Source: Nitrososphaeraceae archaeon (GTDB lineage: Archaea; Thermoproteota; Nitrososphaeria; Nitrososphaerales; Nitrososphaeraceae). From it: DNA of 64,000 nucleotides. Positions 1 through 64,000 of this stretch are shown piece by piece. The translations under genes were made by a program, and so were the position numbers. The notes below the pieces were generated by a model. The model saw nothing but the letters and a program-made list of their open reading frames with translations, did not search any database and had not been told where the DNA came from. How positions within the stretch are numbered: the stretch's first letter is position 1; each line of letters begins with the position of its first letter. The stretch spans positions 62,001 to 126,000 of the forward strand of contig WHTU01000003.1 of assembly GCA_009377575.1 (NCBI GenBank), written 5' to 3'.

Positions 1-930
1 CTCTTTTTTATTGCGCCGGGCAGTTCAGTAATACACGCCTCTGAGAACGACGTAGCCCTGGAGAATGACACCTCTAAAACGTTGGTCATATCTAATTCTA
101 ATTTATCCGAACCCATAGCACAACAATCATCAAAAATAAATGTGGTTGCCTCATTCTTTCCCATATATGAATTTGCGAAGCAAGTAGGAGGGGATAGGGT
201 AAACATAATGACCCTCATTCCAGCCGGTGTAGAGCCACATGACTATGAGCCTACGATCCAACAACTACAAGAAGCAGAAAATGCAGATGTAGTATTCTTC
301 AACGGTCTGGGATTTGAGGATTCTTGGATAGGCAGGATCAACAATGATAATTTGGTCGATACAAGTGCTCTCTTGAATTTGTCTCAAGGTAGTAAAATAA
401 GAAATCCTCATGTTTGGCTGGATCCCGTCCTTGCAAAGGCCCAAGTACAGCAAGTAGAAAATGCGTTAATAGAAATCGATCCTAATATCAAACTCTACTA
501 CCAGAATAATGTGATGAACTTTACTGCGGAGTTAGATGCGTTAGATTCTGAAATAAGAATTGTACTTCAAGCCTGCAACAAGAAGGATTTTATTGCATTT
601 CATGATGCATTTGGCTACTTTGCCAATAGATATGGACTAATTCAACATAGTGTCCAAGGAATCTCACCAGAAGGCGAGGTTCTACCTCAACGAATTGAGC
701 AAACTATAAGATTGGCCGATGATCTTGGGCTGAATGTTATTTATGCAGAGGAATTGGTAGACCCTAGATTTGCTGAAGTTATTGCTCAAGAAATCCCAAA
801 TGGCAAGGTACTCGTATTGAGCCCTTTGGAAGGGATTGAGAAGGAAGAAATGGACACAGGAATAGGGTATCTCGACAAGATGGAGCAAAATATTTCTAAT
901 TTGAAAGTGGGTTTGGAATGCTCAATCTAA
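1..930 (+). CDS. znuA: Zinc/manganese ABC transporter substrate-binding protein (partial, 5' end outside window)
   Basis: This is the extracytoplasmic metal-binding lipoprotein or anchored protein of a ZnuABC/TroABCD-type importer (cluster A-I solute-binding family). The reading frame is open from base 1. The residues before the first possible internal start (TTG at 82) read like the end of a hydrophobic signal segment (LFFIAPGSSVIHA), so the true start lies left of the window. Metal ligands typical of the family are visible: His in PHDYEPT, His in NPHVWLDP, His in FHDAFGYF, and an acidic stretch near the C-terminus in place of the last ligand. There is no long His-rich loop, so selectivity (Zn against Mn) cannot be settled. 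The 3' end overlaps the ATPase gene by 13 bases, indicating translational coupling. Confidence 0.9.
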   Translation, partial: LFFIAPGSSVIHASENDVALENDTSKTLVISNSNLSEPIAQQSSKINVVASFFPIYEFAKQVGGDRVNIMTLIPAGVEPHDYEPTIQQLQEAENADVVFFNGLGFEDSWIGRINNDNLVDTSALLNLSQGSKIRNPHVWLDPVLAKAQVQQVENALIEIDPNIKLYYQNNVMNFTAELDALDSEIRIVLQACNKKDFIAFHDAFGYFANRYGLIQHSVQGISPEGEVLPQRIEQTIRLADDLGLNVIYAEELVDPRFAEVIAQEIPNGKVLVLSPLEGIEKEEMDTGIGYLDKMEQNISNLKVGLECSI

Positions 931-1727
931 CTTCCGCTAATCCAATAGTGGAAATAGACCACTTATCATATTGGTACGATTCCTCATTTCTCTCCTTAGA
1001 TGATATTTCCTTTGTTATGGAGCAAGCTGACCTGCTGGGGATAATAGGTCCTAATGGTGCAGGAAAGACCACTCTTTTTAATTGCATCCTTGGAATTCTG
1101 CCAGATTATAGGGGTAATGTTAAACTTTTTGGGAAAGAGATCATGAAAAATAGAAAAGTATTGTTGAGCAAAGTAGGATATGTTCCTCAACATGCATCAA
1201 TTGAACAAAGCTTTCCTGCAAACATAGAGGAGATCGTTTCTTTCGGATTGCTTGGATCCCTCGAGAAGTTTAGTCGAAGTTATGCAAAGGACCAAGTCCA
1301 TAAAGCAATGCAGATAGTGGGATTAATTGATAAGAAGAATAAAAGGTTCAACGAGCTATCCGGCGGACAACAACAAAGAGTCCTAATCGCTAAGGCCATG
1401 GTACATAATCCTAAGCTACTAATATTAGATGAGCCCACAAGTGGTATAGACGAAGACGCACAGGATAAATTTTATGATCTGATTCGAAAGCTCAATGCAG
1501 AAGAAAAAATATCTATTATCCTATCTTCGCATGATTTAGATGCAATAAGTAAGCTTGCCAACAAAGTCGCGTGCATCAACAGAAAAATGCATTTTCATGG
1601 AGATGCGAAAGATTTCTTTGGTGATGAAAACATGCTCAAGACTTATTATGAATCCTCGATGCAGGCGCATTTAAGGCTACATCAATTCAATGCCAAATCC
1701 AATCCTCAAAATGTTCCATCTACCTAA
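918..1727 (+). CDS. znuC: Zinc/manganese ABC transporter ATP-binding protein
   Basis: This is the cytoplasmic ATPase that powers the metal importer. It has all nucleotide-binding-domain motifs in order: Walker A GPNGAGKTT near residue 44, the signature LSGGQQQR near 146, Walker B LLILDEP, and the H-loop in SSHDLD. The order and spacing fit the ZnuC/MntB family, and the length (269 aa) is normal. The gene starts with ATG inside the end of the substrate-binding protein gene, and the membrane subunit gene follows 20 bases downstream, so the three form one operon. A DtxR-type regulator about 10 kb away could control it, but no operator was identified in this window because the promoter lies outside it. 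Confidence 0.93.
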   Translation: MLNLTSANPIVEIDHLSYWYDSSFLSLDDISFVMEQADLLGIIGPNGAGKTTLFNCILGILPDYRGNVKLFGKEIMKNRKVLLSKVGYVPQHASIEQSFPANIEEIVSFGLLGSLEKFSRSYAKDQVHKAMQIVGLIDKKNKRFNELSGGQQQRVLIAKAMVHNPKLLILDEPTSGIDEDAQDKFYDLIRKLNAEEKISIILSSHDLDAISKLANKVACINRKMHFHGDAKDFFGDENMLKTYYESSMQAHLRLHQFNAKSNPQNVPST

Positions 1728-1747
1728 AACCAAATAGGTTTAGTAAA

Positions 1748-2608
1748 ATGACCCTCTTGGAAATTTTGGAGTTCGGATTCATGCAACGTGCATTAATCTC
1801 GGGCATTGCTGTTGCCACTATATGTTCTGCTATCGGTCTATTTCTAGTTCTTAGAAAGCATTCATTATTTGGAGACGCGATGTCTCACGTTGCTTTTGGT
1901 GGTTTATCTATAGGATTATTCCTCAATCTATATCCAATATGGACGGCATACGCCTTTACTTTAATCGCCGCGTTGGGAATTACAAAAATGACGGATTCCA
2001 TCAAGATCCCTCCAGATTCTTCGGTCGCAATCTTGCTTTCATCCGGACTAGCTATTGGAATAGTTCTAATAAGTCTGTCAGGAGGTTACTCTCTAGACCT
2101 TTTTAGCTTCCTGTTTGGAAGCATCTTGCTGATTAGTACTCAGGATACTATTACCATTGTATTTCTCAGTATTTCGGTTCTTTCAATTATAGCAATAATG
2201 TATAGGCGTTTGATGTACATTACTTTTGACGATACACAAGCTAGAGTAAGTGGCATCAATGTGAAATTTGCTAACTATGTTTTCATCGTGCTCGCTGCAA
2301 TAACTGTAGTTACATCGATTCGATTAGTAGGCGTCCTCTTGATATCTGCGTTAATTGTCCTACCCAATATAACTGCAATATTATTTGGAAAGGGTTTTAA
2401 GAAGACTGCCGTGATTTCAGTAGGTATAGCTGTTGCGTCAGTTGTGTTGGGAATTATCATTTCTTACTTAGCTAATGTTGCTCCTGCAGGTGCCATAGTA
2501 CTTACCAGCGTGGCTATATTTCTGTGCACTATTGTTACGCGCGAAATTAGAAAGTCAATCCGATCTGGAAAGATCACGGAACCAACCGTACACAATAGAT
2601 CTCATTAG
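1748..2608 (+). CDS. znuB: Zinc/manganese ABC transporter permease
   Basis: This is the integral membrane subunit of the metal importer (ABC-3 family). The 286-residue protein is hydrophobic along nearly its whole length, with roughly eight membrane segments. It contains the early family signature LRKHSLFGDAMSHVAFGG, in which a permease loop contacts the ATPase, and the later RLVGVLLISALIVLP segment. It follows the ATPase gene by 20 bases and ends the operon. A short inverted repeat with 6-bp arms lies about 70 bases after the stop and may mark the transcript end. Substrate (Zn2+ or Mn2+) is inferred from family only. Confidence 0.92.
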   Translation: MTLLEILEFGFMQRALISGIAVATICSAIGLFLVLRKHSLFGDAMSHVAFGGLSIGLFLNLYPIWTAYAFTLIAALGITKMTDSIKIPPDSSVAILLSSGLAIGIVLISLSGGYSLDLFSFLFGSILLISTQDTITIVFLSISVLSIIAIMYRRLMYITFDDTQARVSGINVKFANYVFIVLAAITVVTSIRLVGVLLISALIVLPNITAILFGKGFKKTAVISVGIAVASVVLGIIISYLANVAPAGAIVLTSVAIFLCTIVTREIRKSIRSGKITEPTVHNRSH

Positions 2609-2677
2609 GGGTAAACGTATTGTCCAATCGATTGCAAACATGTTGGCATACTCAGTTGGTTTTGGCAAAAACTGCAT

Positions 2678-2696
2678 GAGGTCAGCTTACGACCTC
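2678..2696 (+). terminator. Small hairpin after the metal transporter operon
   Basis: The arms GAGGTC and GACCTC enclose a 7-base loop about 70 bases downstream of the permease stop codon. It could be a 3'-end stem-loop of the transporter mRNA. There is no strong T-run directly after it, so the terminator role is tentative. Confidence 0.25.
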
Positions 2697-2893
2697 CCGA
2701 TTTCAATTCCAAGTGTTTAAGGATATGACGGGTTACGTGTAACAGTATACTTTCAAAGGTGCCAATCATGCTTAATAAAAAGACTGACTCTAGTATACGA
2801 AATCGTCACACGTTACTCGAAATCAGAAACCTAAATCATCTCAAAACCTTGCCAATCCTTGATCCGTCTACATAGTAAACATTTATTTCGGGG

Positions 2894-3226
2894 TCAATCT
2901 GCAAGCATGTGATGGAAACACGAGCGCTGCCCTGTGTGACAGGCAGGACGGTCAGACTCAACAATATATAGCACTGCATCCAGGTCACAATCCATACGTA
3001 TTTCTCTGACTGGTTGTATGTTCCCAGATTCTTCCCCCTTCATCCAAAGCTTGCCCTTAGATGTGCTCCAGAACCAAGCGTTTCCAGTCACATTGGTTTT
3101 TTTTAACGCTTCTTGATTGGCGTAAGCCAACATGAGCACTTCCTTAGTCTTGTGATCCTGGACTACGACAGGGATTATTCCATTCCTTTTTTCGAAGTTG
3201 ACAGATTTCAATGATTTGCTTTCCAT
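2894..3226 (-). CDS. hisI: Phosphoribosyl-AMP cyclohydrolase
   Basis: HisI opens the adenine ring of phosphoribosyl-AMP in the third step of histidine biosynthesis. The 110-residue protein shows the family blocks: MLAYANQEAL, FWSTSKGKLW with GEESGN, and the metal-binding DCDLDAVLY segment. It ends with the zinc/magnesium-binding CHTGQRSCF motif. It is a stand-alone enzyme with no fused HisE (pyrophosphohydrolase) domain. It is separated by about 38 kb from the main his cluster in this window. The start is ATG at 3226, and the upstream gap is AT-rich and can carry its promoter. Confidence 0.95.
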   Translation of the reverse strand: MESKSLKSVNFEKRNGIIPVVVQDHKTKEVLMLAYANQEALKKTNVTGNAWFWSTSKGKLWMKGEESGNIQPVREIRMDCDLDAVLYIVESDRPACHTGQRSCFHHMLAD

Positions 3227-3614
3227 GCCCCGATATAGCCTAAACTAAAATTGAATTACTGCTAATAAATAACTAACTTCCCAATATTTTAGAACAAGCC
3301 TTATCAAGTCTGGGTAATCGAATTAATTAAAATAAATATCATCATTAAGGAACCTATGCAACAGAGAGAGTTGACATTGGTAGGGTTGAGAGAACAACAT
3401 CCAAGCTAAAGATATAGGGTTAGACAGTTATGCCTACCCCGCTTATAGGTTTTATTATCAAATGCGAAAAATAATATAATAAATATTATAACATTGACAC
3501 GTCTTTATTAATTGCTATTTATGATTTTTATGTAGCCAGACGTCGTCCTTCTGGGATCGGACTATTCCGCATATAGTTTAAATAACATGTAACTCGAATA
3601 ACCTCAGATAAAGT
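3227..3614. other. Divergent intergenic region between hisI and ferredoxin
   Basis: This AT-rich region between two divergent genes shows no convincing coding frame. It should contain both promoters. A good TATA-like element for the ferredoxin is listed separately; a matching element for hisI was not singled out. Confidence 0.5.
3577..3584 (+). promoter_or_regulatory. TATA box of the ferredoxin gene
   Basis: TTTAAATA sits about 31 bases upstream of the ferredoxin ATG. This fits an archaeal TATA box giving a transcript with a leader of only a few bases. The call rests on pattern and position only. Confidence 0.45.
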
Positions 3615-4151
3615 ATGCCAATTGATCCAGACTTTCCAAAGAATCATCAGGTGATAGGTAAACATATTCTCGGAGATGGCGAGCAGTACCACTATGTGTG
3701 GGGACCAGGAAGGATTGCTGAAGCTGCAGAAAACGAAGAAGTAAAATCAGCATATACGGCAAGAGGAGAACAGATAGTGCCTATAGGTGTACATGGAACT
3801 ATGGTAGCAGTAGACTGGGATTCATGCGTGGCTGATGGGGCATGCATAGAGGCTTGTCCAGTACAAGTTTTCCAGTGGTACAGAACTGAGGATGATGTAC
3901 CTGCTACTGAGGTGGCTAGTGCTACTAGTAATGGAACAGGAAACAGCGAAAAGGAAGAACGGAAGGACTATACTGACAAAGCTGACCCGATTAGGGAGCA
4001 TGACTGCATTTGGTGCATGGCATGTGTCTCTGTATGTCCTCCTCAAGCAGTAAAAGTAGATCAATCCAATTTAGAATTTCATGAGAAGGCAGCAGGAACG
4101 TTTAATGAATCCCTTTCTAAAGGTAGTGCACCACCGCCTCATGCGCACTAA
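3615..4151 (+). CDS. Dicluster (7Fe) ferredoxin with N-terminal His-containing extension
   Basis: This is a small electron carrier expected to bind one [3Fe-4S] and one [4Fe-4S] cluster. The first motif (C71, D74, C77, C81) has Asp where a 4Fe cluster would need Cys, which is the usual sign of a [3Fe-4S] site. The second motif (C131, C134, C137, C141) is a complete CxxCxxCxxxCP. The N-terminal extension has His at 11, 17 and 26, reminiscent of the zinc-containing ferredoxins of Sulfolobus and Thermoplasma, so an extra zinc site is possible but not proven. About 35 polar, Ser/Thr/Glu-rich residues are inserted between the cluster motifs. At 178 aa it is longer than the roughly 100-aa zinc ferredoxins. 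It is monocistronic, and its redox partner is not identified by context. Confidence 0.88.
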   Translation: MPIDPDFPKNHQVIGKHILGDGEQYHYVWGPGRIAEAAENEEVKSAYTARGEQIVPIGVHGTMVAVDWDSCVADGACIEACPVQVFQWYRTEDDVPATEVASATSNGTGNSEKEERKDYTDKADPIREHDCIWCMACVSVCPPQAVKVDQSNLEFHEKAAGTFNESLSKGSAPPPHAH

Positions 4152-4377
4152 ACCTTAAATTTTTTGTTTAGATTGTCTTTTTAAGATAATAATATTGATT
4201 GAATTATACACGCAACGAATTTTGTTCATGACCTGGCGCCGAATATGAATGGGCGAATGGGCGGATGTTTTGAATTGCGTAATTAATTCGAAGGTGATGC
4301 ACCAATAGTAGGCACCCCGTGTATTTCTGAGGGGGTATTCCATATCTGAGCAAAGCGGAAAGTGTAAAGAATATTAA

Positions 4378-4983
4378 GTGACTCTTATGATTTTGGTGAA
4401 TGATTCTTACATGGGTATTTTCATGCCTCAAGATATACAGAGCAGAATACTCCAATTTATGGATGGGAAGTTGACGTTTCCATTCATACGTGCTGAAGAA
4501 ATAGTAGGAGTTTTTTTCCTCTTTGGCAAAGACGGCAGGATATCAAACGGCATTGACGTTCTGAATGCCAAGGATTTAGCTCGCAATGGAATGAATCAGA
4601 TAACAAAAGAGGTTAAGTTATGTCATTCCATGTCAAACCGTACAACCTTTGAGTTTGTTAAAGAAAACTATACTTGGAGAGCATTGCAGATATCAACTGA
4701 TATGAATAATTCATTGAAGAGAGATAGTTTTAACATACGGGACAGAATTTCGGGAGACCCGACCTTATTGATGAACTGCTTTGCGCAACATATTGCTTAC
4801 TATCAACAAGACTACTTTTTTGAACTGTTAAGCCCTCTACGATCGGCCCAAATTCCTGAGCATCTCAGGGAAAAAATGGAGTTAAGAATGTTGCTATTAG
4901 GATTTAATACGAAGAATGCAGAAAACCTACCATACAATAGTACTCTAGCGCCTTTTTTTGATTGGCTGTCGACGAAAGCTTGA
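4378..4983 (+). CDS. Hypothetical protein, about 200 aa
   Basis: I do not recognise a family. The protein is soluble and mixed alpha/beta, with no membrane segment and no cysteine cluster. Blocks such as AEEIVGVFFLFGKDGR and a Leu/Arg-rich C-terminal third (HLREKMELRMLLLGF) suggest a folded domain. The longest frame starts with GTG, and ATG codons at 4387, 4411 and 4423 are equally possible starts. The gene stands alone between the ferredoxin and a long non-coding gap. Codon use resembles the neighbours, so it is probably real, but function cannot be assigned. Confidence 0.6.
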   Translation: MTLMILVNDSYMGIFMPQDIQSRILQFMDGKLTFPFIRAEEIVGVFFLFGKDGRISNGIDVLNAKDLARNGMNQITKEVKLCHSMSNRTTFEFVKENYTWRALQISTDMNNSLKRDSFNIRDRISGDPTLLMNCFAQHIAYYQQDYFFELLSPLRSAQIPEHLREKMELRMLLLGFNTKNAENLPYNSTLAPFFDWLSTKA

Positions 4984-5719
4984 GCCACAGGTTCGATCTA
5001 GCGAGAGGGAGGCTGAAAAATATCATGCGATTTATCACCCTAACCCTATCTTATTGTATTCTTTTAAACGATGTACGACTACAATCTATGACTCATCGAT
5101 GCATGCTTGAACGCATGAATTAATTCTTCACCGTTATCAAATTTTTGCTTCTTTTCTATCCTGATAATCCCTTGTGATAAAACAAAGTGTCAAAGGTGTG
5201 GATAGTTAGATCCCTCATCCAGTAGCTAAATATTCAAACTTTAGATGTGGATGGAAACTTTTAGGAAGTTTATCCTATTAAGGTCAATGAATGATGTATT
5301 AGCCGAACAGCAGCCTTTCATTGCATTGCATTTCTTTCAAATCAACTTGGTTCAAAATCTCTATTTCCTACTATGATACTCTTAGTCACTAGAAGATCCA
5401 GGTCTTAGGCATAATACCATGACTTCTCCACTAGGAAAACAAGTGATGGACTTTTACATCTGCCTATAGGCTTAATTATCATCAGGATCACGGCAGTTAC
5501 ACAAATGAAGGTTGAAATTAAACCTTGTACGCTCTATGAACGGCAGAAAATAACCAACCATCTTTCCGCATTCGAAACTTCGAAAAGAATAGTCATCTCA
5601 GTTGATAAAAGGTACGGTATTTTCTGTTGCATCGCATTTTTGCTGGTTGGAAACAATGAGCTAGCCCATGAATTTGATCACAAAGAACATTAAGTACGTT
5701 TGAGAAAGGATCTGCGTTA
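4984..5719. other. 736-base gap without a convincing gene
   Basis: I find no recognisable gene. A 62-codon frame starting at 5505 has no family features or promoter and is not called. The last bases before the aIF2-beta start (GAGAAAGGAT) can act as its ribosome-binding region. The remainder is AT-rich and unremarkable. Confidence 0.4.
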
Positions 5720-6151
5720 ATGAGCGTTCAAACTAAGTCAGAATACGAGATGTTATTGTCCCGCCTCCGAGATAAACTAGGGAATACAACAAAAAAACAA
5801 GCATCTAGACTAGAACTTCCTACTCCACAAACAATATGGGTTGGCCAACGTACGATTTTTAGGAATTTCATGGACTTTCCAAAAGCGTTGAACAGGGATC
5901 CTGAGAAGTTACTATTATATTTGAACAAAGAGCTTGCTTCGGCGGGTTACATCGCAGGGGAGAGAGTTATATTTTTAGGAAGAAAGGAACCTTCATCTTT
6001 TGGTGCATTAATTGATCGATACGTAAAAGATTACGTTATATGTCCTGTTTGTGGAAGCCCAGATACTAGAACTGAAAAGCAAAAGAAATTGGGTTTTCTA
6101 TTATGCGAAGCCTGCGGTGCGAAATCGTCCATCAAAGGGAACTATGCATGA
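5720..6151 (+). CDS. eif2b: Translation initiation factor aIF2 subunit beta
   Basis: aIF2-beta is part of the heterotrimeric factor that delivers initiator methionyl-tRNA to the small ribosomal subunit. The 143-residue protein has the eIF2B/eIF5 alpha-beta core: a segment reading LPTPQTIWVGQRT, then the N-x-x-DFPKALNR block. It ends in a C-terminal zinc ribbon with two CxxC knuckles (CPVCGSPDT and CEACGAKS). Length matches archaeal orthologues. Start is the ATG at 5720. The gene stands alone; the alpha and gamma subunits are not in this window. Confidence 0.95.
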   Translation: MSVQTKSEYEMLLSRLRDKLGNTTKKQASRLELPTPQTIWVGQRTIFRNFMDFPKALNRDPEKLLLYLNKELASAGYIAGERVIFLGRKEPSSFGALIDRYVKDYVICPVCGSPDTRTEKQKKLGFLLCEACGAKSSIKGNYA

Positions 6152-6161
6152 TTCGATCATT

Positions 6162-6187
6162 ACTGGACCTCCCTTCCCAGAGGTCAG
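6162..6187 (+). terminator. Stem-loop downstream of aIF2-beta
   Basis: ACTGGACCTC and GAGGTCAGT form a nine-pair stem with one bulged base and a short pyrimidine-rich loop, beginning 11 bases after the aIF2-beta stop. A weak T-run follows within 15 bases. It is a likely 3'-end structure, though archaeal termination does not require a hairpin. Confidence 0.35.
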
Positions 6188-6373
6188 TCAGTTCCGCTTT
6201 TGATTATGCGACGTAATTACCATTGCTTGATAGACCCTGATTTAGTTTGGTTTATTTTTGCTCTCCCCTATCATACACATGCTATCTAACCACATTTCTT
6301 TTCTCAATTGCGCAATCAGAGTAAAAGATAAGATTTTTGAAATATCAGCAATTCTCCTGTCGACCAAGTTAGG

Positions 6374-6697
6374 ATGTTCTCGTGTAATTATTTTTTGCCA
6401 AGTGATCGCACAAAGTTAACATTGGCCTCTAAGTATCGTATCGCTCTGTATCTCGCGATGACAGCTATCATGTCTCTCAACCCCGGTGCGTCTTTAGGCA
6501 CTGAAACATTAGAATCCACGAATGGATTCTCTACAGGACAGAGTTGGGGTGCTTTAAGAAAGGCTTGGAAGGGGTACAGAATTGCGAAGGTTCAGGCAGA
6601 CAGTGCAAGAATGACGGAATATGCCACCAAGATACGAAAGATTCAAGGCGAGCTAGGGATAACCATATCCACGTTTCCTAATCTAGGCATAGCCTAA
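6374..6697 (+). CDS. Small hypothetical protein with signal-like N-terminus
   Basis: This 107-residue protein is of unknown function. A hydrophobic stretch around residues 22-40 (YRIALYLAMTAIMSL) ends in small residues and resembles a signal or anchor segment. The C-terminal half is basic and helical (SWGALRKAWKGYRIAKVQ). The purine-rich GTTAGG directly before the ATG is a weak ribosome-binding site. It lies between aIF2-beta and grpE without close operon spacing. It could be a short exported protein, and moderate confidence reflects the lack of a recognised family. Confidence 0.5.
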   Translation: MFSCNYFLPSDRTKLTLASKYRIALYLAMTAIMSLNPGASLGTETLESTNGFSTGQSWGALRKAWKGYRIAKVQADSARMTEYATKIRKIQGELGITISTFPNLGIA

Positions 6698-6835
6698 ATC
6701 TACTTTTTTAGAATCACACCAATAGAAATTTAGACCTAAATTAGACTAGCTAGAATAAGGTCTAACAACCACATTTTTCATGTTAATCGATATGTAATTA
6801 TCTAGCTTTTTCTGTAGGTATTCTTCAAGGTAGAA

Positions 6836-7471
6836 TTGAGCGTAGAGAATTGTGAAAAGGACAGTGTATCTAACAGCGACGGCGAAGGAGAGGAAGTTAT
6901 ACAACAAGGATCTCCCCACGATGATAAAGACCAGGACTATATTATTCATCTAGAGAATCAATTGTCCCAGACTGAGGAGGAACGCCAGAAGGCAAAAGAA
7001 GAAGCCGATAACAGTATGAATAAATTGAGATATTTGATGGCAGATTTTGACAATTATAGAAAACGAATGGAAAGGCAAGTAGAATCTAAGATAAACCAAG
7101 GAAAAGCAGAACTTATTTTAAAGTTTGTTTCTATCCATGATGATTTATCTAGGGCAGTCGAGACTGCAAAGCAGGGCAAATCAGAACAGGTTGTAATAGA
7201 GGGTCTGGAAGGTATATTAAGAAACGTTGAGACTTTGTTTGACGCAGAAGGTGTTAAGGAGATTGAAACTACTGGTACTCCATTTGATCCGAATATTCAC
7301 GATGCTATATCATTCAAATTCGATGACACTGTACCAGAAAATACCGTGATTGCTGAAATTAGAAAAGGATACATGATATCTGATAAAGTATTAAGGCCTA
7401 GTTTAGTAGAAATTTCTAAAAAGATAGTTAAAAATAGCGTTAATGAGAGTAACAGAACAAAAGGAGACTAA
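6836..7471 (+). CDS. grpE: Nucleotide exchange factor GrpE
   Basis: GrpE releases ADP from DnaK and so drives the chaperone cycle. The 211-residue protein has the usual plan. An acidic, disordered N-terminus is followed by a long coiled coil around residues 35-90 containing FDNYRKRMERQ. The C-terminal beta domain includes DPNIHDAISF and the VLRPSLVEISK end. The start is TTG at 6836 because no ATG is available before the conserved helix. The dnaK start is only 6 bases after the stop, so the two are co-transcribed. In archaea this system is understood to have been acquired from bacteria. Confidence 0.94.
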   Translation: MSVENCEKDSVSNSDGEGEEVIQQGSPHDDKDQDYIIHLENQLSQTEEERQKAKEEADNSMNKLRYLMADFDNYRKRMERQVESKINQGKAELILKFVSIHDDLSRAVETAKQGKSEQVVIEGLEGILRNVETLFDAEGVKEIETTGTPFDPNIHDAISFKFDDTVPENTVIAEIRKGYMISDKVLRPSLVEISKKIVKNSVNESNRTKGD

Positions 7472-7477
7472 GAAGAA

Positions 7478-9388
7478 ATGGGAAAGATTATAGGAATTGA
7501 TCTTGGAACAAGTAATTCTGCCGCATCGGCTATGATTGGAGGTAAACCATCTATAATACCAGCGGCTGAGGGAACTTCTATTGCAGGTAAGGCGTTTCCA
7601 TCTGTTGTTGCCTTTACTAAGGACGGACAATTGTTAGTAGGAGAACCTGCACGCAGGCAGATGATTTCTAATCCAGAAGGCACTGTGCTAGCAGCAAAAA
7701 GGAAGATGGGGACAGACTTTCGCTTTAGCGTACTTGGAAAGGAGTATTCCCCACAACAGATTTCTGCTTTTATTCTGCAAAAAATAAAGAGAGATGCCGA
7801 GGCATTTTTAGGTGAGAGCGTAGACAAAGCAGTGATCACTGTTCCGGCATACTTTAACGACAATCAGAGGCAAGCGACCAAAGATGCAGGCGAGATTGCA
7901 GGACTCCAAGTAGTCAGAATAATAAATGAACCGACAGCAGCTTCTCTGGCATTTGGCCTTGATAAGATTCAGAAAGATCTAAAGATCGTTGTGTTTGATC
8001 TAGGAGGTGGAACCCTGGATGTTACTATAATGGAAATGGGAGGTGGGGTTTTTCAGGTGAAAAGTACTGCAGGCGATACACAGTTAGGCGGGACTGATAT
8101 GGACAATAAATTAGTAGATTACATTTTACAGGAGTTTAAGAACCAATCTGGTTTAGATGTCCGCAATGATCGTGCAGCTATGATGCGAGTAAGAGAAGCA
8201 GCGGAGAAAGCGAAGATAGAGCTATCAAATATGGTTAATACTGAAATTAACTTGCCATTTCTTGCATATGATTCTGCAACTGGTCCAAGAAATCTGGTAC
8301 TGCCGATTACTAGAGCAAAAATGGAAGAATTGTTAAGACCTATCATAGAAAGATGTAGGGGTCCAACTACGCAAGCAATACAAGATGCAAAGTTGAGTCT
8401 TACTGATATAGATAAAATAATACTGATTGGTGGTCCAACTAGAATGCCCATGGTTCGCCAATTTGTTGCAACTGTAATGGGAAAAGAAGCTGAAAGAGGT
8501 GTAGACCCTATGGAAGCAGTTGCTATGGGTGCTGCCGTCCAGGGAGCTGTTATTTCAGGCGACGTGTCTACAGATATATTGTTGGTGGATGTAACACCGC
8601 TAACGCTTGGGGTAGAAGTTCTAGGGGGCTTAAAGGAAGCCATAATAGAACGCAATACAACAATCCCTACCAAAAAGAGCAAGATATTCACTACTGCAGC
8701 AGATTATCAGACAGCCGTAACAATACACGTAGTACAAGGAGAACGAGCGATGGCATCAGACTGTGTTTCTCTTGGTATGTTTAATCTTTCTGGCATACCT
8801 CCTGCCCCACGAGGGGTGCCGCAGATTGAAGTCACATTTGATATAGATGCAAATGGGATCCTGAATGTTTCTGCCAAAGATCTGGCTACGTCTAAAGAAG
8901 CTAAGATAACTATCACTGCAAATACTAAACTAGGTAAAGATGACATCGAAAGAATGAAGAAGGACGCTGAACAATTCGCTGAAGCCGACAAGAAAAAACG
9001 GGAAGAGGCTGAACTCAAAAACGAGGCTGATAATCTTGTTTATGCCGCAGAAAAACTGGTTAATCAAGATTTAAAAGACAAAATTAAGCCAGAACAGGTA
9101 GAAAGAGTTCAAAAAGTTTCCCAAGAATTGAAGGACGCCATAGCATCAAATAACAATGAAATCACTAAAGCAAAGATTCAGGAGTTAAAGAACATTTTGG
9201 GTGAAATAAGTACTGAAGCCTATAAAACTACGAGTGCTGCAGCGGCTTCAGCAGCAGCAGCTGGTACAGGAGGCCAGTCTGGCCAAACTATAGACGAAGG
9301 AGCATCTAGTGCGAATCAGACATCGGAGACCTACGGCGGAGGCAGTTCATCTACAGGCACCCAGCAGCCATCACCTCCCCCTCCATAA
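7478..9388 (+). CDS. dnaK: Chaperone DnaK (Hsp70)
   Basis: DnaK is an ATP-dependent chaperone that binds exposed hydrophobic peptides in the cytoplasm. The N-terminal ATPase domain shows [11 protein letters not shown] at the start, [14 protein letters not shown], the NEPTAA segment, [13 protein letters not shown] and [11 protein letters not shown]. The substrate domain follows ([13 protein letters not shown], then [10 protein letters not shown]) and then the helical lid. The last 45 residues are Ala/Gly/Ser/Gln-rich and end in prolines, replacing the EEVD-like tail of other Hsp70s. At 636 aa, length is normal. It sits between grpE and dnaJ, giving a complete set. Confidence 0.97.
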
Positions 9389-9452
9389 TTATTGTTCTTT
9401 GGATGCTACCGGAATAGAACTACTCAGATAGGTATGACACGGCGACAAACAA

Positions 9453-10583
9453 ATGACTAACAAACGAGACTATTATGAAGTACTTGGGGTACCTAAGAAT
9501 TCAGAGAAAGGAGATATCAAGAGTGCATATAGAAAGCTAGCTCTGCAATACCATCCGGATAGAAATAAATCCCCGGGAGCCGAGGAACGTTTTAAGGAAA
9601 TTTCAGAAGCATACGCAGTTCTATCTGATGACGATAAACGTAAGCGATATGATACATATGGTCATGTGGGATCTGAAGAAGTTTTTAGAGGCTCTGAGGC
9701 CAATTTTGAAGAGATCTTTAAAGATATGGGTTTTGGAGGAGTCAGAGACATATTCGAACAATTTTTTGGATCCAGAGGTGGCTTCGGGAGAGGTTCCTCA
9801 GATCCCTTCGGATTCGGGTTCAACTTTGGCTCTGGTAGACAGAAAGGCCGAGATATTCTGTATGACATCGATCTGTCGTTAGAAGATGTCTTGAGAGGCA
9901 AGAAAGACGAAATAGAACTGCCTAAAATGGATAGCTGCACAAATTGCAACGGAACTGGCGCTGCGCCAGGTACAAAGCCGCGAAAATGCACTGTATGTAA
10001 TGGCCAGGGACAAACCAGGAGGGTGTATAGTCAAAATCGGTTTTCAACGTTTGTATCATTGGAGCCATGTCGTACATGTCGCGGAGAGGGTGAAATAATT
10101 GAGCGGCCATGTGCTACATGCAATGGATCAGGTAATATTAGAACAACAAAAAAACTACGATTAGAAATTCCGCGCGGGGTAGAGGATGGGATGACTCTTC
10201 AGATGCAGGGCGGGGGGGAGCCTACAGAGAATGGAGTGCCCGGCGATCTTCTCATAAGAACACATGTTAGACAGCACCCCGAATTTCAAAGACTCGAAGA
10301 TGGTCACGTCCTAACTAATCAGAATCTAAGTTTTACTGACCTGGCGTTGGGGACAGAAATAAAAGTTCCGACACTTGAAGGCCTAGAAAAAGTCAAAATC
10401 TCCCCAGGGACACAACCAAATTCAATCATAAGGCTAAAGGGCAAAGGTCTTCCAAGATATGGTGGTTATGGAAGAGGAGATGAGCTTGTAAGAATAAATG
10501 TAAGAGTACCAACCAAAATGAATGATACTCAAAAGGCGCTCCTCAAAGAATTAGATAGAGAATTAAGAATGACAGGTGATTGA
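9453..10583 (+). CDS. dnaJ: Chaperone DnaJ (Hsp40, type I)
   Basis: DnaJ stimulates DnaK ATP hydrolysis and hands over substrates. Residues 4-70 form the J domain with the HPD catalytic motif (LQYHPDRNKSPG). A Gly/Phe-rich linker follows. Four CxxCxGxG-type zinc repeats (CTNCNGTG, CTVCNGQG, CRTCRGEG, CATCNGSG) lie around residues 160-230. The C-terminal substrate-binding domains complete the type I layout. It begins 64 bases after dnaK, so it may be expressed with grpE-dnaK or from its own promoter. Confidence 0.96.
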   Translation: MTNKRDYYEVLGVPKNSEKGDIKSAYRKLALQYHPDRNKSPGAEERFKEISEAYAVLSDDDKRKRYDTYGHVGSEEVFRGSEANFEEIFKDMGFGGVRDIFEQFFGSRGGFGRGSSDPFGFGFNFGSGRQKGRDILYDIDLSLEDVLRGKKDEIELPKMDSCTNCNGTGAAPGTKPRKCTVCNGQGQTRRVYSQNRFSTFVSLEPCRTCRGEGEIIERPCATCNGSGNIRTTKKLRLEIPRGVEDGMTLQMQGGGEPTENGVPGDLLIRTHVRQHPEFQRLEDGHVLTNQNLSFTDLALGTEIKVPTLEGLEKVKISPGTQPNSIIRLKGKGLPRYGGYGRGDELVRINVRVPTKMNDTQKALLKELDRELRMTGD

Positions 10584-11044
10584 AATTGCAAAGGTACTGC
10601 CAAGATTTGCCTATTCAAATTGTAAATAAATTGTTAATCAGTGCATCTTGGTTACTACAGCCAGTTATGGCGAAATTGATACGATTTATTGTACTGATGC
10701 CAAATAGGGTAACAAGTTTGAATTTTCTAACGAGTTTATTTGACGGGATAATCATCAGATCACGGGTAATAGACATTGAAGGTAAGGTTTATTAAAATGG
10801 AAATATTCGAAGCTGGCAATTTGTCTCATCAGAACCTCAATATCAACTGGACAATGGCATTCAACAAGAAAAGCGACAATAAAAAAACAATAGTGATAGT
10901 AATCATCTCAATGTCGAATAATTAAGACCATGACGAATAGTTATTGTTTACGGCCCGAATACTTGTATTCTATTCATACTTCATTGGGCAATGCAGAATT
11001 AAGTTTAACCTTAGTCAAGATGAAAGTTGGTTTTGGCATAGTTC
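10584..11044. other. 461-base gap after dnaJ
   Basis: I see no gene that can be defended. A 71-codon frame begins at the dnaJ stop but has no family resemblance. Short stretches in another frame (ending SNCK before a stop, and later ASYGEIDTIYC) hint at coding-like composition broken by stops and could be gene debris, but the evidence is too thin to call a pseudogene. The promoter of the following ABC gene must lie in the right part. Confidence 0.35.
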
Positions 11045-11980
11045 ATGAAAGTGATTGAAGCCTTAGGTTTAACAAAATCCTATAAGGGTTCTAAATACCC
11101 CGCTTTAAATGATATTTCTCTGAGTATCGATTCAAAGCAGATATTCACAATGCTGGGTAGAAACGGGGCTGGAAAGACTACCTTTGTAAGAATATGTGCT
11201 ACTCAACTCATGCCCTCATCGGGCAGATTATCCGTTCTTGGCCATGACATCGTAAAGTATCCCGACAAAATACGAAACCAAATTTCTGCAATCCCTCAGG
11301 AAGGCAGGCCACTGAGAGCGTTAACTCCTTGGGATCATGTGTATAATTGGTTAAGGATCAGAGGAGAAAGCAACAATATTGCCAGAGAAAAAGCTGTGCA
11401 AATCCTCAAGAAGCTAGACCTTTATGATGCAAGGAATGTTCCCGCTATGAATCTTTCAGGAGGCATGAAACAAAAAGTTCTTGTTGCAATGGCTTTGGCA
11501 CCAGAAGCCCAATTACTATTTCTAGATGAGCCAACTATAGGCCTCGACCCCGTTTCCCGTCGACAGGTATGGTCCGCAATCAAGGATTGGAAAGATCAGG
11601 ACAGAACGATTCTATTGACAACTCACTATATGGATGAGGCAGAACTGCTCGCAGACTACATCGTTATAATTGATAAAGGAAATATTATTGCCAAGGGTAC
11701 GATGAATGAGCTGCGCAAGATTGTTCCCTACGAACTCAGGATTGATGTACCCAAAATCAACCTAGATAAGAGTCTGATGTCATTAGGCTCCGTCGTAGAT
11801 TCAGGAGCCAATTTTGTTAGAATCTTTATCTATGAAACTGACGCGGAAAAGATTTATGACAAAGCGTTAAGAATGAATATCCAATTTACCGTCTCTCCCA
11901 TAACCCTCGATGATGTTTTCGTATATCTTGTTGGGAAGAAAAACAATGATGACAACATCAAGTCAGACAACGAGATATAG
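11045..11980 (+). CDS. ABC transporter ATP-binding protein (drug/antibiotic export type), orphan
   Basis: This cytoplasmic ATPase is of the DrrA/CcmA-like class used by export ABC-2 systems. Walker A GRNGAGKTT is near residue 38, the signature LSGGMKQK near 141, Walker B LLFLDEPTIGLDP near 160, and the switch His in TTHYMDEAELL. A roughly 80-residue C-terminal extension follows the ATPase domain, as in DrrA proteins. An ABC-2 permease gene normally follows directly. Here the next gene is a convergent regulator, so the partner must be elsewhere or lost. The exported substrate is unknown. Confidence 0.85.
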   Translation: MKVIEALGLTKSYKGSKYPALNDISLSIDSKQIFTMLGRNGAGKTTFVRICATQLMPSSGRLSVLGHDIVKYPDKIRNQISAIPQEGRPLRALTPWDHVYNWLRIRGESNNIAREKAVQILKKLDLYDARNVPAMNLSGGMKQKVLVAMALAPEAQLLFLDEPTIGLDPVSRRQVWSAIKDWKDQDRTILLTTHYMDEAELLADYIVIIDKGNIIAKGTMNELRKIVPYELRIDVPKINLDKSLMSLGSVVDSGANFVRIFIYETDAEKIYDKALRMNIQFTVSPITLDDVFVYLVGKKNNDDNIKSDNEI

Positions 11981-12032
11981 CCTCTTAATTGCAGCTAGAG
12001 ATTATGACAATCTGATCTGCTACGACTCACCG

Positions 12033-12512
12033 TCATCTACAACACCTTCCTAGAGGTATTCGATGGCCATGTGGACACTTCCTTGGATGCTTTAGGAGCG
12101 TACACAAGGCATCAGTAAAAATCTGTTTCATATGATGTTCAATTCCACAGACCATTTCTTCGTCGATGTCGATCTTCAATGAATCTCTCATCAGTACCTC
12201 CAAAAGTCGCGTATTTCGAATCATCTGCTTTCCTATACGTTCGCCCTCACTAGTCATCCTTACCATGTTGCCTTTGCTATACTCTACCAAGTTAGCTTCA
12301 TCAAGCTTACGAAGCATCTGGACGACTGATGGTTGCTTTACGTTTAGCATCTTCGCGATTGAACTAACTTTGACCTCTTCGCCTCTTTCGCGAATATACC
12401 ATATAGCCTTAAGGTACATTTCAACGTGTTCAGATTCCGCAGTACCAATATAGAGCTCTTCCTCTCCCAATACTCTCTCCTTCTTTGAGCTTCTTGTTGA
12501 GAATGTCCTCAA
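12033..12512 (-). CDS. DtxR/MntR-family metal-dependent transcription regulator
   Basis: This is a metal-responsive repressor family (iron or manganese). It has an N-terminal winged helix-turn-helix around residues 45-85 (VKVSSIAKMLNVKQPSVVQMLRKL) and then the dimerisation/metal domain with CGIEHHM. The C-terminus ends HPRKCPHGHRIPLGRCCR, where CPHG resembles the family's metal-site end. At 159 aa it lacks the C-terminal SH3-like FeoA domain found in longer DtxR proteins. The longest frame begins with TTG. It is convergent with the ABC ATPase upstream. A plausible but unproven target is the zinc/manganese importer at the left end of the window. Confidence 0.88.
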   Translation of the reverse strand: MRTFSTRSSKKERVLGEEELYIGTAESEHVEMYLKAIWYIRERGEEVKVSSIAKMLNVKQPSVVQMLRKLDEANLVEYSKGNMVRMTSEGERIGKQMIRNTRLLEVLMRDSLKIDIDEEMVCGIEHHMKQIFTDALCTLLKHPRKCPHGHRIPLGRCCR

Positions 12513-12759
12513 TGGTTACCTTTTACAGTTTGTAGACTATTTGTTATTAACTTTGTGCATATTTGCTGTCGTGAGTAGGATAACACTCTTTGATTGATAA
12601 AGAATTGTTTGCACCGATGAATAAAGGCTACGAGCAGCTGGGTCTGAGAATATGGTTTTTAAGGAATAATCGTCACTGTTTACCCTGGAGGCATATTAAC
12701 ACAAACTATTGCTCTCAGATGGCATAATCTTCTAATAGCACTTCTGGCTATCTAAGTAT

Positions 12760-13089
12760 ATGTCTCAGAAACATCTTCTTGTTTCTAAGAAGAGGCATGA
12801 ACTTGGCTTTGACACTGTATCTCCTAAATGGGCAGAGCGTTTAGACCAACCGCTGCCGATATTGTTTTCTCTCAGATGGCTTGGGTGGTACTCTGAAATT
12901 AGATGTGCGTCTCGATGCGTAGTAGGGGAGGCACACGGGTTCTCTTCATCCTACCTAAAAACCTGCTCAGAGTGTAACAGGTATAGCATAAAATTCATGT
13001 ATTCATTTCTAGTACATTCTGAATCCAGATTGGAGAAAAATAAGTTGATGTTTGTTCATCATTGGAACGAGCAGCATGTACCTCATTGA
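12760..13089 (+). CDS. Small hypothetical protein with Cys/His motifs
   Basis: This 109-residue protein has a Cys-containing centre (CASRCVVGEAHG, then CSECNRYS) and a C-terminal half rich in His, Phe and basic residues (MFVHHWNEQHVPH). The paired cysteines suggest a small metal-binding fold. I do not recognise a named family. The general style resembles short archaeal zinc-ribbon-like proteins. It begins with ATG after an AT-rich region and stands alone between the DtxR regulator and a thermosome gene. Confidence 0.5.
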   Translation: MSQKHLLVSKKRHELGFDTVSPKWAERLDQPLPILFSLRWLGWYSEIRCASRCVVGEAHGFSSSYLKTCSECNRYSIKFMYSFLVHSESRLEKNKLMFVHHWNEQHVPH

Positions 13090-13398
13090 TTACTTTTACA
13101 ATTTTTGAAACTTTGATGAGCTATTCGTTATTAGAAATTTTTTCTCGGCATCTCTTGTCCATCAGATTTAGATTGCTCTGAACATTACCGGTTTTGCTGA
13201 CACATTGAATTAGATACCGATTGCATGATTTTTGATAGTCGATAGCCATCAACCAACTCCGCACGGAAACGAACTATTGAGAGATGGAGAATGAAAATCA
13301 CTTGGATAATTGCTGCTGAATATGATTTTTAAAAAGGAAAGAAGAAATGATTTGATTCCATTTAGAAGGAATCGGGCTTAGGTTAATCTCACAGGTAA
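13090..13398. other. 309-base gap downstream of the first thermosome gene
   Basis: No gene or strong secondary structure was seen. It lies between the 3' ends of two convergent genes and contains T-runs on both strands that could end the transcripts. Confidence 0.35.
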
Positions 13399-15099
<1,701 letters not shown>

Positions 15100-15456
15100 A
15101 TACTCTATTCACCTAGTAGAGTAATACTGCTTTGTAAAGCCACTTATTTAGTTTTACTTCTCTCAATAATTGCTCCATATCACAATTAGCGTATCACGCT
15201 TTAGCAGACAGATTTCGAGGATGGTGCGTCGAAATAGAAGCCGTATCTCCTAGCTGTTAATTGGCTGTATAGGTCTTTTCATTAGTTTTTCATTCCAAGA
15301 TATCAGTTGATGCGTCCTTTTCCTACTAGCTAAGTGCGAAATGTTAAGCAAGCCTTCTTGGTAGCTGCTTAACTTCAATCCTCGATAGTTGATGTAAAAG
15401 GATTCAAGTATTTTGGATTCTTATGTCAGATCAAGAGAACCGACGATTTTTTTCCA
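15100..15456. other. 357-base gap with the thermosome promoter
   Basis: The right side of the thermosome gene holds its leader on the minus strand, including the 13-bp element shared with the second thermosome gene. An AT-rich stretch about 45-55 bases upstream (AACTAAATAAG on the minus strand) may be its TATA box. No gene was found in the rest. Confidence 0.4.
15103..15115 (-). promoter_or_regulatory. Leader element shared by both thermosome genes (copy 1)
   Basis: On the minus strand this reads TAGGTGAATAGAG, ending 3 bases before the ATG of the thermosome gene. The same 13 bases occur 4 bases before the start of the other thermosome gene. It contains GGTGA, complementary to the 16S rRNA 3' end, so at least part is a ribosome-binding site. 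Confidence 0.6.
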
Positions 15457-15870
15457 TTATTTTAGCCCCAATTTCTTTTGCTTTTCAACAAATTTTTCCC
15501 TAAACCTAGAGACTTCAATTAATGACCTTTCGTGTGTTCCTTCGCCAATTCTTTCTAGGCCATCTAAGGCTGCTACTTCAAATAACACTCTTCTCCCTTC
15601 GAAAGAAACGATTTTGGCCTTCAGGATGATCTCTGCACCAACTGGAGTAGCAGCCAGGTGTTTAATGTTGACTAGTGTGCCTACTGAATCCCAACCGCTG
15701 TCTACTATACATTCTTCCTTGACAAGCTGTCTACAGGTCTCCTCCATTTCAGATATCATAGATGGAGTAGACAATACGTTCTCACCTTCCCATAAGAAAC
15801 CTGTTGTCTGATTGGTGGCGACTTTAAGATGACGTTCCTTTTCAACTCCGATCTTGGCTAAGTAACTCAT
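15457..15870 (-). CDS. Hotdog-fold thioesterase, FlK-like
   Basis: This acyl-CoA thioesterase-like protein belongs to the family of fluoroacetyl-CoA thioesterase FlK. The 137-residue hotdog domain keeps the three residues used by FlK: Thr and Glu in VLSTPSMISEMEE and His in VNIKHLAATPVG. The Gly-rich strand usual for the fold also appears (GEGTHERSLI). The real substrate is unknown, and fluoroacetate metabolism need not be implied. The family is also thought to clear unwanted acyl-CoA thioesters. It begins with ATG at 15870 and stands alone. Confidence 0.82.
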   Translation of the reverse strand: MSYLAKIGVEKERHLKVATNQTTGFLWEGENVLSTPSMISEMEETCRQLVKEECIVDSGWDSVGTLVNIKHLAATPVGAEIILKAKIVSFEGRRVLFEVAALDGLERIGEGTHERSLIEVSRFREKFVEKQKKLGLK

Positions 15871-16177
15871 CGAAAATTATAACAGCCGACAACTATATTA
15901 TTAGCGTTATCATTGGGTCGAAACGATCACGCCGGAGGATATTGAGAAATTTTCTCTTCTGAAAAAACAAAGTAATTGTTGTTGCTGGTAGCTAATTCGT
16001 ATCACATGCTGCTTTGGTTTTTTATAAAATACAATAAATAATTATTGCAAATTAAATAGCTTTCAATTATTTCGTTAAAAGAATTGCAAATATTGTATCG
16101 ATCCGACGATGATACAAAGTATCGACTGACGCAAAAATGGCATAAAAATAAAAATAAAAATATGAGCTCGAGGTCGT
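15871..16177. other. 307-base intergenic region
   Basis: This AT-rich region has no supportable gene. Two overlapping frames of about 80 codons on opposite strands (reaching into the next 150 bases) look like chance frames; the small membrane-protein gene at 16178 is the better explanation of that area. Confidence 0.4.
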
Positions 16178-16309
16178 TTATGAAGGACGTCGTGCGCCTG
16201 AAATTACTGCAAATGCAAGTCCTACTGCAAGGCCAAATGCCAGCGGAATCCATACCCCAAAGCTTTCCATCGAGAAGACGATTACTTGTTTTAGCAGTGC
16301 TTCGAACAT
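16178..16309 (-). CDS. Tiny single-pass membrane protein (43 aa)
   Basis: This short gene encodes 43 residues beginning MFEALLKQVIVFSMESFG. A clear hydrophobic helix follows (VWIPLAFGLAVGLAFAV) with a basic tail (SGARRPS) after it, so it is probably a single-pass membrane peptide. The ATG is preceded directly by AATAGGTG, a good archaeal ribosome-binding sequence. The topology, the start context and the lack of any competing gene support it. Function is unknown. It is divergent from the ribosomal protein pair to its right. Confidence 0.55.
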   Translation of the reverse strand: MFEALLKQVIVFSMESFGVWIPLAFGLAVGLAFAVISGARRPS

Positions 16310-16494
16310 CACCTATTGGAATATAACACTTAGTATATTAGATTTACTCAGAAAACCCTTTACAAGCTGAGTACTGCTTCGTTATTACAGACCAAATATT
16401 GTCCCCTTATCTATCATGATTCATCCGACTCTGCATAGTATTGAGCTAAATGAAGCACGGTGTCCTTAAATTACCCCTTAATCTTTGTAGGTGT

Positions 16495-16773
16495 ATGAAA
16501 ATGCAGAAGGAGTTTCGGAAATTCTGCCCGAAATGTAAAACTCATACTACACAATCTATTTCTATTTATAAAAAAGGTAAAGATAGAAAGATGGCATTAG
16601 GCGCAAGGAGGCACGCTGAAGACAAGAAGGGATATGGAGGACAGAAGTTTCCAGAACTTAAGAGAACAGCAAAGACCTCAAAGAAAATCACGTTGAAATA
16701 TACTTGTAAGAATTGTCAAAGAAAGACTATGAAGGAAGGAATGAGGATCCGCAAATTGGAGATCCAACCATAG
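16495..16773 (+). CDS. rpl44e: Large ribosomal subunit protein eL42 (L44e)
   Basis: This zinc-binding protein of the large ribosomal subunit lies near the E site. The likely start is ATG at 16495 (or ATG at 16501), giving about 92 aa beginning MKMQKEFRKFCPKCKTH, which matches the family. The longer frame from 16450 adds an unrelated N-terminus. Two CxxC pairs (CPKCKTH near the start and CKNCQRK near the end) bind zinc, and the centre is basic (LGARRHAEDKKGYGG). The eS27 gene follows 17 bases later, a pairing conserved across archaea. Confidence 0.95.
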   Translation: MKMQKEFRKFCPKCKTHTTQSISIYKKGKDRKMALGARRHAEDKKGYGGQKFPELKRTAKTSKKITLKYTCKNCQRKTMKEGMRIRKLEIQP

Positions 16774-16790
16774 CTAGGGTGGTATGTGGC

Positions 16791-16988
16791 ATGAAGAGAA
16801 ACATGATCCTAATACCCAAACCTCACACTACCTTCATCTTAATTCAATGCAATCAATGCGAAGAAAAGAAAGTCGTATTTAGTCACACTACTGCTGATGT
16901 TTACTGTAAAAAATGCGGTGCAATGTTAGTGAAGAGAACTGGATCGAAGGCTGAAATATTAGGCAAAGTCATAAACAATCTTGATTAA
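16791..16988 (+). CDS. rps27e: Small ribosomal subunit protein eS27
   Basis: This zinc-ribbon protein belongs to the small ribosomal subunit. The ATG at 16791 gives 65 aa (MKRNMILIPKPHTTF), the normal archaeal length. The longer frame running back to a TTG at 16713 overlaps eL42 and is unlikely. The zinc site is CNQCEEKKVVFSH with CKKCGAML. It follows eL42 by 17 bases and should be co-translated with it. Its last 20 bases overlap the 3' end of the convergent cobY gene. Confidence 0.95.
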   Translation: MKRNMILIPKPHTTFILIQCNQCEEKKVVFSHTTADVYCKKCGAMLVKRTGSKAEILGKVINNLD

Positions 16989-17613
16989 GTTGCACTAGCA
17001 AGTGTTCGGCAAGTGCTAAATCCATTGCAGTATTTATATTGGCAACGAGCTGTATTTCATTTACAATAGAATAGAATTCCTTAAATGGTTTTTCAGAGAT
17101 AGACGTGCCCAAGTAGAATCCACAGACGCCCGTGTAACAGTATTCGTTGCTGCTGATAGCAACTAAGGAACTGCAGGTCAAGCCAACAGAGCTAACAAAT
17201 GATTTTTCAGCTACAGCTGCTATACACGTATTATGAATAGATGGTGTACATTTGTCAACCAATTTTCTGACTGTAACTACATTTAGCAATGCCAGATCCG
17301 ACGGAAATGTAAGAACTTTCTGTCCACGCATTGAATTTAGAGCTCGAGACAGGTCACTAGAATACCCTAGCCCTTCAGCAACCATCACATCAATTTTGTC
17401 GACTGTTCCGTATTTTCCCTCTAGAAGCTGTGTAGTGTATGGAGAGCTAGGGCTAGATACGCACAGAATCCTGCTAAACTGGCCGGATAAAATCACTGCA
17501 CGTAACACGGTTTCAATTAGCGTTTGACCTCTTATGCGCGCTAGTGGTTTTTCAATATTATCTTGCGTAATGAATCTAGACCCTTTACCGCCACACATTA
17601 TCACAGCTATCAT
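16969..17613 (-). CDS. cobY: GTP:adenosylcobinamide-phosphate guanylyltransferase
   Basis: CobY is the archaeal, non-orthologous replacement of bacterial CobU. It activates adenosylcobinamide phosphate with GTP for attachment of the lower ligand. The nucleotidyltransferase signature is at the start (AVIMCGGKGSRF, followed by EKPLARIRG). Start is the ATG at 17613, which overlaps the cobS stop as ATGA; the longer frame from 17655 adds a hydrophobic stretch lying inside cobS. It is the last gene of the cobalamin operon, and its 3' end runs 20 bases into the convergent eS27 gene. Confidence 0.88.
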   Translation of the reverse strand: MIAVIMCGGKGSRFITQDNIEKPLARIRGQTLIETVLRAVILSGQFSRILCVSSPSSPYTTQLLEGKYGTVDKIDVMVAEGLGYSSDLSRALNSMRGQKVLTFPSDLALLNVVTVRKLVDKCTPSIHNTCIAAVAEKSFVSSVGLTCSSLVAISSNEYCYTGVCGFYLGTSISEKPFKEFYSIVNEIQLVANINTAMDLALAEHLLVQLNQDCL

Positions 17614-18377
17614 GATGAAATAAATCCTGATACAGATGATAAGAAAATGAGACAAAATAATCTAACAATTTCGTTAGAAGCCCCCATGACATCTCCAGAA
17701 ATTCCTCCAAAACTCAAATGAGCAATGCATTGGATTAATCCTGCAATAAGAAATGCAACTACTAAGGTAAGGAGACCTTCGTACCCGGTTACAAGAAACA
17801 CGATAGTCAAGGTTATCATAGTACTGGATATGAATTTCATTTTACTTTTCATAGCTAGGATAAAGGGAGAACTAAGGCCATCCCAAGCTGCTTTGCCAAA
17901 ATGTGCCTGTTCTACCATCACATATTTAGCGATCACCTCAGAAGTCAATAAGAATGAAAGGAGAGTGGTGCCGTCACGGATAGATGACAGTGTCGTAAAA
18001 ATCCCTATAAAATATAAAATCAAAGCTGTTGCCCCAGCCGATCCTATTGAATGGTCGTGCATTGCATTTTTCTTCGATTCCCTTCCCCTCTTCACCATCA
18101 ATCCGTCACCGAAATCAGCTAACGCATCGGTGTGATGCAAACCAGTTATCAAAGTGATGAAGAGAACAACCAAAAGGCTTGTTATTTGGGGTTCAAGCAC
18201 AAGTGACAGGCTATACCCAACTAAACCTGCTGATAATCCAATCAGTGCCCCAACTAGCGGAAACAGGTACATGTTTGTCGCTATGTATTTTATGTCGATT
18301 GGACTTGATGGACTATGCCGAGCGGAAGGGATTATTGTTAAGAATGAGACAACTGCCACAAACGGCTTAAATACCAA
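17610..18377 (-). CDS. cobS: Adenosylcobinamide-GDP ribazoletransferase (cobalamin-5'-phosphate synthase)
   Basis: CobS joins adenosylcobinamide-GDP with alpha-ribazole phosphate in the membrane, the penultimate step of B12 assembly. The 255-residue protein has several membrane helices and the family's metal-binding motif GLHHTDALADFGDGLM. SIGSAGATALIL follows. It overlaps cbiB by 11 bases and cobY by 4, so translation is coupled. The start is ATG at 18377. Confidence 0.94.
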   Translation of the reverse strand: MVFKPFVAVVSFLTIIPSARHSPSSPIDIKYIATNMYLFPLVGALIGLSAGLVGYSLSLVLEPQITSLLVVLFITLITGLHHTDALADFGDGLMVKRGRESKKNAMHDHSIGSAGATALILYFIGIFTTLSSIRDGTTLLSFLLTSEVIAKYVMVEQAHFGKAAWDGLSSPFILAMKSKMKFISSTMITLTIVFLVTGYEGLLTLVVAFLIAGLIQCIAHLSFGGISGDVMGASNEIVRLFCLIFLSSVSGFISS

Positions 18378-19371
18378 AAATCAAATTCCACCAACCTATA
18401 TGAGACAGTACTAAGATAAGAGGAAGCGAGAAAACCAAACCGAAAAGCATGGTGGTTATCTTCATAATCTTGATGGCCAGCATGCATTTATCAACTGTTA
18501 TCATTTCTGTCCCTTCACCTAAGGCATAACTACCCATCTTCTCAAGCTTCACTCTTAAAGCACCTGCCATAGAACTCATAGGATACCCTGCATTGATACT
18601 AGTTGTTTTGTGATGATCCCGCACAAGTATTGACATAGAATTTCTCCAATCTGCCTGAACCATACAAGCTGAGACAACCATCAGAAGACCAGTTATACGA
18701 GCGGGTAAGAAATTGAAAATAGTATCTAACTTAGCGGACATCCAACCTATTTCTTTGTAGTATGGATCCGTGTATCCAAGCATGGAGTCCAATGTATTAA
18801 CTACTCTAAAAGCTAAACAACCTACAGGGCCTAGAATGGAATAGAAGAACAATGGAGAAATAATTCCATCGACAGTACTTTCACTAATGCATTCGATAGT
18901 CGCAGATTGGATGTATTCTTCATCCAATGTAGTGGTATCCCTCCTGACTATCATTGATAAATTGTATCTAGCTTCCTCCAAGTTCCCTGCCTCTATTGAA
19001 CGAATGATCTGGAGGGCACATTTCTCCATTCCTTTCAACGCTATTGATATCTTTAACAAGACCGCAAATAGAACAAGGGTGATAACTATTCCCGTGAAAA
19101 GAGCTGTCAAAGTAGTTAAGGCTATTGTCAGGAACGCTATGCCAGAAATAAGACAACAGGAAAATAATATTCCGTTTACCTTTTCTTTGTTAAGAAGTGA
19201 GGTAGAACTTACCGTTCCTTTATCGTGTTTCAAATTCGGAGTCATGCATTCGATTAGTTTTCCGAGCCAGGAAACTGGATGGTACCTATTTTTGGGGTCT
19301 CCAAACACTATGTCTAGGAGTATCCCAAGAGCTAAGCCACCTCCCAAAAGAATAAACTGCTCATTAATCAT
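18367..19371 (-). CDS. cbiB: Adenosylcobinamide-phosphate synthase
   Basis: CbiB (bacterial CobD) attaches aminopropanol or its phosphate to adenosylcobyric acid in the membrane. The 334-residue hydrophobic protein shows the family opening GDPKNRYHPVSWLGKLI. ARYNLSMIVRRDTTTLDEEYI, VNTLDSMLGY and DHHKTTSINAGYPMSSMAGAL follow. Start is ATG at 19371, overlapping the end of the upstream gene by 8 bases. It sits centrally in the cobalamin operon. Confidence 0.94.
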   Translation of the reverse strand: MINEQFILLGGGLALGILLDIVFGDPKNRYHPVSWLGKLIECMTPNLKHDKGTVSSTSLLNKEKVNGILFSCCLISGIAFLTIALTTLTALFTGIVITLVLFAVLLKISIALKGMEKCALQIIRSIEAGNLEEARYNLSMIVRRDTTTLDEEYIQSATIECISESTVDGIISPLFFYSILGPVGCLAFRVVNTLDSMLGYTDPYYKEIGWMSAKLDTIFNFLPARITGLLMVVSACMVQADWRNSMSILVRDHHKTTSINAGYPMSSMAGALRVKLEKMGSYALGEGTEMITVDKCMLAIKIMKITTMLFGLVFSLPLILVLSHIGWWNLIFGI

Positions 19372-20227
19372 TTTCTAATTCAAGTATATCCTTTGAGATT
19401 TTTCTTATGTCGATCATTGGTTTGATTTCTCTGACCAAGTCTTGGATTTGCTCATCTAAGGTGGTGTCAAGAGCAGCATTTTTGTCATTAGAGTCCATAC
19501 CATCAAGCGAATCCTCTTTTGGTAGGTTTAGCTTCACTTTGGAGACTACTCCAAAGAACTCCTTGTTTGTCATCAATTTGACAGTCGACATGGCCGTTTC
19601 TAAAAGTGATTCATCTCCTAGAAATTTATTTATCATGAATCCTTTAACAAGTTCTCTGTCAGAAGGTTTTAGAAGTAACATTGTCCCTACGATATTGGCA
19701 AAGCATCCACCTCTTTCGATATCGGCAATGATGATGACAGGAGCGTTTACTTCCTTTGCGAGAACCATATTTGCGACATCATATTGTTGAATGTTAATTT
19801 CGGCCGGCGACCCTGCTCCCTCCATAATCACTATATCATTTTCTTTTCTGAGGCTATCTAACGAATTAAGGATAATTGGAAATGCATACTGCAACACAAA
19901 TTTTTGGTAGTAGTCTTTTGCATGCATAAGCCCATGAGAATGACCTTCTATTATTACATCACTTACGTAGTTACCGTGCGGTTCAAGTAGAACGGGATTC
20001 ATTCTCACGTCAGGATTTTTTCTAGATGCGAATGCTTGTACCGCTTGAGCCATTGAAATCCTCTCTAAAGAGCTTTCAATCCTGTAAATCTTCGAGGACA
20101 TGTTTTGAGACTTAAATGGTGCTACTTTGTATCCTCTGTCTGCAAAAATCCTACACAGTACAGTAACGATCGTAGTTTTCCCCGAACCTGAAGATGTACC
20201 TTGAATCATCAAGATTTTTGCTGTCAT
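19364..20227 (-). CDS. cobQ: Cobyric acid synthase synthetase domain without glutaminase domain
   Basis: CobQ/CbiP amidates four side chains of the corrin ring with ATP and glutamine. This 287-residue protein matches its N-terminal synthetase half: the P-loop-like GTSSGSGKTT, VAPFKSQNMSS, MAQAVQAFASR, MNPVLLEPHG, MEGAGSPAEIN and ADIERGGCFA. Full-length CobQ is near 480-510 aa and ends in a class-I-like glutaminase domain. Here the frame stops at the domain border after an acidic linker, and cbiB starts 8 bases before the stop, leaving no room for the missing half. Either ammonia is used directly, or a separate glutaminase subunit exists elsewhere. It overlaps the upstream aminotransferase-like gene by 4 bases (ATGA). 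Confidence 0.85.
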   Translation of the reverse strand: MTAKILMIQGTSSGSGKTTIVTVLCRIFADRGYKVAPFKSQNMSSKIYRIESSLERISMAQAVQAFASRKNPDVRMNPVLLEPHGNYVSDVIIEGHSHGLMHAKDYYQKFVLQYAFPIILNSLDSLRKENDIVIMEGAGSPAEINIQQYDVANMVLAKEVNAPVIIIADIERGGCFANIVGTMLLLKPSDRELVKGFMINKFLGDESLLETAMSTVKLMTNKEFFGVVSKVKLNLPKEDSLDGMDSNDKNAALDTTLDEQIQDLVREIKPMIDIRKISKDILELEND

Positions 20228-21312
20228 GGACCCATTGATTTAAAAGCGTCTATAAGAGTGGTGTTTTCTATATGCTTTTTAACAGCAACCCGAATATGTC
20301 TTAAACCCATTCCAGTAAACGTGCTGCAATCTCGTACCAATATTCCTCTTTTGCTAAGAAGATAATTGCGCACCTCAACTGAGCTCTGATTTGAAACATC
20401 TATCAAAAAGAAGTTGACGTCAGATAGCATAGGAGAAAATTTCGTCGTCTTGCCTAGCTCGTTCATCATAAAATTTCTTTCACGCTGTATTAATCTTTTA
20501 GATTTCTCTAAATAGGATGGGTCCTTTAGGACCATCGTACCTAATTTTTGAGCTACGCCGTTTACGTTCCAAGAAATCTTATTTTCGAGCATGCGATTTA
20601 TTAATTTCGGATTACATACACAATAGCCCAATCTAATGCCCGCTAGACAGAATGATTTTGTCATCGATCTCAGTATCACCAGGTTCTTGTAGTCTGAAAC
20701 CATTTCGATCATAGTATTCTTTTTATCACCTTCATCTACTAACTCAATAAAACATTCATCTATGAAGATCTGAGTATCTGAACTAATATTTTCAATTATT
20801 TGTCGCATGGATACCGTTGATAATATTCCTGTTGGGTTGTTCGGATTGCAAAGAAAAACTGCATCACATCCATTAGTTGATTCTTTCAATATTTTTTCAG
20901 TATCAGGTTTCCAATTCTTTAAAGGAACAAACTTGACCGTTGCTCCTGCTCTTCTGGCAGAGAGTTCGTATTCACAAAAAGTAGGTGCAGAAATAACTAC
21001 ATTCCTGCGAATGAATGTACGCGCGAAAATGTGGATTAGCTCAGTAGCACCATTACCAATTAATAACCATGATGGGTCTAATCCTATTCCTAGGTAATCT
21101 AAAATGCTATTCTTCAATTCCCTACATAACGGATCAGGATAAGTTGTACACAGACTATTTAATTCACTATACAAGTCACGTAACAAGTGCTTCGAAATTC
21201 CCAAAGGATTGACATTTGAGCTAAAATCGAGCTGAACCAATCCAGGATTAACTGAATATACTCCCCCATGAAGACAATCTTGGTCAGGCTTGCTTTTCAT
21301 CATCGGCTTCAT
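20224..21312 (-). CDS. cobD: Threonine-phosphate decarboxylase (CobD-type, PLP)
   Basis: This class I/II aminotransferase-fold enzyme is expected to make (R)-1-amino-2-propanol phosphate from L-threonine phosphate for the B12 side arm. Family marks are HGG near the start, DFSSNVNPLG, LLIGNGATELI, CNPNNPTG and the PLP-binding lysine in SMTKSFCLAGIRLGY. It is related to HisC, but the HGG-SSNVNPLG opening and its place as first gene of the cobalamin operon favour CobD. The true HisC is the separate gene at 45796. ATG at 21312 is the longest start; ATGs at codons 4 and 5 are alternatives. Confidence 0.87.
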   Translation of the reverse strand: MKPMMKSKPDQDCLHGGVYSVNPGLVQLDFSSNVNPLGISKHLLRDLYSELNSLCTTYPDPLCRELKNSILDYLGIGLDPSWLLIGNGATELIHIFARTFIRRNVVISAPTFCEYELSARRAGATVKFVPLKNWKPDTEKILKESTNGCDAVFLCNPNNPTGILSTVSMRQIIENISSDTQIFIDECFIELVDEGDKKNTMIEMVSDYKNLVILRSMTKSFCLAGIRLGYCVCNPKLINRMLENKISWNVNGVAQKLGTMVLKDPSYLEKSKRLIQRERNFMMNELGKTTKFSPMLSDVNFFLIDVSNQSSVEVRNYLLSKRGILVRDCSTFTGMGLRHIRVAVKKHIENTTLIDAFKSMGP

Positions 21313-21441
21313 CCACTAGCTATTTTCAACCAACATTATAATGTAGATGTTGGTTAATAGGACGCATTGAGCGTTATTCTCTCTCAGTATCGATGGCTTT
21401 TCGTGAAAAGATTATTAGTTGTAATTTACTAAGCCAACCTG

Positions 21442-22518
21442 ATGTTGAAGGTTGCACTAATCGGCGCCACTGGAGCGGTAGGCCAAGAATTTGTATTGGC
21501 GTTAAATAAGCATCCGTGGTTTGAATTGACTGCAGTCGTCTCATCTTCAAGATCAGCTGGAAAAAAGTACTTGGATTCTTTAAGGGATCCGTCTTCGGCA
21601 ATTTTGAGATGGCATAGTAGAAATGAAGTTCCTGAATCCGTTCGTGATATGATAGTCACTACCGTAGACCATATCAAGCCAGATTCGTTTGACCTTGTAT
21701 TCACTGCACTGGAATCTGATGATGCTCTTAAAATCGAGCCCAATTTTGCGAAATCTGTACCTGTCATAAGTACTGCCGCAGCTTTCAGATATGAAAGTGA
21801 TGTACCCATAATTATACCAGGAATAAATGAAGAACATATCGACCTGTTGAATGTCCAGAGAAAGCAACGAAAATGGGAAGGATTCATATGTCCATTACCT
21901 AACTGCACCACTACCGGGCTAGTGATCACACTGAAACCTATCATGGAAAGTGCAGGTCTACGAAGCGTAATCATGACCTCTATGCAGGCTATTTCTGGTG
22001 CAGGTAGATCACCTGGGGTTGTCGCTCTAGACATTCTTGATAATGTAATACCATATATCCCTAAAGAAGAAGAGAAGGTCCAAGTAGAGACGAAAAAGAT
22101 CCTCGGTAAATTGGACAAAGATTCTATTAGTCCAGCTGCTCTAAAAGTTAGCTGTACTTGCACTAGAGTACCCGTATTGGACGGTCACACTGAATCCGTG
22201 TTTGTAGAAATGGAGAAATCTCTTGAGCCAGACGAAGTGAAGCGACTCATGATAAACTTCTCAGATTCAGTTACCATCCGAGGGCTACCTTCTGCTCCCA
22301 GAGATTACATCGTCGTACACGACGATCCTACTAGACCACAGCCTCGCATCGATCGAGAGATCAATGATGGGATGACAACAGTTGTTGGGAGACTTAGAAA
22401 GGACTCTGTCTTTGACCATGGCATAAAATATGTCTTGCTCTCACACAACGAAAAGATGGGATCAGCGAAAGGAGCCGTTTTGATGGCTGAATTGCTAAAA
22501 GATAAAGGGATTATATAA
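21442..22518 (+). CDS. asd: Aspartate-semialdehyde dehydrogenase family protein
   Basis: This NADP-dependent enzyme of the archaeal/fungal ASADH branch reduces aspartyl phosphate to the semialdehyde in Lys/Thr/Met synthesis. The Rossmann motif GATGAVGQEF lies at residues 8-17, and the catalytic Cys is in PLPNCTTTGLV. Substrate-binding and C-terminal blocks follow (RVPVLDGHTESVF, SAPRDYIVVHDDP). Malonyl-/succinyl-CoA reductases of the 3-hydroxypropionate/4-hydroxybutyrate cycle in Sulfolobales are paralogues of this family, so a role in carbon fixation cannot be excluded. The gene is divergent from the cobalamin operon and followed by an Lrp regulator. Confidence 0.88.
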   Translation: MLKVALIGATGAVGQEFVLALNKHPWFELTAVVSSSRSAGKKYLDSLRDPSSAILRWHSRNEVPESVRDMIVTTVDHIKPDSFDLVFTALESDDALKIEPNFAKSVPVISTAAAFRYESDVPIIIPGINEEHIDLLNVQRKQRKWEGFICPLPNCTTTGLVITLKPIMESAGLRSVIMTSMQAISGAGRSPGVVALDILDNVIPYIPKEEEKVQVETKKILGKLDKDSISPAALKVSCTCTRVPVLDGHTESVFVEMEKSLEPDEVKRLMINFSDSVTIRGLPSAPRDYIVVHDDPTRPQPRIDREINDGMTTVVGRLRKDSVFDHGIKYVLLSHNEKMGSAKGAVLMAELLKDKGII

Positions 22519-22609
22519 TCTTATTTTATTCTTCTAAAAAACAGAGCTATATTTTGAAAATAATACATTTATTAACCCCTCATGATGTAAAGATGTCCAA
22601 GAGTGATAT

Positions 22610-23074
22610 ATGGGTAGAATCGACGATCTTGACTTAAAGATTCTCAGTGAGCTCTCAAAAGACGCTAGTATTTCTGTTCCAAAACTTTCAAAATCAATTA
22701 ATGTTAATTCCTCGGTTGTATATAGCAGAATTAAAAGACTACTAAAAATGGGTTTCATAAAGAAATTCACCATAGTGATTAATGATGAGGCTCTTGGTTT
22801 CAACGTCAGAGCTCTCACTGGAATAAATATGGACTCAAAGATGAGGGATAATGTTCTTAATGAATTGTTCAAAATTCCAGAAGTGAGAGAGGTTGCAGAA
22901 GTGACAGGAAGATTTGACATATTGGTAACCATAAGTTCCAGATCTCTTGACGAGATGCATCAATTGATATCAGAAAAAGTGGGTAGAATAGAGGGAGTGC
23001 AGAAGACAGAAACATTTATTGAAATGCGCAAGACTATAAGAGAATTGCTATATTCGCATTCAATATCTCAGTAG
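22610..23074 (+). CDS. Lrp/AsnC-family transcription regulator
   Basis: This 154-residue DNA-binding protein has an N-terminal helix-turn-helix (LDLKILSELSKDASI, then PKLSKSINVNSSVVYSRIKRLL) and a C-terminal RAM ligand-binding domain. The RAM part contains VREVAEVTGRFDILV and the late IEGVQKTETFIEM strand. Proteins of this type often respond to amino acids. It follows the aspartate-semialdehyde dehydrogenase gene by 91 bases and could regulate it, but no operator was identified. Confidence 0.9.
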   Translation: MGRIDDLDLKILSELSKDASISVPKLSKSINVNSSVVYSRIKRLLKMGFIKKFTIVINDEALGFNVRALTGINMDSKMRDNVLNELFKIPEVREVAEVTGRFDILVTISSRSLDEMHQLISEKVGRIEGVQKTETFIEMRKTIRELLYSHSISQ

Positions 23075-23168
23075 CATCCCGAATGACAATCGCAAATTTA
23101 GACGGCAGTATACGATATTAATATATTTAGTTAGTTCATTACTGTCACCGTTGGAAGGACAATAACAG

Positions 23169-24065
23169 ATGGATACCTTGACTACCTCTGCATCTTTTGG
23201 CAGAGTTTTCCGAGATTATTACGAGCTTACGAAGCCAAAGATATGGTATCTATTAGTCTTTACTGCCTTTGCCTCCGCTCTAACTGCTTCCTTCCTTTTC
23301 GACATCCCAACTGACCCGCTAATGTGGGTTCTTTTACTCATTGGTGTAGCAGCAGGATCCGCAGCTGCTGACACGTTGACTGGATACAACGATCGAGACA
23401 TTGATGCAATTATGGACCGAACGAAAGGGCGTCCTATTCCCTCAGGAAGAATATCCCCTAGAAATGCTTTCATCTTTGGAGTTATCCTAGCAGCAATATC
23501 GCTTGTTTGTTCGTGGTTTTTGAATATTTATGCATTCGCGCTGATGGCGTTTGGTTTATTTGACAACATCATTGTGTATAGTAAATGGCTCAAGCGAACT
23601 AGCCAGACCAATATAGTTCTTGGGGGCTTCTCTGGAGGAGCACCAGCAATGATAGGATATGTTGCGGTCACTACTCAAAGTATTGAAATTGGGATCATTA
23701 TGGCGGCATTGGTTTTTCTATGGATTCCGACTCATATTTGGAGCCTTGCACTCCATTCGAAGAAAGACTATGCTAAGGCTGGGATACCAATGCTACCTGT
23801 CGTGCAGAATGAGAAAAAATCCGTTAGGGTTATTGCGGTCACTACGATACTAATGGTTCTTTTCAGCATTTTTCCCTTTTTTCTCAACGAATTTGGGATT
23901 GTTTATGTATTAACTGCTACCGTTTTTGGTGCCGCCATGTTAGCATTATCTCTATGGCTACTAATGAGACCTAGCGAGAAGGCTGCATGGACCGTGTTCA
24001 AATTCTCGAGTCCTTACCTGACCGCAATCTTTATAGCTTTTATAGTTGACGCATTCTTGCACTAG
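23169..24065 (+). CDS. ctaB: Protohaem IX farnesyltransferase (haem o synthase)
   Basis: This UbiA-superfamily membrane prenyltransferase adds farnesyl to haem b, giving haem o for a haem-copper oxidase. The first Asp-rich motif is NDRDIDAIMDRTKGRP, which is diagnostic. The CyoE/CtaB block TSQTNIVLGGFSGGAPAMIGY and the second motif region with WIPTHIWSLAL and KKDYAKAGIPMLP follow. About nine transmembrane helices are visible in 298 aa. It stands alone, transcribed away from the Nep1 gene's 3' end. Confidence 0.93.
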   Translation: MDTLTTSASFGRVFRDYYELTKPKIWYLLVFTAFASALTASFLFDIPTDPLMWVLLLIGVAAGSAAADTLTGYNDRDIDAIMDRTKGRPIPSGRISPRNAFIFGVILAAISLVCSWFLNIYAFALMAFGLFDNIIVYSKWLKRTSQTNIVLGGFSGGAPAMIGYVAVTTQSIEIGIIMAALVFLWIPTHIWSLALHSKKDYAKAGIPMLPVVQNEKKSVRVIAVTTILMVLFSIFPFFLNEFGIVYVLTATVFGAAMLALSLWLLMRPSEKAAWTVFKFSSPYLTAIFIAFIVDAFLH

Positions 24066-24079
24066 AAGAGCATGACAAG

Positions 24080-24790
24080 CTATTCGCCACACAAAATCTT
24101 TTCGCATTCATAGATTAACCGAGCTACCACAACATGTGCTTCAAGTCCTATTTTTGATATATTGTATAGGCCAGTGAACTTTCCAGTAGTTGTTCTTGAA
24201 AAATGCCCTCTAGGGAACCCACCCACTACGAATGCACACGATAATGTGTTTGAAGAGAGAGCGTCTGAGACAACTTTTCCTAAGGTTGAAGTAACACCTA
24301 TTGTGGAGAAGCCTATCACTTGCCTTGGTCTTATTGTTTGGTCTATTAGTTGGTTAAAGGTTACTCCCTCCTTCAATTCCAACAGGACTTCGGTCCCATT
24401 TCTATTTTTTATACTCTTCTTCTTAAAGAGATCTGCCATCAGCCCGTCAAATCTAGAGTATGATTTCGGAAACCGAATCCCTTCTCCAATTATTATACTG
24501 TTGCTATCTATCGTTGAAACGTATACTTTGATCTGATTATTTAGATATAGTGGAGAGGACATAACGGCCGCCAATGATAGATGAACTATGTCAGGCCTAC
24601 CGTGTTTTAATAAGGAGGAATCAGCCTTCATTGCAGCATGATGATAGCTCCTATCAAGAAATGTTTCTTCGGGGTTCCTCCCTAGTCTCGTGGCATGAGC
24701 TCTCACTGCTTGATGATTTCGCAAATTTCTAGGAACCAGTTCCAGTGCAGCCTCTGTAATTATGATGGAGCATCTATGTTCTTGCTTCAT
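24080..24790 (-). CDS. nep1: rRNA small-subunit pseudouridine methyltransferase Nep1 (Emg1)
   Basis: This SPOUT-fold methyltransferase N1-methylates a pseudouridine in 16S rRNA and helps small-subunit assembly. Family blocks include LLDRSYHHA-like FLDRSYHHAAMK, HGRPDIVHLSL and GVTFNQLIDQTIRP. The knot region has CAFVVGGFPRGHFS, where SAM binds, and LYNISKIGLEAHVVVARL follows. At 236 aa it has the expected size. Start is ATG at 24790. It is convergent with the haem o synthase, with only 14 bases between the stops. Confidence 0.94.
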   Translation of the reverse strand: MKQEHRCSIIITEAALELVPRNLRNHQAVRAHATRLGRNPEETFLDRSYHHAAMKADSSLLKHGRPDIVHLSLAAVMSSPLYLNNQIKVYVSTIDSNSIIIGEGIRFPKSYSRFDGLMADLFKKKSIKNRNGTEVLLELKEGVTFNQLIDQTIRPRQVIGFSTIGVTSTLGKVVSDALSSNTLSCAFVVGGFPRGHFSRTTTGKFTGLYNISKIGLEAHVVVARLIYECEKILCGE

Positions 24791-25017
24791 GCAGCCAGTC
24801 AGAGAGGAGGTTCAAGACATCCATAAAATAAATCTATGTACTCTGATCATGACGATTTTTTTTGTTTATTCTTGGTAACGATTTTCAATGCAATCAAACA
24901 TTCAACTAACGGGAGTTAATTTCTAACAGTTAGCTAGCTTTTACATATAATAAATAATCACAATGATTTATCTAGCCCATTGTAGGCTATATCATAATAT
25001 CATCTAAAAGGCGTAAA

Positions 25018-25305
25018 TTGGAAACAGCAAAGGAACGAATAGATATCTTAATTGATGCTGCATTGTATTATTCAAGCATAGATGACAAGTTATCAGATGA
25101 TCAAGCTCGTCTGGCGAAAAGGATTGCAATGAGGGTTCGTATCAGACTCCCTTACAGCATCAAACAACTTTTTTGTAGGCAATGCAAGGAATTTATCATC
25201 CCAGGAAAGAGTTCAAGAATTAGATTAGGACGATCAAATACGAAATGTATCAGAATTAGTTGCTATCGGTGTGGTCACATTTATCGGAAGCTTATATCAG
25301 CTTAG
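25018..25305 (+). CDS. rnp4: RNase P protein component 4 (Rpp21/Rpr2)
   Basis: This archaeal RNase P protein supports 5' maturation of tRNAs. The 95-residue protein has an N-terminal helical pair (KERIDILIDAALYYS, ARLAKRIAMRVRIRLP) and a zinc ribbon. The ribbon is CRQCKEFIIPG with RIRLGR, then CIRISCYRCGHIYRK. This matches the Rpr2 layout. TTG at 25018 is the start, preceded by an AAAAGG-type ribosome-binding region. It stands alone, about 200 bases before eS19. Confidence 0.9.
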   Translation: METAKERIDILIDAALYYSSIDDKLSDDQARLAKRIAMRVRIRLPYSIKQLFCRQCKEFIIPGKSSRIRLGRSNTKCIRISCYRCGHIYRKLISA

Positions 25306-25509
25306 CTTCTCGAACCAAGTCATTCTCGCTTCTTGTACTATAGTTGAAATGTATTTCTGATTTGAATCATGATATTTACAGTAGACTAAGAGCGAATACT
25401 TCGATTTGGGGTTATAGCAATTCCTGCTCGGTATTATGAAGACTTGAATTTTGAAGTGAAGTCGATAATAATTTATAAGGAGTTAAAAGAGGCTATTACA
25501 TAGTGTATA

Positions 25510-25959
25510 ATGGCAAAGGTGTATGATATCCCTTCTACAGACCTTATTGTAAAGTTGGCTGAACGATTAAAGAAGGATAAAAAGATTGAGCCTCCTGCGT
25601 GGGTGGCATATGTGAAAACAGGCTCTCATGTGGAAAAAATTCCTCAGAATAGAGACTGGTGGTATATCAGATGCGCTTCACTTGTAAGAAAGGTATATTT
25701 GCATGGCCCAATAGGCACATCTGACCTAAGAAGTATGTATGGAGGGAGGAAAAGAATCGGTTACAACCTAGACCATCATCGTGATGCTGGTGGTTCGATT
25801 ATTAGAAAGGCATTGCAACAACTAGAGTCAGCTGGATATCTGACCAAAAAGAAGGGGGGGAGACTAATGAGTGATGAGGGAATGAAGAAGATCGATAGAC
25901 TTGCTACGGAGATCTTTAAGGAGATTCACACAATACCTAATCTGCAAAGATATGCTTGA
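25510..25959 (+). CDS. rps19e: Small ribosomal subunit protein eS19
   Basis: This ribosomal protein of the small subunit is shared by archaea and eukaryotes. The family blocks are EPPAWVAYVKTGSHVEKIPQ and DWWYIRCASLVRKVYLHGPIG. SMYGGRKRIGYNLDHHRDAGGS and the C-terminal LQQLESAGYL winged-helix element follow. At 149 aa, length is normal. It is followed after 18 bases by the PDCD5 gene, a pairing common in archaea. Confidence 0.96.
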   Translation: MAKVYDIPSTDLIVKLAERLKKDKKIEPPAWVAYVKTGSHVEKIPQNRDWWYIRCASLVRKVYLHGPIGTSDLRSMYGGRKRIGYNLDHHRDAGGSIIRKALQQLESAGYLTKKKGGRLMSDEGMKKIDRLATEIFKEIHTIPNLQRYA

Positions 25960-25977
25960 TGGGAAAGGAGCGCGAGG

Positions 25978-26268
25978 ATGTCTGTAAATCAACCTTCTCC
26001 AGATACAAATGAAGAAGAATTAAAGAAACGTGAGGCTGAAGCTGCAATGCGACAGCGCGCACTGACATTCTTATTGGATCAGAATGCAAGGCAGAGGCTT
26101 ACAAACATAAGGATGGTAAAACCTGAGCTGGCTGCGGCCGTAGAGAATTATCTTATAAACTCAGCTTCATCAGGAAGGTTGAATAGAGCACTAACCGACG
26201 AGGAACTTAAGCAAATACTGTTAAACATACGACAGCCGAAAAAAGAATTTAAAATCAATAGAGTTTAG
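25978..26268 (+). CDS. DNA-binding TFAR19/PDCD5-family protein
   Basis: This 96-residue, mostly helical protein belongs to the PDCD5 family and is thought to bind nucleic acids. It starts with a charged helix (EEELKKREAEAAMRQRALT). The core signature is DQNARQRLTNIRMVKPELAAAVENYL, and it ends with LTDEELKQILLNI. The ribosome-binding sequence GGAGCGCGAGG precedes the ATG. It is co-transcribed with eS19. The eL39 and eL31 genes that often come next in archaea are not present here. Confidence 0.92.
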   Translation: MSVNQPSPDTNEEELKKREAEAAMRQRALTFLLDQNARQRLTNIRMVKPELAAAVENYLINSASSGRLNRALTDEELKQILLNIRQPKKEFKINRV

Positions 26269-26408
26269 GTTCTCCCCAACCAATCAACCTTCCTGAGAAC
26301 ATTTTGGGGCACTCAGCCGCCGATGACCATAGATGAATTATATTTGAACTTCTCTAATTCGATTCCTTTGAGTTAACTATATTAAGTCTAGTGAGGGTTT
26401 TCAACTTC

Positions 26409-27458
26409 ATGAAAGCAGCCATTTTCAGAGAATATAACAAGGATCCTACGAAGAATGTCAAGATCGAAGATGCAGATATGCCCAAATTAGGCCAGAATGA
26501 GGTTATGATAAAAGTAGAAGCGGCGGCATATAATTATAATGATCTTTGGGCAATCTGGGGGGATCCCATTAAGGTACCTCTACCTCATATTTCCGGTAGT
26601 GATTCGGCTGGTCATGTAGCTGAAGTTGGTGAAAACGTTACTAGAATTAAGGTTGGAGATCGTGTGGTTTCACATTCCAATATGAGCTGTAGGGTATGTA
26701 ATTTTTGCACCTCTGGCCGTGAATATGATTGCGCTGAAAGAACAATCTGGGGATTTCAGACTGGTCCTCTATGGGGAGGGTTTGCACAATACACTCATTT
26801 ACCAGAAGTTAACGTAGCAAAGTTGCCTGATAACATATCATTCAATGACGCGGCGGCGATATCTATGGTAGGAATGACTTCATGGCACATGTTAGTTGGA
26901 AGGGCCAAGATAAAACCAGGTCAAACAGTGCTAATCATGGGCGGCACCAGTGGAGTGGGGATGGCAGGAATTCAGATTTCAAAATTGTATAACTGCGATG
27001 TCATTGCTACGGCAGGAAATAAGGAGAAGATGGACAAATGCCTTGAATTGGGAGCAGATCATGTGGTTAACCACAGGGAGCCTGATTGGTACAAAAAGGT
27101 CAAGGAAATTACAAACAAACAGGGTGTTGATGTAGTGTTTTCCCATATTGGGAAGGCTACTTTTGCACACGAAGTATCTCTTCTGAAGATGGCCGGAACA
27201 TTAGTTGCAACTGGAGCAACGACAGGTTATGATTCTCAAATAGATCTTCGATATCTTTTCTTCAAAGGCACTAATTTGCTCGGTTCGACACAAGGAACTA
27301 AAGCAGAGTTGGAAGAGGTAATACACTGGACAAATAAAGGCAAGATTAAACCATTAATCAGCACAGTCTTACCATTTAGCGAAATGGTTCAGGGTCATGT
27401 AATGATGGCAAAGGCCGAACAGATAGGAAAGATAGTGACAACTCCACACAAGCTCTAG
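26409..27458 (+). CDS. Zinc-dependent alcohol dehydrogenase-like oxidoreductase (MDR family)
   Basis: This NAD(P)-dependent medium-chain dehydrogenase/reductase has the GroES-like N-terminal domain with GSDSAGHVAEVGENV. The structural-zinc loop contains CRVCNFCTSGREYDC. The Rossmann domain contains VLIMGGTSGVGMAG. ATG at 26409 (MKAAIF) is the family-typical start; a GTG 18 bases upstream gives a slightly longer form. The substrate is unknown. The subfamily also contains quinone and enoyl/acryloyl-CoA reductases, so a role in CoA metabolism is possible, especially as a CitE-like lyase gene follows by 15 bases. Confidence 0.88.
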   Translation: MKAAIFREYNKDPTKNVKIEDADMPKLGQNEVMIKVEAAAYNYNDLWAIWGDPIKVPLPHISGSDSAGHVAEVGENVTRIKVGDRVVSHSNMSCRVCNFCTSGREYDCAERTIWGFQTGPLWGGFAQYTHLPEVNVAKLPDNISFNDAAAISMVGMTSWHMLVGRAKIKPGQTVLIMGGTSGVGMAGIQISKLYNCDVIATAGNKEKMDKCLELGADHVVNHREPDWYKKVKEITNKQGVDVVFSHIGKATFAHEVSLLKMAGTLVATGATTGYDSQIDLRYLFFKGTNLLGSTQGTKAELEEVIHWTNKGKIKPLISTVLPFSEMVQGHVMMAKAEQIGKIVTTPHKL

Positions 27459-27473
27459 GTTTAGCCATTGTGA

Positions 27474-28337
27474 ATGTTCAGAACACTATTGTTTATTCCA
27501 GGGAACAACAAGAGATTCATCGAGAAAGCTAAGCTCCTGAATGCGGATATAATCTGCTTTGATTTGGAAGATTCTGTGCCCTTAAATGAAAAGCAGACCG
27601 CTAGGGATCTGGTGTCAGAGGCACTGGATAAGAAAGAAGATTTTGGTAACAGAAATGTGTACGTTCGAATTAATTCATATGAATCAGGTATAGCGATCCA
27701 GGACCTGGATGCCATCGTGAGTGATGAAATAGACGGAGTCGTGATTCCTAAGGTTAATAATCAGAGTGAAATAAACCACCTAACTCTTAGGTTGAACGAA
27801 TTGGAACGCAAGAAAGCCATGAGCAAGAAAATAGGAACAATGGCCTCTATAGAATCTGCTCAGGGACTGGTTAATTCGTATTCAATTGCAACCGCTGACT
27901 CACGGGTGAAGATGCTGGTATTTGGAGTGTTTGACTTTCTTAACGACATGGGATTGGATTATGTTCAAGATGGAATTGAATACTCTTTTGCACGTGCAAA
28001 GATCCCAATCGATGCGAGGGCCGCCGGAATTGGTGCAATTGATGCAATCTGGCAAAAAGTTGATGATGTAGAAGGATTAGTACGGGATGCTGCAACTGCC
28101 AAACGACTAGGATATCAGGGCAAATGCGTAATTCATCCAAAGCAAGTGGAACCAGTAGCTAACGTCTTTATTCCAAGCAGTAATGAAATTGACTGGGCTA
28201 GGAAGGTAGTACAAGCCTTGGAAGAAACAATGGAAAAGGGAAGGGGTATAGGTGCCGTAACTGTGGACGGAAGGATGGTCGATGCCGCTCACTATCGACA
28301 AGCTAAATCTGTATTGGACTCCTTGAATACTAAGTGA
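27474..28337 (+). CDS. HpcH/HpaI aldolase / citrate lyase beta-like protein
   Basis: This TIM-barrel lyase-type enzyme belongs to the CitE/malyl-CoA lyase family. It has RTLLFIPGNNKRFIEKA at the start and the acidic metal-binding FDLEDSVPLNEK. VYVRINSYESG and a late GYQGKCVIHPKQVEPV block also appear. At 287 aa it has the single-subunit CitE-like size, without citrate lyase alpha/gamma partners, so citrate cleavage is unlikely. Cleavage or hydrolysis of a malyl-, citramalyl- or related CoA ester is the family-based expectation. It is in one transcription unit with the MDR dehydrogenase before it. Confidence 0.88.
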   Translation: MFRTLLFIPGNNKRFIEKAKLLNADIICFDLEDSVPLNEKQTARDLVSEALDKKEDFGNRNVYVRINSYESGIAIQDLDAIVSDEIDGVVIPKVNNQSEINHLTLRLNELERKKAMSKKIGTMASIESAQGLVNSYSIATADSRVKMLVFGVFDFLNDMGLDYVQDGIEYSFARAKIPIDARAAGIGAIDAIWQKVDDVEGLVRDAATAKRLGYQGKCVIHPKQVEPVANVFIPSSNEIDWARKVVQALEETMEKGRGIGAVTVDGRMVDAAHYRQAKSVLDSLNTK

Positions 28338-28473
28338 CATGTAATCACATCATTGTATTCATCTGATCTAAACATAATTGATGTAGTCATGGTCTGAAAT
28401 GCAGATTAGCGATGTTTTATGATAGATATAATCACAAAACACGAGCTCAGAACATCTTGTTGTAGGGTACTTT

Positions 28474-28513
28474 AACACCACAACACCACAACACCATAAC
28501 ACCATAACACCAC
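28474..28513 (+). repeat. Tandem 8-bp repeat AACACCAY, five copies
   Basis: Five consecutive units of AACACCAC or AACACCAT run without interruption in the non-coding gap before the thermosome gene. It is a simple-sequence repeat, and no function is evident. Confidence 0.85.
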
Positions 28514-28680
28514 ATTCCTTATCATATTTCGTTGTATTGTGAAAATTCATAAATGGCTTTTTCCCTCAGGGGCACTTTTTGAGGGATCATAATTCATTGT
28601 CTGGGTGCTAGCCGTTTCCTATCAAGATTAGCTTCTAGTAGGACTTCTGGCTAAAAATGCACACTCAACTAGGTAGTAAA

Positions 28681-28690
28681 TTTAATATAT
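28681..28690 (+). promoter_or_regulatory. Probable TATA box of thermosome paralogue 2
   Basis: TTTAATATAT lies about 50 bases upstream of the ATG, which would give a leader of roughly 25 bases that includes the conserved TAGGTGAATAGAG element. Assignment is by sequence and spacing. Confidence 0.45.
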
Positions 28691-28720
28691 CCCCAACCCA
28701 TGCCTTTAATGAGTATATTT

Positions 28721-28733
28721 TAGGTGAATAGAG
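28721..28733 (+). promoter_or_regulatory. Leader element shared by both thermosome genes (copy 2)
   Basis: TAGGTGAATAGAG lies 4 bases before the ATG and is identical to the element before the other thermosome gene. GGTGA within it fits a ribosome-binding site; the extra conserved bases may reflect recent duplication or a common translational control. Confidence 0.6.
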
Positions 28734-28737
28734 GATA

Positions 28738-30384
28738 ATGTCAATTCAACAAGGTACAGCTGGTGGAATGCCAGTCTTAATATTGAAAGAAGGCGCGAGT
28801 CAAACTAAAGGTCGTGATGCTCAGAAGAATAACATAACTGCGGCAAAGCTCATAGCAGAGGTAGTACGTTCAAGTTTAGGACCACGAGGAATGGACAAAA
28901 TGCTCGTGGATTCTCTGGGAGACGTGACTATCACCAATGATGGGGCCACAATTCTCAAAGAAATCGATGTCCAGCATCCTGCCGCAAAGATGATGGTAGA
29001 GGTTGCTAAGTCGGTTGATAATGAAGTGGGGGACGGTACTACATCTGCAGTCGTCCTTGCGGGAGCACTCATTGAGAAAGCAGAAGAGCTAATTGGAAAG
29101 GATGTTCATCCAACCATTATAGTTGACGGTTATAGAAGGAGTGCAATCAAGGCGATTGAAATACTCAACAGTGTCGCGATAAAAATCCATGGTAATGAGA
29201 AAGATCAACTTACAAAAATCGCAAAGACTTCGATGCAAACAAAATTAGTTTCCAAAGATTCAGATCAGTTGGCAGAGCTGGTTGTTACTGCTTCCCTTCA
29301 AATAGCTGAAAAAACGGTAGGTGGATATCGAGTAGACTTGGATGATATCAAGGTTGAGAAGAAGGCTGGAGGATCTCTGCGAGATACTAAATTGATAAAG
29401 GGTATAGTGCTTGATAAAGAAGTTGTGCACGGGGGAATGCCAAAACGCATCGAGAAATCGAAGATCGCTCTGATCAATTCTGCCCTTGAAATAGAAAAGA
29501 CCGAATTTGATGCAAAGATCAACATTAGCTCCCCTGATCAGATGAAGATGTTTCTTGAGGAAGAAAATAAGATGTTGAAAAACATGGTGGATAAGATTAT
29601 CGCTGCAGGTGCCAACGTTGTCGTATGTCAAAAGGGTATTGATGACATAGCACAACATTATCTGGCAAGGGCCAATATTTTGGCAGTTCGAAGGGTCAAA
29701 GAAAGTGATATGACAAAGCTCGCTAAAGCCACAGGTGCAAGAATCATAAGCAATCTTGAAGACCTTTCAAGTAAAGATCTTGGGGCCGCAGATCTGGTAG
29801 AAGAGCGAAAAGTGGAGACAGACAAATGGGTCTTTATAGAAGGATGCAAGAATCCAAAAGCAGTTACGATACTCGTACGAGGAGGCTCACAAAGAGTTGT
29901 AGATGAAGCAGATAGATCATTGCATGATGCATTAAGTGTCACGAAGGACGTATTAGAAAGGCCAGCCATAGTCGCAGGCGGAGGAGCACCAGAGGCGTAC
30001 GTAGCTGGAAAATTGCGCGATTGGGTGGGCACTCTTTCTGGTAGAGAACAGCTTGCTGCAGAGAAGTTTGCAGAATCATTGGAAGTCATCCCTCTTACTT
30101 TAGGTCAAAATGCGGGCATGGACCCTATCGATGTGCTGACTGACTTGAGAGCAAGACAATCAAAGGGCTCAAAATGGACCGGAATAGATGTTAGGAATGC
30201 AAGAATTGCAGATATTTCCAAGTTGGAGATAGTCGAACCTCTTGTTGTGAAGGAACAAATAATCAAGTCGGCTACGGAGGCGGCATCGATGATCTTACGT
30301 ATAGATGATGTTATCGCAGCAAGTAAGTCGGCTGGAGGTCCTCCTGGTGGCGGCATGCCTCCGGGCGGCATGGGCGAGATGTGA
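28738..30384 (+). CDS. thsB: Thermosome subunit (group II chaperonin), paralogue 2
   Basis: This second chaperonin subunit (548 aa) has the same domain plan as the gene at 13399-15099: [12 protein letters not shown], the [14 protein letters not shown] nucleotide site and [13 protein letters not shown] late in the protein. The apical domain differs most, around residues 190-300. The C-terminal tail is short ([12 protein letters not shown]), against the long GGM run of its paralogue. The two probably form a mixed ring. The two genes point in opposite directions 14 kb apart, so they are not a simple tandem pair. Confidence 0.95.
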
Positions 30385-30484
30385 TCATTAGAACAGAACT
30401 TTGACCTCTTCAAGAGGTATCTAATTTCTTAGTTTTGTTTTTCCCACCTTCCCCATGTTTTTATTGCACAAACTTGGAAAGGAT

Positions 30485-30709
30485 CTACTGGATATTCAGT
30501 TCTTTCTCAATTATGTCTTTTATAGAGGAACCAGTCTCCTGCAAGTCAAGCAACTTTGTTAGATAATCTACCCAAGAAATATCTCCTAATGCTCTCTTCC
30601 AAGATGCATAACCAGAAATCACTTTGTCAAACGATTTACAATGGTACTCACAATACTTGTCAGCTGTCGCTCTAGAACAAATCAAACATACCGCTTTGGT
30701 AGTAGCCAT
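30485..30709 (-). CDS. Small zinc-ribbon-like hypothetical protein
   Basis: This 74-residue protein has CLICSRATADKYCEYH near the N-terminus, a CxxC-x(n)-CxxH pattern typical of small treble-clef or zinc-ribbon folds. A helical region ending in SSIKDIIEKELNIQ follows. The start is ATG at 30709. It lies convergent to the thermosome gene and 59 bases downstream of the secreted protein gene on the same strand. No named family is recognised, and a nucleic-acid or protein adaptor role is only a guess. Confidence 0.65.
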   Translation of the reverse strand: MATTKAVCLICSRATADKYCEYHCKSFDKVISGYASWKRALGDISWVDYLTKLLDLQETGSSIKDIIEKELNIQ

Positions 30710-30768
30710 TTATTGATATTCATAGATTGATAAAAGAACGGAAGTTGAATACCTGCTATATTAAAATG

Positions 30769-31332
30769 TCATTCGATCACTTGACCCAGTGTTAGTGGAA
30801 CTCTGAGGGGTTCTGATATGGGAGATTCTTTTGATGGATCGGTAAACGTGACTACAGCTGTAACATTCTTTAATGCATCGTCATTGAAAGTAGTTGCTAG
30901 TTGAATTGTACCCGTCTCATTTGTAGTTATAGGAGAAGGAAAAGAGGATGTTCTGACTAAAGTTTCGTTTGTAGCGTATACCTCCATTATGGCATTTATT
31001 GGTTTGCCGATTACATCTGGATTTGATGCATTATAATCTACAAGAAGCTTTACCTGATTCCCAGGATCGACAGTCAAAGGTATGTAATGAGCAGCCGCAA
31101 GTCCTAGAGAGATGCTTTTAGGTTCAAGATCCGTGGTTAGATTGGTTGTCAATTCTGTAGTTTGTTGTTGGGCAGGTTGGTCTGGAGTGGATTGGTTTTG
31201 TTGTTGAATTTCAATTTCAGGGAGATCGGTGCCAGGGAAGATTGTCACTTGTGCGTCGACGGGAGAAGAAACCAACAGTATTGTAATCAAGGGAAGCAAG
31301 ACTGTCAACAATCTTGTTAAAGTCGAGGACAT
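30769..31332 (-). CDS. Secreted hypothetical protein with beta-rich domain
   Basis: This 187-residue exported protein has residues 7-26 (RLLTVLLPLITILLVSS) as a signal peptide ending near VDAQ. A low-complexity Gln/Thr linker comes next (IQQQNQSTPDQPAQQQT). A beta-strand-rich domain then contains several N-x-S/T sites and a fragment reading VVTFTDPSKESPISEPLRVPLTLG. It resembles immunoglobulin-like surface modules but has no membrane anchor at the C-terminus. The function is unknown. It is transcribed divergently away from nothing close and before the zinc-ribbon gene. Confidence 0.7.
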   Translation of the reverse strand: MSSTLTRLLTVLLPLITILLVSSPVDAQVTIFPGTDLPEIEIQQQNQSTPDQPAQQQTTELTTNLTTDLEPKSISLGLAAAHYIPLTVDPGNQVKLLVDYNASNPDVIGKPINAIMEVYATNETLVRTSSFPSPITTNETGTIQLATTFNDDALKNVTAVVTFTDPSKESPISEPLRVPLTLGQVIE

Positions 31333-31406
31333 GAATTGATTCTGATATCAATCAGATATATATTCTATATTCAACTTTTTTTGATGGATTTGTCATTGTT
31401 AAGAAA

Positions 31407-32843
31407 TCATACCACTTCGACGTCGTGAGGAAGGCTTTCTATATACCCAGCAGAAGTGATTTTTATAAATTTTGCATTCTTTTGCATTTCTACAATTGTC
31501 TTTGCACCACAATAGCTAAGCCCAGAACGAAGACCCCCAACCAATTGCCTAATTATGTCGACCACGCTCCCTTTGTAACTAACCATTGCTTCTACCCCCT
31601 CGGGCACATAATCATTCAAATCGTCGGATTCGATTACCTGTGAACCCTCTTCACGGTACTTTCTACCCAAAGATGCATAAAAGGAAGCCATTCCTCTGTA
31701 CATCTTAAACTTCTTACCGTTCTTCACAAGTGTCTTACCAGGACTTTCATCTGTGCCACCAAATAGACTTCCAACCATAACAGAAGACGCTCCAGCTGCA
31801 AGGGCCTTAGTGGCGTCACCAGATGTTCTTATTCCGCCATCGGAGATAATCGGAATATCATAATCTTTTGTTACCTCGGCACTATCGATAACCGCGGTGA
31901 CCTGAGGTACTCCAGAGCCTGTAATGACTCGAGTAATGCATATGGATCCAGAACCAACCCCGACCTTCACAGCATCTACTCCAGCTTGGATAAGATCCTT
32001 CGATCCATTTCCTGTTGCAACATTTCCTGCTATAAGTTCACAACTTGGAAACGCCTTCTTTATCATTTTTACTGCATTTATTGCGTTGTCGCTATGCCCG
32101 TGCGCAATATCAACCACTATCACATCAGCCCCGGCCTCGAGCAATGTCTCAGTTCTTTCTAGAAAATCACCCTTGACACCCACGGCTGCGCCTACAAGTA
32201 ATCTCCCTTTCTTGTCTTTGGAAGCGTACGGATACTTCTCCATCTTAAGAATATCTTTACTTGTAACTAGACCTACTATATGATATTTCGTATCAACTAC
32301 CGGTAGTTTTTCTATTCTATGTTTATGAAGAATTTCTTTAGCTTCTTCTATAGTGATCCCTTGTTGAGCCGTGATTACATCTCTGCTCATTGAATCAGAT
32401 ACCTTTTTTGTTGGGTTACTCTCAAAGGTTATGTCTCGTCTGGTGATGATACCCGTTAGCTTATTATCATTATCTTCCACAAGTAACCCTGATACTCCAT
32501 AATCTGTCATCAGCTTTCTCGCATCTGTTACGTTCATGTTCTGGCTAACTGTATATGGTTGCTCAATCATGACGGATTCGGATCTCTTAACCCTCAAGAC
32601 TTCATCAACCTGGTCTGCAATAGTCATAAATCTGTGTATAATCCCTATTCCGCCTTCGCGAGCTAGAGCAATGGCCATCCCTGACTCGGTGATCGTATCC
32701 ATATTTGCGCTGATCAGGGGAATGTTAAGAAAAATATTGCGTGAGAGCCTTGTCCTCAGATTAGTTTGACTCCGAGAGATAATGTGTGATCTGGTCGGAA
32801 CGAGAAGCACGTCATCAAAAGTTAATCCTTCTGTAATCTCCAA
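31407..32843 (-). CDS. guaB: Inosine-5'-monophosphate dehydrogenase
   Basis: GuaB oxidises IMP to XMP with NAD+, the first committed step of GMP synthesis. The N-terminal block LTFDDVLLVPTRS is followed by two CBS domains at about residues 95-205 (VSGLLVEDNDNKLTGIITRRD, KLPVVDTKYHIVGLVTSKD). The catalytic loop is GSGSICITRVITGSG with the active Cys. ISDGGIRTSGD and the flap MYRGMASFYA come later. At 478 aa, length is normal. The gene is monocistronic, starting at ATG 32843. Confidence 0.96.
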   Translation of the reverse strand: MEITEGLTFDDVLLVPTRSHIISRSQTNLRTRLSRNIFLNIPLISANMDTITESGMAIALAREGGIGIIHRFMTIADQVDEVLRVKRSESVMIEQPYTVSQNMNVTDARKLMTDYGVSGLLVEDNDNKLTGIITRRDITFESNPTKKVSDSMSRDVITAQQGITIEEAKEILHKHRIEKLPVVDTKYHIVGLVTSKDILKMEKYPYASKDKKGRLLVGAAVGVKGDFLERTETLLEAGADVIVVDIAHGHSDNAINAVKMIKKAFPSCELIAGNVATGNGSKDLIQAGVDAVKVGVGSGSICITRVITGSGVPQVTAVIDSAEVTKDYDIPIISDGGIRTSGDATKALAAGASSVMVGSLFGGTDESPGKTLVKNGKKFKMYRGMASFYASLGRKYREEGSQVIESDDLNDYVPEGVEAMVSYKGSVVDIIRQLVGGLRSGLSYCGAKTIVEMQKNAKFIKITSAGYIESLPHDVEVV

Positions 32844-33085
32844 ATAATACCTTAATTAGGTGTTCTGCAGAGGGATTATAAGTTTTGCCTAAATTTCTTG
32901 TACTAATTGCGACCGAGATAAGGGATCAAAGACGGTCGGAGGGTTTAAGGAGGCAACATATTTAGCCATTTAGATTCATGCCATCCTCACCTTTCAGGGG
33001 TCGTTAGAACCAATCAGGGTATCCAAAATACCAACAGATTAAAATAATATTTCACCAAAAATTTGATGTTGCAGAGGCTTTATCT

Positions 33086-33766
33086 TTGAAAGGCACAAAA
33101 TATAACATTGCGATATTTGACACATTTAAGACTCGTAAGGATAAGTTCACTGGAGAAGCGAAAAGACAAAGAGGAATTATCGCCCATCTTGCCTCTGAAC
33201 AAAGCCCGGAGTTGCGTACAAGAACTTCCATTGCTCATGTGATCGCGAAAAAGCACGGAATACTTTGGCAGAACATTTATTCAGGAATTTTTCGAGACCT
33301 TGACGAGGTCCTCATCCCTTCAGGCGTAGTAAAGGAGGGAGGCAGACTACCCTTAAGGCGTGGACCAAGAGCCCTACAATTGGAAGGAGTACCATTCTAT
33401 GAATTAACTGAAGCAGGATTGTTGGTGGCATCATCAATCGAAGAGCTAGGGAAAGAGCATAGGGCCAAGTCCTTAGAAGCATTTATTGGTTCACTGAAGC
33501 CTGAAAATAGGGACGAAAAGATCCTCTTTGACGGAATACTTCTCTTGATGAGCATTGCTCCTTATTTCGTATCGAAAATAATCAATGAATACATTCATTC
33601 GTATAGTATTGGTGTAGTAGATAGCATTATACCTATGAATGTGAAAAACTTTAGATCGGTCATTTCTGACCATATTGGAGTCGAAAAGGAGCTACTCGAA
33701 GCATTTGTGAATTCAAGCAAAGATAAGCAGAATCTCATTATGGATTTTATGAGGATTCTTACTTAA
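33086..33766 (+). CDS. Hypothetical protein with winged-helix-like N-terminus
   Basis: This 226-residue soluble protein has an N-terminal half that could be a DNA-binding winged helix (RTSIAHVIAKKHGILWQNIY, then VPFYELTEAGLLVA). The C-terminal half is helical (AKSLEAFIGSLKPENR, then KILFDGILLLMSIAPYFVSK). The longest start is TTG at 33086. It lies 312 bases before SMC on the same strand, so a link with chromosome organisation is conceivable but unsupported. No family was recognised with certainty. Confidence 0.65.
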   Translation: MKGTKYNIAIFDTFKTRKDKFTGEAKRQRGIIAHLASEQSPELRTRTSIAHVIAKKHGILWQNIYSGIFRDLDEVLIPSGVVKEGGRLPLRRGPRALQLEGVPFYELTEAGLLVASSIEELGKEHRAKSLEAFIGSLKPENRDEKILFDGILLLMSIAPYFVSKIINEYIHSYSIGVVDSIIPMNVKNFRSVISDHIGVEKELLEAFVNSSKDKQNLIMDFMRILT

Positions 33767-34078
33767 TTGAGCGAAAGTCTTTTATGAATTTTATCAAAAT
33801 TATACAATTTTCCGATCTTAGTTTAAGTTCTTGAATGAAATAGTATCATCTTTATTACAAAATGCAACAAGTACTGTGCCGTGAATCTGAGCAAGATGAA
33901 ATCTCAGAGCGTAGGAATACGGTTCGTAATGCGTTCTTATGAATAGCATGGCCAAGTAGTAATAGTAGGTCAAACAAATTCCTAAGAATACAAAATCTTG
34001 TAAAACAGGTCAGAAGAACCAGAAACTCTGGTTTTTAGGGATGAATCAATCTTTATAAATAAAATATATTAATATCTA
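33767..34078. other. 312-base gap before SMC
   Basis: No gene was seen. Its right end carries the SMC promoter (TATA element at 34052). Confidence 0.4.
34052..34061 (+). promoter_or_regulatory. TATA box of the SMC gene
   Basis: TTTATAAATA lies 18-27 bases before the TTG at 34079. That distance is what is expected if transcription begins at or next to the start codon, so the SMC mRNA is probably leaderless, which supports the TTG start. Confidence 0.55.
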
Positions 34079-37000
34079 TTGGATACTGGTCGTCTGTCCT
34101 TGGTGCATATAAAAAAATTAGAGGTCTATGGGTTCAAGTCGTTTGGTTTCAAAAATTCCGTCCTAACATTTGATAAGGGGCTTATTGCAGTCACTGGTCC
34201 AAATGGTTCTGGAAAGAGTAACATTCTCGACGCGATAATGTTTGCTCTTGGAGAGAATAGCCCAAGGGTGCTCAGAGTGGATAGATTTCAGTCACTGTTT
34301 CATGACAGCCATAGTACCCATCATAAGATGATCCATGTAAGCCTCACCTTCGACAATCACGATCGAGGAATCCCAATTGACTCGGATAATGTCACGTTGA
34401 CAAGAGATATGGAAGGACAAGCAGGAGAAAGTGAGTACTATCTCAATGGAAAGAAAGTTACGAAAGGGACCATAGTTGAGCTTTTGGAGATCGTAATTGC
34501 TACGTCGAATAAGCTGAATATCGTACAACAGGGGATGATAACTAGGATGTCCGAGCTCAATTCTGATGAGCGAAGAAGAATTATTGAAGATATAATTGGT
34601 TTGTCTTACTTTGATGAGAAGAGAACTGAAGCCCTAAAGCAGCTAGATGAATCCGATAGGCGTTTAGAAGTTGCTTTTGCACGAATCGATGAAGTTAGAA
34701 AGAGAATTGATGAACTTGAAATTGAAAGAAATGAACAATTGAAATTTCTCAGTATTGAAAATGAAATCAAGAGATATCGAGCCATCAGGATTTCGAATGT
34801 TATCGAATCAACTCGATTAAAGACTGAATCAAATGCAAACCGCTTAAGCAGTTCCAGGTCTCGTTCTTCATCATTGGAAACTGAGATTAGTAAACTGAAT
34901 GCTGAGATCGAGGGTATCGAACAGGAAAGGGGGAAATATATGAAAGAGTTAGATATCACAAATAAAGATAAGGCATTAGTAGAAGGTAAATTATCAAATC
35001 TTGTCTACCAATCAGAAAGGAACCGAGCAGTTCTGAAAGAAGCAGATCAGCGAATCATAAATATTCAAAGAAGGTTGAAATCAATTGAACTTGAGAAGGC
35101 AACGCGCAAAGACAAGGAGTCTAGTTCACAGCTGGAATTAGAAAAGCTTGAGTATAGCATTCAATTGAAGAGGTCGGAAATGAGTGATCTTACATCCGAA
35201 CTAAATACGACAAATAGAAAGATAGACAAAATAGCATCCACAGAAGGTGTGTATCATACTAAAAAGGCTATTATTGATGGTAGAGTGAATGTTCTACTTC
35301 GAATTCAGAGTCATTTTGAAGCAGTCCTCGCAAGGCTGGAGGAGAGAAGGGCACAAATACAGAGAGCTAAGGATATCATTGAAGCAGAGGTCTTGTCGTT
35401 AAGAAATCAGACCTCTAGGTTCAACATTCTAGATCAGTTGCAAAGTAATGACCTTCAAATATATCTACAACACCTTCAATCATGTAACAAGTCTGCAGAG
35501 AACCTTCTGGATACAAAGAAACGTGTTGAGCATGACCTCTCTACCTCATCACGACTTGTGGTTACTGCACAACACGCTGTATCGCTTAGACATGACGGTA
35601 TTACTGAGGTCATGAGAAATCCTAATACCGAGTACTTTGCCGTTACAAGTTTGTTAGAAGCCTCAAAGTACCTAGGGATAGTAGGAATAGTGCAAGACTT
35701 GATAAAGTTAGAAAGAGTCTATGAGAGAGCTATTCTCGCTGCTGCATCAGATTGGATGAGTGCAATTGTAGTATCCGACATTAAATCGATGATTTCACTT
35801 CTTAGGTATTCAATGAACAAAAAGTTACCTAGGTTTAGAATAATCCCTCTCGATATATTGAATTATCATAGCAGAAAATCAGAAATAGATAAACTTTACG
35901 AAACAGACTCTATTGGCATATTAGGAAGTTTAGACAGGTTTGTAAGTTCTGGGTACCCACAATTAGTGACGTTCCTATTTCGGGACATAATACTTGTTCG
36001 AACTTCATCAACTGGCTACGAGTTAGCAAGGAGAGGATTCAAATCGGTATCCTTGTCAGGCATATCATTCGAACCGAGTGGTGTACAAGTATCGATTGAT
36101 TTCGGATCAAAAATCTTTGATATGAGCAAAACCGCTCTAACTACGGAGGTAGTTAGAAAATTGGAGTCTTCTACAAAACATCTCAATTCATTTGTTGAAA
36201 TGAAAAAATCAAACCTTGAAGGACTAACAAACCATCTGTTGAAACTAGAGCAATTGGAATTTAAAGCCGAAACCAACATTACAAGATTACAGGAAAGAAT
36301 TTCCTCCATAGGGGAGTCGATCTCTAGTATGGAAGATTTGTTAAGGACACGAATCTACGAAGCCTTAGCACTTCAAGAAAAGTGGGAAAGTACTGATAAT
36401 ATGCAACTATTGTTTGAGACTCGCCTATCTCAGTCCAAATCCCTTATGGGTAAATTAGTGATGTTGTCAGAAAAGATAGACAAGCTGCATGGAAGTGGGG
36501 AATTTGCAAGCTTGCAAAGTGAAAAGAACAATATCTTGAGGACCATCGAGAAAACTGATCTGGAACACAGAGAGAGAATTACTGAATCCACCCCGATGAG
36601 GTCCATGGCACAAGCCACTCAACAACAGATTAAAGAACTCGATGAAGAGGAGAATCAACTTCGTTATGAGTTGCAACAAAAGCGTAACGAATCAGGTGAA
36701 ATGCGAAAGAACCTAGATATCGTGGATTCTGAAATCTTGACGCTTAGACAGAAGGAGCAGAATATTATTGATTCAACTGGGAAATCTTATGATGTGATAT
36801 CTGACTACGAACAGAAAATAAAGATGATTCGAGAAAATGAGCGCAAATTGTCTAGGGAATATTCTACCCTAGACCGCGATATTGCCATCGATAAAAGGGA
36901 CATCGAACAGTTAGGTGTTAAATACGAAGAGCTAACAGCTGAGCTTAGGTCCTTAAATTATGAAGAAATGCCACAAGACCTAAATGTAGACATAATATTG

Positions 37001-37651
37001 GAGAATTTGAACGCTGAGTATGTTTCTATAAGAAACAGGGTTAACTTACGTGCGAAAGATGCGTATTCTGAAATAATTGAAGGTTATCGAAGTATGTCTG
37101 AACGGAGAAATGAGCTTGAGATCGAACGTAACTCGATCGTTGAATTCATGGAAGAGATTGCCAAAGAAAAAAGTCAAGTATTTGATGATGCATTTTCCAA
37201 GGTGGATCAGAACATCAGACAGACATTTGCCCAAGTGAGTGGTGGTGGCTCAGCTTGGCTTGAAATCGAAAACCCCGCTGAAGAGACAAGTGGTATCATG
37301 CTAGTAGTACAATTTCCTGACAAACCTAGGCGTGAATCTACGTCGCTTTCTGGGGGAGAAAAAACTATGGCTGCAACAATATTTCTCTTAGCATTACAGT
37401 CACTAAAACCCTCTCCATTTTATCTCATGGATGAAGTTGATGCCCATCTAGACGCGCAGAATACGGAAAGATTGCTAAGTGTTCTCTTAAGACGATCTAT
37501 AGACAACCAGATTATAATGGTCACTCTGAAAGATTCTACCGTTGCCAAGGCAGGTCTAGTTTATGGGGTCTATCCCAAAGATGGTGTTTCCCACGTGGTA
37601 AAATATACCCATGGCAAAAAGCTAAGCCCAAGCATACAGTCTAATCCATGA
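34079..37651 (+). CDS. smc: Chromosome segregation protein SMC
   Basis: This ATPase condenses and helps to segregate the chromosome. The N-terminal head has VYGFKSFGFKNSV and Walker A GPNGSGKSNILDA near residue 41. Two long coiled-coil arms (about residues 160-500 and 690-1010) flank a hinge around 515-650 (FAVTSLLEASKYLGIVGIV). The C-terminal head has the signature SLSGGEKTMAATIFLLA and Walker B FYLMDEVDAHLD. At 1190 aa, length is typical. TTG at 34079 fits the promoter; a second TTG at 34100, just before HIKKLEV, is an alternative. No scpA/scpB partner gene is adjacent. Confidence 0.95.
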   Translation: MDTGRLSLVHIKKLEVYGFKSFGFKNSVLTFDKGLIAVTGPNGSGKSNILDAIMFALGENSPRVLRVDRFQSLFHDSHSTHHKMIHVSLTFDNHDRGIPIDSDNVTLTRDMEGQAGESEYYLNGKKVTKGTIVELLEIVIATSNKLNIVQQGMITRMSELNSDERRRIIEDIIGLSYFDEKRTEALKQLDESDRRLEVAFARIDEVRKRIDELEIERNEQLKFLSIENEIKRYRAIRISNVIESTRLKTESNANRLSSSRSRSSSLETEISKLNAEIEGIEQERGKYMKELDITNKDKALVEGKLSNLVYQSERNRAVLKEADQRIINIQRRLKSIELEKATRKDKESSSQLELEKLEYSIQLKRSEMSDLTSELNTTNRKIDKIASTEGVYHTKKAIIDGRVNVLLRIQSHFEAVLARLEERRAQIQRAKDIIEAEVLSLRNQTSRFNILDQLQSNDLQIYLQHLQSCNKSAENLLDTKKRVEHDLSTSSRLVVTAQHAVSLRHDGITEVMRNPNTEYFAVTSLLEASKYLGIVGIVQDLIKLERVYERAILAAASDWMSAIVVSDIKSMISLLRYSMNKKLPRFRIIPLDILNYHSRKSEIDKLYETDSIGILGSLDRFVSSGYPQLVTFLFRDIILVRTSSTGYELARRGFKSVSLSGISFEPSGVQVSIDFGSKIFDMSKTALTTEVVRKLESSTKHLNSFVEMKKSNLEGLTNHLLKLEQLEFKAETNITRLQERISSIGESISSMEDLLRTRIYEALALQEKWESTDNMQLLFETRLSQSKSLMGKLVMLSEKIDKLHGSGEFASLQSEKNNILRTIEKTDLEHRERITESTPMRSMAQATQQQIKELDEEENQLRYELQQKRNESGEMRKNLDIVDSEILTLRQKEQNIIDSTGKSYDVISDYEQKIKMIRENERKLSREYSTLDRDIAIDKRDIEQLGVKYEELTAELRSLNYEEMPQDLNVDIILENLNAEYVSIRNRVNLRAKDAYSEIIEGYRSMSERRNELEIERNSIVEFMEEIAKEKSQVFDDAFSKVDQNIRQTFAQVSGGGSAWLEIENPAEETSGIMLVVQFPDKPRRESTSLSGGEKTMAATIFLLALQSLKPSPFYLMDEVDAHLDAQNTERLLSVLLRRSIDNQIIMVTLKDSTVAKAGLVYGVYPKDGVSHVVKYTHGKKLSPSIQSNP

Positions 37652-37701
37652 CTCTGACGCGTACAGCGGCACCAAAACAATCGCCCTAATTCGTACACGA
37701 A

Positions 37702-38706
37702 TTAGTCATACAGGAAACATGAGACAAAATGATCGCGGCTGCTCTCACTTTGGTCAGCTCCGCTTTGATTGTTAAGACTTGGCTCTTTTTTGCATTTATC
37801 CATTGAATAAGGACATCTAAAATAAAAATTACATCCTCCACTAAATATTTTCTTCCCTTCACGTATCGGAATGGATCTTGTTTTTTTCAAGTTCGAAGGA
37901 TTTGGTTCAGATACTGCATCGATAAGAGCTTGGGTATACGGATGAAGAGGATTAAATAAGACAGTATCAACTGCACCCATCTCCACTACCTTCCCTGCGT
38001 ACATGATAGCAATCTTGTCTCCAATATATCGGGATGTGCTGAGATCGTGTGTGATATATACGTATGATATTCGGAATCTGTCTTTAAGATCCTTCATGAG
38101 CTCCAATATCCCTGCTCTGACTGATACATCTAGCATCGATACAGGTTCGTCGGCTATTATAACAGCCGGTCTCAAGACTAAGGCTCTTGCCAGAGCGACT
38201 CGTTGTCGCTGCCCACCAGAAAGGGAGTATGGATAATTACTGGATAGCTCTACGACAGGCTCAAGTTTAACATCCTCCAATGCCTTGTACACCTTTTCGT
38301 GGCGCTCCCTTCTTGTGCTGCCCTTGTCATGAATGGTAATTGGCTCCATTATTATATCAAGTATTTTCATTCGAGGATCAAGTGATGTGTACGCATCTTG
38401 GTGTACCATTTGGACACTTCTCCTAAACTCTTTAAGATCTGCATCCTTCTTTTCTGTGATGTCTTTATCTTTGAATATTATGCGACCTTCGTCTGGTTCT
38501 ACTGCTCTCAAAAGCAGTCTCGCAAGCGTTGATTTTCCTGAGCCCGATTCACCTGCAATAACGTAGACTTGGCCCTCATCCAGGCTAAGCGATATGTCGT
38601 CAACTGCCTTCACGAGCGAAACAGAGCTTGGTCTCATAGCGCTCATTATACCCTTTGATATCCGAAAATATTTTTTCAGATTTTCAGCTCTGAGTATTTC
38701 TTGCAA
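37702..38706 (-). CDS. Oligopeptide/dipeptide-type ABC transporter ATP-binding protein, orphan
   Basis: This ATPase is of the OppF/DppF class. The start region LRAENLKKYFRI is followed by Walker A GESGSGKSTLARLL and the Q-loop MVHQDAYTSLDPR. The signature is YSLSGGQRQRVALARAL, and Walker B is IIADEPVSMLDVS. The C-terminal oligo/dipeptide extension contains HPYTQALIDAV and a Cys-containing end (CNFYFRCPYSMDKC), a feature often seen in this class. TTG at 38706 with an AT-rich TTTAAGC element about 25 bases upstream gives the family-like start. The open frame runs back to an ATG at 38823, adding 39 unusual residues. No permease, binding protein or second ATPase gene is nearby. Confidence 0.82.
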   Translation of the reverse strand: MQEILRAENLKKYFRISKGIMSAMRPSSVSLVKAVDDISLSLDEGQVYVIAGESGSGKSTLARLLLRAVEPDEGRIIFKDKDITEKKDADLKEFRRSVQMVHQDAYTSLDPRMKILDIIMEPITIHDKGSTRRERHEKVYKALEDVKLEPVVELSSNYPYSLSGGQRQRVALARALVLRPAVIIADEPVSMLDVSVRAGILELMKDLKDRFRISYVYITHDLSTSRYIGDKIAIMYAGKVVEMGAVDTVLFNPLHPYTQALIDAVSEPNPSNLKKTRSIPIREGKKIFSGGCNFYFRCPYSMDKCKKEPSLNNQSGADQSESSRDHFVSCFLYD

Positions 38707-38823
38707 GAATGTAGAATTAAGCTTAAATTTTGCATATATACACTTTCTTACTAGTTTGACGGGTATTTTGTGAATTAACCAAGTCAGTTTGTAAATTCCA
38801 TAGGGATAATTTACCTGAATCAC

Positions 38824-39231
38824 TTAATTGAGAACACCTATAAACAAAATTATGAGGAAAACTCAACAGTTCTAAGTCAGAGAAACTCAATAATCATATA
38901 TCTTAATTGCGATAAATCTATTTCATTTTCAAGAAAAAGTGTAACATGAGAACAATTGGAGGAAAGTCTATACGGAGATAAAACCCAAACCCCCCTATCT
39001 TGTCAATGAGAAAATACCCTGTTAAACACTAGTTCGATTAAAACCACGTAAATGTAGTGCGAAGAGGAACCCATTCGCTAAGATAGTATTCCCTTTTTAA
39101 TAGTATTCCAACGCATTAATGGGCTACAGAATGGGCCTTTAAATACAGCTCCATTGTATAAGGTCTTGTATTATCCCTAAAACGAAATTGAGCTAATCAT
39201 GCTTTTGTCTAGCAGCGAATTTGTCCGATTG
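38824..39231. other. 408-base gap between divergent/convergent genes
   Basis: No gene was recognised. The stretch is AT-rich with no striking repeats. Upstream sequences for the ABC ATPase lie at its left end. Confidence 0.35.
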
Positions 39232-39855
39232 TCATTTTGGTCTGAACAAGTCATTAAGGCTCTTAACTTTCTTGATCCTTGTTATTACGATGACACCAGC
39301 TATCGATATTGCAAGAACTAACGCAGCAAGCGGGCCAAATTCTGGAACAATATGTGTCCCAGTGATCTCGATCTGCTCCGATCCATTACCGAATTCAATA
39401 CTCAATATCCTTGCATGAGTATTGTTCATGATTTCATCATATGGTACTAACTGCCCATCAATGAATACAGCATAAACATCATCCATATTCGATTGCTTTT
39501 TAGAGTCAATAACATCCCTCGGAAGCTCAATGGTCAATACTCCGTCAGAGAGTGCCCTGATTTCGGCGGCCAGAGTTATATTATCTCTTTGTACCCACAT
39601 CTCATTCATTTGATTATCACCACTGATCTGATATCGGATCTGATATGATGCATTACCTATTTCCAATTCTTTGCTATTCACGAGATCGGAAGTAGTAGCA
39701 GTTTCGTTTAGTTGAGAAATCGTCCGATTTTCTTGTCCGAATATAATATAAGAAGAACTTCCTATAAACATGAGAAACGCCAATAATACGGAGCAAGTTA
39801 GCAGAATATGACGTTGTCCTAATATTTGGACTATAGCGGCATTTATTGAACGCAA
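39232..39855 (-). CDS. Exported protein with PEFG-CTERM sorting signal
   Basis: This 207-residue surface protein has a hydrophobic signal segment at residues 17-39 (LLTCSVLLAFLMFIGSSSY) and then a beta-rich domain with many N-x-S/T sites. The C-terminus carries the tripartite PEFG-CTERM signal: VPEFGPLAALV from about residue 170, a transmembrane helix and a basic end (RIKKVKSLNDLFRPK). This signal is characteristic of Thaumarchaeota and is predicted to be processed by an archaeosortase. The start is TTG at 39855. The function of the mature domain is unknown; the gene stands alone. Confidence 0.85.
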   Translation of the reverse strand: MRSINAAIVQILGQRHILLTCSVLLAFLMFIGSSSYIIFGQENRTISQLNETATTSDLVNSKELEIGNASYQIRYQISGDNQMNEMWVQRDNITLAAEIRALSDGVLTIELPRDVIDSKKQSNMDDVYAVFIDGQLVPYDEIMNNTHARILSIEFGNGSEQIEITGTHIVPEFGPLAALVLAISIAGVIVITRIKKVKSLNDLFRPK

Positions 39856-40025
39856 ATTTCTCAGGTTTAGTTGAAGATAATGGCTTTAAAGTTTTGGCTA
39901 TTGATGTTTCATTACAGAAGTAATTAGGTCCGTTAGCCTATTTCCTATAATATGGAGGTCTGTTTATACTTTCTCAGGTTACATCTAAATAGGCAGCCTT
40001 TCGTATTGGAAGAAGGTCATAGGAG

Positions 40026-41309
40026 TTGGACGTTGCTGGGGGATCTAAGTTCCGAGAATTAAACTTGGCTGATAGACTAGATCTAATTAAGAAACATGCT
40101 TCCCTTGAGGACAGGAACATCCAATTTCTCAAGGATTCAACGCACATTTTAGGCTTTGATAATGTGAATAGAATGATAGAAAATGCGATAGGAGTATTCC
40201 CCATCCCAATGGGAATCGCGACGAATTTTTTGATTAATGACGTGGACTATCTCATCCCTATGGCAATTGAGGAGCCATCCGTTATTGCCGCAACAAGTAA
40301 GGCAGCAAAGCTAGCCAAACTAACTGGCGGATTCCGTGCTGAAGCAGATGATCCCCTAATGGTTGGTCAAATTCAAGTGATTCCAGATGACAAGCCGTAT
40401 GAAGGTATTTCAAGAAAGATTCTCGATAAAAAAGATGAGTTGTTTAAGATTGCCAATTCCACGGCTAGATCGTCAAAAGTGAAGGAAATAGAAGTCAGAG
40501 CAGTTCAAGACGAGAGCCAGGTGGGTGTAGGCACCATGATCATCGTTGAGCTTATTATCAACACTCATGATGCCATGGGTGCTAACATAGTGAATACGAT
40601 GTGCGAAACGGTGGGTCAGGCCATTGAGAGTATAACTGGTTGCAGGACGATATTGAAGATTCTTTCAAACTATTCTGCACGAAGACTAGTTAGATGTAGA
40701 GCTACTTTCCCGAAAAATCAAATCGGTGGGGACTTCATTGTTGAACGAATCCTGTATGCATATGCTCTTGCCTACTCAGATGTCTACAGAGCTGTCACTC
40801 ACAACAAAGGCATAATGAATGGGATTGATGCCGTCGCTCTGGCGACTGGGCAGGACTTCCGTGCCATTGAGGCTGCGGCCCATGCTTATGCTAGCAGAGG
40901 AGGCAGTTACAGATCATTGACAAAGTGGTTGAGAGATAAAAATGGCAATCTTGTTGGCGAATTGGAAATTCCTATGGCAGTAGGGATTGTGGGAGGAGTG
41001 ACAAAGGTACATCAGATGGCTGAGACGAGTTTGAAGATTCTAAAAGTCAATTCCTCCCAAGAACTTGCGATTGTCATCGCATCTGTGGGTCTAGCCCAGA
41101 ATTTTGCAGCGCTACTCGCCTTGGCTTCGGAAGGGATCCAGGAAGGGCACATGAAACTCCATTCAAGAAACATTGCTTTTATGGCGGGGGCAAGGGGTAG
41201 AATGATAGACATAATTTCGGAACACCTAGTCAAAGAAGATGAAATAAATCTGTCTAGAGCAAAAGAATTGCTGGATAAATTCAGTCAAAATGGTGATATC
41301 AATGATTAG
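40026..41309 (+). CDS. hmgA: Hydroxymethylglutaryl-CoA reductase
   Basis: This enzyme makes mevalonate for archaeal isoprenoid lipids. The N-terminal part (RMIENAIGVFPIPMGIATNF, then MAIEEPSVIAATSKAAKL) resembles class II HMG-CoA reductases. The dinucleotide motif DAMGANIVNTMCE, NKGIMNGIDAVALATGQD and the catalytic-His region MKLHSRNIAFMAG are present. The start is TTG at 40026, preceded by AGGAG. hisG follows by 39 bases on the same strand. Class II assignment is by motif likeness only. Confidence 0.93.
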   Translation: MDVAGGSKFRELNLADRLDLIKKHASLEDRNIQFLKDSTHILGFDNVNRMIENAIGVFPIPMGIATNFLINDVDYLIPMAIEEPSVIAATSKAAKLAKLTGGFRAEADDPLMVGQIQVIPDDKPYEGISRKILDKKDELFKIANSTARSSKVKEIEVRAVQDESQVGVGTMIIVELIINTHDAMGANIVNTMCETVGQAIESITGCRTILKILSNYSARRLVRCRATFPKNQIGGDFIVERILYAYALAYSDVYRAVTHNKGIMNGIDAVALATGQDFRAIEAAAHAYASRGGSYRSLTKWLRDKNGNLVGELEIPMAVGIVGGVTKVHQMAETSLKILKVNSSQELAIVIASVGLAQNFAALLALASEGIQEGHMKLHSRNIAFMAGARGRMIDIISEHLVKEDEINLSRAKELLDKFSQNGDIND

Positions 41310-41348
41310 ATATATACAAAGGATCGGGCGTCTCTCAAGCATTTAGCC

Positions 41349-42326
41349 ATGTCTATAGTTAAGTTCGCAATTCCAAAAGGCAGTATTGAAGAGGCAACAT
41401 TTAGGGTACTCGAACAAGCATGGCAGACTGTTAGTGGTCATGGTAGAACATATCGCATCAAGCTCAGTGATCCGGATATCGAAGTGAAAATACTACGGCC
41501 TCAAGAAATTCCTACCTATGTTCAGGAAGGTTTCTATGATGTTGGAATAACCGGTAAGGATTGGGTCAGGGAGGCCAATGCATACGTATCTCCCTTACTT
41601 GATTTGGAGTACGGGCATGTTAGCCAAATTATTGCAGTCCCGGAAAGTTTTCCGGTCAATAATTTATCGGATTTGATAACAGAATTCGCAGAGAAGAGAA
41701 AGACTTTAAGGATCTCAACTGAATATCTTACGACCACTTCCTCACATCTAAAGTCTAATAGTGCATACAATAAGTATTTTGGAGACTCTGACCCCCTGAT
41801 CATTACCCCATGGTTGCGGGTAGGAACAAACAAGAATGTACAGATATTCCTTTCTTTTGGTGCGACAGAAGCTAAGCCACCTGAAGATGTAGATGCGATC
41901 TTTGATATTACAGAAACAGGAACAACCATAATGCAGAATAATCTTAAGATTATCGATAATGTGATGGAGTCTTCTGCAATATTAATTGCGAATAAGGCGT
42001 CTTTAAAGAATATGGCTAAGAGAGAAAAGATTGCAGATATGCTCGCTCTATTGAAGGGAGTAGTTGAGGCGAGAAAAAAAATTCACATTTTTATGAATGT
42101 GAAAGAAGAAAATATTAGTTCCATTCTTGAAAGTCTTCCCGCTCTAAAGAGGCCTACAATAAGTAATCTTAGTGAAAGTGGATGGTATAGTGTTAGTACA
42201 ATAATAGATAAAAACGAATTTATCAAAATCCTGCCGTTATTGCGTAAAAGAGCTCAAGGCCTTGTAGTGAGTGAACCAAGACAGATTCTCCAGCTAGACG
42301 AGATCAATATAGATCACCACTTGTAA
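41349..42326 (+). CDS. hisG: ATP phosphoribosyltransferase (long form)
   Basis: HisG joins ATP and PRPP in the first and regulated step of histidine biosynthesis. The catalytic part shows FAIPKGSIEEAT, GITGKDWVREA and the PRPP-loop-like DAIFDITETGTTI. The 325-residue length with a C-terminal ACT-like domain (from about residue 245, containing RPTISNLSESGWYSV) marks the long, HisZ-independent form subject to histidine feedback. It follows HMG-CoA reductase by 39 bases and is 2.2 kb away from the main his operon, with an opposite-strand gene in between. Confidence 0.94.
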   Translation: MSIVKFAIPKGSIEEATFRVLEQAWQTVSGHGRTYRIKLSDPDIEVKILRPQEIPTYVQEGFYDVGITGKDWVREANAYVSPLLDLEYGHVSQIIAVPESFPVNNLSDLITEFAEKRKTLRISTEYLTTTSSHLKSNSAYNKYFGDSDPLIITPWLRVGTNKNVQIFLSFGATEAKPPEDVDAIFDITETGTTIMQNNLKIIDNVMESSAILIANKASLKNMAKREKIADMLALLKGVVEARKKIHIFMNVKEENISSILESLPALKRPTISNLSESGWYSVSTIIDKNEFIKILPLLRKRAQGLVVSEPRQILQLDEINIDHHL

Positions 42327-43143
42327 AATAATTCAAGACGATGAGTTAGGGCGATGACCCTGGTTAACGCAGAAAATTTGATACCGACACACCTAAACCA
42401 TAGTATTACATTTCCGGAATGTCTACTTAAGATACTATTCTATTTTTTACCACCAATTCAGGTTAATCCATCAGAATAAATTACATTTTATGGTTAGAAT
42501 TAATATAAAATGAGCAAAAATCTAGAGGATTGATGCCTGTATGTATATAAATTGTGAAGGTGATAACAAGTCTTACAAACAGTATACTGACCCTATACAG
42601 TTTTCGAGGGTAAAGAGATGATGCATGAGATGGATAGCCTAACGCATGTCGCTGCACCGCGGATAATAAAGCGGATATCACAAGTAGATAAAAAGATGAG
42701 CCCACATGTAGGACAACGATAAGAAACAGGATATACCGGTTTTGGAAACGACATGATAAATGATATTATTCATGGGAATTAAGATCAAATAGAGCCCGCC
42801 ACATGATCCCAAAATTAAGGGCATTGTTAGATATTGCAAGAGTGAGAAATATTCCGATTTTTTATTGAATGATAAACACGACATTTCCGATGCCGAACTT
42901 AAAATATGGGTCCTCATGTCATAAAATTTACTCCTGGATCCAAAGTGATTAACGAACTTAAACCAAGATCTTTATCGTTCCAAAAATAAGCTACGGTTCA
43001 TTTGACAATACCAGTCTCCATAAGCAGTTAAGAAGCGTATATGAAGGACAAGGAGCCAATACCCCTGGTTACTATGCAAATGTTAGGTGCAGAAATTCAT
43101 GATAGGTTACTCTTGTCTGATAGTCTAGTTCTCATGCAAGCAT
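42327..43143. other. 817-base gap after hisG
   Basis: No gene was convincingly seen. Several frames of 60-80 codons exist on the minus strand but lack family features. A 41-codon ATG frame at 43041-43166 on the plus strand overlaps the end of the nuclease gene and is not called. A T-run at about 42440 may be the hisG transcript end. Confidence 0.35.
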
Positions 43144-43968
43144 TCACTTACTTGGTAATGGCCTAAAATCTATTACCCCAGAGATGTCCATTATGTCCAA
43201 TTCGTTAGCCATTTCATGAGCATCTGGCGTTTCATCATCTTCGTTCATACATCTATCATAGAAATTGCATTTGGGGCATTTTGAATTCCTCTTAGCTTGA
43301 GGTAGCCTAGGTAAGATAGACACATCGGAATGTTCAAGCGCCTTTCTGAAGAGATTTTTTCTTCTAACCATTTCGTTCCTTAAAATTTCTCTAACAATAT
43401 CATCTCTTGGCAGATGAACACTCCAACTTTCTATGAATGGCCCTTTCCCATCGTGAGGCTGAAGAAAATAATCCCCCTTTGAATCACTTTTTATCCACCT
43501 CAGTTCTTTCGTGTTATACCTGATGGAAATGATCCCTCGTTCGACATCCGTTATTACAAGATAGTATAACAACTGTCTTAGATATGACTTGAACTTTTCA
43601 TCAGTCATGTTCAATCTACCGAAGTTCAAAGTGTCTTTGAGTTCTACAACTAAATCGTTAGACATTATATCTGGATGCGCCAGTATTCCATCGAATTCAA
43701 GATTCGCCTGGGACACGCCTATCTTTGCTAGTTGAGTTATGACAAATTCGCTAGACTCTCCTCTGATAAAATGATATATAGATTCATCGGATATCGTGTC
43801 GACTTCTGGGAATCTGCGGGAATAGTACTGTTTTCTTATACAGGATGAAGGGATGATATCTGAAACATGTACTTCGTCTTCGGAACGCCTTTTCTGCTCG
43901 TACCTAGATCTTAGATTTAGTTTGAGTAGATTAGTGAATTCGTCATCCCTTCTGACTACTACAGTCAT
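43144..43968 (-). CDS. Cas4-like PD-(D/E)XK Fe-S exonuclease, stand-alone
   Basis: This 274-residue nuclease of the Cas4/RecB family is not near any CRISPR array. The catalytic core shows the Asp of LEFDGILAHPD and the Glu/Lys of VVELKDT. The QxxxY-type helix is YLRQLLYYLV. One Cys near residue 43 (PSSCIRKQYY) and three in the C-terminal CPKCNFYDRC form the four-cysteine Fe-S pattern of Cas4/AddB nucleases. ATG at 43968 is the start. It probably acts on DNA ends in repair. It lies between hisG and hisD on the opposite strand, and codon use is like its neighbours. Confidence 0.83.
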   Translation of the reverse strand: MTVVVRRDDEFTNLLKLNLRSRYEQKRRSEDEVHVSDIIPSSCIRKQYYSRRFPEVDTISDESIYHFIRGESSEFVITQLAKIGVSQANLEFDGILAHPDIMSNDLVVELKDTLNFGRLNMTDEKFKSYLRQLLYYLVITDVERGIISIRYNTKELRWIKSDSKGDYFLQPHDGKGPFIESWSVHLPRDDIVREILRNEMVRRKNLFRKALEHSDVSILPRLPQAKRNSKCPKCNFYDRCMNEDDETPDAHEMANELDIMDISGVIDFRPLPSK

Positions 43969-44500
43969 ATCTTAGAAAGATAAGGTACAGATCCGTGCAT
44001 AAAAAAAACCTCAAAGTGATCATCTTTCCAAGCCATAGAGAATAGTTGTCTTTTAACTTGAACTGAACGGTTCATAATACTATACCGATAATCGGATTTG
44101 ATCCATTTTTGTGTTCCTATCATCATGGATAAACTGGATGTTATCAAAGTCATGCCTCCACTGGACTTTGTCATCGTTGATGGAAATAAAAACTGCTAAC
44201 TGTGATGATTACGTTTAGGAGCAAATTGATATGCAACACACCAGTTGACAGGCGGATTAGAAAAGAATCGATATCAACACATAAATATTGTTTTGCTATA
44301 TGTATGCCAAAACCGACATTAGGACTTCCTCATAACCTAGAGTATTGTTATTAATTTAAATGGAGTCGTACCTCATAGGACGTCGGAATTTTACACCACT
44401 AGAATTATCTGTTGAAGGTCCTCCTGACGTACAAGATATATTCCTGTGTCATTCCCCTTTAACAGCAACATAAATTGTCCGAGAATAGTAGTGATCTGGG
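43969..44500. other. 532-base gap upstream of the his operon
   Basis: No gene is supported; a 69-codon minus-strand frame has no recognisable features. The right end must contain the his operon promoter. GTGATCTGGG directly before the hisD ATG includes GTGATC, complementary to the 16S rRNA 3' end. Confidence 0.4.
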
Positions 44501-45799
44501 ATGGTGTTGAGAATTGTTGATGTAAAAAATGTACAATTAGATGTTGAAAAATTTAGGAAGGCACGAATAACCTTATCAGAAGATATCATAAAAAAAACAA
44601 GTACTATCATAGCCTCAGTAGAAAAGTCTGGTGACAGGGCACTTCTTAAATATACTCAAGAATTCGAAGGCGTCGAATTGAAAAGTCTTAGAGTGTCTGA
44701 AGACGAAATCAGATCTGCGTTCAAAAAGGTCACCTCTATGCAATTGAGATCGATACATGCTATGCGACAGAGATTGATTAAAAGCGAATCAGATCTGCTT
44801 GATCATCTGAGTAACATCGAATCACGATTTGACCAACTGAAAGTAACGAGACTACTTAGACCTGTAGAAAGCGTAGGCTGCTATGTACCCGGAGGAAAAG
44901 CTAGATACCCTAGTACCTTACTAATGTGCTGTACTCCAGCAAATGTCGCCGGAGTAAAAAGATTAGTAGTGCTCACTCCACCTCAGAAGGATGGAAGTAT
45001 TGATCCTCTGACTCTTGTGGCTGCTGATATATGTCGAGTACGAGAAATTTATAAACTTGGAGGAGCCCAGGGAATAGCCGCACTAGCATTCGGAACAAAA
45101 AGTATTAAGAAGGTGGACAAGATTGTGGGACCTGGCGGTATTTTTGTAACCGCTGCCAAGACTATAGTATCTAACAAGGTTGCAATAGATATGGTCGCAG
45201 GCCCTACAGAATTATTGATATTCGCTGATTCAAAATCTAATCCCCGACTCGTGGCTCTTGATTTGATTTCTCAATCTGAGCATAGCAATGATACACTTTG
45301 TGGGATGGTTACAACATCTAGACATATGGCGATACGAGTTAAGGAAGAGATTAATGAGCTTATCAGAAGCAAAGAGGGTGTGCAAAGACGCGATATAGTT
45401 ACGGAAAGTCTCAAGGAGAATGGTTTTGTTGCAGTATGCAAACGAGAATCTGATGCCATCGAGTTCATAAATGAATTCGCACCTGAACATTTAGAGGTAA
45501 TGACTGTTAACGCAAGTTCTGTTGTTAAAAAAATAAGATCTGCAGGCCTCATTCTTATTGGAGAGTACACTCCATCAGCAGCTAGTGACTATTGTCTAGG
45601 TTCAAATCATGTATTACCTACGTTAGGATTTGCTAAGTCGCGAGCTGCATTATCTGTCTTGGATTTTCTAAAGATGATAAGTTGCATCGAATTAGACCGA
45701 GGAGGTCTAGAAAAGATTGAATCCTGCGTCAAGGAAATCACGACCGCAGAGGGGTTATTTAATCATTACAAAGCGGTAGAAGGAAGGTTTTTGAGATGA
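44501..45799 (+). CDS. hisD: Histidinol dehydrogenase
   Basis: HisD performs the last two NAD-dependent oxidations from histidinol to histidine. At 432 aa it has VESVGCYVPGGKARYPST, the AQGIAALAFGT block and the zinc/catalytic residues in LISQSEHSNDT. FAPEHLEVM, ASDYCLGSNHVLPT and a terminal LFNHYKAVEGR follow. It is the first gene of a seven-gene operon. Its stop overlaps the hisC start by 4 bases (ATGA). Confidence 0.96.
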   Translation: MVLRIVDVKNVQLDVEKFRKARITLSEDIIKKTSTIIASVEKSGDRALLKYTQEFEGVELKSLRVSEDEIRSAFKKVTSMQLRSIHAMRQRLIKSESDLLDHLSNIESRFDQLKVTRLLRPVESVGCYVPGGKARYPSTLLMCCTPANVAGVKRLVVLTPPQKDGSIDPLTLVAADICRVREIYKLGGAQGIAALAFGTKSIKKVDKIVGPGGIFVTAAKTIVSNKVAIDMVAGPTELLIFADSKSNPRLVALDLISQSEHSNDTLCGMVTTSRHMAIRVKEEINELIRSKEGVQRRDIVTESLKENGFVAVCKRESDAIEFINEFAPEHLEVMTVNASSVVKKIRSAGLILIGEYTPSAASDYCLGSNHVLPTLGFAKSRAALSVLDFLKMISCIELDRGGLEKIESCVKEITTAEGLFNHYKAVEGRFLR

Positions 45800-46878
45800 C
45801 GTCAGAATGGCTTTCAAAAAGGCTGCTGGAACTGTCCAGACTTGATGCATATATCAAACCTACAAGTAATGACAGAGTTATAAAAATGGATGCCAATGAG
45901 AACCTTGCCCTGGCTCCACAGTTCCTTAATGATATTGTGTCTAAGGCAGTCTCCATGACTGACTTGAGATATTATCCCGGAGAAGAATTAGAAAGGTTTT
46001 ACGAGCAGTTATCACGCTATTTGAACTTAAACAAGAAACACATTGCTGTTAGCAACGGTTCAGATCAAATCATAGAATCTCTGTTATCGACGCTAGGAAA
46101 ACGGGTTAATGTCACTATCGTCGAACCTACTTTCTCATATTTCATAAACCGATGCAAATTGCATGACATACCGATTGAAAGTATTCCATTGAATGAAACG
46201 GATAATAGCATTCCGTATTCAAGATTCATGAACAGCGCAAAGAAATCGAACATTGTCTATATTTGTTCCCCAAATAATCCTACAGGAAATCAGTTTGACA
46301 GAGAGACTATGTTAGACATTGTTGAATCACTACACGACAAATTAATAATAGTTGATGAAGCGTATGTAGAATTTGGGAACTATAGCCTATCCCAATTCGT
46401 AACTAAATATGATAATCTAATCGTTCTTCGAACTATGTCAAAAGCCTTTGGATTAGCTGGTGCTAGAATAGGGTATCTAATCTCCCAAGAGAATTTGGCA
46501 GAGATTTTTAGAACACAGATCCAGTCCCCTTATCCAATTAATAGCTTGTCACTTGCAGTAGCCACATCAGCCTTATCCGTCTATCAATATTTTTTCGAGA
46601 TAATTCAACTAATCAGACAACAAAGAGATAAGATGTTTCTAAATCTTAGTAAAATGCAAGGAATTAAACCTTTCCGATCGGATGCAAATTTTGTCTTTTT
46701 TGAATCATTTGATTTATACGACTCAATTCAAGAAGGACTATGTCAGGAATTGATATCAATTAAGGCTTTAGGTGATTTTTATGGGTATAGCGGATGCTTT
46801 AGGGTTACAGTGGGTACTGAGGAAATGAATAATAAATTCATATGCTCGATTAGAAACATCATGTCAAAGGATGGATAA
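45796..46878 (+). CDS. hisC: Histidinol-phosphate aminotransferase
   Basis: This PLP enzyme converts imidazole-acetol phosphate to histidinol phosphate. The family blocks are MDANENLALAPQF, SNGSDQIIESLL and CSPNNPTGNQF. VDEAYVEFG and the PLP-binding lysine in RTMSKAFGLAGARIGY also appear. At 360 aa, length is normal. The start ATG overlaps hisD, and the downstream HAD gene begins 8 bases before the stop. It is distinct from the CobD-type homologue at 20224. Confidence 0.95.
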   Translation: MTSEWLSKRLLELSRLDAYIKPTSNDRVIKMDANENLALAPQFLNDIVSKAVSMTDLRYYPGEELERFYEQLSRYLNLNKKHIAVSNGSDQIIESLLSTLGKRVNVTIVEPTFSYFINRCKLHDIPIESIPLNETDNSIPYSRFMNSAKKSNIVYICSPNNPTGNQFDRETMLDIVESLHDKLIIVDEAYVEFGNYSLSQFVTKYDNLIVLRTMSKAFGLAGARIGYLISQENLAEIFRTQIQSPYPINSLSLAVATSALSVYQYFFEIIQLIRQQRDKMFLNLSKMQGIKPFRSDANFVFFESFDLYDSIQEGLCQELISIKALGDFYGYSGCFRVTVGTEEMNNKFICSIRNIMSKDG

Positions 46879-47866
46879 ACTGTCTCAGTCACCAAGTTTC
46901 TTTAATGAAGGTGACGGAAGTTCTGCAAGAAAAGATATAGATGCTATTCTTTTTGATGTCGACGGAGTTCTAATAGACACTAGACTTTCGTATAACCTTG
47001 CTATCAAAAAAACAGTTAAACATGTTCTCGCCATAGTAAGTAGTGTCGAGCCAATCCAGTCAGTTTCAGACAGCATCCTTCTTAGAATGCGTAGAACTGG
47101 AGGTTTTAATAACGATACTGATACCACCTATGCCCTAATTCTTACTTCACTCGTTAGTCAGAGTACGAGTACGAAAGAATTGGAAAGCCTTCTTTTTGAT
47201 ATAACCAATAGAATTGATGTAGGAGGAATAATTTCTGTAGAAAGGTATCTATCGACAGTCTTTTCTAGAACTGCAGTAGAGAAAATAAAACATGAGTTGA
47301 GTTATCCTGGACCTGTTAGCAGGAGTCTGGTGACAACAGTATTTGATGAAGTTTTTTACGGAGCAGAATTATTTAAGCAAAGATACGGTATTTATCCTCA
47401 ATACTATTTTGGTGACGCTCTAATCAATAATGAGAAGGTTGTGATTACTAGACGTACTACAAGATTCCTGTCCAAAAGATTTGACGATAGAATCGGAGTT
47501 GTTTCAGGTAGGAGTAAATTGGCCTTTGAGTACTCTCTTCGAGGGGTATTGTCAACTTTTAATAGAGAGGCATGTATATTTTTGGAAGACGAACCAAGAA
47601 AAAATGCAAAACCTAATCCTTACGGGATTAAGAAAGCAATGAAACGAATGCGGGCTAAGCATGCTATATACGTAGGTGATTCTGTAGAGGATATAATTAT
47701 GGTTGGAAAGGCGAAAGAGGAGATGGGGCTTGAAATTGAATTCATGGGAGTGTATGGATCGAGTGTTAAGCCAGTGGAAACTAGGAAATTTCTTAAGCAA
47801 AAAGGTGCAGAGATGGTATTAAAGAGCGTCAATCAAGTGCCAAATATATTAAATAAAACAATGTGA
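46871..47866 (+). CDS. HAD-superfamily phosphatase in the his operon (candidate histidinol-phosphatase)
   Basis: This 331-residue haloacid-dehalogenase-type hydrolase has motif I AILFDVDGVLIDT, motif II GVVSGRSK and a motif III lysine likely in AKPNPYGIKKAM. Motif IV is IYVGDSVEDIIMV. A cap of about 150 residues sits between motifs I and II, including a YYFGDALIN segment. It overlaps hisC by 8 bases and ends 8 bases before hisB. No other histidinol-phosphate phosphatase (HisN, HisJ-PHP or HisB-N type) is seen in the cluster, so this gene is the natural candidate for that step. The assignment is by context, not by sequence identity. Confidence 0.8.
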   Translation: MDKLSQSPSFFNEGDGSSARKDIDAILFDVDGVLIDTRLSYNLAIKKTVKHVLAIVSSVEPIQSVSDSILLRMRRTGGFNNDTDTTYALILTSLVSQSTSTKELESLLFDITNRIDVGGIISVERYLSTVFSRTAVEKIKHELSYPGPVSRSLVTTVFDEVFYGAELFKQRYGIYPQYYFGDALINNEKVVITRRTTRFLSKRFDDRIGVVSGRSKLAFEYSLRGVLSTFNREACIFLEDEPRKNAKPNPYGIKKAMKRMRAKHAIYVGDSVEDIIMVGKAKEEMGLEIEFMGVYGSSVKPVETRKFLKQKGAEMVLKSVNQVPNILNKTM

Positions 47867-47874
47867 ATACTTGA

Positions 47875-48483
47875 TTGCATTTGATTGAAGAAGGAAAGCA
47901 AGAAAGGATTGCAGAAACAACACGCTCCACTAAAGAAACAAATATCAAAGTTAGAGTCAATTTAGACGGATCAGGAGAAGCGAACATCTCAACTGGATTG
48001 CCTTTTATTAATCACTTGATAGACTCTCTCGCAAAGCATAGTATGGTGGATATCAATGTACTTGCTACCTCAAATGATAATATTGTACACCACTTGATCG
48101 AGGACACGGCTATCTCGCTTTCTCGTGCTCTCGACAAGGCGCTAAGCGATAGGAAGCATATCATAAGGTTTGGATATGCAATCGTCCCGATGGACGATTC
48201 TCTGACGGTAGCTTCTCTCGACCTAGTTAGGCGGCAATACAGCAAGATTTCCCTGTCGCTCATCAACCATTTGATTGAGGGAATATACAAAGAAGATATA
48301 GAGCATTTTGTTCGATCCCTTGTGGAGAACCTTAATGCATGCATCCATATAGATGTTAAGTATGGGGAAAATGATCATCACAAGGTTGAATCTGCGATTA
48401 AAGCATTTGCGATCGCATTACGTATGGCTATAAATTTTGATCCTAGGAGTCAAGGCGTTGTAAGTACTAAAGGAGAGATGTAA
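47875..48483 (+). CDS. hisB: Imidazoleglycerol-phosphate dehydratase
   Basis: HisB dehydrates imidazoleglycerol phosphate using manganese. The two metal-binding repeats are visible as HHLIEDTAISL and HHKVESAIKAFAIAL, and VPMDDSLTVASLDLVRR lies between them. Some positions differ from the bacterial pattern (INHLIDSLAKHS for FDHMLxxxARH), but the metal ligands stay. At 202 aa it is a monofunctional dehydratase. Start is TTG at 47875 (a second TTG lies 6 bases on). Its stop TAA shares one base with the hisH ATG. Confidence 0.93.
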   Translation: MHLIEEGKQERIAETTRSTKETNIKVRVNLDGSGEANISTGLPFINHLIDSLAKHSMVDINVLATSNDNIVHHLIEDTAISLSRALDKALSDRKHIIRFGYAIVPMDDSLTVASLDLVRRQYSKISLSLINHLIEGIYKEDIEHFVRSLVENLNACIHIDVKYGENDHHKVESAIKAFAIALRMAINFDPRSQGVVSTKGEM

Positions 48484-49103
48484 TGTCCAAGTTGGCTATA
48501 TTCGACTACGGTGCTGGGAATCTATTTAGTTTAGAATCTTCTATGCGGAAAAATGGAGCTAAACAAGTATCAATAATAAGAGACATGGACACTTTGGATG
48601 AATTCGATGGCCTGGTTCTTCCCGGAGTCGGGAATTTCGATCCTGCTATAATATCTCTTGAACCCTTTAGAAGAACATTAGAAAAAGCTTCTGTAACGGG
48701 AACGCCAATTCTTGGTATATGCTTAGGAATGGAAATGTTTCTGGAGAGAAGTGAAGAAGGGAAGCTGAATGGACTCAAGTTGTTGAAAGGCTACGTAAAG
48801 ATGTTGGACAAGAAAAAAGTAAAGGTACCTCATATTGGATGGAACAACCTGAATATTACGAACAGTAGCAGCAAATTACTCAGTGGAGTACCGAACGAAT
48901 CATGGGTATATTTTGTTCATTCATATAGAATCGTATCACAAGAAAAAGAGATTACTATGGCAAGCACGGAATATGGAACTAAATTTCCTGTAGTTATAGA
49001 GAAAGGTAATGTCTTTGGGACTCAGTTCCACCCAGAAAAATCAGGTGCAATAGGTGAGAAAATAATTAGGAATTTTATCGGGGTGTGTATTAAGAGTAAA
49101 TGA
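48483..49103 (+). CDS. hisH: Imidazole glycerol phosphate synthase, glutaminase subunit
   Basis: HisH supplies ammonia from glutamine to HisF. This class I glutaminase shows DYGAGNLFSL at the start, the nucleophile Cys in LGICLGMEMF and the catalytic His/Glu in TQFHPEKSG. At 206 aa, length is normal. It is coupled with hisB (1-base overlap) and hisA (4-base overlap). It is the only free glutaminase domain visible in this window. Confidence 0.95.
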   Translation: MSKLAIFDYGAGNLFSLESSMRKNGAKQVSIIRDMDTLDEFDGLVLPGVGNFDPAIISLEPFRRTLEKASVTGTPILGICLGMEMFLERSEEGKLNGLKLLKGYVKMLDKKKVKVPHIGWNNLNITNSSSKLLSGVPNESWVYFVHSYRIVSQEKEITMASTEYGTKFPVVIEKGNVFGTQFHPEKSGAIGEKIIRNFIGVCIKSK

Positions 49104-49807
49104 TGGTCATTCCCGCTATTGATTTGATGGATGGGAAAGTTGTAAGACTGGTGAAAGGAGATCCCAACAACAAGACCATCTATAGCGACAACCCAGTTGA
49201 AGTAGCTGAGAGGTGGGCCTCTGAGGGGGCAGATATGTTACACATAGTTGACTTGGATGCTGCTTTACAGACTGGAGATAACAATCGGAAAATGATATAT
49301 AAAATTGCAGCATCCATCCAAATACCGGTACAGGCCGCTGGAGGAATACGATCAGTTGAAATTATTAATGAAATGCTGAGAAATGTGAACAAGATCGTTC
49401 TGGGCACGATCGCTTTTCAGGAACCGGGTCTTATAGAAAAGATGATCAAGAAAAAAAAAGAAAGAATTGTACTTGCTGTAGATCATCGGGATGGAACAGT
49501 GATGATCAATGGTTGGAAAGAAAAGACGAACTTGTCGATTCAAAATGCTATTTATGATTTTCGAGCATTGGGCATTTCAGAATTTCTGCTGACGAGCGTT
49601 GAAAAAGATGGTACTCTTTCTGGTCCGGATTTTTCTAGCTTGCGCGATGCTTCGGCATTTCCTGGCATAAAAATAATTGCAAGTGGTGGAGTTTCCGGCT
49701 TGGAAGATATCTTACGAGCACGCACTGCTGGATGTTCTTCAATAATACTAGGCAAAGCGCTCTATGATAGAAGGATAAGTGTTGCACATGCGAGAGCCCT
49801 AGCGTAA
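49100..49807 (+). CDS. hisA: Phosphoribosylformimino-AICAR-phosphate isomerase
   Basis: HisA is a beta/alpha-barrel isomerase (Amadori rearrangement) of the fourth histidine step. It has AIDLMDGKVVRLVKGD with the catalytic Asp at the start, VQAAGGIRSVEI for phosphate binding, and the second-half ASGGVSGLEDI. SVEKDGTLSGPDF carries the second catalytic Asp region. It is 235 aa long, starts in the hisH stop as ATGA, and is followed by hisF after 4 bases. Confidence 0.95.
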   Translation: MMVIPAIDLMDGKVVRLVKGDPNNKTIYSDNPVEVAERWASEGADMLHIVDLDAALQTGDNNRKMIYKIAASIQIPVQAAGGIRSVEIINEMLRNVNKIVLGTIAFQEPGLIEKMIKKKKERIVLAVDHRDGTVMINGWKEKTNLSIQNAIYDFRALGISEFLLTSVEKDGTLSGPDFSSLRDASAFPGIKIIASGGVSGLEDILRARTAGCSSIILGKALYDRRISVAHARALA

Positions 49808-49811
49808 AGAT

Positions 49812-50597
49812 ATGACACTTGCAAAAAGAATTATTCCTTGCTTGGACGTTGATGCAGGTAACGTTGTCAAGGGTGTACACTTCTCGGATGTGAGAATCGC
49901 AGGTGACCCGGTATCTTTTGCAAAAAAATATACTCATGAAGGAGCAGATGAGATAGTCTTTCTTGATATCAATGCTTCACATGAAGGCAGAGAAGCTCTC
50001 AAGACTGTTATCAAGGAAGTAGCACGGGTCATCAATATACCATTTACAGTAGGAGGCGGTATCAGGAGTCTACATGATACAAGAGAAATCTTGTTGAGCG
50101 GAGCTGATAAAGTCTCAATTAACACAGCAGCGGTAAAGAATCCTGAACTTGTGTCTCAATTAATGAACCTTTTTGGTAAACAATGTGTAGTTGTGGCTAT
50201 GGACGTAAAGCGGCATTACATTAGCCACTCGACTGAAAAGGCGAGTTACTGGTTTGAAGTAAGAATATTTGGTGGCCGCGAAGGTACAGGCATTGAGGCA
50301 ATAGGATGGGCCAAGAGCGTAGAGAAACTCGGAGCTGGAGAAATCCTGTTAACTAGTATAGATACAGACGGGACTGAAAATGGATACGATCTTGAATTGA
50401 TTCGGGCTATCGGTAGAGCAGTTCGGATCCCAGTTATAGCTTCTGGCGGATGCGGATCACAAGAACATATATTAGAGGTATTTCGTAGGACCGATGTAGA
50501 AGCTGCTTTAGCTGCCTCAATCTTTCACTATGAGAAAGCGACGGTCAATTCTGTGAAACAGTATCTCAAGGACAATGGGATAAATGTCAGAATTTGA
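49812..50597 (+). CDS. hisF: Imidazole glycerol phosphate synthase, cyclase subunit
   Basis: HisF is the barrel partner of HisH; it forms imidazoleglycerol phosphate and AICAR. The signature is IPCLDVDAGNVVKGVHF with the catalytic Asp, then TVGGGIRSLHD, LTSIDTDGTENGYD with the second Asp, and IASGGCGSQEHI. At 261 aa it is standard length. It is the last gene of the operon, and the downstream 318 bases contain no gene. Confidence 0.96.
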   Translation: MTLAKRIIPCLDVDAGNVVKGVHFSDVRIAGDPVSFAKKYTHEGADEIVFLDINASHEGREALKTVIKEVARVINIPFTVGGGIRSLHDTREILLSGADKVSINTAAVKNPELVSQLMNLFGKQCVVVAMDVKRHYISHSTEKASYWFEVRIFGGREGTGIEAIGWAKSVEKLGAGEILLTSIDTDGTENGYDLELIRAIGRAVRIPVIASGGCGSQEHILEVFRRTDVEAALAASIFHYEKATVNSVKQYLKDNGINVRI

Positions 50598-50915
50598 ATA
50601 ATTATTGTAAAGCGAATTGGGCTAAAATGCACATAAAATCGTACTGGGTTTCCAGACTTCCGAAGTAGTACGAATTACTTTGTAATTCGTATCTATCATA
50701 TTATAGTGCAATAGTGAGATATGGAAATAGCATAGATGCAAGCATTATTCTGTAAGTTATTCTTCAAAGTGTTTATGCAGGATTTCAAGCGTTATAACTT
50801 GCCAACGTGCAATAGAATTGCAAATTCAAGTTATTTGAGCAATTGTCCTTCATATTCGGCATCGAAAATGGTCGATTTTGTTAAATTCGCTTCGAAAGCT
50901 CTAATTACAGGATAC
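50598..50915. other. 318-base gap after the his operon
   Basis: This lies between convergent genes. No gene is supported; a 93-codon frame running into the kinase gene from 50736 has no recognisable feature. A short inverted repeat (GTACGAATTACTTTGTAATTCGTA, arms of 11 with a 2-base centre) lies at about 50669-50691 and may end the his transcript. Confidence 0.4.
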
Positions 50916-52577
50916 CTACTCACACGGCAGGGTAAAGTAAAAGGTAGCACCTTTCTCTCCTTCTGTGTTATTTTGGACCCAGATTCTACCTTCATGTGCC
51001 TGTACTATACTCTTTGATACGAATAATCCCAACCCCGTACCCTTTTCTGACTTTGTGACAAACTTTTCAAAAACCCTTGACATGATGGCAGGATCTACGC
51101 CACAACCAGTATCTCTTACTGTAACAACAACAATCTGCTTCCCTTCTTTTTCTTGTTGTCGTTCCCTTCTTAGAGTTACTGATACATTTCCTTCATTTGT
51201 GAATTCCAAAGCATTGCCTATTATATTACGCATAACTTGGGATATCCTTTCTTTATCAGCTTCTACAACTATATTTTCATCTGGAGGATCATACAATATA
51301 GCTATACCTTCCCCGCTACTTGTGGAATTCTTACCTTGCTGACAATAATCTTGTACTATATTGAAGAGCAAATCATTCAAGGTGAATTTACCCTTTCGTA
51401 AAGTTAATCTCTGACTCTCGATTCTACTTGCGTCCAATATATTTTCTGCGAGTCGTTGGAGCCGTTCGCCATTTCTAATGATGACATCTAATGATTCTTG
51501 TTCCTTTCCTTTCATGTACTCCTTCTCGTATCTGAGAAGATGAGCTAAACCAACTATGGGTTGAATAGGTGTCCTTAGTTCGTGTGCAGCTACATTCATG
51601 AACTCTTTTTGCATTTGATTTGCCTTTTTAGATTCTAAATTAATAACTCGTTCATTCCAAAGCAGTTCAAACATCCATCTGTACAAGTCTGCGCTTCTTT
51701 TATTATTTGAATAGATGGCAAAACCAATTGCTTCTAGAAAACTCTCTGCTTCTGGCTTCACAAGTTCTACCCTTAAGAACTTTATGCCATCAATTATGTA
51801 CAGCCCGTGCTGTGAATCGCTGCCGTCAATTAATTTGAAATTCGGTGGGGCATCAAATATTTTCTCCTGAATCCGCTTATTTTCGTGAGATAATGGACAG
51901 ATAATCTTTATAATCACGCCATTCCTAGACGCATTGAGCAATGAATCAATTACACCCAGTCTATCTATCCTTACCAAAGCTCTATCATTGGGAAGAAGTA
52001 ATACCACTTCGTTTACTACAGATTTGGCCAGATCGATCAAAATTTCACTTATTTTCTTAGTGTCATTGATGATTTCGAAGAATTCTGCTTGTATGCCCCT
52101 TTCTATTTCCTCAATTCTCTGTTCAGCCGGTATTGACTTATCCCAAAGACTATTGAATAAGTACTGTTGCTGCTCAATAATTCCCCTGACATTACTGTAA
52201 ATGATATGTGATTGAATTGAGGGTTGGAGTGCAGCGTTAGAAGTTGCGATACCAATATAATCTTCGTTTCTTACGGCAAAGTTTGCCTTAATCCCCTCTA
52301 CATGGCGAACTACTTCGGCAAATCTCATTAACTCCTTACAATAGATAATGTTTTCACTGTTAATGTCGGTTAGGAGCCTTAATCTAATACCTTCTTCTTT
52401 TTTGGCATTCTCCATTAGTTTCTTGTAAACTTTAAGAACAAATGCAGGAGCATTAGAATCACCACAGGCATCAATTCTATCTTCATTTGATAAAAACTGT
52501 AATATTGTATTCATTATATTTTGTTCACCATATAATACTTCAGTCTTTTTAGAATGATTATCTTGAGAAGACATCAA
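50916..52577 (-). CDS. Soluble sensor histidine kinase
   Basis: This 553-residue kinase has no membrane segment. Residues 1-300 form a sensory region of two parts (an alpha/beta domain starting LYGEQNIMNTILQFLS and a second with VVLLLPNDRALVRIDR and LRVELVKPEAESF) that I cannot name. The HisKA helix with the phospho-acceptor His is MNVAAHELRTPIQPI near residue 335. The HATPase domain shows the N-box ISQVMRNIIGNALEF, RDTGCGVDP and the lid GTGLGLFVSK. No response regulator is adjacent, as is common for the expanded kinase sets of Nitrososphaerales. The likely start is ATG 52577 or the next ATG. Confidence 0.9.
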   Translation of the reverse strand: MMSSQDNHSKKTEVLYGEQNIMNTILQFLSNEDRIDACGDSNAPAFVLKVYKKLMENAKKEEGIRLRLLTDINSENIIYCKELMRFAEVVRHVEGIKANFAVRNEDYIGIATSNAALQPSIQSHIIYSNVRGIIEQQQYLFNSLWDKSIPAEQRIEEIERGIQAEFFEIINDTKKISEILIDLAKSVVNEVVLLLPNDRALVRIDRLGVIDSLLNASRNGVIIKIICPLSHENKRIQEKIFDAPPNFKLIDGSDSQHGLYIIDGIKFLRVELVKPEAESFLEAIGFAIYSNNKRSADLYRWMFELLWNERVINLESKKANQMQKEFMNVAAHELRTPIQPIVGLAHLLRYEKEYMKGKEQESLDVIIRNGERLQRLAENILDASRIESQRLTLRKGKFTLNDLLFNIVQDYCQQGKNSTSSGEGIAILYDPPDENIVVEADKERISQVMRNIIGNALEFTNEGNVSVTLRRERQQEKEGKQIVVVTVRDTGCGVDPAIMSRVFEKFVTKSEKGTGLGLFVSKSIVQAHEGRIWVQNNTEGEKGATFYFTLPCE

Positions 52578-52811
52578 GTATTTAGGAAATAATGTAAGCT
52601 GGATTTATAATTAAACATTACTACGTTTTGGAACTACTATCATGTATGAACAATACGTGTTCGATGACATATCAAGTCTTCACTGCTCTTGTGATGAATT
52701 GTTACCCGAAGAGAAATGGGAAGGCCTGAACGGTAGAAATAAGAATAATTTACTTCTAAAATTCATATACTGATAACAGTTATTCCATTCCGGTGATGGA
52801 GTGTTACCCAC

Positions 52812-53627
52812 ATTGTTGAGATACTATGTATAGGAGATGAATTACTTTCGGGATTAGTTCTAAATACCAACTCAAAATGGCTCTCGAAAAAGATTACAAG
52901 AATCGGTGGACATGTAAACAGAATCACAATCGTAGGTGATGACATTTGTGCAATATCATCTGCTATAAACGAATCTCTAGAAAGAGGAATAGATTGTTTA
53001 ATCATATCAGGCGGTTTAGGTCCAACTCCCGACGACAAGACATTGGAAGGTGTTTCTTCAGCATTAGGGCTTAAGCTTGAATTGAATGAAATGGCTGTAG
53101 ACATGATGAAAAAAAGCTATGAAAGACTTTGTATTGATTATCAGCTAAATGAATTTCGGTTAAAAATGGCCATGATACCTAAGGGTTCTATGCCTATTCA
53201 AAATATGGTTGGTATCGCCCCAGCTGTCCTGCTAGAAGTACCATCAAGACACCGGACCAGCAGCAAGATTTTTTGTTTGCCAGGGGTCCCAATGGAGTTA
53301 GAAGGAATAATTTCAGCTTATGTAACCCCAATACTTAAGAAACATATTAGCGCAAAATTTCATGTCATCGAAAACACTCACGAAATAATCGGAGTAGGTG
53401 AATCTATGCTTAGTCCCATTCTCTTTAAGATAAAGAATTCAAACCTACCAACATCAATATATGTAAAAACACACCCTAAGGGATATACCATCGACCATAA
53501 GCCAAAATTACAAATTCAAATTGTTTCTAAAGGTGAGGATAGGAAAATGGTCCAAGCAAAATATAGAGAAATCTTCAGTCTTCTAATGGATGAGATTGAT
53601 AAGCTGAACGGAAAGGTTATCGGATAA
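52812..53627 (+). CDS. CinA N-terminal-domain / molybdopterin-binding-like protein with no standard start codon
   Basis: This MoCF-biosynthesis-fold protein matches the N-terminal domain of CinA. The opening VEILCIGDELLSGLVLNTNS, the signature SGGLGPTPDDKT and the late FCLPGVPMELEGI are all in one frame. The homologous beginning lies well upstream of the first TTG (53043). An in-frame TGA at 52794 and the lack of ATG/GTG/TTG after it leave ATT at 52812 as the best-placed start, about 14 bases after a GGTGAT ribosome-binding sequence. The alternative is a one-base frameshift near 52800, where ATGGAG lies in the neighbouring frame. Homologues include nucleotide-recycling pyrophosphatase and deamidase proteins; the C-terminal deamidase domain is absent. 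Confidence 0.75.
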   Translation: MVEILCIGDELLSGLVLNTNSKWLSKKITRIGGHVNRITIVGDDICAISSAINESLERGIDCLIISGGLGPTPDDKTLEGVSSALGLKLELNEMAVDMMKKSYERLCIDYQLNEFRLKMAMIPKGSMPIQNMVGIAPAVLLEVPSRHRTSSKIFCLPGVPMELEGIISAYVTPILKKHISAKFHVIENTHEIIGVGESMLSPILFKIKNSNLPTSIYVKTHPKGYTIDHKPKLQIQIVSKGEDRKMVQAKYREIFSLLMDEIDKLNGKVIG

Positions 53628-53990
53628 ATGGGATATCAAGAGCAACAATTTGTTGCATAAATATGATCTTCGTACAACATGAAGATGAATTGAGCGATTT
53701 ATTCTTCATGTGCTATCTCCTTGCATATTCCGCTATCTGAACAATTTAAAAAACTTTTCCCAACCGCTGCTCTTCATCCATTTCATTGCATAAAAATACA
53801 CTTTATCTGGTAAAAATAGGAAACGGCAAATGATGTGAGAATTGTACGAAACAAATTCAAGTGATTGTAATTGCCATGGGAGTAAATCAAGAAAACATGT
53901 ATGCTAGTTGAGATCCAATCTTCCGATGAATAGCATGGTTGTATTGAAATAAATATTCGAGGCAATAATGAACAGAAATGTTGAAAACTT
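53628..53990. other. 363-base gap before thymidylate kinase
   Basis: No gene is supported; one minus-strand frame of 75 codons (53783-54010) overlaps the kinase start and is considered chance. The stretch is AT-rich and should contain the tmk promoter. Confidence 0.35.
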
Positions 53991-54590
53991 ATGACAAATG
54001 GTAAAATCATAGTTCTAGAGGGAATAGATAAATCGGGGAAAACAACGCAGTCAAAGCTACTCGTGGATTATATTAGCTCTACGACAAGCTTTAAGGCAGT
54101 GCAAATGAATTTTCCCAATTATAACACCTTTAGTGGAATCGAAATCCATAGACACCTAAAGGGCCAGACACTATATAATCCACATGCGTTGCACGTTTTG
54201 TTTACACTAAATAGATATGAAGAGAAGCCAGCTATTGAAAGATTACTCAATGAGGGATCGGTCATAGTTATGAATCGTTACTATCAGAGTAACATTATGT
54301 ATGGACTAGCTGATGGAATTACTAATCATCAATGGCTTGAATCTCTTGACGGGGAGATGCCGCAAGCTAATCTAATCATAATACTAGATATATCTGTAGA
54401 GGAATCCATGTCCAGAAATCCCAATCCAGATGTCAACGAACAAGATAAGAATTATCTTAGAAAGGTAAGAAGTTACTTTATTAAATATGCCAATACCTAC
54501 AGTTGGAAGATAGTTGATGCAAGTAACAAGTCAAAGGAGGACATTCACAGAGAAGTAATTAAAATAGCTGAACAATATGAGATCATCTGA
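53991..54590 (+). CDS. tmk: Thymidylate kinase
   Basis: This enzyme phosphorylates dTMP to dTDP. The P-loop is VLEGIDKSGKTTQSK at residues 8-22. The DRY/DRW-like region is MNRYYQSNIMYG, and the lid includes EESMSRNPNPDVNEQD. At 199 aa it fits the family. The P-loop carries DKSGKTT, as in archaeal/eukaryotic-like TMKs. It stands alone. Confidence 0.93.
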   Translation: MTNGKIIVLEGIDKSGKTTQSKLLVDYISSTTSFKAVQMNFPNYNTFSGIEIHRHLKGQTLYNPHALHVLFTLNRYEEKPAIERLLNEGSVIVMNRYYQSNIMYGLADGITNHQWLESLDGEMPQANLIIILDISVEESMSRNPNPDVNEQDKNYLRKVRSYFIKYANTYSWKIVDASNKSKEDIHREVIKIAEQYEII

Positions 54591-54795
54591 ATTTACAATC
54601 CAGCTGGTCAATCCGGTACGTACTTGTTAAGGGGGTGTTCAACGCTTCTACTTTTTTCGATGATGATGAACTTGGAGCTCCTTTTTACTATTTAAGTGAC
54701 TACAAGTGATATAGATTCATTATCAACTTTTCCTAATTGAAAGGTTGCGATGGTCGCAGGTATTCAACAAATTAAGTAGACACTTTTCTGGTCAG

Positions 54796-55191
54796 TCATT
54801 GACTAATTTCAGAGACTATTTCGCCGTTCAGAGGTTCAATGAAATATGTGAAATTATTTATCCTATCCGTTATTTTCCATGCGAAATAATTGGCATTGTT
54901 TATAGTCGTGTGAGAATCACCTAAATGCGTGCCTACATAATTGGAATTAAGGTTTGATTCGTAGAATGACCCATTTCCTTTTATGTGTACAAATTCCGTA
55001 ACAAAATCTTGTCGATCGGAGGAGTTTAGATTTTTTTTGTCAATCACAATTGAAACGGCATTTTCCTCTGATAATGGTGTTCTACTTAGAGTAGGCCTTT
55101 CGAGTGAAGTAACTATCCCTATATAAACTAAAATTGTCACAAGGATACTAATAGTCACGGTTACTGCAAATTTCTTATCTATCTTCAACAT
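54796..55191 (-). CDS. Membrane-anchored PepSY-like hypothetical protein
   Basis: This 131-residue protein has a single N-terminal transmembrane segment (about residues 9-29, VTVTISILVTILVYIGIVT) and an extracytoplasmic domain. Its C-terminus reads NYFAWKITDRINNFTYFIEP and LNGEIVSEIS, like the strand pair of PepSY domains (WKV...Y.DA..GEI). The function of such single PepSY proteins is unclear; protease inhibition or envelope roles are proposed for the family. The gene borders the unusual 1.2-kb gap on its right. Confidence 0.65.
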   Translation of the reverse strand: MLKIDKKFAVTVTISILVTILVYIGIVTSLERPTLSRTPLSEENAVSIVIDKKNLNSSDRQDFVTEFVHIKGNGSFYESNLNSNYVGTHLGDSHTTINNANYFAWKITDRINNFTYFIEPLNGEIVSEISQ

Positions 55192-55382
55192 TTGATTCTG
55201 TTATGAACGCTAGATAAATTCATTGGGGAGATCTTTATATTTGAAATGTTCCTAGACAGCACAATCATTGTGAAAAAACGTGAAACATACAAAAAAGCTA
55301 ATTTCGCAAGTAATTAGATTATTACATACCTTAACTGTTTGAGAAAACTGGATGAGGAAATATTAAAAGAAATAAAATAAGG

Positions 55383-55496
55383 CTATGTCATCAGTTTATC
55401 TGATATGGCCCCTTCTTCCTCGAATAATGTGATATTTTCCCAGACATGAACATGTTGTCCACCTTCATACTTCAAAGTCGCCGCTATCAGATCCAT
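55383..55496 (-). pseudogene. Possible small gene or 3' part of a frameshifted gene (37 codons)
   Basis: On the minus strand an ATG frame reads MDLIAATLKYEGGQHVHVW and continues with an acidic end before a TAG. Its composition looks like a real globular fragment. Upstream the coding-like sequence continues in the neighbouring frame (ILYERNELSVNENAYGVIK), which ends at a TGA just inside this gene. A single-base frameshift at about 55495-55515 would join the two into a protein of 60-70 aa or more. It may be a broken gene, or a short intact gene. Confidence 0.35.
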
Positions 55497-55623
55497 ATAG
55501 GACTTTCCATTAAGGATTTTATAACACCATATGCATTTTCATTTACCGATAGTTCATTTCTTTCATATAAAATGGCAATATTATTTTTTAGTGTAAACAA
55601 GAAATCCACAAACAAAAGGTAGG

Positions 55624-55673
55624 TAGGACGACCATGAATGAAGGATGGTCGGAAAAGCCGTTGTTGGTCGTCC
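55624..55673 (+). repeat. Inverted-repeat pair 1 of the GGTCGTCC cluster
   Basis: TAGGACGACC and GGTCGTCC(ACC) enclose about 32 bases. Inside the loop lies another partial copy (ATGGTCGG) that can also pair with the left arm (CGACCAT), so two mutually exclusive stems are possible. Confidence 0.65.
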
Positions 55674-55774
55674 ACCTGTGTGCAGTCCCTGTAATAAGGG
55701 CTAATATCATATGATTTGCCAACCTTAAGTTAATTATGCATTTAGATCGTTTAGTTGTATTTTGCAAATTGGGG

Positions 55775-55824
55775 TAGACGACCAAACAGTAATGCCTTTA
55801 ACTGCCATTCAATTCATGGTCGCT
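55775..55824 (+). repeat. Inverted-repeat pair 2 of the GGTCGTCC cluster (imperfect)
   Basis: TAGACGACCA and, 34 bases later, TGGTCGCTTGA form the most degenerate pair of the cluster. The left arm starts 151 bases after that of pair 1. Confidence 0.45.
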
Positions 55825-55926
55825 TGACTTTAGTTAGAAATGAAAAAAGATAACCATGTTCCGGAATGTCTTTTATGTAAAAATGCAATACCTAATGTGA
55901 GTTCATAGAACTGCATATCGTTTGGG

Positions 55927-55967
55927 TAGGACGACCCTTTCCTTTCTCTTCGTCCCCGGTCGTCCTA
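55927..55967 (+). repeat. Inverted-repeat pair 3 of the GGTCGTCC cluster (perfect 10-bp arms)
   Basis: TAGGACGACC and GGTCGTCCTA are perfect reverse complements separated by 21 pyrimidine-rich bases. The left arm lies 152 bases after that of pair 2. Confidence 0.75.
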
Positions 55968-56012
55968 TCTTTATTTCCACACGCGAATAAGGGAGACAAG
56001 GTCCGAATGGGA

Positions 56013-56055
56013 TGGACGACCAGCACTGTTATCCGTTCAATGACCTGGTCGTCCT
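56013..56055 (+). repeat. Inverted-repeat pair 4 of the GGTCGTCC cluster
   Basis: TGGACGACC and GGTCGTCCTA enclose about 25 bases; the arms pair over 8 bp. A T-run follows the right arm after a few bases (CTTTAGTTTTTTAG), as expected if this is the 3' end of a transcript. Confidence 0.65.
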
Positions 56056-56126
56056 ACTTTAGTTTTTTAGATTGAAAGGACAGTTCTGAAAAGCCTAATA
56101 TTCGAAAATGAGAAGTTTAATACGAG

Positions 56127-56183
56127 TTCGTCACGAATGGGCGGGGTAGATACCGCCGCCCAGACAATCGAACACGCGACGAA
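56127..56183 (+). ncRNA. GC-rich compound hairpin, candidate structured RNA
   Basis: TGGGCGG (56138-56144) pairs with CCGCCCA (56156-56162), and inside it GGT pairs with ACC around an AGAT tetraloop with one bulged G, giving ten pairs. Outer arms TTCGTC and GACGAA at the ends can add a second helix. Such a GC-rich stem in AT-rich intergenic DNA suggests an RNA gene, regulatory leader or protein-binding site. No known RNA family was recognised. Confidence 0.35.
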
Positions 56184-56401
56184 TGAATGGCCCCATAGTG
56201 GACGGATGGGGATCTTCTGCCCTAATTTTTTTCTGGTCGATTTACCTTCGAATGTTACTATAGGAAAGTAAAGTAGTCCTGGGAGTGCAACAGTTTAAAA
56301 ACTTCTCCTTTTCACTGGTGACTTACCTGTTGAGTAATCTATTGTACTCATAAAACTTACCATATAGTAATATATCCTGTAAGACCCTAGAAAATGACAA
56401 T

Positions 56402-57043
56402 ATGAGCACAGATCACAATATCCATTTGATAATTAGAAGTACTCGACTAGACGATATTGAAAAAATAGTGAAATTGCAGCAGGAATCATTTCCAATCTTA
56501 GCTCGATATGACAATATCTGGCATCCGGAAGAATTGAAAAGTCACCTCCAGATATTTCCACTAGGCCAATTTGTTGTTGTTGAAGAGGATGGAGAGGTTG
56601 TTGGCTCTGCAAGCACATTGATAGTAACCCTTAATCCAGAATATGCTGAACATACTTGGAAGAGAATCACCTCAGACGGTATGTTTACTGACCATAATCC
56701 CAACGGAGATAGCCTTTATGGGGCAGATATATCAACACACCCAAAATTTAGACACGAAGGCATCGGGAGTATGCTATATGGCGCAAGAAAGGAATTAGTT
56801 CTAAGGTTAGGTCTGAGAAGAATGATCAGTGGAGGCAGATTATTTAACTACCAGGACTATGCAGACAAGATGTCTGCTTTTGAGTATGCCAATAAAGTGA
56901 TCAATGGAGAATTGCACGACCCGGTTTTATCATTTGAGCTCGATAATGGGTTCAAATTTATTAAGGTACTTCCAGAATATCTGGATGACATACGTTCACA
57001 AAATTATGCTAGTTTCATTGAGTGGTTAAATCCTCAATTTTGA
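56402..57043 (+). CDS. GNAT-family N-acetyltransferase
   Basis: This 213-residue acetyltransferase uses acetyl-CoA to modify an unknown substrate. The N-terminal part (IRSTRLDDIEKIVKLQQESF), the central strand QFVVVEEDGEVVGSAS and the acetyl-CoA loop RHEGIGSMLYGARKEL fit the family. A C-terminal region with NGFKFIKVLPEYLDD is also typical. The ATG is at 56402. The amidohydrolase gene follows by 22 bases, so the two probably share a transcript and may act on related small molecules. Confidence 0.88.
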   Translation: MSTDHNIHLIIRSTRLDDIEKIVKLQQESFPILARYDNIWHPEELKSHLQIFPLGQFVVVEEDGEVVGSASTLIVTLNPEYAEHTWKRITSDGMFTDHNPNGDSLYGADISTHPKFRHEGIGSMLYGARKELVLRLGLRRMISGGRLFNYQDYADKMSAFEYANKVINGELHDPVLSFELDNGFKFIKVLPEYLDDIRSQNYASFIEWLNPQF

Positions 57044-57064
57044 TACTATAGTTAGAGACTTTTC

Positions 57065-57889
57065 ATGCCGATCATAGATTGTCACGTTCACCTCAATAAG
57101 TATGATAGAATAAAATCACAGGCAAAAGAATCCGTGTTACTCGAGAACAGACTGGATGCACTACTACAATCTATGGATAGTAACAACGTTGATTATTCAA
57201 TAGTGATCTCATCTTACAGAGTCGACGCAAATAGACCCTCTGCCTCCCAAATCATTGATGTAGTAAATAAGAATGAAAATATAAGAAATAGAATAGGAAT
57301 TGTAACAGGATTTACCATCGACAATCATACTGACGAAGATTTGAAGCAGTACAGAACCTGGCTGAAAGATCGTCTTATCATAGGCATTAAGCTGTATTGT
57401 GGCTATGAGCATTATTACCCTTACGATGAGAGGTATCAAAAAGTGTATGATACGTGCATGGAATTTGGAGTTCCTGTCATGATCCATACGGGAGACGCTT
57501 ATTCAAGTATGGCTAAGTTGAGGTATGCCCATCCTTTGAATGTTGATGACATTGCAGTAGACAACCCTGAACTGAGGATAGTTATGTGTCATCTGGGAAA
57601 CCCTTGGATAGCTGATTGCCAAGAAATCCTGTACAAGAATCGAAATGTCTATTCAGATATTTCGGGGCTAGTTGTTGGAGATTTTAACTTACCTTCTGCT
57701 ACCCGTTATGTGAGTCAAATAAATGATCTACTAACTTATGCTGGCAAACCTCATCGTCTTTTATATGGAAGTGATTGGCCTATTTCTAATATGGGTTCCT
57801 ACCTTGCATTTGTTCGAAAGCTTGAACTTGATGAGGATTCCTATGATTTGATGATGTCAAGAAACACAAAATACATTTTCAGATTGTGA
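57065..57889 (+). CDS. Metal-dependent amidohydrolase (TIM-barrel)
   Basis: This 274-residue hydrolase or decarboxylase belongs to the amidohydrolase_2 (ACMSD-like) family. Its metal-binding residues are in IDCHVHLN at the start, MIHTGDAYS, VMCHLGNPW and LLYGSDWPISN near the C-terminus. The substrate is not evident. It is co-transcribed with the GNAT gene. A small inverted repeat (CGCTC..GAGCG at about 58046-58057) lies in the downstream gap. Confidence 0.88.
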   Translation: MPIIDCHVHLNKYDRIKSQAKESVLLENRLDALLQSMDSNNVDYSIVISSYRVDANRPSASQIIDVVNKNENIRNRIGIVTGFTIDNHTDEDLKQYRTWLKDRLIIGIKLYCGYEHYYPYDERYQKVYDTCMEFGVPVMIHTGDAYSSMAKLRYAHPLNVDDIAVDNPELRIVMCHLGNPWIADCQEILYKNRNVYSDISGLVVGDFNLPSATRYVSQINDLLTYAGKPHRLLYGSDWPISNMGSYLAFVRKLELDEDSYDLMMSRNTKYIFRL

Positions 57890-58110
57890 TTTAGGGAGCG
57901 ACTCCTCTGCTCTGTACCACGTGTGATATTTGCAATATGCTAAACCGTCAGAACACAACTGATCTTTTTATCCAAGAAACTCAATATGTGGAGCAAGTTA
58001 GAGAATGAGCGCAATTAGCAGGTGATGTTGCTCATTTTGCTCAAACGCTCCTGAGCGAGTTGATTTTGATCAGATGCGTTCAGCTGTGAGGGCGTAAATC
58101 GTACCAAGCA

Positions 58111-58539
58111 TTATTCCGGCGCAAATCCATGATAGTACGATATCTGAGTGTATTCATCCTTAAGCTTCATCTCTGCAATTGAAATGAGATTGCCTTCTGG
58201 GTCTTCAATAATAGCGTGTTTGCCGAATGATTCCTCAGCTGGTCTTTTGTAAAAGCTTACTCCTCTATTCTCCAATTCCTTGCAAACGCTGTCTAAATCG
58301 CTTACGTTAAATCCTATTAGCGTACTGCGCCCGTCGTTTAAACCTTGTTTGACATTTGAGGGTTTTTTCTTGTCTCTTGAAGGGTATAGCGCAAGAACTG
58401 TAGACCCTTCCTTCGTAGATAATTCTATCCAATCTTCAGATTCTTGTTTGACTTCCATCTCAAGCACATCTCTATAAAAGCTAACTAGTTTGGGAGCGTC
58501 TGCAACTAGAAGAATAATCGCGCTGATTTTTCCAAACAT
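58111..58539 (-). CDS. VOC-family protein (glyoxalase/dioxygenase-like)
   Basis: This 142-residue protein has the vicinal-oxygen-chelate beta-alpha-beta fold. It reads LVADAPKLVSFYRDVLEMEV at the start and GFNVSDLDSVCKELENRGV in the middle. FGKHAIIEDPEGNLISI with a metal-ligand Glu comes near the end. Members act as glyoxalases, dioxygenases or binding proteins, so the substrate is open. It is monocistronic and convergent with the amidohydrolase. Confidence 0.87.
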   Translation of the reverse strand: MFGKISAIILLVADAPKLVSFYRDVLEMEVKQESEDWIELSTKEGSTVLALYPSRDKKKPSNVKQGLNDGRSTLIGFNVSDLDSVCKELENRGVSFYKRPAEESFGKHAIIEDPEGNLISIAEMKLKDEYTQISYYHGFAPE

Positions 58540-58690
58540 CTTAGCACAATGGGTTTACGTTTACGAGCTTTAAAAGCATTTAGATCATTAAATGTATATG
58601 ATATCTAATATTAATATCAATATAGTGCAATTTTAACGATTTCCAATATGAATATGTGTTTTCAGATACGATTGGTCGCTTGATTTTACT

Positions 58691-59491
58691 CTACTTAAAT
58701 AGAGCTTTCATCCTATATTCTGGCTTATACTTTTTGACTATGTCAGATAAGGGTATCTTTGCTTTTTCTCCAACTATTTTTAGTTCGAGTTTTATTTCGC
58801 CGTTTTTATCAATATCAATGATATTGTACGTATCCTGGAAGATCCCTCTATACCTCCATGAACAAGCTGTTCCTGCATATGCTATCTGTAATCTTCCCAG
58901 ATTCCACATCCACGGCCTATGCTTGTGCCCGCATACAACCAGATCGACCCCAGATTCTAAACACGCTCTTAGCATATCACCTGCGTCCAATACGCCTACC
59001 AGATTAGTGTAACCAGTATCAGGTATTGCAACGAGATGATGATGCATGGCTATTATCTTCACTCTCTTTCTTCCTCGGATCTCTTCTGAAAAACTGCTCA
59101 TTGTCTTCTCCATCCAGAGTATTTGCCGATGTCCTACTTCACCCTCATCTCGATCAGGCCGCGCAGTTCCTATTGTAAAGATAACGATATTGCCATTGTC
59201 CAGTTCCCACACATGTTTTGAAGTAGAAGGAAAGAACTTTTTGAATAGTAGATATCCGGTGTGCCTGTAGTCATGATTTCCAGGCAATATGATAATATTT
59301 GGACATTCGAATCTTTGAATTTCCTTTTGTGCCTTTTCGTACTGATAAATAATCCCTTCGTCAACCAAATCTCCAGAGATGATTATCGCGTTCGGCTTTA
59401 ACTCATTATTAATCTCATTGACAATGTCATCAAATGCATTCTGCTTGAACAAACCGCCTATATGTAGATCCGAAACTTGAACAATCTGCAT
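58691..59491 (-). CDS. Calcineurin-like metallophosphoesterase
   Basis: This 266-residue phosphoesterase has all five metal-site motifs of the family: QVSDLHIGG, IISGDLVDEG, LPGNHDYRHT, AMHHHLVAIPD and VCGHKHRPW. It resembles the Icc/CpdA-like group acting on cyclic nucleotides or other phosphodiesters. The true substrate is unknown. The start is ATG at 59491, and it is on the same strand as the VOC protein 152 bases downstream. Confidence 0.9.
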   Translation of the reverse strand: MQIVQVSDLHIGGLFKQNAFDDIVNEINNELKPNAIIISGDLVDEGIIYQYEKAQKEIQRFECPNIIILPGNHDYRHTGYLLFKKFFPSTSKHVWELDNGNIVIFTIGTARPDRDEGEVGHRQILWMEKTMSSFSEEIRGRKRVKIIAMHHHLVAIPDTGYTNLVGVLDAGDMLRACLESGVDLVVCGHKHRPWMWNLGRLQIAYAGTACSWRYRGIFQDTYNIIDIDKNGEIKLELKIVGEKAKIPLSDIVKKYKPEYRMKALFK

Positions 59492-59576
59492 ACTTCGCTC
59501 TATGGTTTCTTGGAGGGGATTATTATACTAGACTGGCTACATAATTACAGAACATACTCACATCCCATGGGTTCAT

Positions 59577-60080
59577 TTACCGGCTAAGAGTACTAAAGAA
59601 CTTTCTATTTTCATCCATAAATGGGAGGATTTTTGTTTCAATGGCATGTTGCACTCCATAATCGACATCAAATGATAGTAACAGATATAACTTTACTTTG
59701 TTTCGCTTGTTTTCGCCGTCATCTTCAATAACAACATTTTCCTTCTGGGTCTGGTCCTCAATATAGATTATCAGAACCGTAGCACGAATGACATTCTGAT
59801 ACTTGCCTATTGAATATTCTTGTCGGCCCAATTTCGATTCAAAATCCTCTCGTGTGGCAGAGCGCAAAATTGACTGAAGAACATAGTGAGAGGTTTCCTC
59901 TCTTGTTAGCAAAGGAACGAGATTATGTCTATAGGCGCTGGCTAGCAATGTCCCTAAATGGTTCGCGATTCCAACAAAGCGTATTTTAGCATTTATTCGT
60001 AAGACCTTATCACACAAAATGTTTAGATCGTCCTTCGAAGAAGAAGGTGATGATGATGATGATGAACTTTCTACAGCCAT
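59577..60080 (-). CDS. Hypothetical protein of a Nitrososphaerales-type family (DUF6659-like)
   Basis: This 167-residue soluble protein has DLNILCDKVLRINAKIRFVGIANHLG and DYGVQHAIETKILPFM, which fit a small protein family I associate with Nitrososphaerales (believed to be DUF6659). Typical members start LCDKIL and are about 130 aa. The N-terminal SSSSSSSPSSS tract comes from a trinucleotide repeat and may be variable. A roadblock/longin-like fold is a possibility, but the function is unknown. The start is ATG at 60080. Confidence 0.7.
   Translation of the reverse strand: MAVESSSSSSSPSSSKDDLNILCDKVLRINAKIRFVGIANHLGTLLASAYRHNLVPLLTREETSHYVLQSILRSATREDFESKLGRQEYSIGKYQNVIRATVLIIYIEDQTQKENVVIEDDGENKRNKVKLYLLLSFDVDYGVQHAIETKILPFMDENRKFFSTLSR
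60041..60068 (+). repeat. GAA/GAT trinucleotide repeat in the DUF6659-like gene
   Basis: Runs of GAA and GAT (plus strand) encode the poly-serine N-terminus of the minus-strand gene. Such tracts change length by replication slippage and could tune or disrupt the gene's start region. Confidence 0.7.
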
Positions 60081-60797
60081 TTCTCTTGATTATACTATAG
60101 TTAGATACATAACATGCCTTATTATTGATTTGCCATTCAATGAAACAAGGCTTCGTGTTCAGGACATGCATATCACACGCCACAGAAAAGCCGTTTTACT
60201 TCGGCTTCTTGTATGACCTCTGTTGGCACAATATAGATGTCTGAAAGCAAGAATGATAGAAAAAGAAGAATGAGGAATCTCTTATTTTACAGTTGGTGCA
60301 ATCAATTCCTCTTCCTTTAAGCTGTTTTCTCTTCGAATTGGTTTTTTGTTTGCGATTTTGATTTTGATTTCCTCTGTATCAAACATATAACAGTCGCAAC
60401 ACATTCTATCATAATTTGGTATTAATGGCTTAAATAGCTTTTTAGTCTGAGTCGACCATGCAGCATGCCTTGTTTAACGTTGCAAGCTTCCCAAAGGTAT
60501 GTTGAGTAGTTCAAATCCTAGTGGTTTGAGTATATTAATTAGTAATACTGAGGTCACAGTGCTTTCCATGAATTCGACCTAACCGTGCTTCTGAGAGGCA
60601 CTGATGGGCTAGCTCTGCTCAATTTCCGGGCAATTGTAAATGATCATATGGCAATTACGTTTTTGCAGTGTCTAATAGGGTAATTGTCTACCTTTTAGTT
60701 TATTTTGAAGATAGACTTATCAATATTGCAAGTGTCCTGTGTTACCTTGGTCGGAAGGATTGCGAATACGAGAGGAAGTCTTAAAAGAGCTGCAAGA
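60081..60797. other. 717-base region with one candidate small gene
   Basis: Except for the 40-codon candidate at 60282-60404 (minus strand) no gene is evident. The part from 60405 to 60797 is AT-rich without strong repeats. Confidence 0.4.
60282..60404 (-). CDS. Candidate tiny Cys-rich-start protein (40 aa)
   Basis: An ATG frame encodes 40 residues starting MCCDCYMFDTEE and continuing with a charged region (KIKIANKKPIRRENS) and an acidic end. The composition is coding-like. A TATA-like TATTTAAG lies about 27-33 bases before the ATG on the minus strand, compatible with a leaderless or near-leaderless transcript. The CxxC at the start could bind metal. No homologous family was recognised, so it remains a candidate. 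Confidence 0.4.
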   Translation of the reverse strand: MCCDCYMFDTEEIKIKIANKKPIRRENSLKEEELIAPTVK

Positions 60798-61145
60798 TCA
60801 TGTTTTCATCATTCTCTTGTTGTATGCGTCGATTATTTTGTCCAGCGCTGCGTCCCCCTCCTTAACAGCAGCTATAAACTCTTCCCTGTAACCATAACTT
60901 TCAATCATTTTTCGAGTCTCCAAGTAATTTCTATTATGATTAGCTTCAAGTTCTATCACCTTCTGATAGAATGAATCGTCTAACGCACACCTAACTAGTA
61001 TCTTTTGGATCAACAATCTGTTATAACGACTAGTTGCAAAGAAACCCCTGAATATATTCATCCTCTCCTCCTCACTCATTTTACTGATAGCTACCTCAGT
61101 CGGAAAACTGAATTCTAGCAATGTTTCATCATCATCATTCATCAA
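60798..61145 (-). CDS. Hypothetical helical protein (115 aa)
   Basis: This soluble, helix-rich and acidic protein reads ISKMSEEERMNIFRGFFATS, LLIQKILVRCALDDSFYQKV and DAALDKIIDAYNKR. It has no membrane segment or cysteine motif. The start is one of two adjacent ATGs at 61145 and 61142. I do not recognise a family. Codon use is ordinary, and the frame spans an otherwise empty region, so a real gene is likely. Confidence 0.55.
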   Translation of the reverse strand: MMNDDDETLLEFSFPTEVAISKMSEEERMNIFRGFFATSRYNRLLIQKILVRCALDDSFYQKVIELEANHNRNYLETRKMIESYGYREEFIAAVKEGDAALDKIIDAYNKRMMKT

Positions 61146-61584
61146 ATCTAAATTTCATAGTTTACTCATTTTTAAGACTTTTGTACTAAAGGTTTGTGCG
61201 GGGTCAACATTAAAACATCCGAGTATGGCGATAATTTATTTTAAAATTGGAGGTGCCATCTTAATATCGACACAAGATTGTTAGTAAATGATGTTAGCTT
61301 GCTCTTAAGAGCTATTGGGTTCCATGTAATGTAGTGATAGTTTGAATAAACCAAAAGATGAACACACATTCATAAATATCTCAGAACATTGATTATATTG
61401 GAAATTAGTGGCCATATCTACGATTTGATACATGCTCTTGAGCAAACATGTAAATCATGTACATACCCCAAAAAAACGCCGCACTGATAAAAAGAACGAA
61501 CTGATAAAATGTCGTCGACAGTACAACATGAGTACAACGTTGATCCTTATTATTTAAATACTATAAAGTGAAGGATCAGGAGTA
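61146..61584. other. 439-base gap before a secreted protein gene
   Basis: It contains the promoter of the next gene (TTATTTAAATA at 61549-61559, about 30 bases before the ATG). A minus-strand hydrophobic open stretch (61405-61559) lacks a normal start codon and is discussed as a finding. Confidence 0.4.
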
Positions 61585-62253
61585 ATGATGATTTCAAATT
61601 TTTATCAGAATAATCGGTTCGCGACACTTTTCGTTTTGGCAATAGCATCAGCTCTTGTAATTTCCTTACTCCTATCGTTACAACCAACAAATGCGATACA
61701 ATCGGCGAACCAATCTCCTCAATCAACGATTCCGCCAGCGAAGTTAACATATACAAGTCTTGGCGGCGATTTGAGAGGATCGATAGAAGGACTTCTTAGT
61801 GATCTCTCGGATATCGCTGGGTCCACTAGTGGACAGATTTCGGGTAATATTGCTAGCTCCGAGGTTAATGTGAATAATGGAACTGTAGAGAAGGTATTGT
61901 TAGGAAACTGGTCTCTTGACTCAGAGCAAGGTGATAGTCCTGTTTTGCTGGTAGATTTTGACGTACTGAGCAATACTAAAGGTATCCCTCAGAAGCAAGG
62001 CGCAACCGAAAACTTTGTGATTAGTAATCTAACGGTAAATTCTATGCAACAGAATGATGGAAATATGGAAATCGGGGGTACAGTAACTGTAAGTCAAAAG
62101 CTGGGAAACCAACAGCAGCAAGTATGGAATGATGTCGGAGCGAGGCTGTCAATAGCAAACAAGGTTCTCGTTTTAACTTTAGATGAAAATTCTGAACCAG
62201 GACAGATATTTACGCAAAGTCCAATTGTAGGTTTTGTAACACAATCAACATAG
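61585..62253 (+). CDS. Secreted hypothetical protein (222 aa)
   Basis: Residues 12-38 (ATLFVLAIASALVISLLLSLQ) form a signal peptide followed by a Gln/Ser/Pro-rich linker. The mature part is beta-rich and hydrophilic (VEKVLLGNWSLDSEQGDSPVL, then MEIGGTVTVSQKL). No anchor is seen at the C-terminus. AGGAG lies 5 bases before the ATG, and a TATA-like element further upstream supports this start. I do not recognise a named domain; it resembles extracellular beta-sandwich proteins common in soil Thaumarchaeota. Confidence 0.7.
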   Translation: MMISNFYQNNRFATLFVLAIASALVISLLLSLQPTNAIQSANQSPQSTIPPAKLTYTSLGGDLRGSIEGLLSDLSDIAGSTSGQISGNIASSEVNVNNGTVEKVLLGNWSLDSEQGDSPVLLVDFDVLSNTKGIPQKQGATENFVISNLTVNSMQQNDGNMEIGGTVTVSQKLGNQQQQVWNDVGARLSIANKVLVLTLDENSEPGQIFTQSPIVGFVTQST

Positions 62254-62803
62254 ACTGATCCAATACAGTATATACCCCAAGTATTCACTAACCGAAGATA
62301 ATAGTGAATTGTTTCTAGGCAATGTGATCACGATTGCATTCTTTGTTACATATCCTAAAGCAATTTTGGACTTGAAAACGGTTGCTAGAGTTGCCTCATC
62401 ACAATATAGAACTCCATGATAACAAATACGACTGGACAAAATAAAAGAGAATAGGATGTGCGTTCTCGCCTATGATTGCACTAACTTCCCGTGGTACACC
62501 ATCTGCATGTTAATCCCATGAAGGGAAGCATACTAATGAGTGCTGTACCTACAATCATTCCGATTACACAAAGGTTGAATTTTGTTGCTTTGAACATATT
62601 GATAGTACTGACTTGGAACTATTACTACTCTACTCAACTATCATTTGAACAAATCAAGATTCGATAGAACAAATCAGAAACAAGTATGAACTGTACCTCG
62701 TAGGAATAAGAAGAAGAAAAATAGATACATAGGTAATATTTAGAACTAGACAAATACAAAGCCTTTATCTGTGACTTCAATGCAGTCTATCATGCGACCG
62801 ACA
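62254..62803. other. 550-base gap
   Basis: No intact gene was recognised; several frames of about 60 codons look like chance. It separates the secreted protein from the decayed recombinase and may be part of the same degenerate accessory segment. Confidence 0.35.
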
Positions 62804-63383
62804 ATGAAAAAACCTGAACATGAGGACCCAATAATTGAATATCTCGACACAGTGAGGAATACCTACCTCAAATGAATGTAAAGTTCGATTAAACAGTTTT
62901 AGAAAGTTTGTAAACAAGGAATTAAACCTCTCTATAAGCCAGTTAATCCAAAAACTAGATCAGGGGGCTCTTGATGTCTATAATTTGCTTTCAAAATACT
63001 CGAAATATCTCTGTTCCACTGATAATGGACACGATCTTTCCCCGACTACAATTAAACTACGTATCAGTACTGTAAGAGGATTCTTGGAATCACGATCCGA
63101 CAAGATAGAAATATCACCACGAAAATTCAGACTTCGGGTCAAAATTCCAAAGATTAGTAAAAGAAAAAAAGATGCCTTATCAAAGACCGAAGTAATAAAC
63201 ATAATTAATTCGTGTTCAGATATTAGGTTAAAAACGTATGTTCTGCTTCTTGCCACCACTGGAATGAGGGCTACTGAAGCATTATCTACTCGAATTTGCG
63301 ATTTTGATCTCGATTCGGTTCAAGACCTTACGGTTTTAGATGTTCAGATGTCAGACTTCACTGTAATTGCGGTTTCTTGGTAG
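62804..63383 (+). pseudogene. Decayed tyrosine recombinase/integrase (frameshifted and truncated)
   Basis: An ATG frame gives MKKPEHEDPIIEYLDTVR and NTYLK, then a TGA. Shifting by one base at about 62870 continues with NECKVRLNSFRKFVNKEL, the core-binding (SAM-like) domain, and TTGMRATEALSTRICDFDLD with the first catalytic Arg. The frame then ends at a TAG without the H-x-x-R, second His and Tyr block. The gene therefore has a one-base insertion near its start and has lost its C-terminal catalytic half. Intact family members are near 300 aa or longer. It is the remnant of a site-specific recombinase, presumably from a mobile element. Confidence 0.75.
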
Positions 63384-63417
63384 GAGGGATGTAGCAAGGA
63401 GGCATATCGCTTAAATT

Positions 63418-63852
63418 ATGCAAAACCAACATAACTATGTGAAAATGTTGTCTCTAGAATTTGTTTTAAGTATAGGACTAGGATTATTTTTACTAAGCAC
63501 TATACAGGTGTCGGCTCAACCTCTCACAAAGGACACTTTAACTGGAAATGTAACGGAAGTGGACATTTCAATAGATCCTGGAGAACCACTTCCGCCTAAC
63601 GGAACGGTAACTATTGGCACAGAAGGAGCAACAGATACAGACATGAATGCATTTCCACCTGAAGGGGTTTACGTCATTATATCAAGTGATACCGTTACGG
63701 TAACGAATCAAACCGTAGATATTGGAACGGCAGAGGAAGTGGAGACTGAACCCGAGGGTGAATCTCAAGAGGAGACTGAACCCGAGGGTGAATCTCAAGA
63801 GGAGACTGAACCCGAGGGTGAATCTCAAGAGGAGGAGGAAGTAGAAGAGTGA
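63418..63852 (+). CDS. Exported acidic repeat protein (144 aa)
   Basis: Residues 10-33 (LSLEFVLSIGLGLFLLSTIQVSA) are a signal peptide. A short beta-rich part follows (LTGNVTEVDISIDPGEPL, then GVYVIISSDTVTVTNQTVD). The C-terminus is built of three identical ETEPEGESQE repeats and an EEEEVEE end, giving a strongly acidic, disordered tail. It could bind cations or act as an extracellular spacer. The function is unknown, and no anchor is seen. Confidence 0.75.
   Translation: MQNQHNYVKMLSLEFVLSIGLGLFLLSTIQVSAQPLTKDTLTGNVTEVDISIDPGEPLPPNGTVTIGTEGATDTDMNAFPPEGVYVIISSDTVTVTNQTVDIGTAEEVETEPEGESQEETEPEGESQEETEPEGESQEEEEVEE
63741..63830 (+). repeat. Three perfect 30-bp tandem repeats
   Basis: The 30-base unit beginning GGAGACTGAACCCGAGGGTG occurs three times without a mismatch inside the acidic repeat gene. 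Perfect identity at the DNA level indicates recent expansion or gene conversion. Confidence 0.9.
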
Positions 63853-64000
63853 AAAATGCGATGACTATTGACTGAGTATCCTCTTTATTTTCTGTGCGTG
63901 GTAGGAAAGAGCGAATGCAACAAGTAATGAACCAGTTGTTAGGATTAGTACTGATAATGGTCAAACCTTTGGACCGCTGCTGCGACTGGCAGCCAATGGA

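Follow-up and report, generated by a model that had tools for sequence, protein, structure and literature searches.

The product of the cobQ gene in this genome is predicted from its sequence to be a derivative of cobyric acid synthase that lacks the glutaminase (GATase) domain, and it is not filed here under EC 6.3.5.10. The loss of the glutaminase from CobQ is real, old and repeated. The short CobQ arose by internal excision of the GATase domain, not by truncation, and the loss of the glutaminase is common to all lineages of ammonia-oxidizing archaea (AOA) examined; the same excision occurred independently in bacteria. In the best reading of these data, the short CobQ is an ATP-dependent cobyric acid synthase that amidates its substrate with ammonia, either free or delivered in trans.

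The cobQ gene and its operon

The window (the entire stretch of 64,000 nucleotides that was analyzed) contains a cobalamin operon with the gene order aminotransferase (CobD/CobC-like), CobQ, CbiB, CobS and CobY-like (Table 1). The cobQ gene starts with ATG, and its product matches the cobyric acid synthase profile NF001989 at residues 5-250 (profile positions 2-245 of 480; 305.9 bits, cut-off 273), in line with the original prediction of a match to the synthetase half only. The match to TIGR00313 (profile positions 1-240 of 477) scores 274.8 bits, below the cut-off of 309.9. The synthetase motifs, namely the P-loop, QNMS, MNP-LL-P, EGAGSPAE and NKF-GD, are present and fall in invariant columns of two alignments. 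A class I GATase domain with Cys and His is absent both from this protein and from the neighboring operon genes.

Table 1. Predicted features of the cobQ locus (positions in the window)
Feature	Position	Strand	Evidence
Predicted glutaminase-less CobQ (cobyric acid synthase), 287 aa	19364..20227	-	NF001989 match; trees place it among AOA CobQ
CobQ ATP-dependent synthetase part, residues about 1-246	19490..20227	-	HMM match, invariant alignment columns, AF2 model with BioD fold
Retained CobQ C-terminal helices, residues about 254-287 plus stop	19364..19468	-	Tail HMM, pLDDT, full-length model
Threonine-phosphate decarboxylase/aminotransferase-like (CobD/CobC type), upstream	20224..21312	-	TIGR01140, 254.3 bits, below cut-off 290.55
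CbiB, adenosylcobinamide-phosphate synthase	18367..19371	-	TIGR00380, 250.4 bits, above cut-off
CobS	17610..18377	-	TIGR00317, 169 bits, above cut-off
CobY-like nucleotidyltransferase	16969..17616	-	TIGR00454, 72.9 bits, and NF045495, 67.7 bits, both below cut-offs

Neighboring genes of the operon overlap. The start of cobQ and the stop of the aminotransferase gene share 4 bases (20227 versus 20224), and cbiB (19371..18367) overlaps the end of cobQ by 8 bases; the coordinates of the open reading frames thus confirm that the latter overlap is the true architecture of the operon, as originally proposed. A frameshift or a split gene with the GATase located downstream was rejected because the next gene of the operon encodes CbiB.

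The profile search of the whole genome gave a single CobQ match above the cut-off. No CobB model exceeds 33.3 bits on this protein, with about 35 residues matched, and the dethiobiotin synthetase model TIGR00347 reaches 26.9 bits, below its cut-off of 83.3. In the trees, which hold no CobB, the protein groups inside CobQ sequences. Because relatives share the short state and the genome gave no further CobQ match, we regard the protein as CobQ itself, which disposes of the case that the gene is a non-CobQ paralog.

The sequence of this CobQ shows some peculiarities. It forms a long branch in the tree, with Glu at residue 82, where 128 of the 132 CobQs have Lys, and Ser at residue 229, where 131 of the 132 have Pro. 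The same Glu is found in three of the four other members of the genus.

Internal excision of the glutaminase domain

The original prediction that the protein stops at the domain border is incorrect: about 40 residues follow, and in an alignment the final 35 or so residues of the short proteins correspond to the very end of full-length CobQ, where its C-terminal helices lie. When a tail HMM was trained solely on the C-termini of 48 full-length CobQ proteins from bacteria and methanogens, 49 of the 53 archaeal short tails scored above 99% of 10,600 shuffles, and 40 of the 53 scored above all of them (L030 was left out of this test by the length filter). The tail encoded in the window scored 8.8 bits, a value reached by none of the 200 shuffles of its own sequence and equal to the top score among the shuffles of all tails. 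With an earlier tail HMM, built from 20 proteins of the class, 31 of 37 tails were above 99% of 7,400 shuffles, including this one at 4.8 bits.

The AF2 model of the short CobQ (pLDDT 86, pTM 0.87) ends in two mostly confident helices, 254-271 and 274-281, with mean pLDDT of 71, 94 and 96 for residues 251-260, 261-270 and 271-280, respectively. The same two terminal helices are seen in the model of a full-length bacterial CobQ (L108; pLDDT 89.6, pTM 0.88). The model of the short protein aligns with BioD (1dae) over residues 3..277 (209 aligned residues, Z 19.8, rmsd 3.1), and the L108 model aligns with the same fold (1dbs) over residues 2..492 (217 of 224 aligned, Z 19.5, rmsd 3.2). On the L108 model, GATases of the HisH and PdxT types align at about 248-457, and GatD at about 240-474. 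Together, these models strongly suggest that the GATase of an ordinary CobQ is inserted in a dethiobiotin synthetase-like fold, before the last helices (the alignment ranges give the ends only), and that its removal, with these helices kept, would leave a whole BioD-like domain and thereby an ATP ligase that is complete with a single domain. Truncation at the domain border was rejected given that the C-terminal helices, which close the synthetase fold, are present in this CobQ according to the alignment, the tail HMM and the AF2 models. When solved structures were searched with the sequence of the protein, only a weak match to SRP54 was obtained, and with a profile, weak matches to BioD; the structure matches listed included no chain of CobQ or CobB.

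Distribution of the short form across archaea

The family to which the genome belongs includes 70 genomes, 66 of which have a CobQ match above the cut-off. All 66 are short, ending at or before profile position 279, with open frames of 283-342 aa; the remaining four genomes, which are 59-73% complete, yielded weak CobQ matches only. The other four members of the genus have the short form with the tail present. Short CobQ was further detected in all 23 Nitrosopumilus-like (f2) genomes of the phylum draw, which group with named Nitrosopumilus relatives in the tree, in all six f3-g22 genomes of the class draw, and in six loci titled Nitrosopumilus. The 16 CobQ rows above the cut-off that came from outside the class in the phylum draw are all full length. 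As the short state is common to relatives in the family, class and phylum sets, a recent truncation in one genome was rejected.

In the class draw of 400 genomes, 22 full-length CobQs are present among the matches listed, and every other listed row is short. AmoA was detected in 249 of the 400 genomes, and all positives listed fall in families f1, f2, f3 and f5. The genome analyzed here encodes an archaeal AmoA as well (C222:111171-111719), which agrees with the premise of the original prediction that its host lives on ammonia. Among the 22 listed full-length CobQs, 20 come from genomes outside the AmoA-positive list, and all 20 keep the Cys (in GICGG or a similar motif) and the His (in HG[LIF]F or a similar motif). 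The other two come from AmoA-positive genomes (G175 and G194) and have lost catalytic residues. Among the class rows listed, glutaminase loss therefore follows AmoA. A perfect link with ammonia oxidation, which holds for these rows, fails outside the class, where short forms occur in Bacilli.

Inactivated glutaminase domains and the history of the loss

Three full-length CobQs of this group carry altered GATase domains. The protein from G175 (f5, Nitrosomirales-like) keeps the Cys and has Tyr in place of the His; the one from G194 (f3, from a genus different from that of the short-form f3 genomes) has Asp in place of the Cys and lacks the His region; and the one from MAG SAT137 (L079), which has been assigned to the ammonia-oxidizing order Nitrosomirales (PMC10811736), has a GICEG motif and Tyr in place of the His. 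Both residues are kept in all 48 named, complete full-length CobQs of bacteria and methanogens. We take this Cys and His to be the catalytic pair because their motifs are conserved and because, according to the GatD paper, the Cys-His dyad is conserved in CobB/CobQ (PMC5871853).

In both trees of the synthetase domain, all sampled AOA CobQs, including the dead full-length forms, make up one clade (support 100/99 and 100/98), which indicates vertical descent of the gene and implies that the AOA, after their origin, still carried the domain or at least a relic of it. In the first tree, the dead full-length CobQ of G194 clusters with moderate support (86/93) with the short CobQs of f3, the family to which G194 belongs, whereas this fork is open in the tree of 108 rows (24 of 132 rows were thinned beforehand). 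This grouping, combined with the family assignment, implies at least two physical removals of the domain within the AOA. The stages of the loss can be traced, with the catalytic residues gone in deep-branching members and the whole domain gone in the rest, so that the dead-domain forms offer a rare view of stepwise domain loss.

Two further candidate signals were discarded. Faster decay of the dead Nitrosomirales GATase is not supported by its identity (0.55, versus 0.80 for the synthetase), which is within the range of nine intact pairs (GATase 0.49-0.76). A Leu following the QNMS motif was considered as a signature, being found in 50 of 68 proteins with the GATase and in 0 of 64 without it, but the remaining 18 of the 68 have Asn, like many proteins lacking the GATase; this Leu is a weak lead, confounded with descent.

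Short CobQ in bacteria

Among the named CobQ loci, five of the 71 usable ones encode a short form with the tail kept, and all five are bacterial (L113, L120, L137, L147 and L151). The 71 loci were obtained from 80 by dropping those without an open reading frame by motif search (L102, L112, L116, L128 and L156) and those broken or cut at a contig end (L092, L110, L153 and L154); 60 further CobQ loci gave a set of 59 proteins, L028 having been removed by the position filter. Cobalamin genes, recognized by eye, surround the bacterial short cobQ loci, and no GATase was found in the flanking stretches examined.

Whole-genome GATase_3 searches, some of them in draft genomes, gave no match to CobB in four genomes with short CobQ (G409-G412, with loci L113, L120, L137 and L147), and detected CobB in G413; G409 encodes one GatD-like protein, as judged by eye. 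Because no CobB was found, several bacteria with short CobQ may depend on corrinoid salvage instead of synthesis. In the family of G411 (Fermentithermobacillaceae), CobQ was above the cut-off in three of 14 genomes and is short in all three. In the family of G412 (relatives of Oceanobacillus; L246-L251), it was above the cut-off in 14 of 100 genomes and is short in 12; the tail was read in six of these short forms, and one of the two full-length rows has an internal stop.

On the tree of 108 rows, the fewest changes of state number five, one of which is that of the AOA. L147 and L151 are located at unresolved forks, the latter on a long branch, and the bacterial changes could be three, not four. 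To our knowledge, the Bacilli with the short form are not ammonia oxidizers. Their short CobQs weaken the link to ammonia oxidation: the connection with an ammonia-based lifestyle is attractive, but it is based on a single clade, and the bacterial cases dilute it.

Nitrogen donor and the glutaminases remaining in the cell

According to a review, CobQ/CbiP adds four amides from glutamine (PMC7242693), and another review states that CobB works with glutamine or ammonia (PMC8123684). Lacking the glutaminase domain, the short CobQ cannot hydrolyze glutamine itself. The best explanation, and one that we consider somewhat probable, is that the only CobQ found in this genome, with its GATase excised, amidates with ammonia directly. 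Direct use of ammonia is favored as the simplest reading, given the absence of a linked partner, the repeated excision and the self-sufficient fold. The enzyme would still use ATP to phosphorylate carboxylates (b, d, e and g) on the side chains of adenosylcobyrinic acid a,c-diamide, and ammonia would enter from solvent, not via an intramolecular tunnel, and form the amide.

Cytosolic ammonium is a plausible donor because AOA assimilate nitrogen via an ammonia-using glutamate dehydrogenase. This enzyme, of low affinity, is reported in all sequenced AOA, and GS-GOGAT is limited to some Nitrosocosmicus; the internal ammonium level of AOA is given as not known (PMC10432482). Glutamine is at hand, too, as the same source lists glutamine synthetase in AOA. 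The strongest objections to direct use of ammonia are the glutaminase retained by CobB and the existence of an orphan glutaminase whose distribution follows the AOA clade. CobB acts earlier on the same ring and keeps Cys and His, so free ammonia does not replace glutamine everywhere. The enzymes of the CobB/CobQ type, in work of Raushel and of Blanche, reportedly prefer glutamine and need millimolar ammonia. We are evenly divided on the broader scenario, in which four of the six corrin amidations would have switched from glutamine to free ammonia at the origin of the AOA, with the catalytic residues of the CobQ GATase lost and at least two excisions following, so that CobQ would have become an independent ammonia ligase, and several bacterial lineages would have taken the same course independently.

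Taken together, the versions in which a glutaminase acts in trans form the main alternative and are possible, at a lower level of confidence. The original prediction had named a separate glutaminase gene as the alternative; of this, the CobQ-type enzyme was not found, and an orphan class I GATase with a matching phyletic pattern stands as a candidate. No free glutaminase of the CobQ/GatD type was detected in this genome, where the four GATase_3 (PF07685) matches are CobB, PdxT, HisH and PurQ, named from sequence and neighbors. The wider GATase family adds TrpG, CarA, a fused GuaA, PyrG and two orphans; several names of GATases in this genome are tentative and based on neighboring genes.

The best candidate for a partner, in an arrangement like that of MurT/GatD, is an orphan GuaAa-like protein (C222:18251-18835; L074; L198, 9201-9839; below the curated cut-offs shown), and we consider this pairing with the synthetase rather unlikely. 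The orphan keeps the GICYG and FHPE motifs, has no obvious partner given that a fused GuaA is also encoded, and has orthologs in 31 of 31 AOA-lineage genomes versus one of 18 others (E <= 3.1e-31; frame lengths of 180-238 aa, with readthrough of one stop in two rows). In four genomes (G113, G072, G094 and G155) its distance from CobB is 9-11 kb, but in G136 and G027 the two are far apart. Its class differs from that of the CobQ/GatD GATases, and many other genes were presumably gained at the origin of the AOA. Because its conserved neighbors, namely primase subunits, a UPF0182 membrane protein and a C39-TPR protein, are not cobalamin genes, the orphan is a candidate by phyletic pattern alone.

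The one occurrence of this orphan outside the AOA lineage, in G238 (L256, on the 7 kb contig G238:C63), is in a genome without an AmoA match and could be contamination or a true exception. The second orphan GATase seems to be more widespread, with a frame of similar length also in G218.

It is improbable that the glutaminase of CobB feeds ammonia to CobQ, through a complex or local release. Searches of short-form AOA genomes found no CobQ-like GATase apart from that of CobB, which keeps the Cys and the matching (first) His in all 17 aligned sequences, 14 of which are from AOA. However, cobB and cobQ are on different contigs of this genome (C222 and C314, respectively), and CobB was found neither in the bacteria with short CobQ, G409-G412, some of which are drafts, nor in G175, where, at 97% completeness, the lack of a match reflects either a gap in the draft or a loss.

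More doubtful still is that the short protein no longer makes cobyric acid, having decayed or been repurposed, with the amidation carried out by another enzyme. The lost domain belongs to the definition of the CobQ family, and this particular CobQ combines a long branch with the Glu at a position held by Lys in 128 of 132 sequences. Yet the gene is kept in a late cobalamin operon with the synthetase motifs intact, and the genome yielded no second CobQ. Purifying selection acts on the short forms, with dN/dS of 0.05-0.21 in nine of the 10 usable pairs and saturation in the tenth (an eleventh pair was lost to an N). A relative, Nitrosopumilus maritimus, makes and releases cobalamin, which the source calls the first experimental evidence of its kind (PMC8281238). 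Given the purifying selection, the cobalamin of N. maritimus and the short form in Nitrosopumilus loci, it is very probable that the short CobQ produces cobyric acid, by itself or together with a partner; the literature searched yielded no enzyme assay of a short CobQ. An artifact of annotation, assembly or frameshift has a negligible chance of explaining the data, for although this genome is a draft of 380 contigs, short forms are encoded in single-contig genomes (G007, G008, G009, G026, G027, G043, G072 and others) and their tails are conserved.

Relation to known systems

The protein shares with CobQ/CbiP (NF001989/TIGR00313, EC 6.3.5.10) the synthetase domain, the C-terminal helices, the operon context and, by the tree, descent, and differs in being without the glutaminase domain and below the TIGR00313 cut-off. 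It resembles BioD in being a single-domain protein with the same fold over nearly its whole length, including the last helices (Z 19.8), whereas the substrate and reaction of BioD are different and the protein is below the TIGR00347 cut-off. The MurT/GatD lipid II amidotransferase likewise has a synthetase with a CobQ-like glutaminase outside its chain; in this genome, however, the searches gave no GatD-like protein, and CobQ itself is the synthetase. CTP synthetase PyrG combines a related synthetase fold (Z 18.6 for the synthetase part) with a class I GATase, but PyrG keeps this domain, and the PyrG of this genome has both domains.

In the titles, abstract beginnings and passages that made up the literature searched, no description of a glutaminase-less CobQ was found. 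Doxey et al. use TIGR00313 as a marker (PMC4303638), and a term search of the available text of that paper found no mention of glutamine or cobyric acid; the same holds for CobQ and cobyric in the available text of a survey of archaeal gene fusion and fission (PMC11237513). AOA are counted among the main B12 producers of the ocean and soil (PMC8123684). If CobQ functions without a glutaminase throughout the clade, cytosolic ammonium could directly determine how much B12 is made, the number of these producers could be underestimated by annotation requiring both domains, and in vitro B12 work would gain a compact cobyric acid synthase of one domain.

Another genome of the same phylum (G540) encodes two diverged CobQ-like proteins (L257 and L258, open frames of 313 and 322 aa) that are below the family cut-off. 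Both are without the GATase and have altered P-loop and QNMS motifs and a CobQ-like tail.

Follow-up and report, generated by a model that had tools for sequence, protein, structure and literature searches.

A single intergenic gap in this Nitrososphaeraceae genome carries a dense cluster of inverted repeats, and the question it raises is whether these repeats act as DNA, for example as binding sites for a protein, or are transcribed into structured RNAs. We examined them in the context of the whole 64-kb stretch of DNA analysed here (hereafter the window; G000:C314:62001-126000), which comes from a 3.89-Mb genome in 380 contigs. All four arm-loop-arm pairs of a preliminary description of this locus are present: pair 1 at 55624-55675 (loop of 32 nt), pair 2 at 55773-55822 (with an imperfect right arm, GGTCG), pair 3 at 55926-55968 (loop of 21 nt) and pair 4 at 56012-56057 (loop of 25 nt). 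Their host gap measures 1.2 kb and is bounded by a short minus-strand ORF (54796-55191) and an acetyltransferase-like ORF (56402-57043). The excess of the motif in this gap is also borne out: GGACGACC occurs six times in the window, where 0.42 copies are expected, with every copy inside one 430-base stretch, and none of 100 shuffles of the window reached six copies (maximum 3).

One check set beforehand was whether the motif is equally dense elsewhere. It is not: across the 3.89-Mb genome the 7-mer GACGACC shows no enrichment (209 copies, versus 367 for the reversed control), so the cluster is not explained by density elsewhere. The paired form, GACGACC-N15-45-GGTCGTC, occurs ten times in the source genome versus zero for its reversed control. 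The arms are conserved in related genomes as well: each of the five genus genomes has the paired pattern, whereas 65 other members of the family lack it. One exact pair on another contig (L039:1576-1628, G000:C369; GGACGACC...GGTCGTCC) was rejected as a coincidence, being located inside a coding gene that encodes PGRPK...GRPA; the product has AT-hook-like GRP motifs, and the DNA mimics the arms.

Each hairpin belongs to a longer unit that can include a promoter

A nucleotide search with the gap as query revealed a second short repeat, at about 55843-55888 of the window, that recurs beside hairpins at other loci. The order of the resulting unit is constant: a promoter (GATAACCAWGTTCCGGAATGTCTTTTAT), an unconserved spacer of about 20 nt, a leader and a stem-loop, often followed by T-rich sequence. 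The promoter consists of a perfect TTCCGGAA dyad with a TATA-like box immediately after it, the leader often contains GTTCCTA or GAGTT, the stem is of the type GGTAGGACGRCC/GGYCGTCCTACC, and loops are mostly 14-35 nt long. The RNA predicted for such a unit is about 65-90 nt in length, with a leader that is conserved, a covarying stem of 12 bp and a variable, pyrimidine-rich loop. The regular spacing of about 152 bases that had been described for the hairpins is real, but it is not a property of the hairpins only: it is the length of the whole unit of promoter and RNA, and thus about one gene length.

The promoter pattern, AACCNNGTTCCGGAANNTCTTTT, has 52 matches with up to three mismatches in the five genus genomes, versus 10 for the reversed control, and the exact core GTTCCGGAAN2-3CTTTTA occurs only four times in the 3.89-Mb genome, always at units. 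Between related units, promoter identity averages 95%. The centre of an archaeal TATA box lies about 27 nt upstream of the transcription start (PMC5316973). In the units, a conserved block starts about 23-26 nt past the TATA-like box, close to the distance typical of archaea, and it is here that we would place the transcription start site. The unit therefore has what a small-RNA gene should have, a dedicated promoter correctly spaced from the predicted start. The TTCCGGAA dyad is probably the site of a regulator. A CRISPR array, already discounted in the preliminary description, is rejected here too, because the arms are inverted instead of direct repeats and every intact unit comes with a separate promoter.

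We scored individual units with two models: R1, a covariance model of promoter and RNA, and R2, an RNA-only model without the promoter. As read from its sequence, the cluster in the window is a short tandem run in which unit 3 is intact, units 1, 2 and 5 are decayed, and unit 4 is promoterless; all five are on the plus strand. The promoter of unit 3 lies at 55849-55877 (GATAACCATGTTCCGGAATGTCTTTTATG, the TTCCGGAA dyad followed by a TATA-like CTTTTAT) and its predicted small RNA, of about 78-82 nt from the putative start, at 55897-55975 (fold z-score -4.19). The hairpin of this unit (55924-55970) has a 13-bp stem, GGGTAGGACGACC/GGTCGTCCTATCT, and a 21-nt pyrimidine-rich loop, CTTTCCTTTCTCTTCGTCCCC; R1 gives 103.3 bits over 55849-55974, and R2 gives 67 bits over 55898-55975. 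The RNA region of unit 4 spans 55985-56064, with a hairpin at 56012-56057 (R2, 44.9 bits over 55980-56064). Its promoter is absent in the window but present in G068 (L109:3032) and G066, and by this sequence comparison unit 4 has lost its promoter relative to the sister genome.

The remaining units are more degraded. Unit 1 retains a strong hairpin (pair 1; 55620-55677; fold z-score -3.48; R1, 17.1 bits over 55548-55681) with no clear promoter, which is either decayed or absent. Unit 2 (pair 2) has an imperfect hairpin at 55770-55830, a degenerate or absent promoter and a fold z-score of 0.09, which is not significant; it is probably decayed. Unit 5, at 56079-56170, keeps a remnant promoter (CAGTTCTGAAAAGCC...) and a GGGCGG...CCGCCC stem, scores only 8.6 bits with R1 (fold z-score -2.79), and resembles the better-preserved following unit in G067 (L107:1692, minus strand). 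The preliminary description lacked the promoter at 55849-55877, this fifth, decayed unit and the genome-wide dispersal of the unit. It had also proposed an RNA switch in which a third copy of the motif within pair 1 (GGTCGG, 55646) competes for the same arm, yet that copy reads GGTCTG in the closest relative, G068, so a competing-arm switch is not conserved.

Stem covariation and strand asymmetry argue for RNA genes

When 25 units are aligned by sequence only (alignment A1), one stem pair is A-U in 14 units, G-C in 7 and G-U in 4, with none broken, and a second is A-U in 14, G-C in 5 and G-U in 4. Covariation is stronger still in alignment A2, although A2 was fitted to the structure. A further alignment, covering just the RNA, has 88% of cells paired, versus 24-57% for slid versions. 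On the predicted transcript strand, stem changes either compensate one another or yield G-U; the units thus have the conserved secondary structure with compensatory changes that is looked for in small-RNA genes. On this strand, G-U pairs outnumber A-C mismatches by 33 to 5 over all cells, and by 13 to 3 when distinct stems are counted (p=0.02). Such an excess of G-U on one strand points to RNA, as it would not arise in a DNA palindrome. Of 37 units, 21 (~57%) have a T-rich tract beyond the right arm; on the other side, with the complementary strand read, the number is 7.

Conservation follows the proposed gene structure. Between unit 3 and the syntenic unit of G066, identity is 56% in the upstream flank, 97% in the promoter, 58% in the spacer, 100% in the leader, 92/100% in the stem, 100% in the loop and 47% in the tail, and the single stem change, A to G, keeps pairing as G-U. 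Over 11 unit pairs, mean identity is 95% for the promoter, 73% for the spacer, 90% for the leader, 91-94% for the stem, 86% for the loop and 65-68% for the flanks; the RNA-region values in these averages are inflated, because some pairs were picked by RNA similarity, which does not affect the syntenic comparison of unit 3.

Could the repeats nevertheless be protein-binding DNA palindromes, forming a multi-site operator or a chromosome-anchoring locus with GGACGACC and GGTCGTCC as half-sites? Perfect inverted arms clustered in a single intergenic gap would suit such a locus. However, the arms vary in concert (from GACGACC/GGTCGTC to GACGGCC/GGCCGTC), G-U is far commoner than A-C mismatches on one strand, single copies are scattered among unrelated neighbours, a fixed promoter stands ahead of the hairpin, and the half-site has no genome-wide enrichment. 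The operator and the recombination or anchoring locus that had been suggested earlier also fail to predict the promoter, the strand asymmetry and the start of conservation at the transcript start, and we consider DNA palindromes of this kind highly improbable. The third suggestion made at that time, a set of structured RNAs, agrees with the covarying stems, the prevalence of G-U over A-C on the transcript strand and a promoter at the right distance. The units are very probably RNA genes, as judged from these sequence features. Two observations weigh on the other side: a clear T-rich tract is present in only about 57% of units, and within the cluster of the window the majority of copies are promoterless or decayed.

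The units are multicopy and confined to one genus

At E<=1, R1 finds 29, 14, 30, 14 and 15 matches in the five genus genomes; at E<1e-3, the source genome has about 17 copies, which are almost all intergenic and have no obvious shared neighbours. Among 65 other Nitrososphaeraceae genomes, the best R1 match reaches only E=0.0037, and none is convincing. R2, at E<=0.05, detects the RNA in all five genus genomes versus none of the 65 others in the family. Since R2 lacks the promoter and is also limited to the genus, the restriction is independent of the promoter. Among 84,980 species genomes, an exact match to the promoter pattern is present in four only, Nitrososphaerales archaeon TH526, TH5895 and TH5896 (the TH genomes being from PMC7603488) and plot3_rep3_bin15, and the same exact pattern had no match in 2.9 million viral contigs. 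The window has no Rfam match at the gathering threshold, and nine unit-bearing loci have none at E<=1; ARAGORN predicts neither tRNA nor tmRNA in the window, and the same holds for eight loci with units.

Across 400 genomes of the class, R1 gives weak matches outside the genus, the best (E=7e-5) in another family, and the RNA part has no clear match in the other-family genomes with such weak matches. Two of these matches, at L267:1500-1530 and L268:1500-1530 (G328:C9:52172 and G355:C47:1530), share an identical intergenic TAACCATGTTCCAGAAATTCTTTATA followed by a similar TTAGGACATT...GATCC. Their genomes belong to another family, probably Nitrosopumilaceae, and to different genera. These loci may represent a distant use of the unit promoter before another RNA, and the exact TAACCATGTTCCAGAAATTCTTTATA in two genomes outside the genus provides a lead that the promoter may predate the genus.

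One alternative for a structured RNA with a conserved 5' part is a cis-acting leader, such as a riboswitch or attenuator-like element, that controls the downstream gene. In one sister genome (L185), a weak promoter match does precede a small zinc-ribbon-like ORF. Yet units can be tandem and often have a T-rich end, and in the source genome they lack any recurrent or nearby gene downstream in the same orientation, making cis-acting leaders another very improbable explanation.

Loop sequences vary among subfamilies yet persist at individual loci

The loops are rich in pyrimidines (C 29%, T 34%, G 14%) and contain recurring motifs, CCTTTC and ACAAATTC. They differ between subfamilies, and every loop examined is retained at the corresponding locus of sister species; the earlier statement that the loops are not homologous therefore applies within the cluster, but not between species. 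Comparison of L181 (G068:C526) with L192 (G000:C221) is instructive, because their leaders are 100% and their promoters 93% identical while their loops are only 44% identical, which suggests that loops are exchanged between units. The L192 loop partly resembles that of unit 4 in the window.

Multiple dispersed copies in variable positions, some in tandem, together with this loop exchange and the partly decayed copies of the window, might also be produced by a non-autonomous mobile element (a MITE or an IS200/IS605-type palindrome) spreading with its own promoter. Against this, no terminal repeat or target duplication is seen beyond the hairpin, the 2.9 million viral contigs lack the exact promoter, and leader and loop are retained at the same locus across species whose flanks have diverged. 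Units at the same site in sister species imply vertical inheritance. We regard a mobile element as very unlikely, although of the operator or anchoring, mobile-element and cis-leader explanations, each of which fails at least one test, mobility is the least well excluded.

Proposed function of the RNAs

The computation supports the unit with its promoter and strand, a stem that covaries, a leader and loop that are conserved, and a range limited to the genus. We infer from the sequences that the units are transcribed, regulated through the dyad and active in trans through the loop. The cluster is thus likely to consist of tandem genes of a multicopy, genus-specific, co-regulated small RNA, with trans action via the loop the probable mode. 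An intact gene would use its own archaeal promoter, with the TTCCGGAA dyad upstream of the TATA-like box, to drive a transcript of about 65-90 nt. The common dyad implies common regulation, and one shared promoter would switch on every copy at once. In each RNA, a stable stem would display an exposed, G-poor, pyrimidine-rich loop, different in each subfamily, that could pair with target RNAs or bind a protein. Loops that are subfamily-specific yet conserved by locus fit a role in target specificity.

How might the loop act? Pairing would suit its composition, as pyrimidine-rich loops could pair with translation-start regions rich in purines, like those of the LhrC family (PMC4132741). When three genomes were searched for a sequence complementary to the entire loop of unit 3, only the loop itself was returned, and pairing of leader with loop in a pseudoknot is no better for a unit's own partners than with the leaders of other units or with shuffled loops. 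With no long complement and no leader-loop pairing above chance, nothing direct backs a base-pairing mechanism. The RNAs could instead bind a protein, as a decoy or scaffold, for example for an Sm-like protein on the U/C-rich loop. The recurring CCTTTC and ACAAATTC motifs in pyrimidine-rich loops, and the lack of an extended complementary target for the unit-3 loop in the three genomes, would be consistent with protein binding, but a single protein ligand would not need loops that differ strongly between subfamilies, and the subfamily-specific loops are conserved by locus. We consider protein binding rather unlikely, and put action by loop base-pairing at a little below an even chance; between the two, pairing is moderately favoured.

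A more speculative reading, and one we think unlikely to hold in full, is a modular archaeal RNA regulon, in which one regulator on the TTCCGGAA dyad would drive joint expression of 14-30 small RNAs whose loops serve as interchangeable targeting modules. All copies would share the stem, and loops would have diversified by exchange between copies. Its range would be a single genus of soil Thaumarchaeota, apart from two genomes of a different family, probably Nitrosopumilaceae, that may carry a trace of the promoter.

Comparison with known systems

LhrC of Listeria monocytogenes has five copies, and LisRK is needed for all five (PMC4132741). The units resemble LhrC in having several homologous copies and CU-rich, guanosine-poor stem-loops, and would, like it, be under one common control. 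In contrast, LhrC is bacterial and its loops carry one common UCCC motif directed against a common target (PMC4132741), whereas the archaeal units have a different loop in each subfamily; the likeness claims no sequence relation. For sRNA162 of Methanosarcina mazei, too, action on other RNAs via an exposed region is proposed, but the targets of this small archaeal RNA have been characterised by experiment (PMC3510493), whereas the present units are known from sequence alone and, unlike sRNA162, are multicopy with a dedicated, conserved promoter. A short common promoter motif also occurs in a related genus, as the copper-limitation motif TTCSGSMTTTGWACYANT of Nitrososphaera viennensis, but that motif has another sequence, stands before protein genes, is sometimes reversed, and is not the TTCCGGAA-TATA unit (PMC7785015).

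A limited literature search, with subscription journals and preprints outside its coverage, returned no description of this RNA family. The family is new, but of a known kind, that of genus-specific, multicopy small RNA genes, with a dedicated promoter that is unusually clear. Soil ammonia-oxidising archaea are important in nitrification, and apparently little is known about RNA-based regulation in them. The family now offers a direct handle, as its promoter marks the regulon, its stem marks the RNA and the loop of each copy is a testable specificity region. It also illustrates how a compact RNA gene duplicates, decays and swaps loops inside one genus.

Two other features of the window were observed. 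Adjoining the RNA cluster, positions 55412-55561 (minus strand) have about 70-75% identity to many loci of the genus and have the look of a disrupted member of a repeated gene family. Further downstream, at 62985-63383, a short ORF resembles, by eye, part of a tyrosine recombinase and is possibly a remnant of an integrated element.
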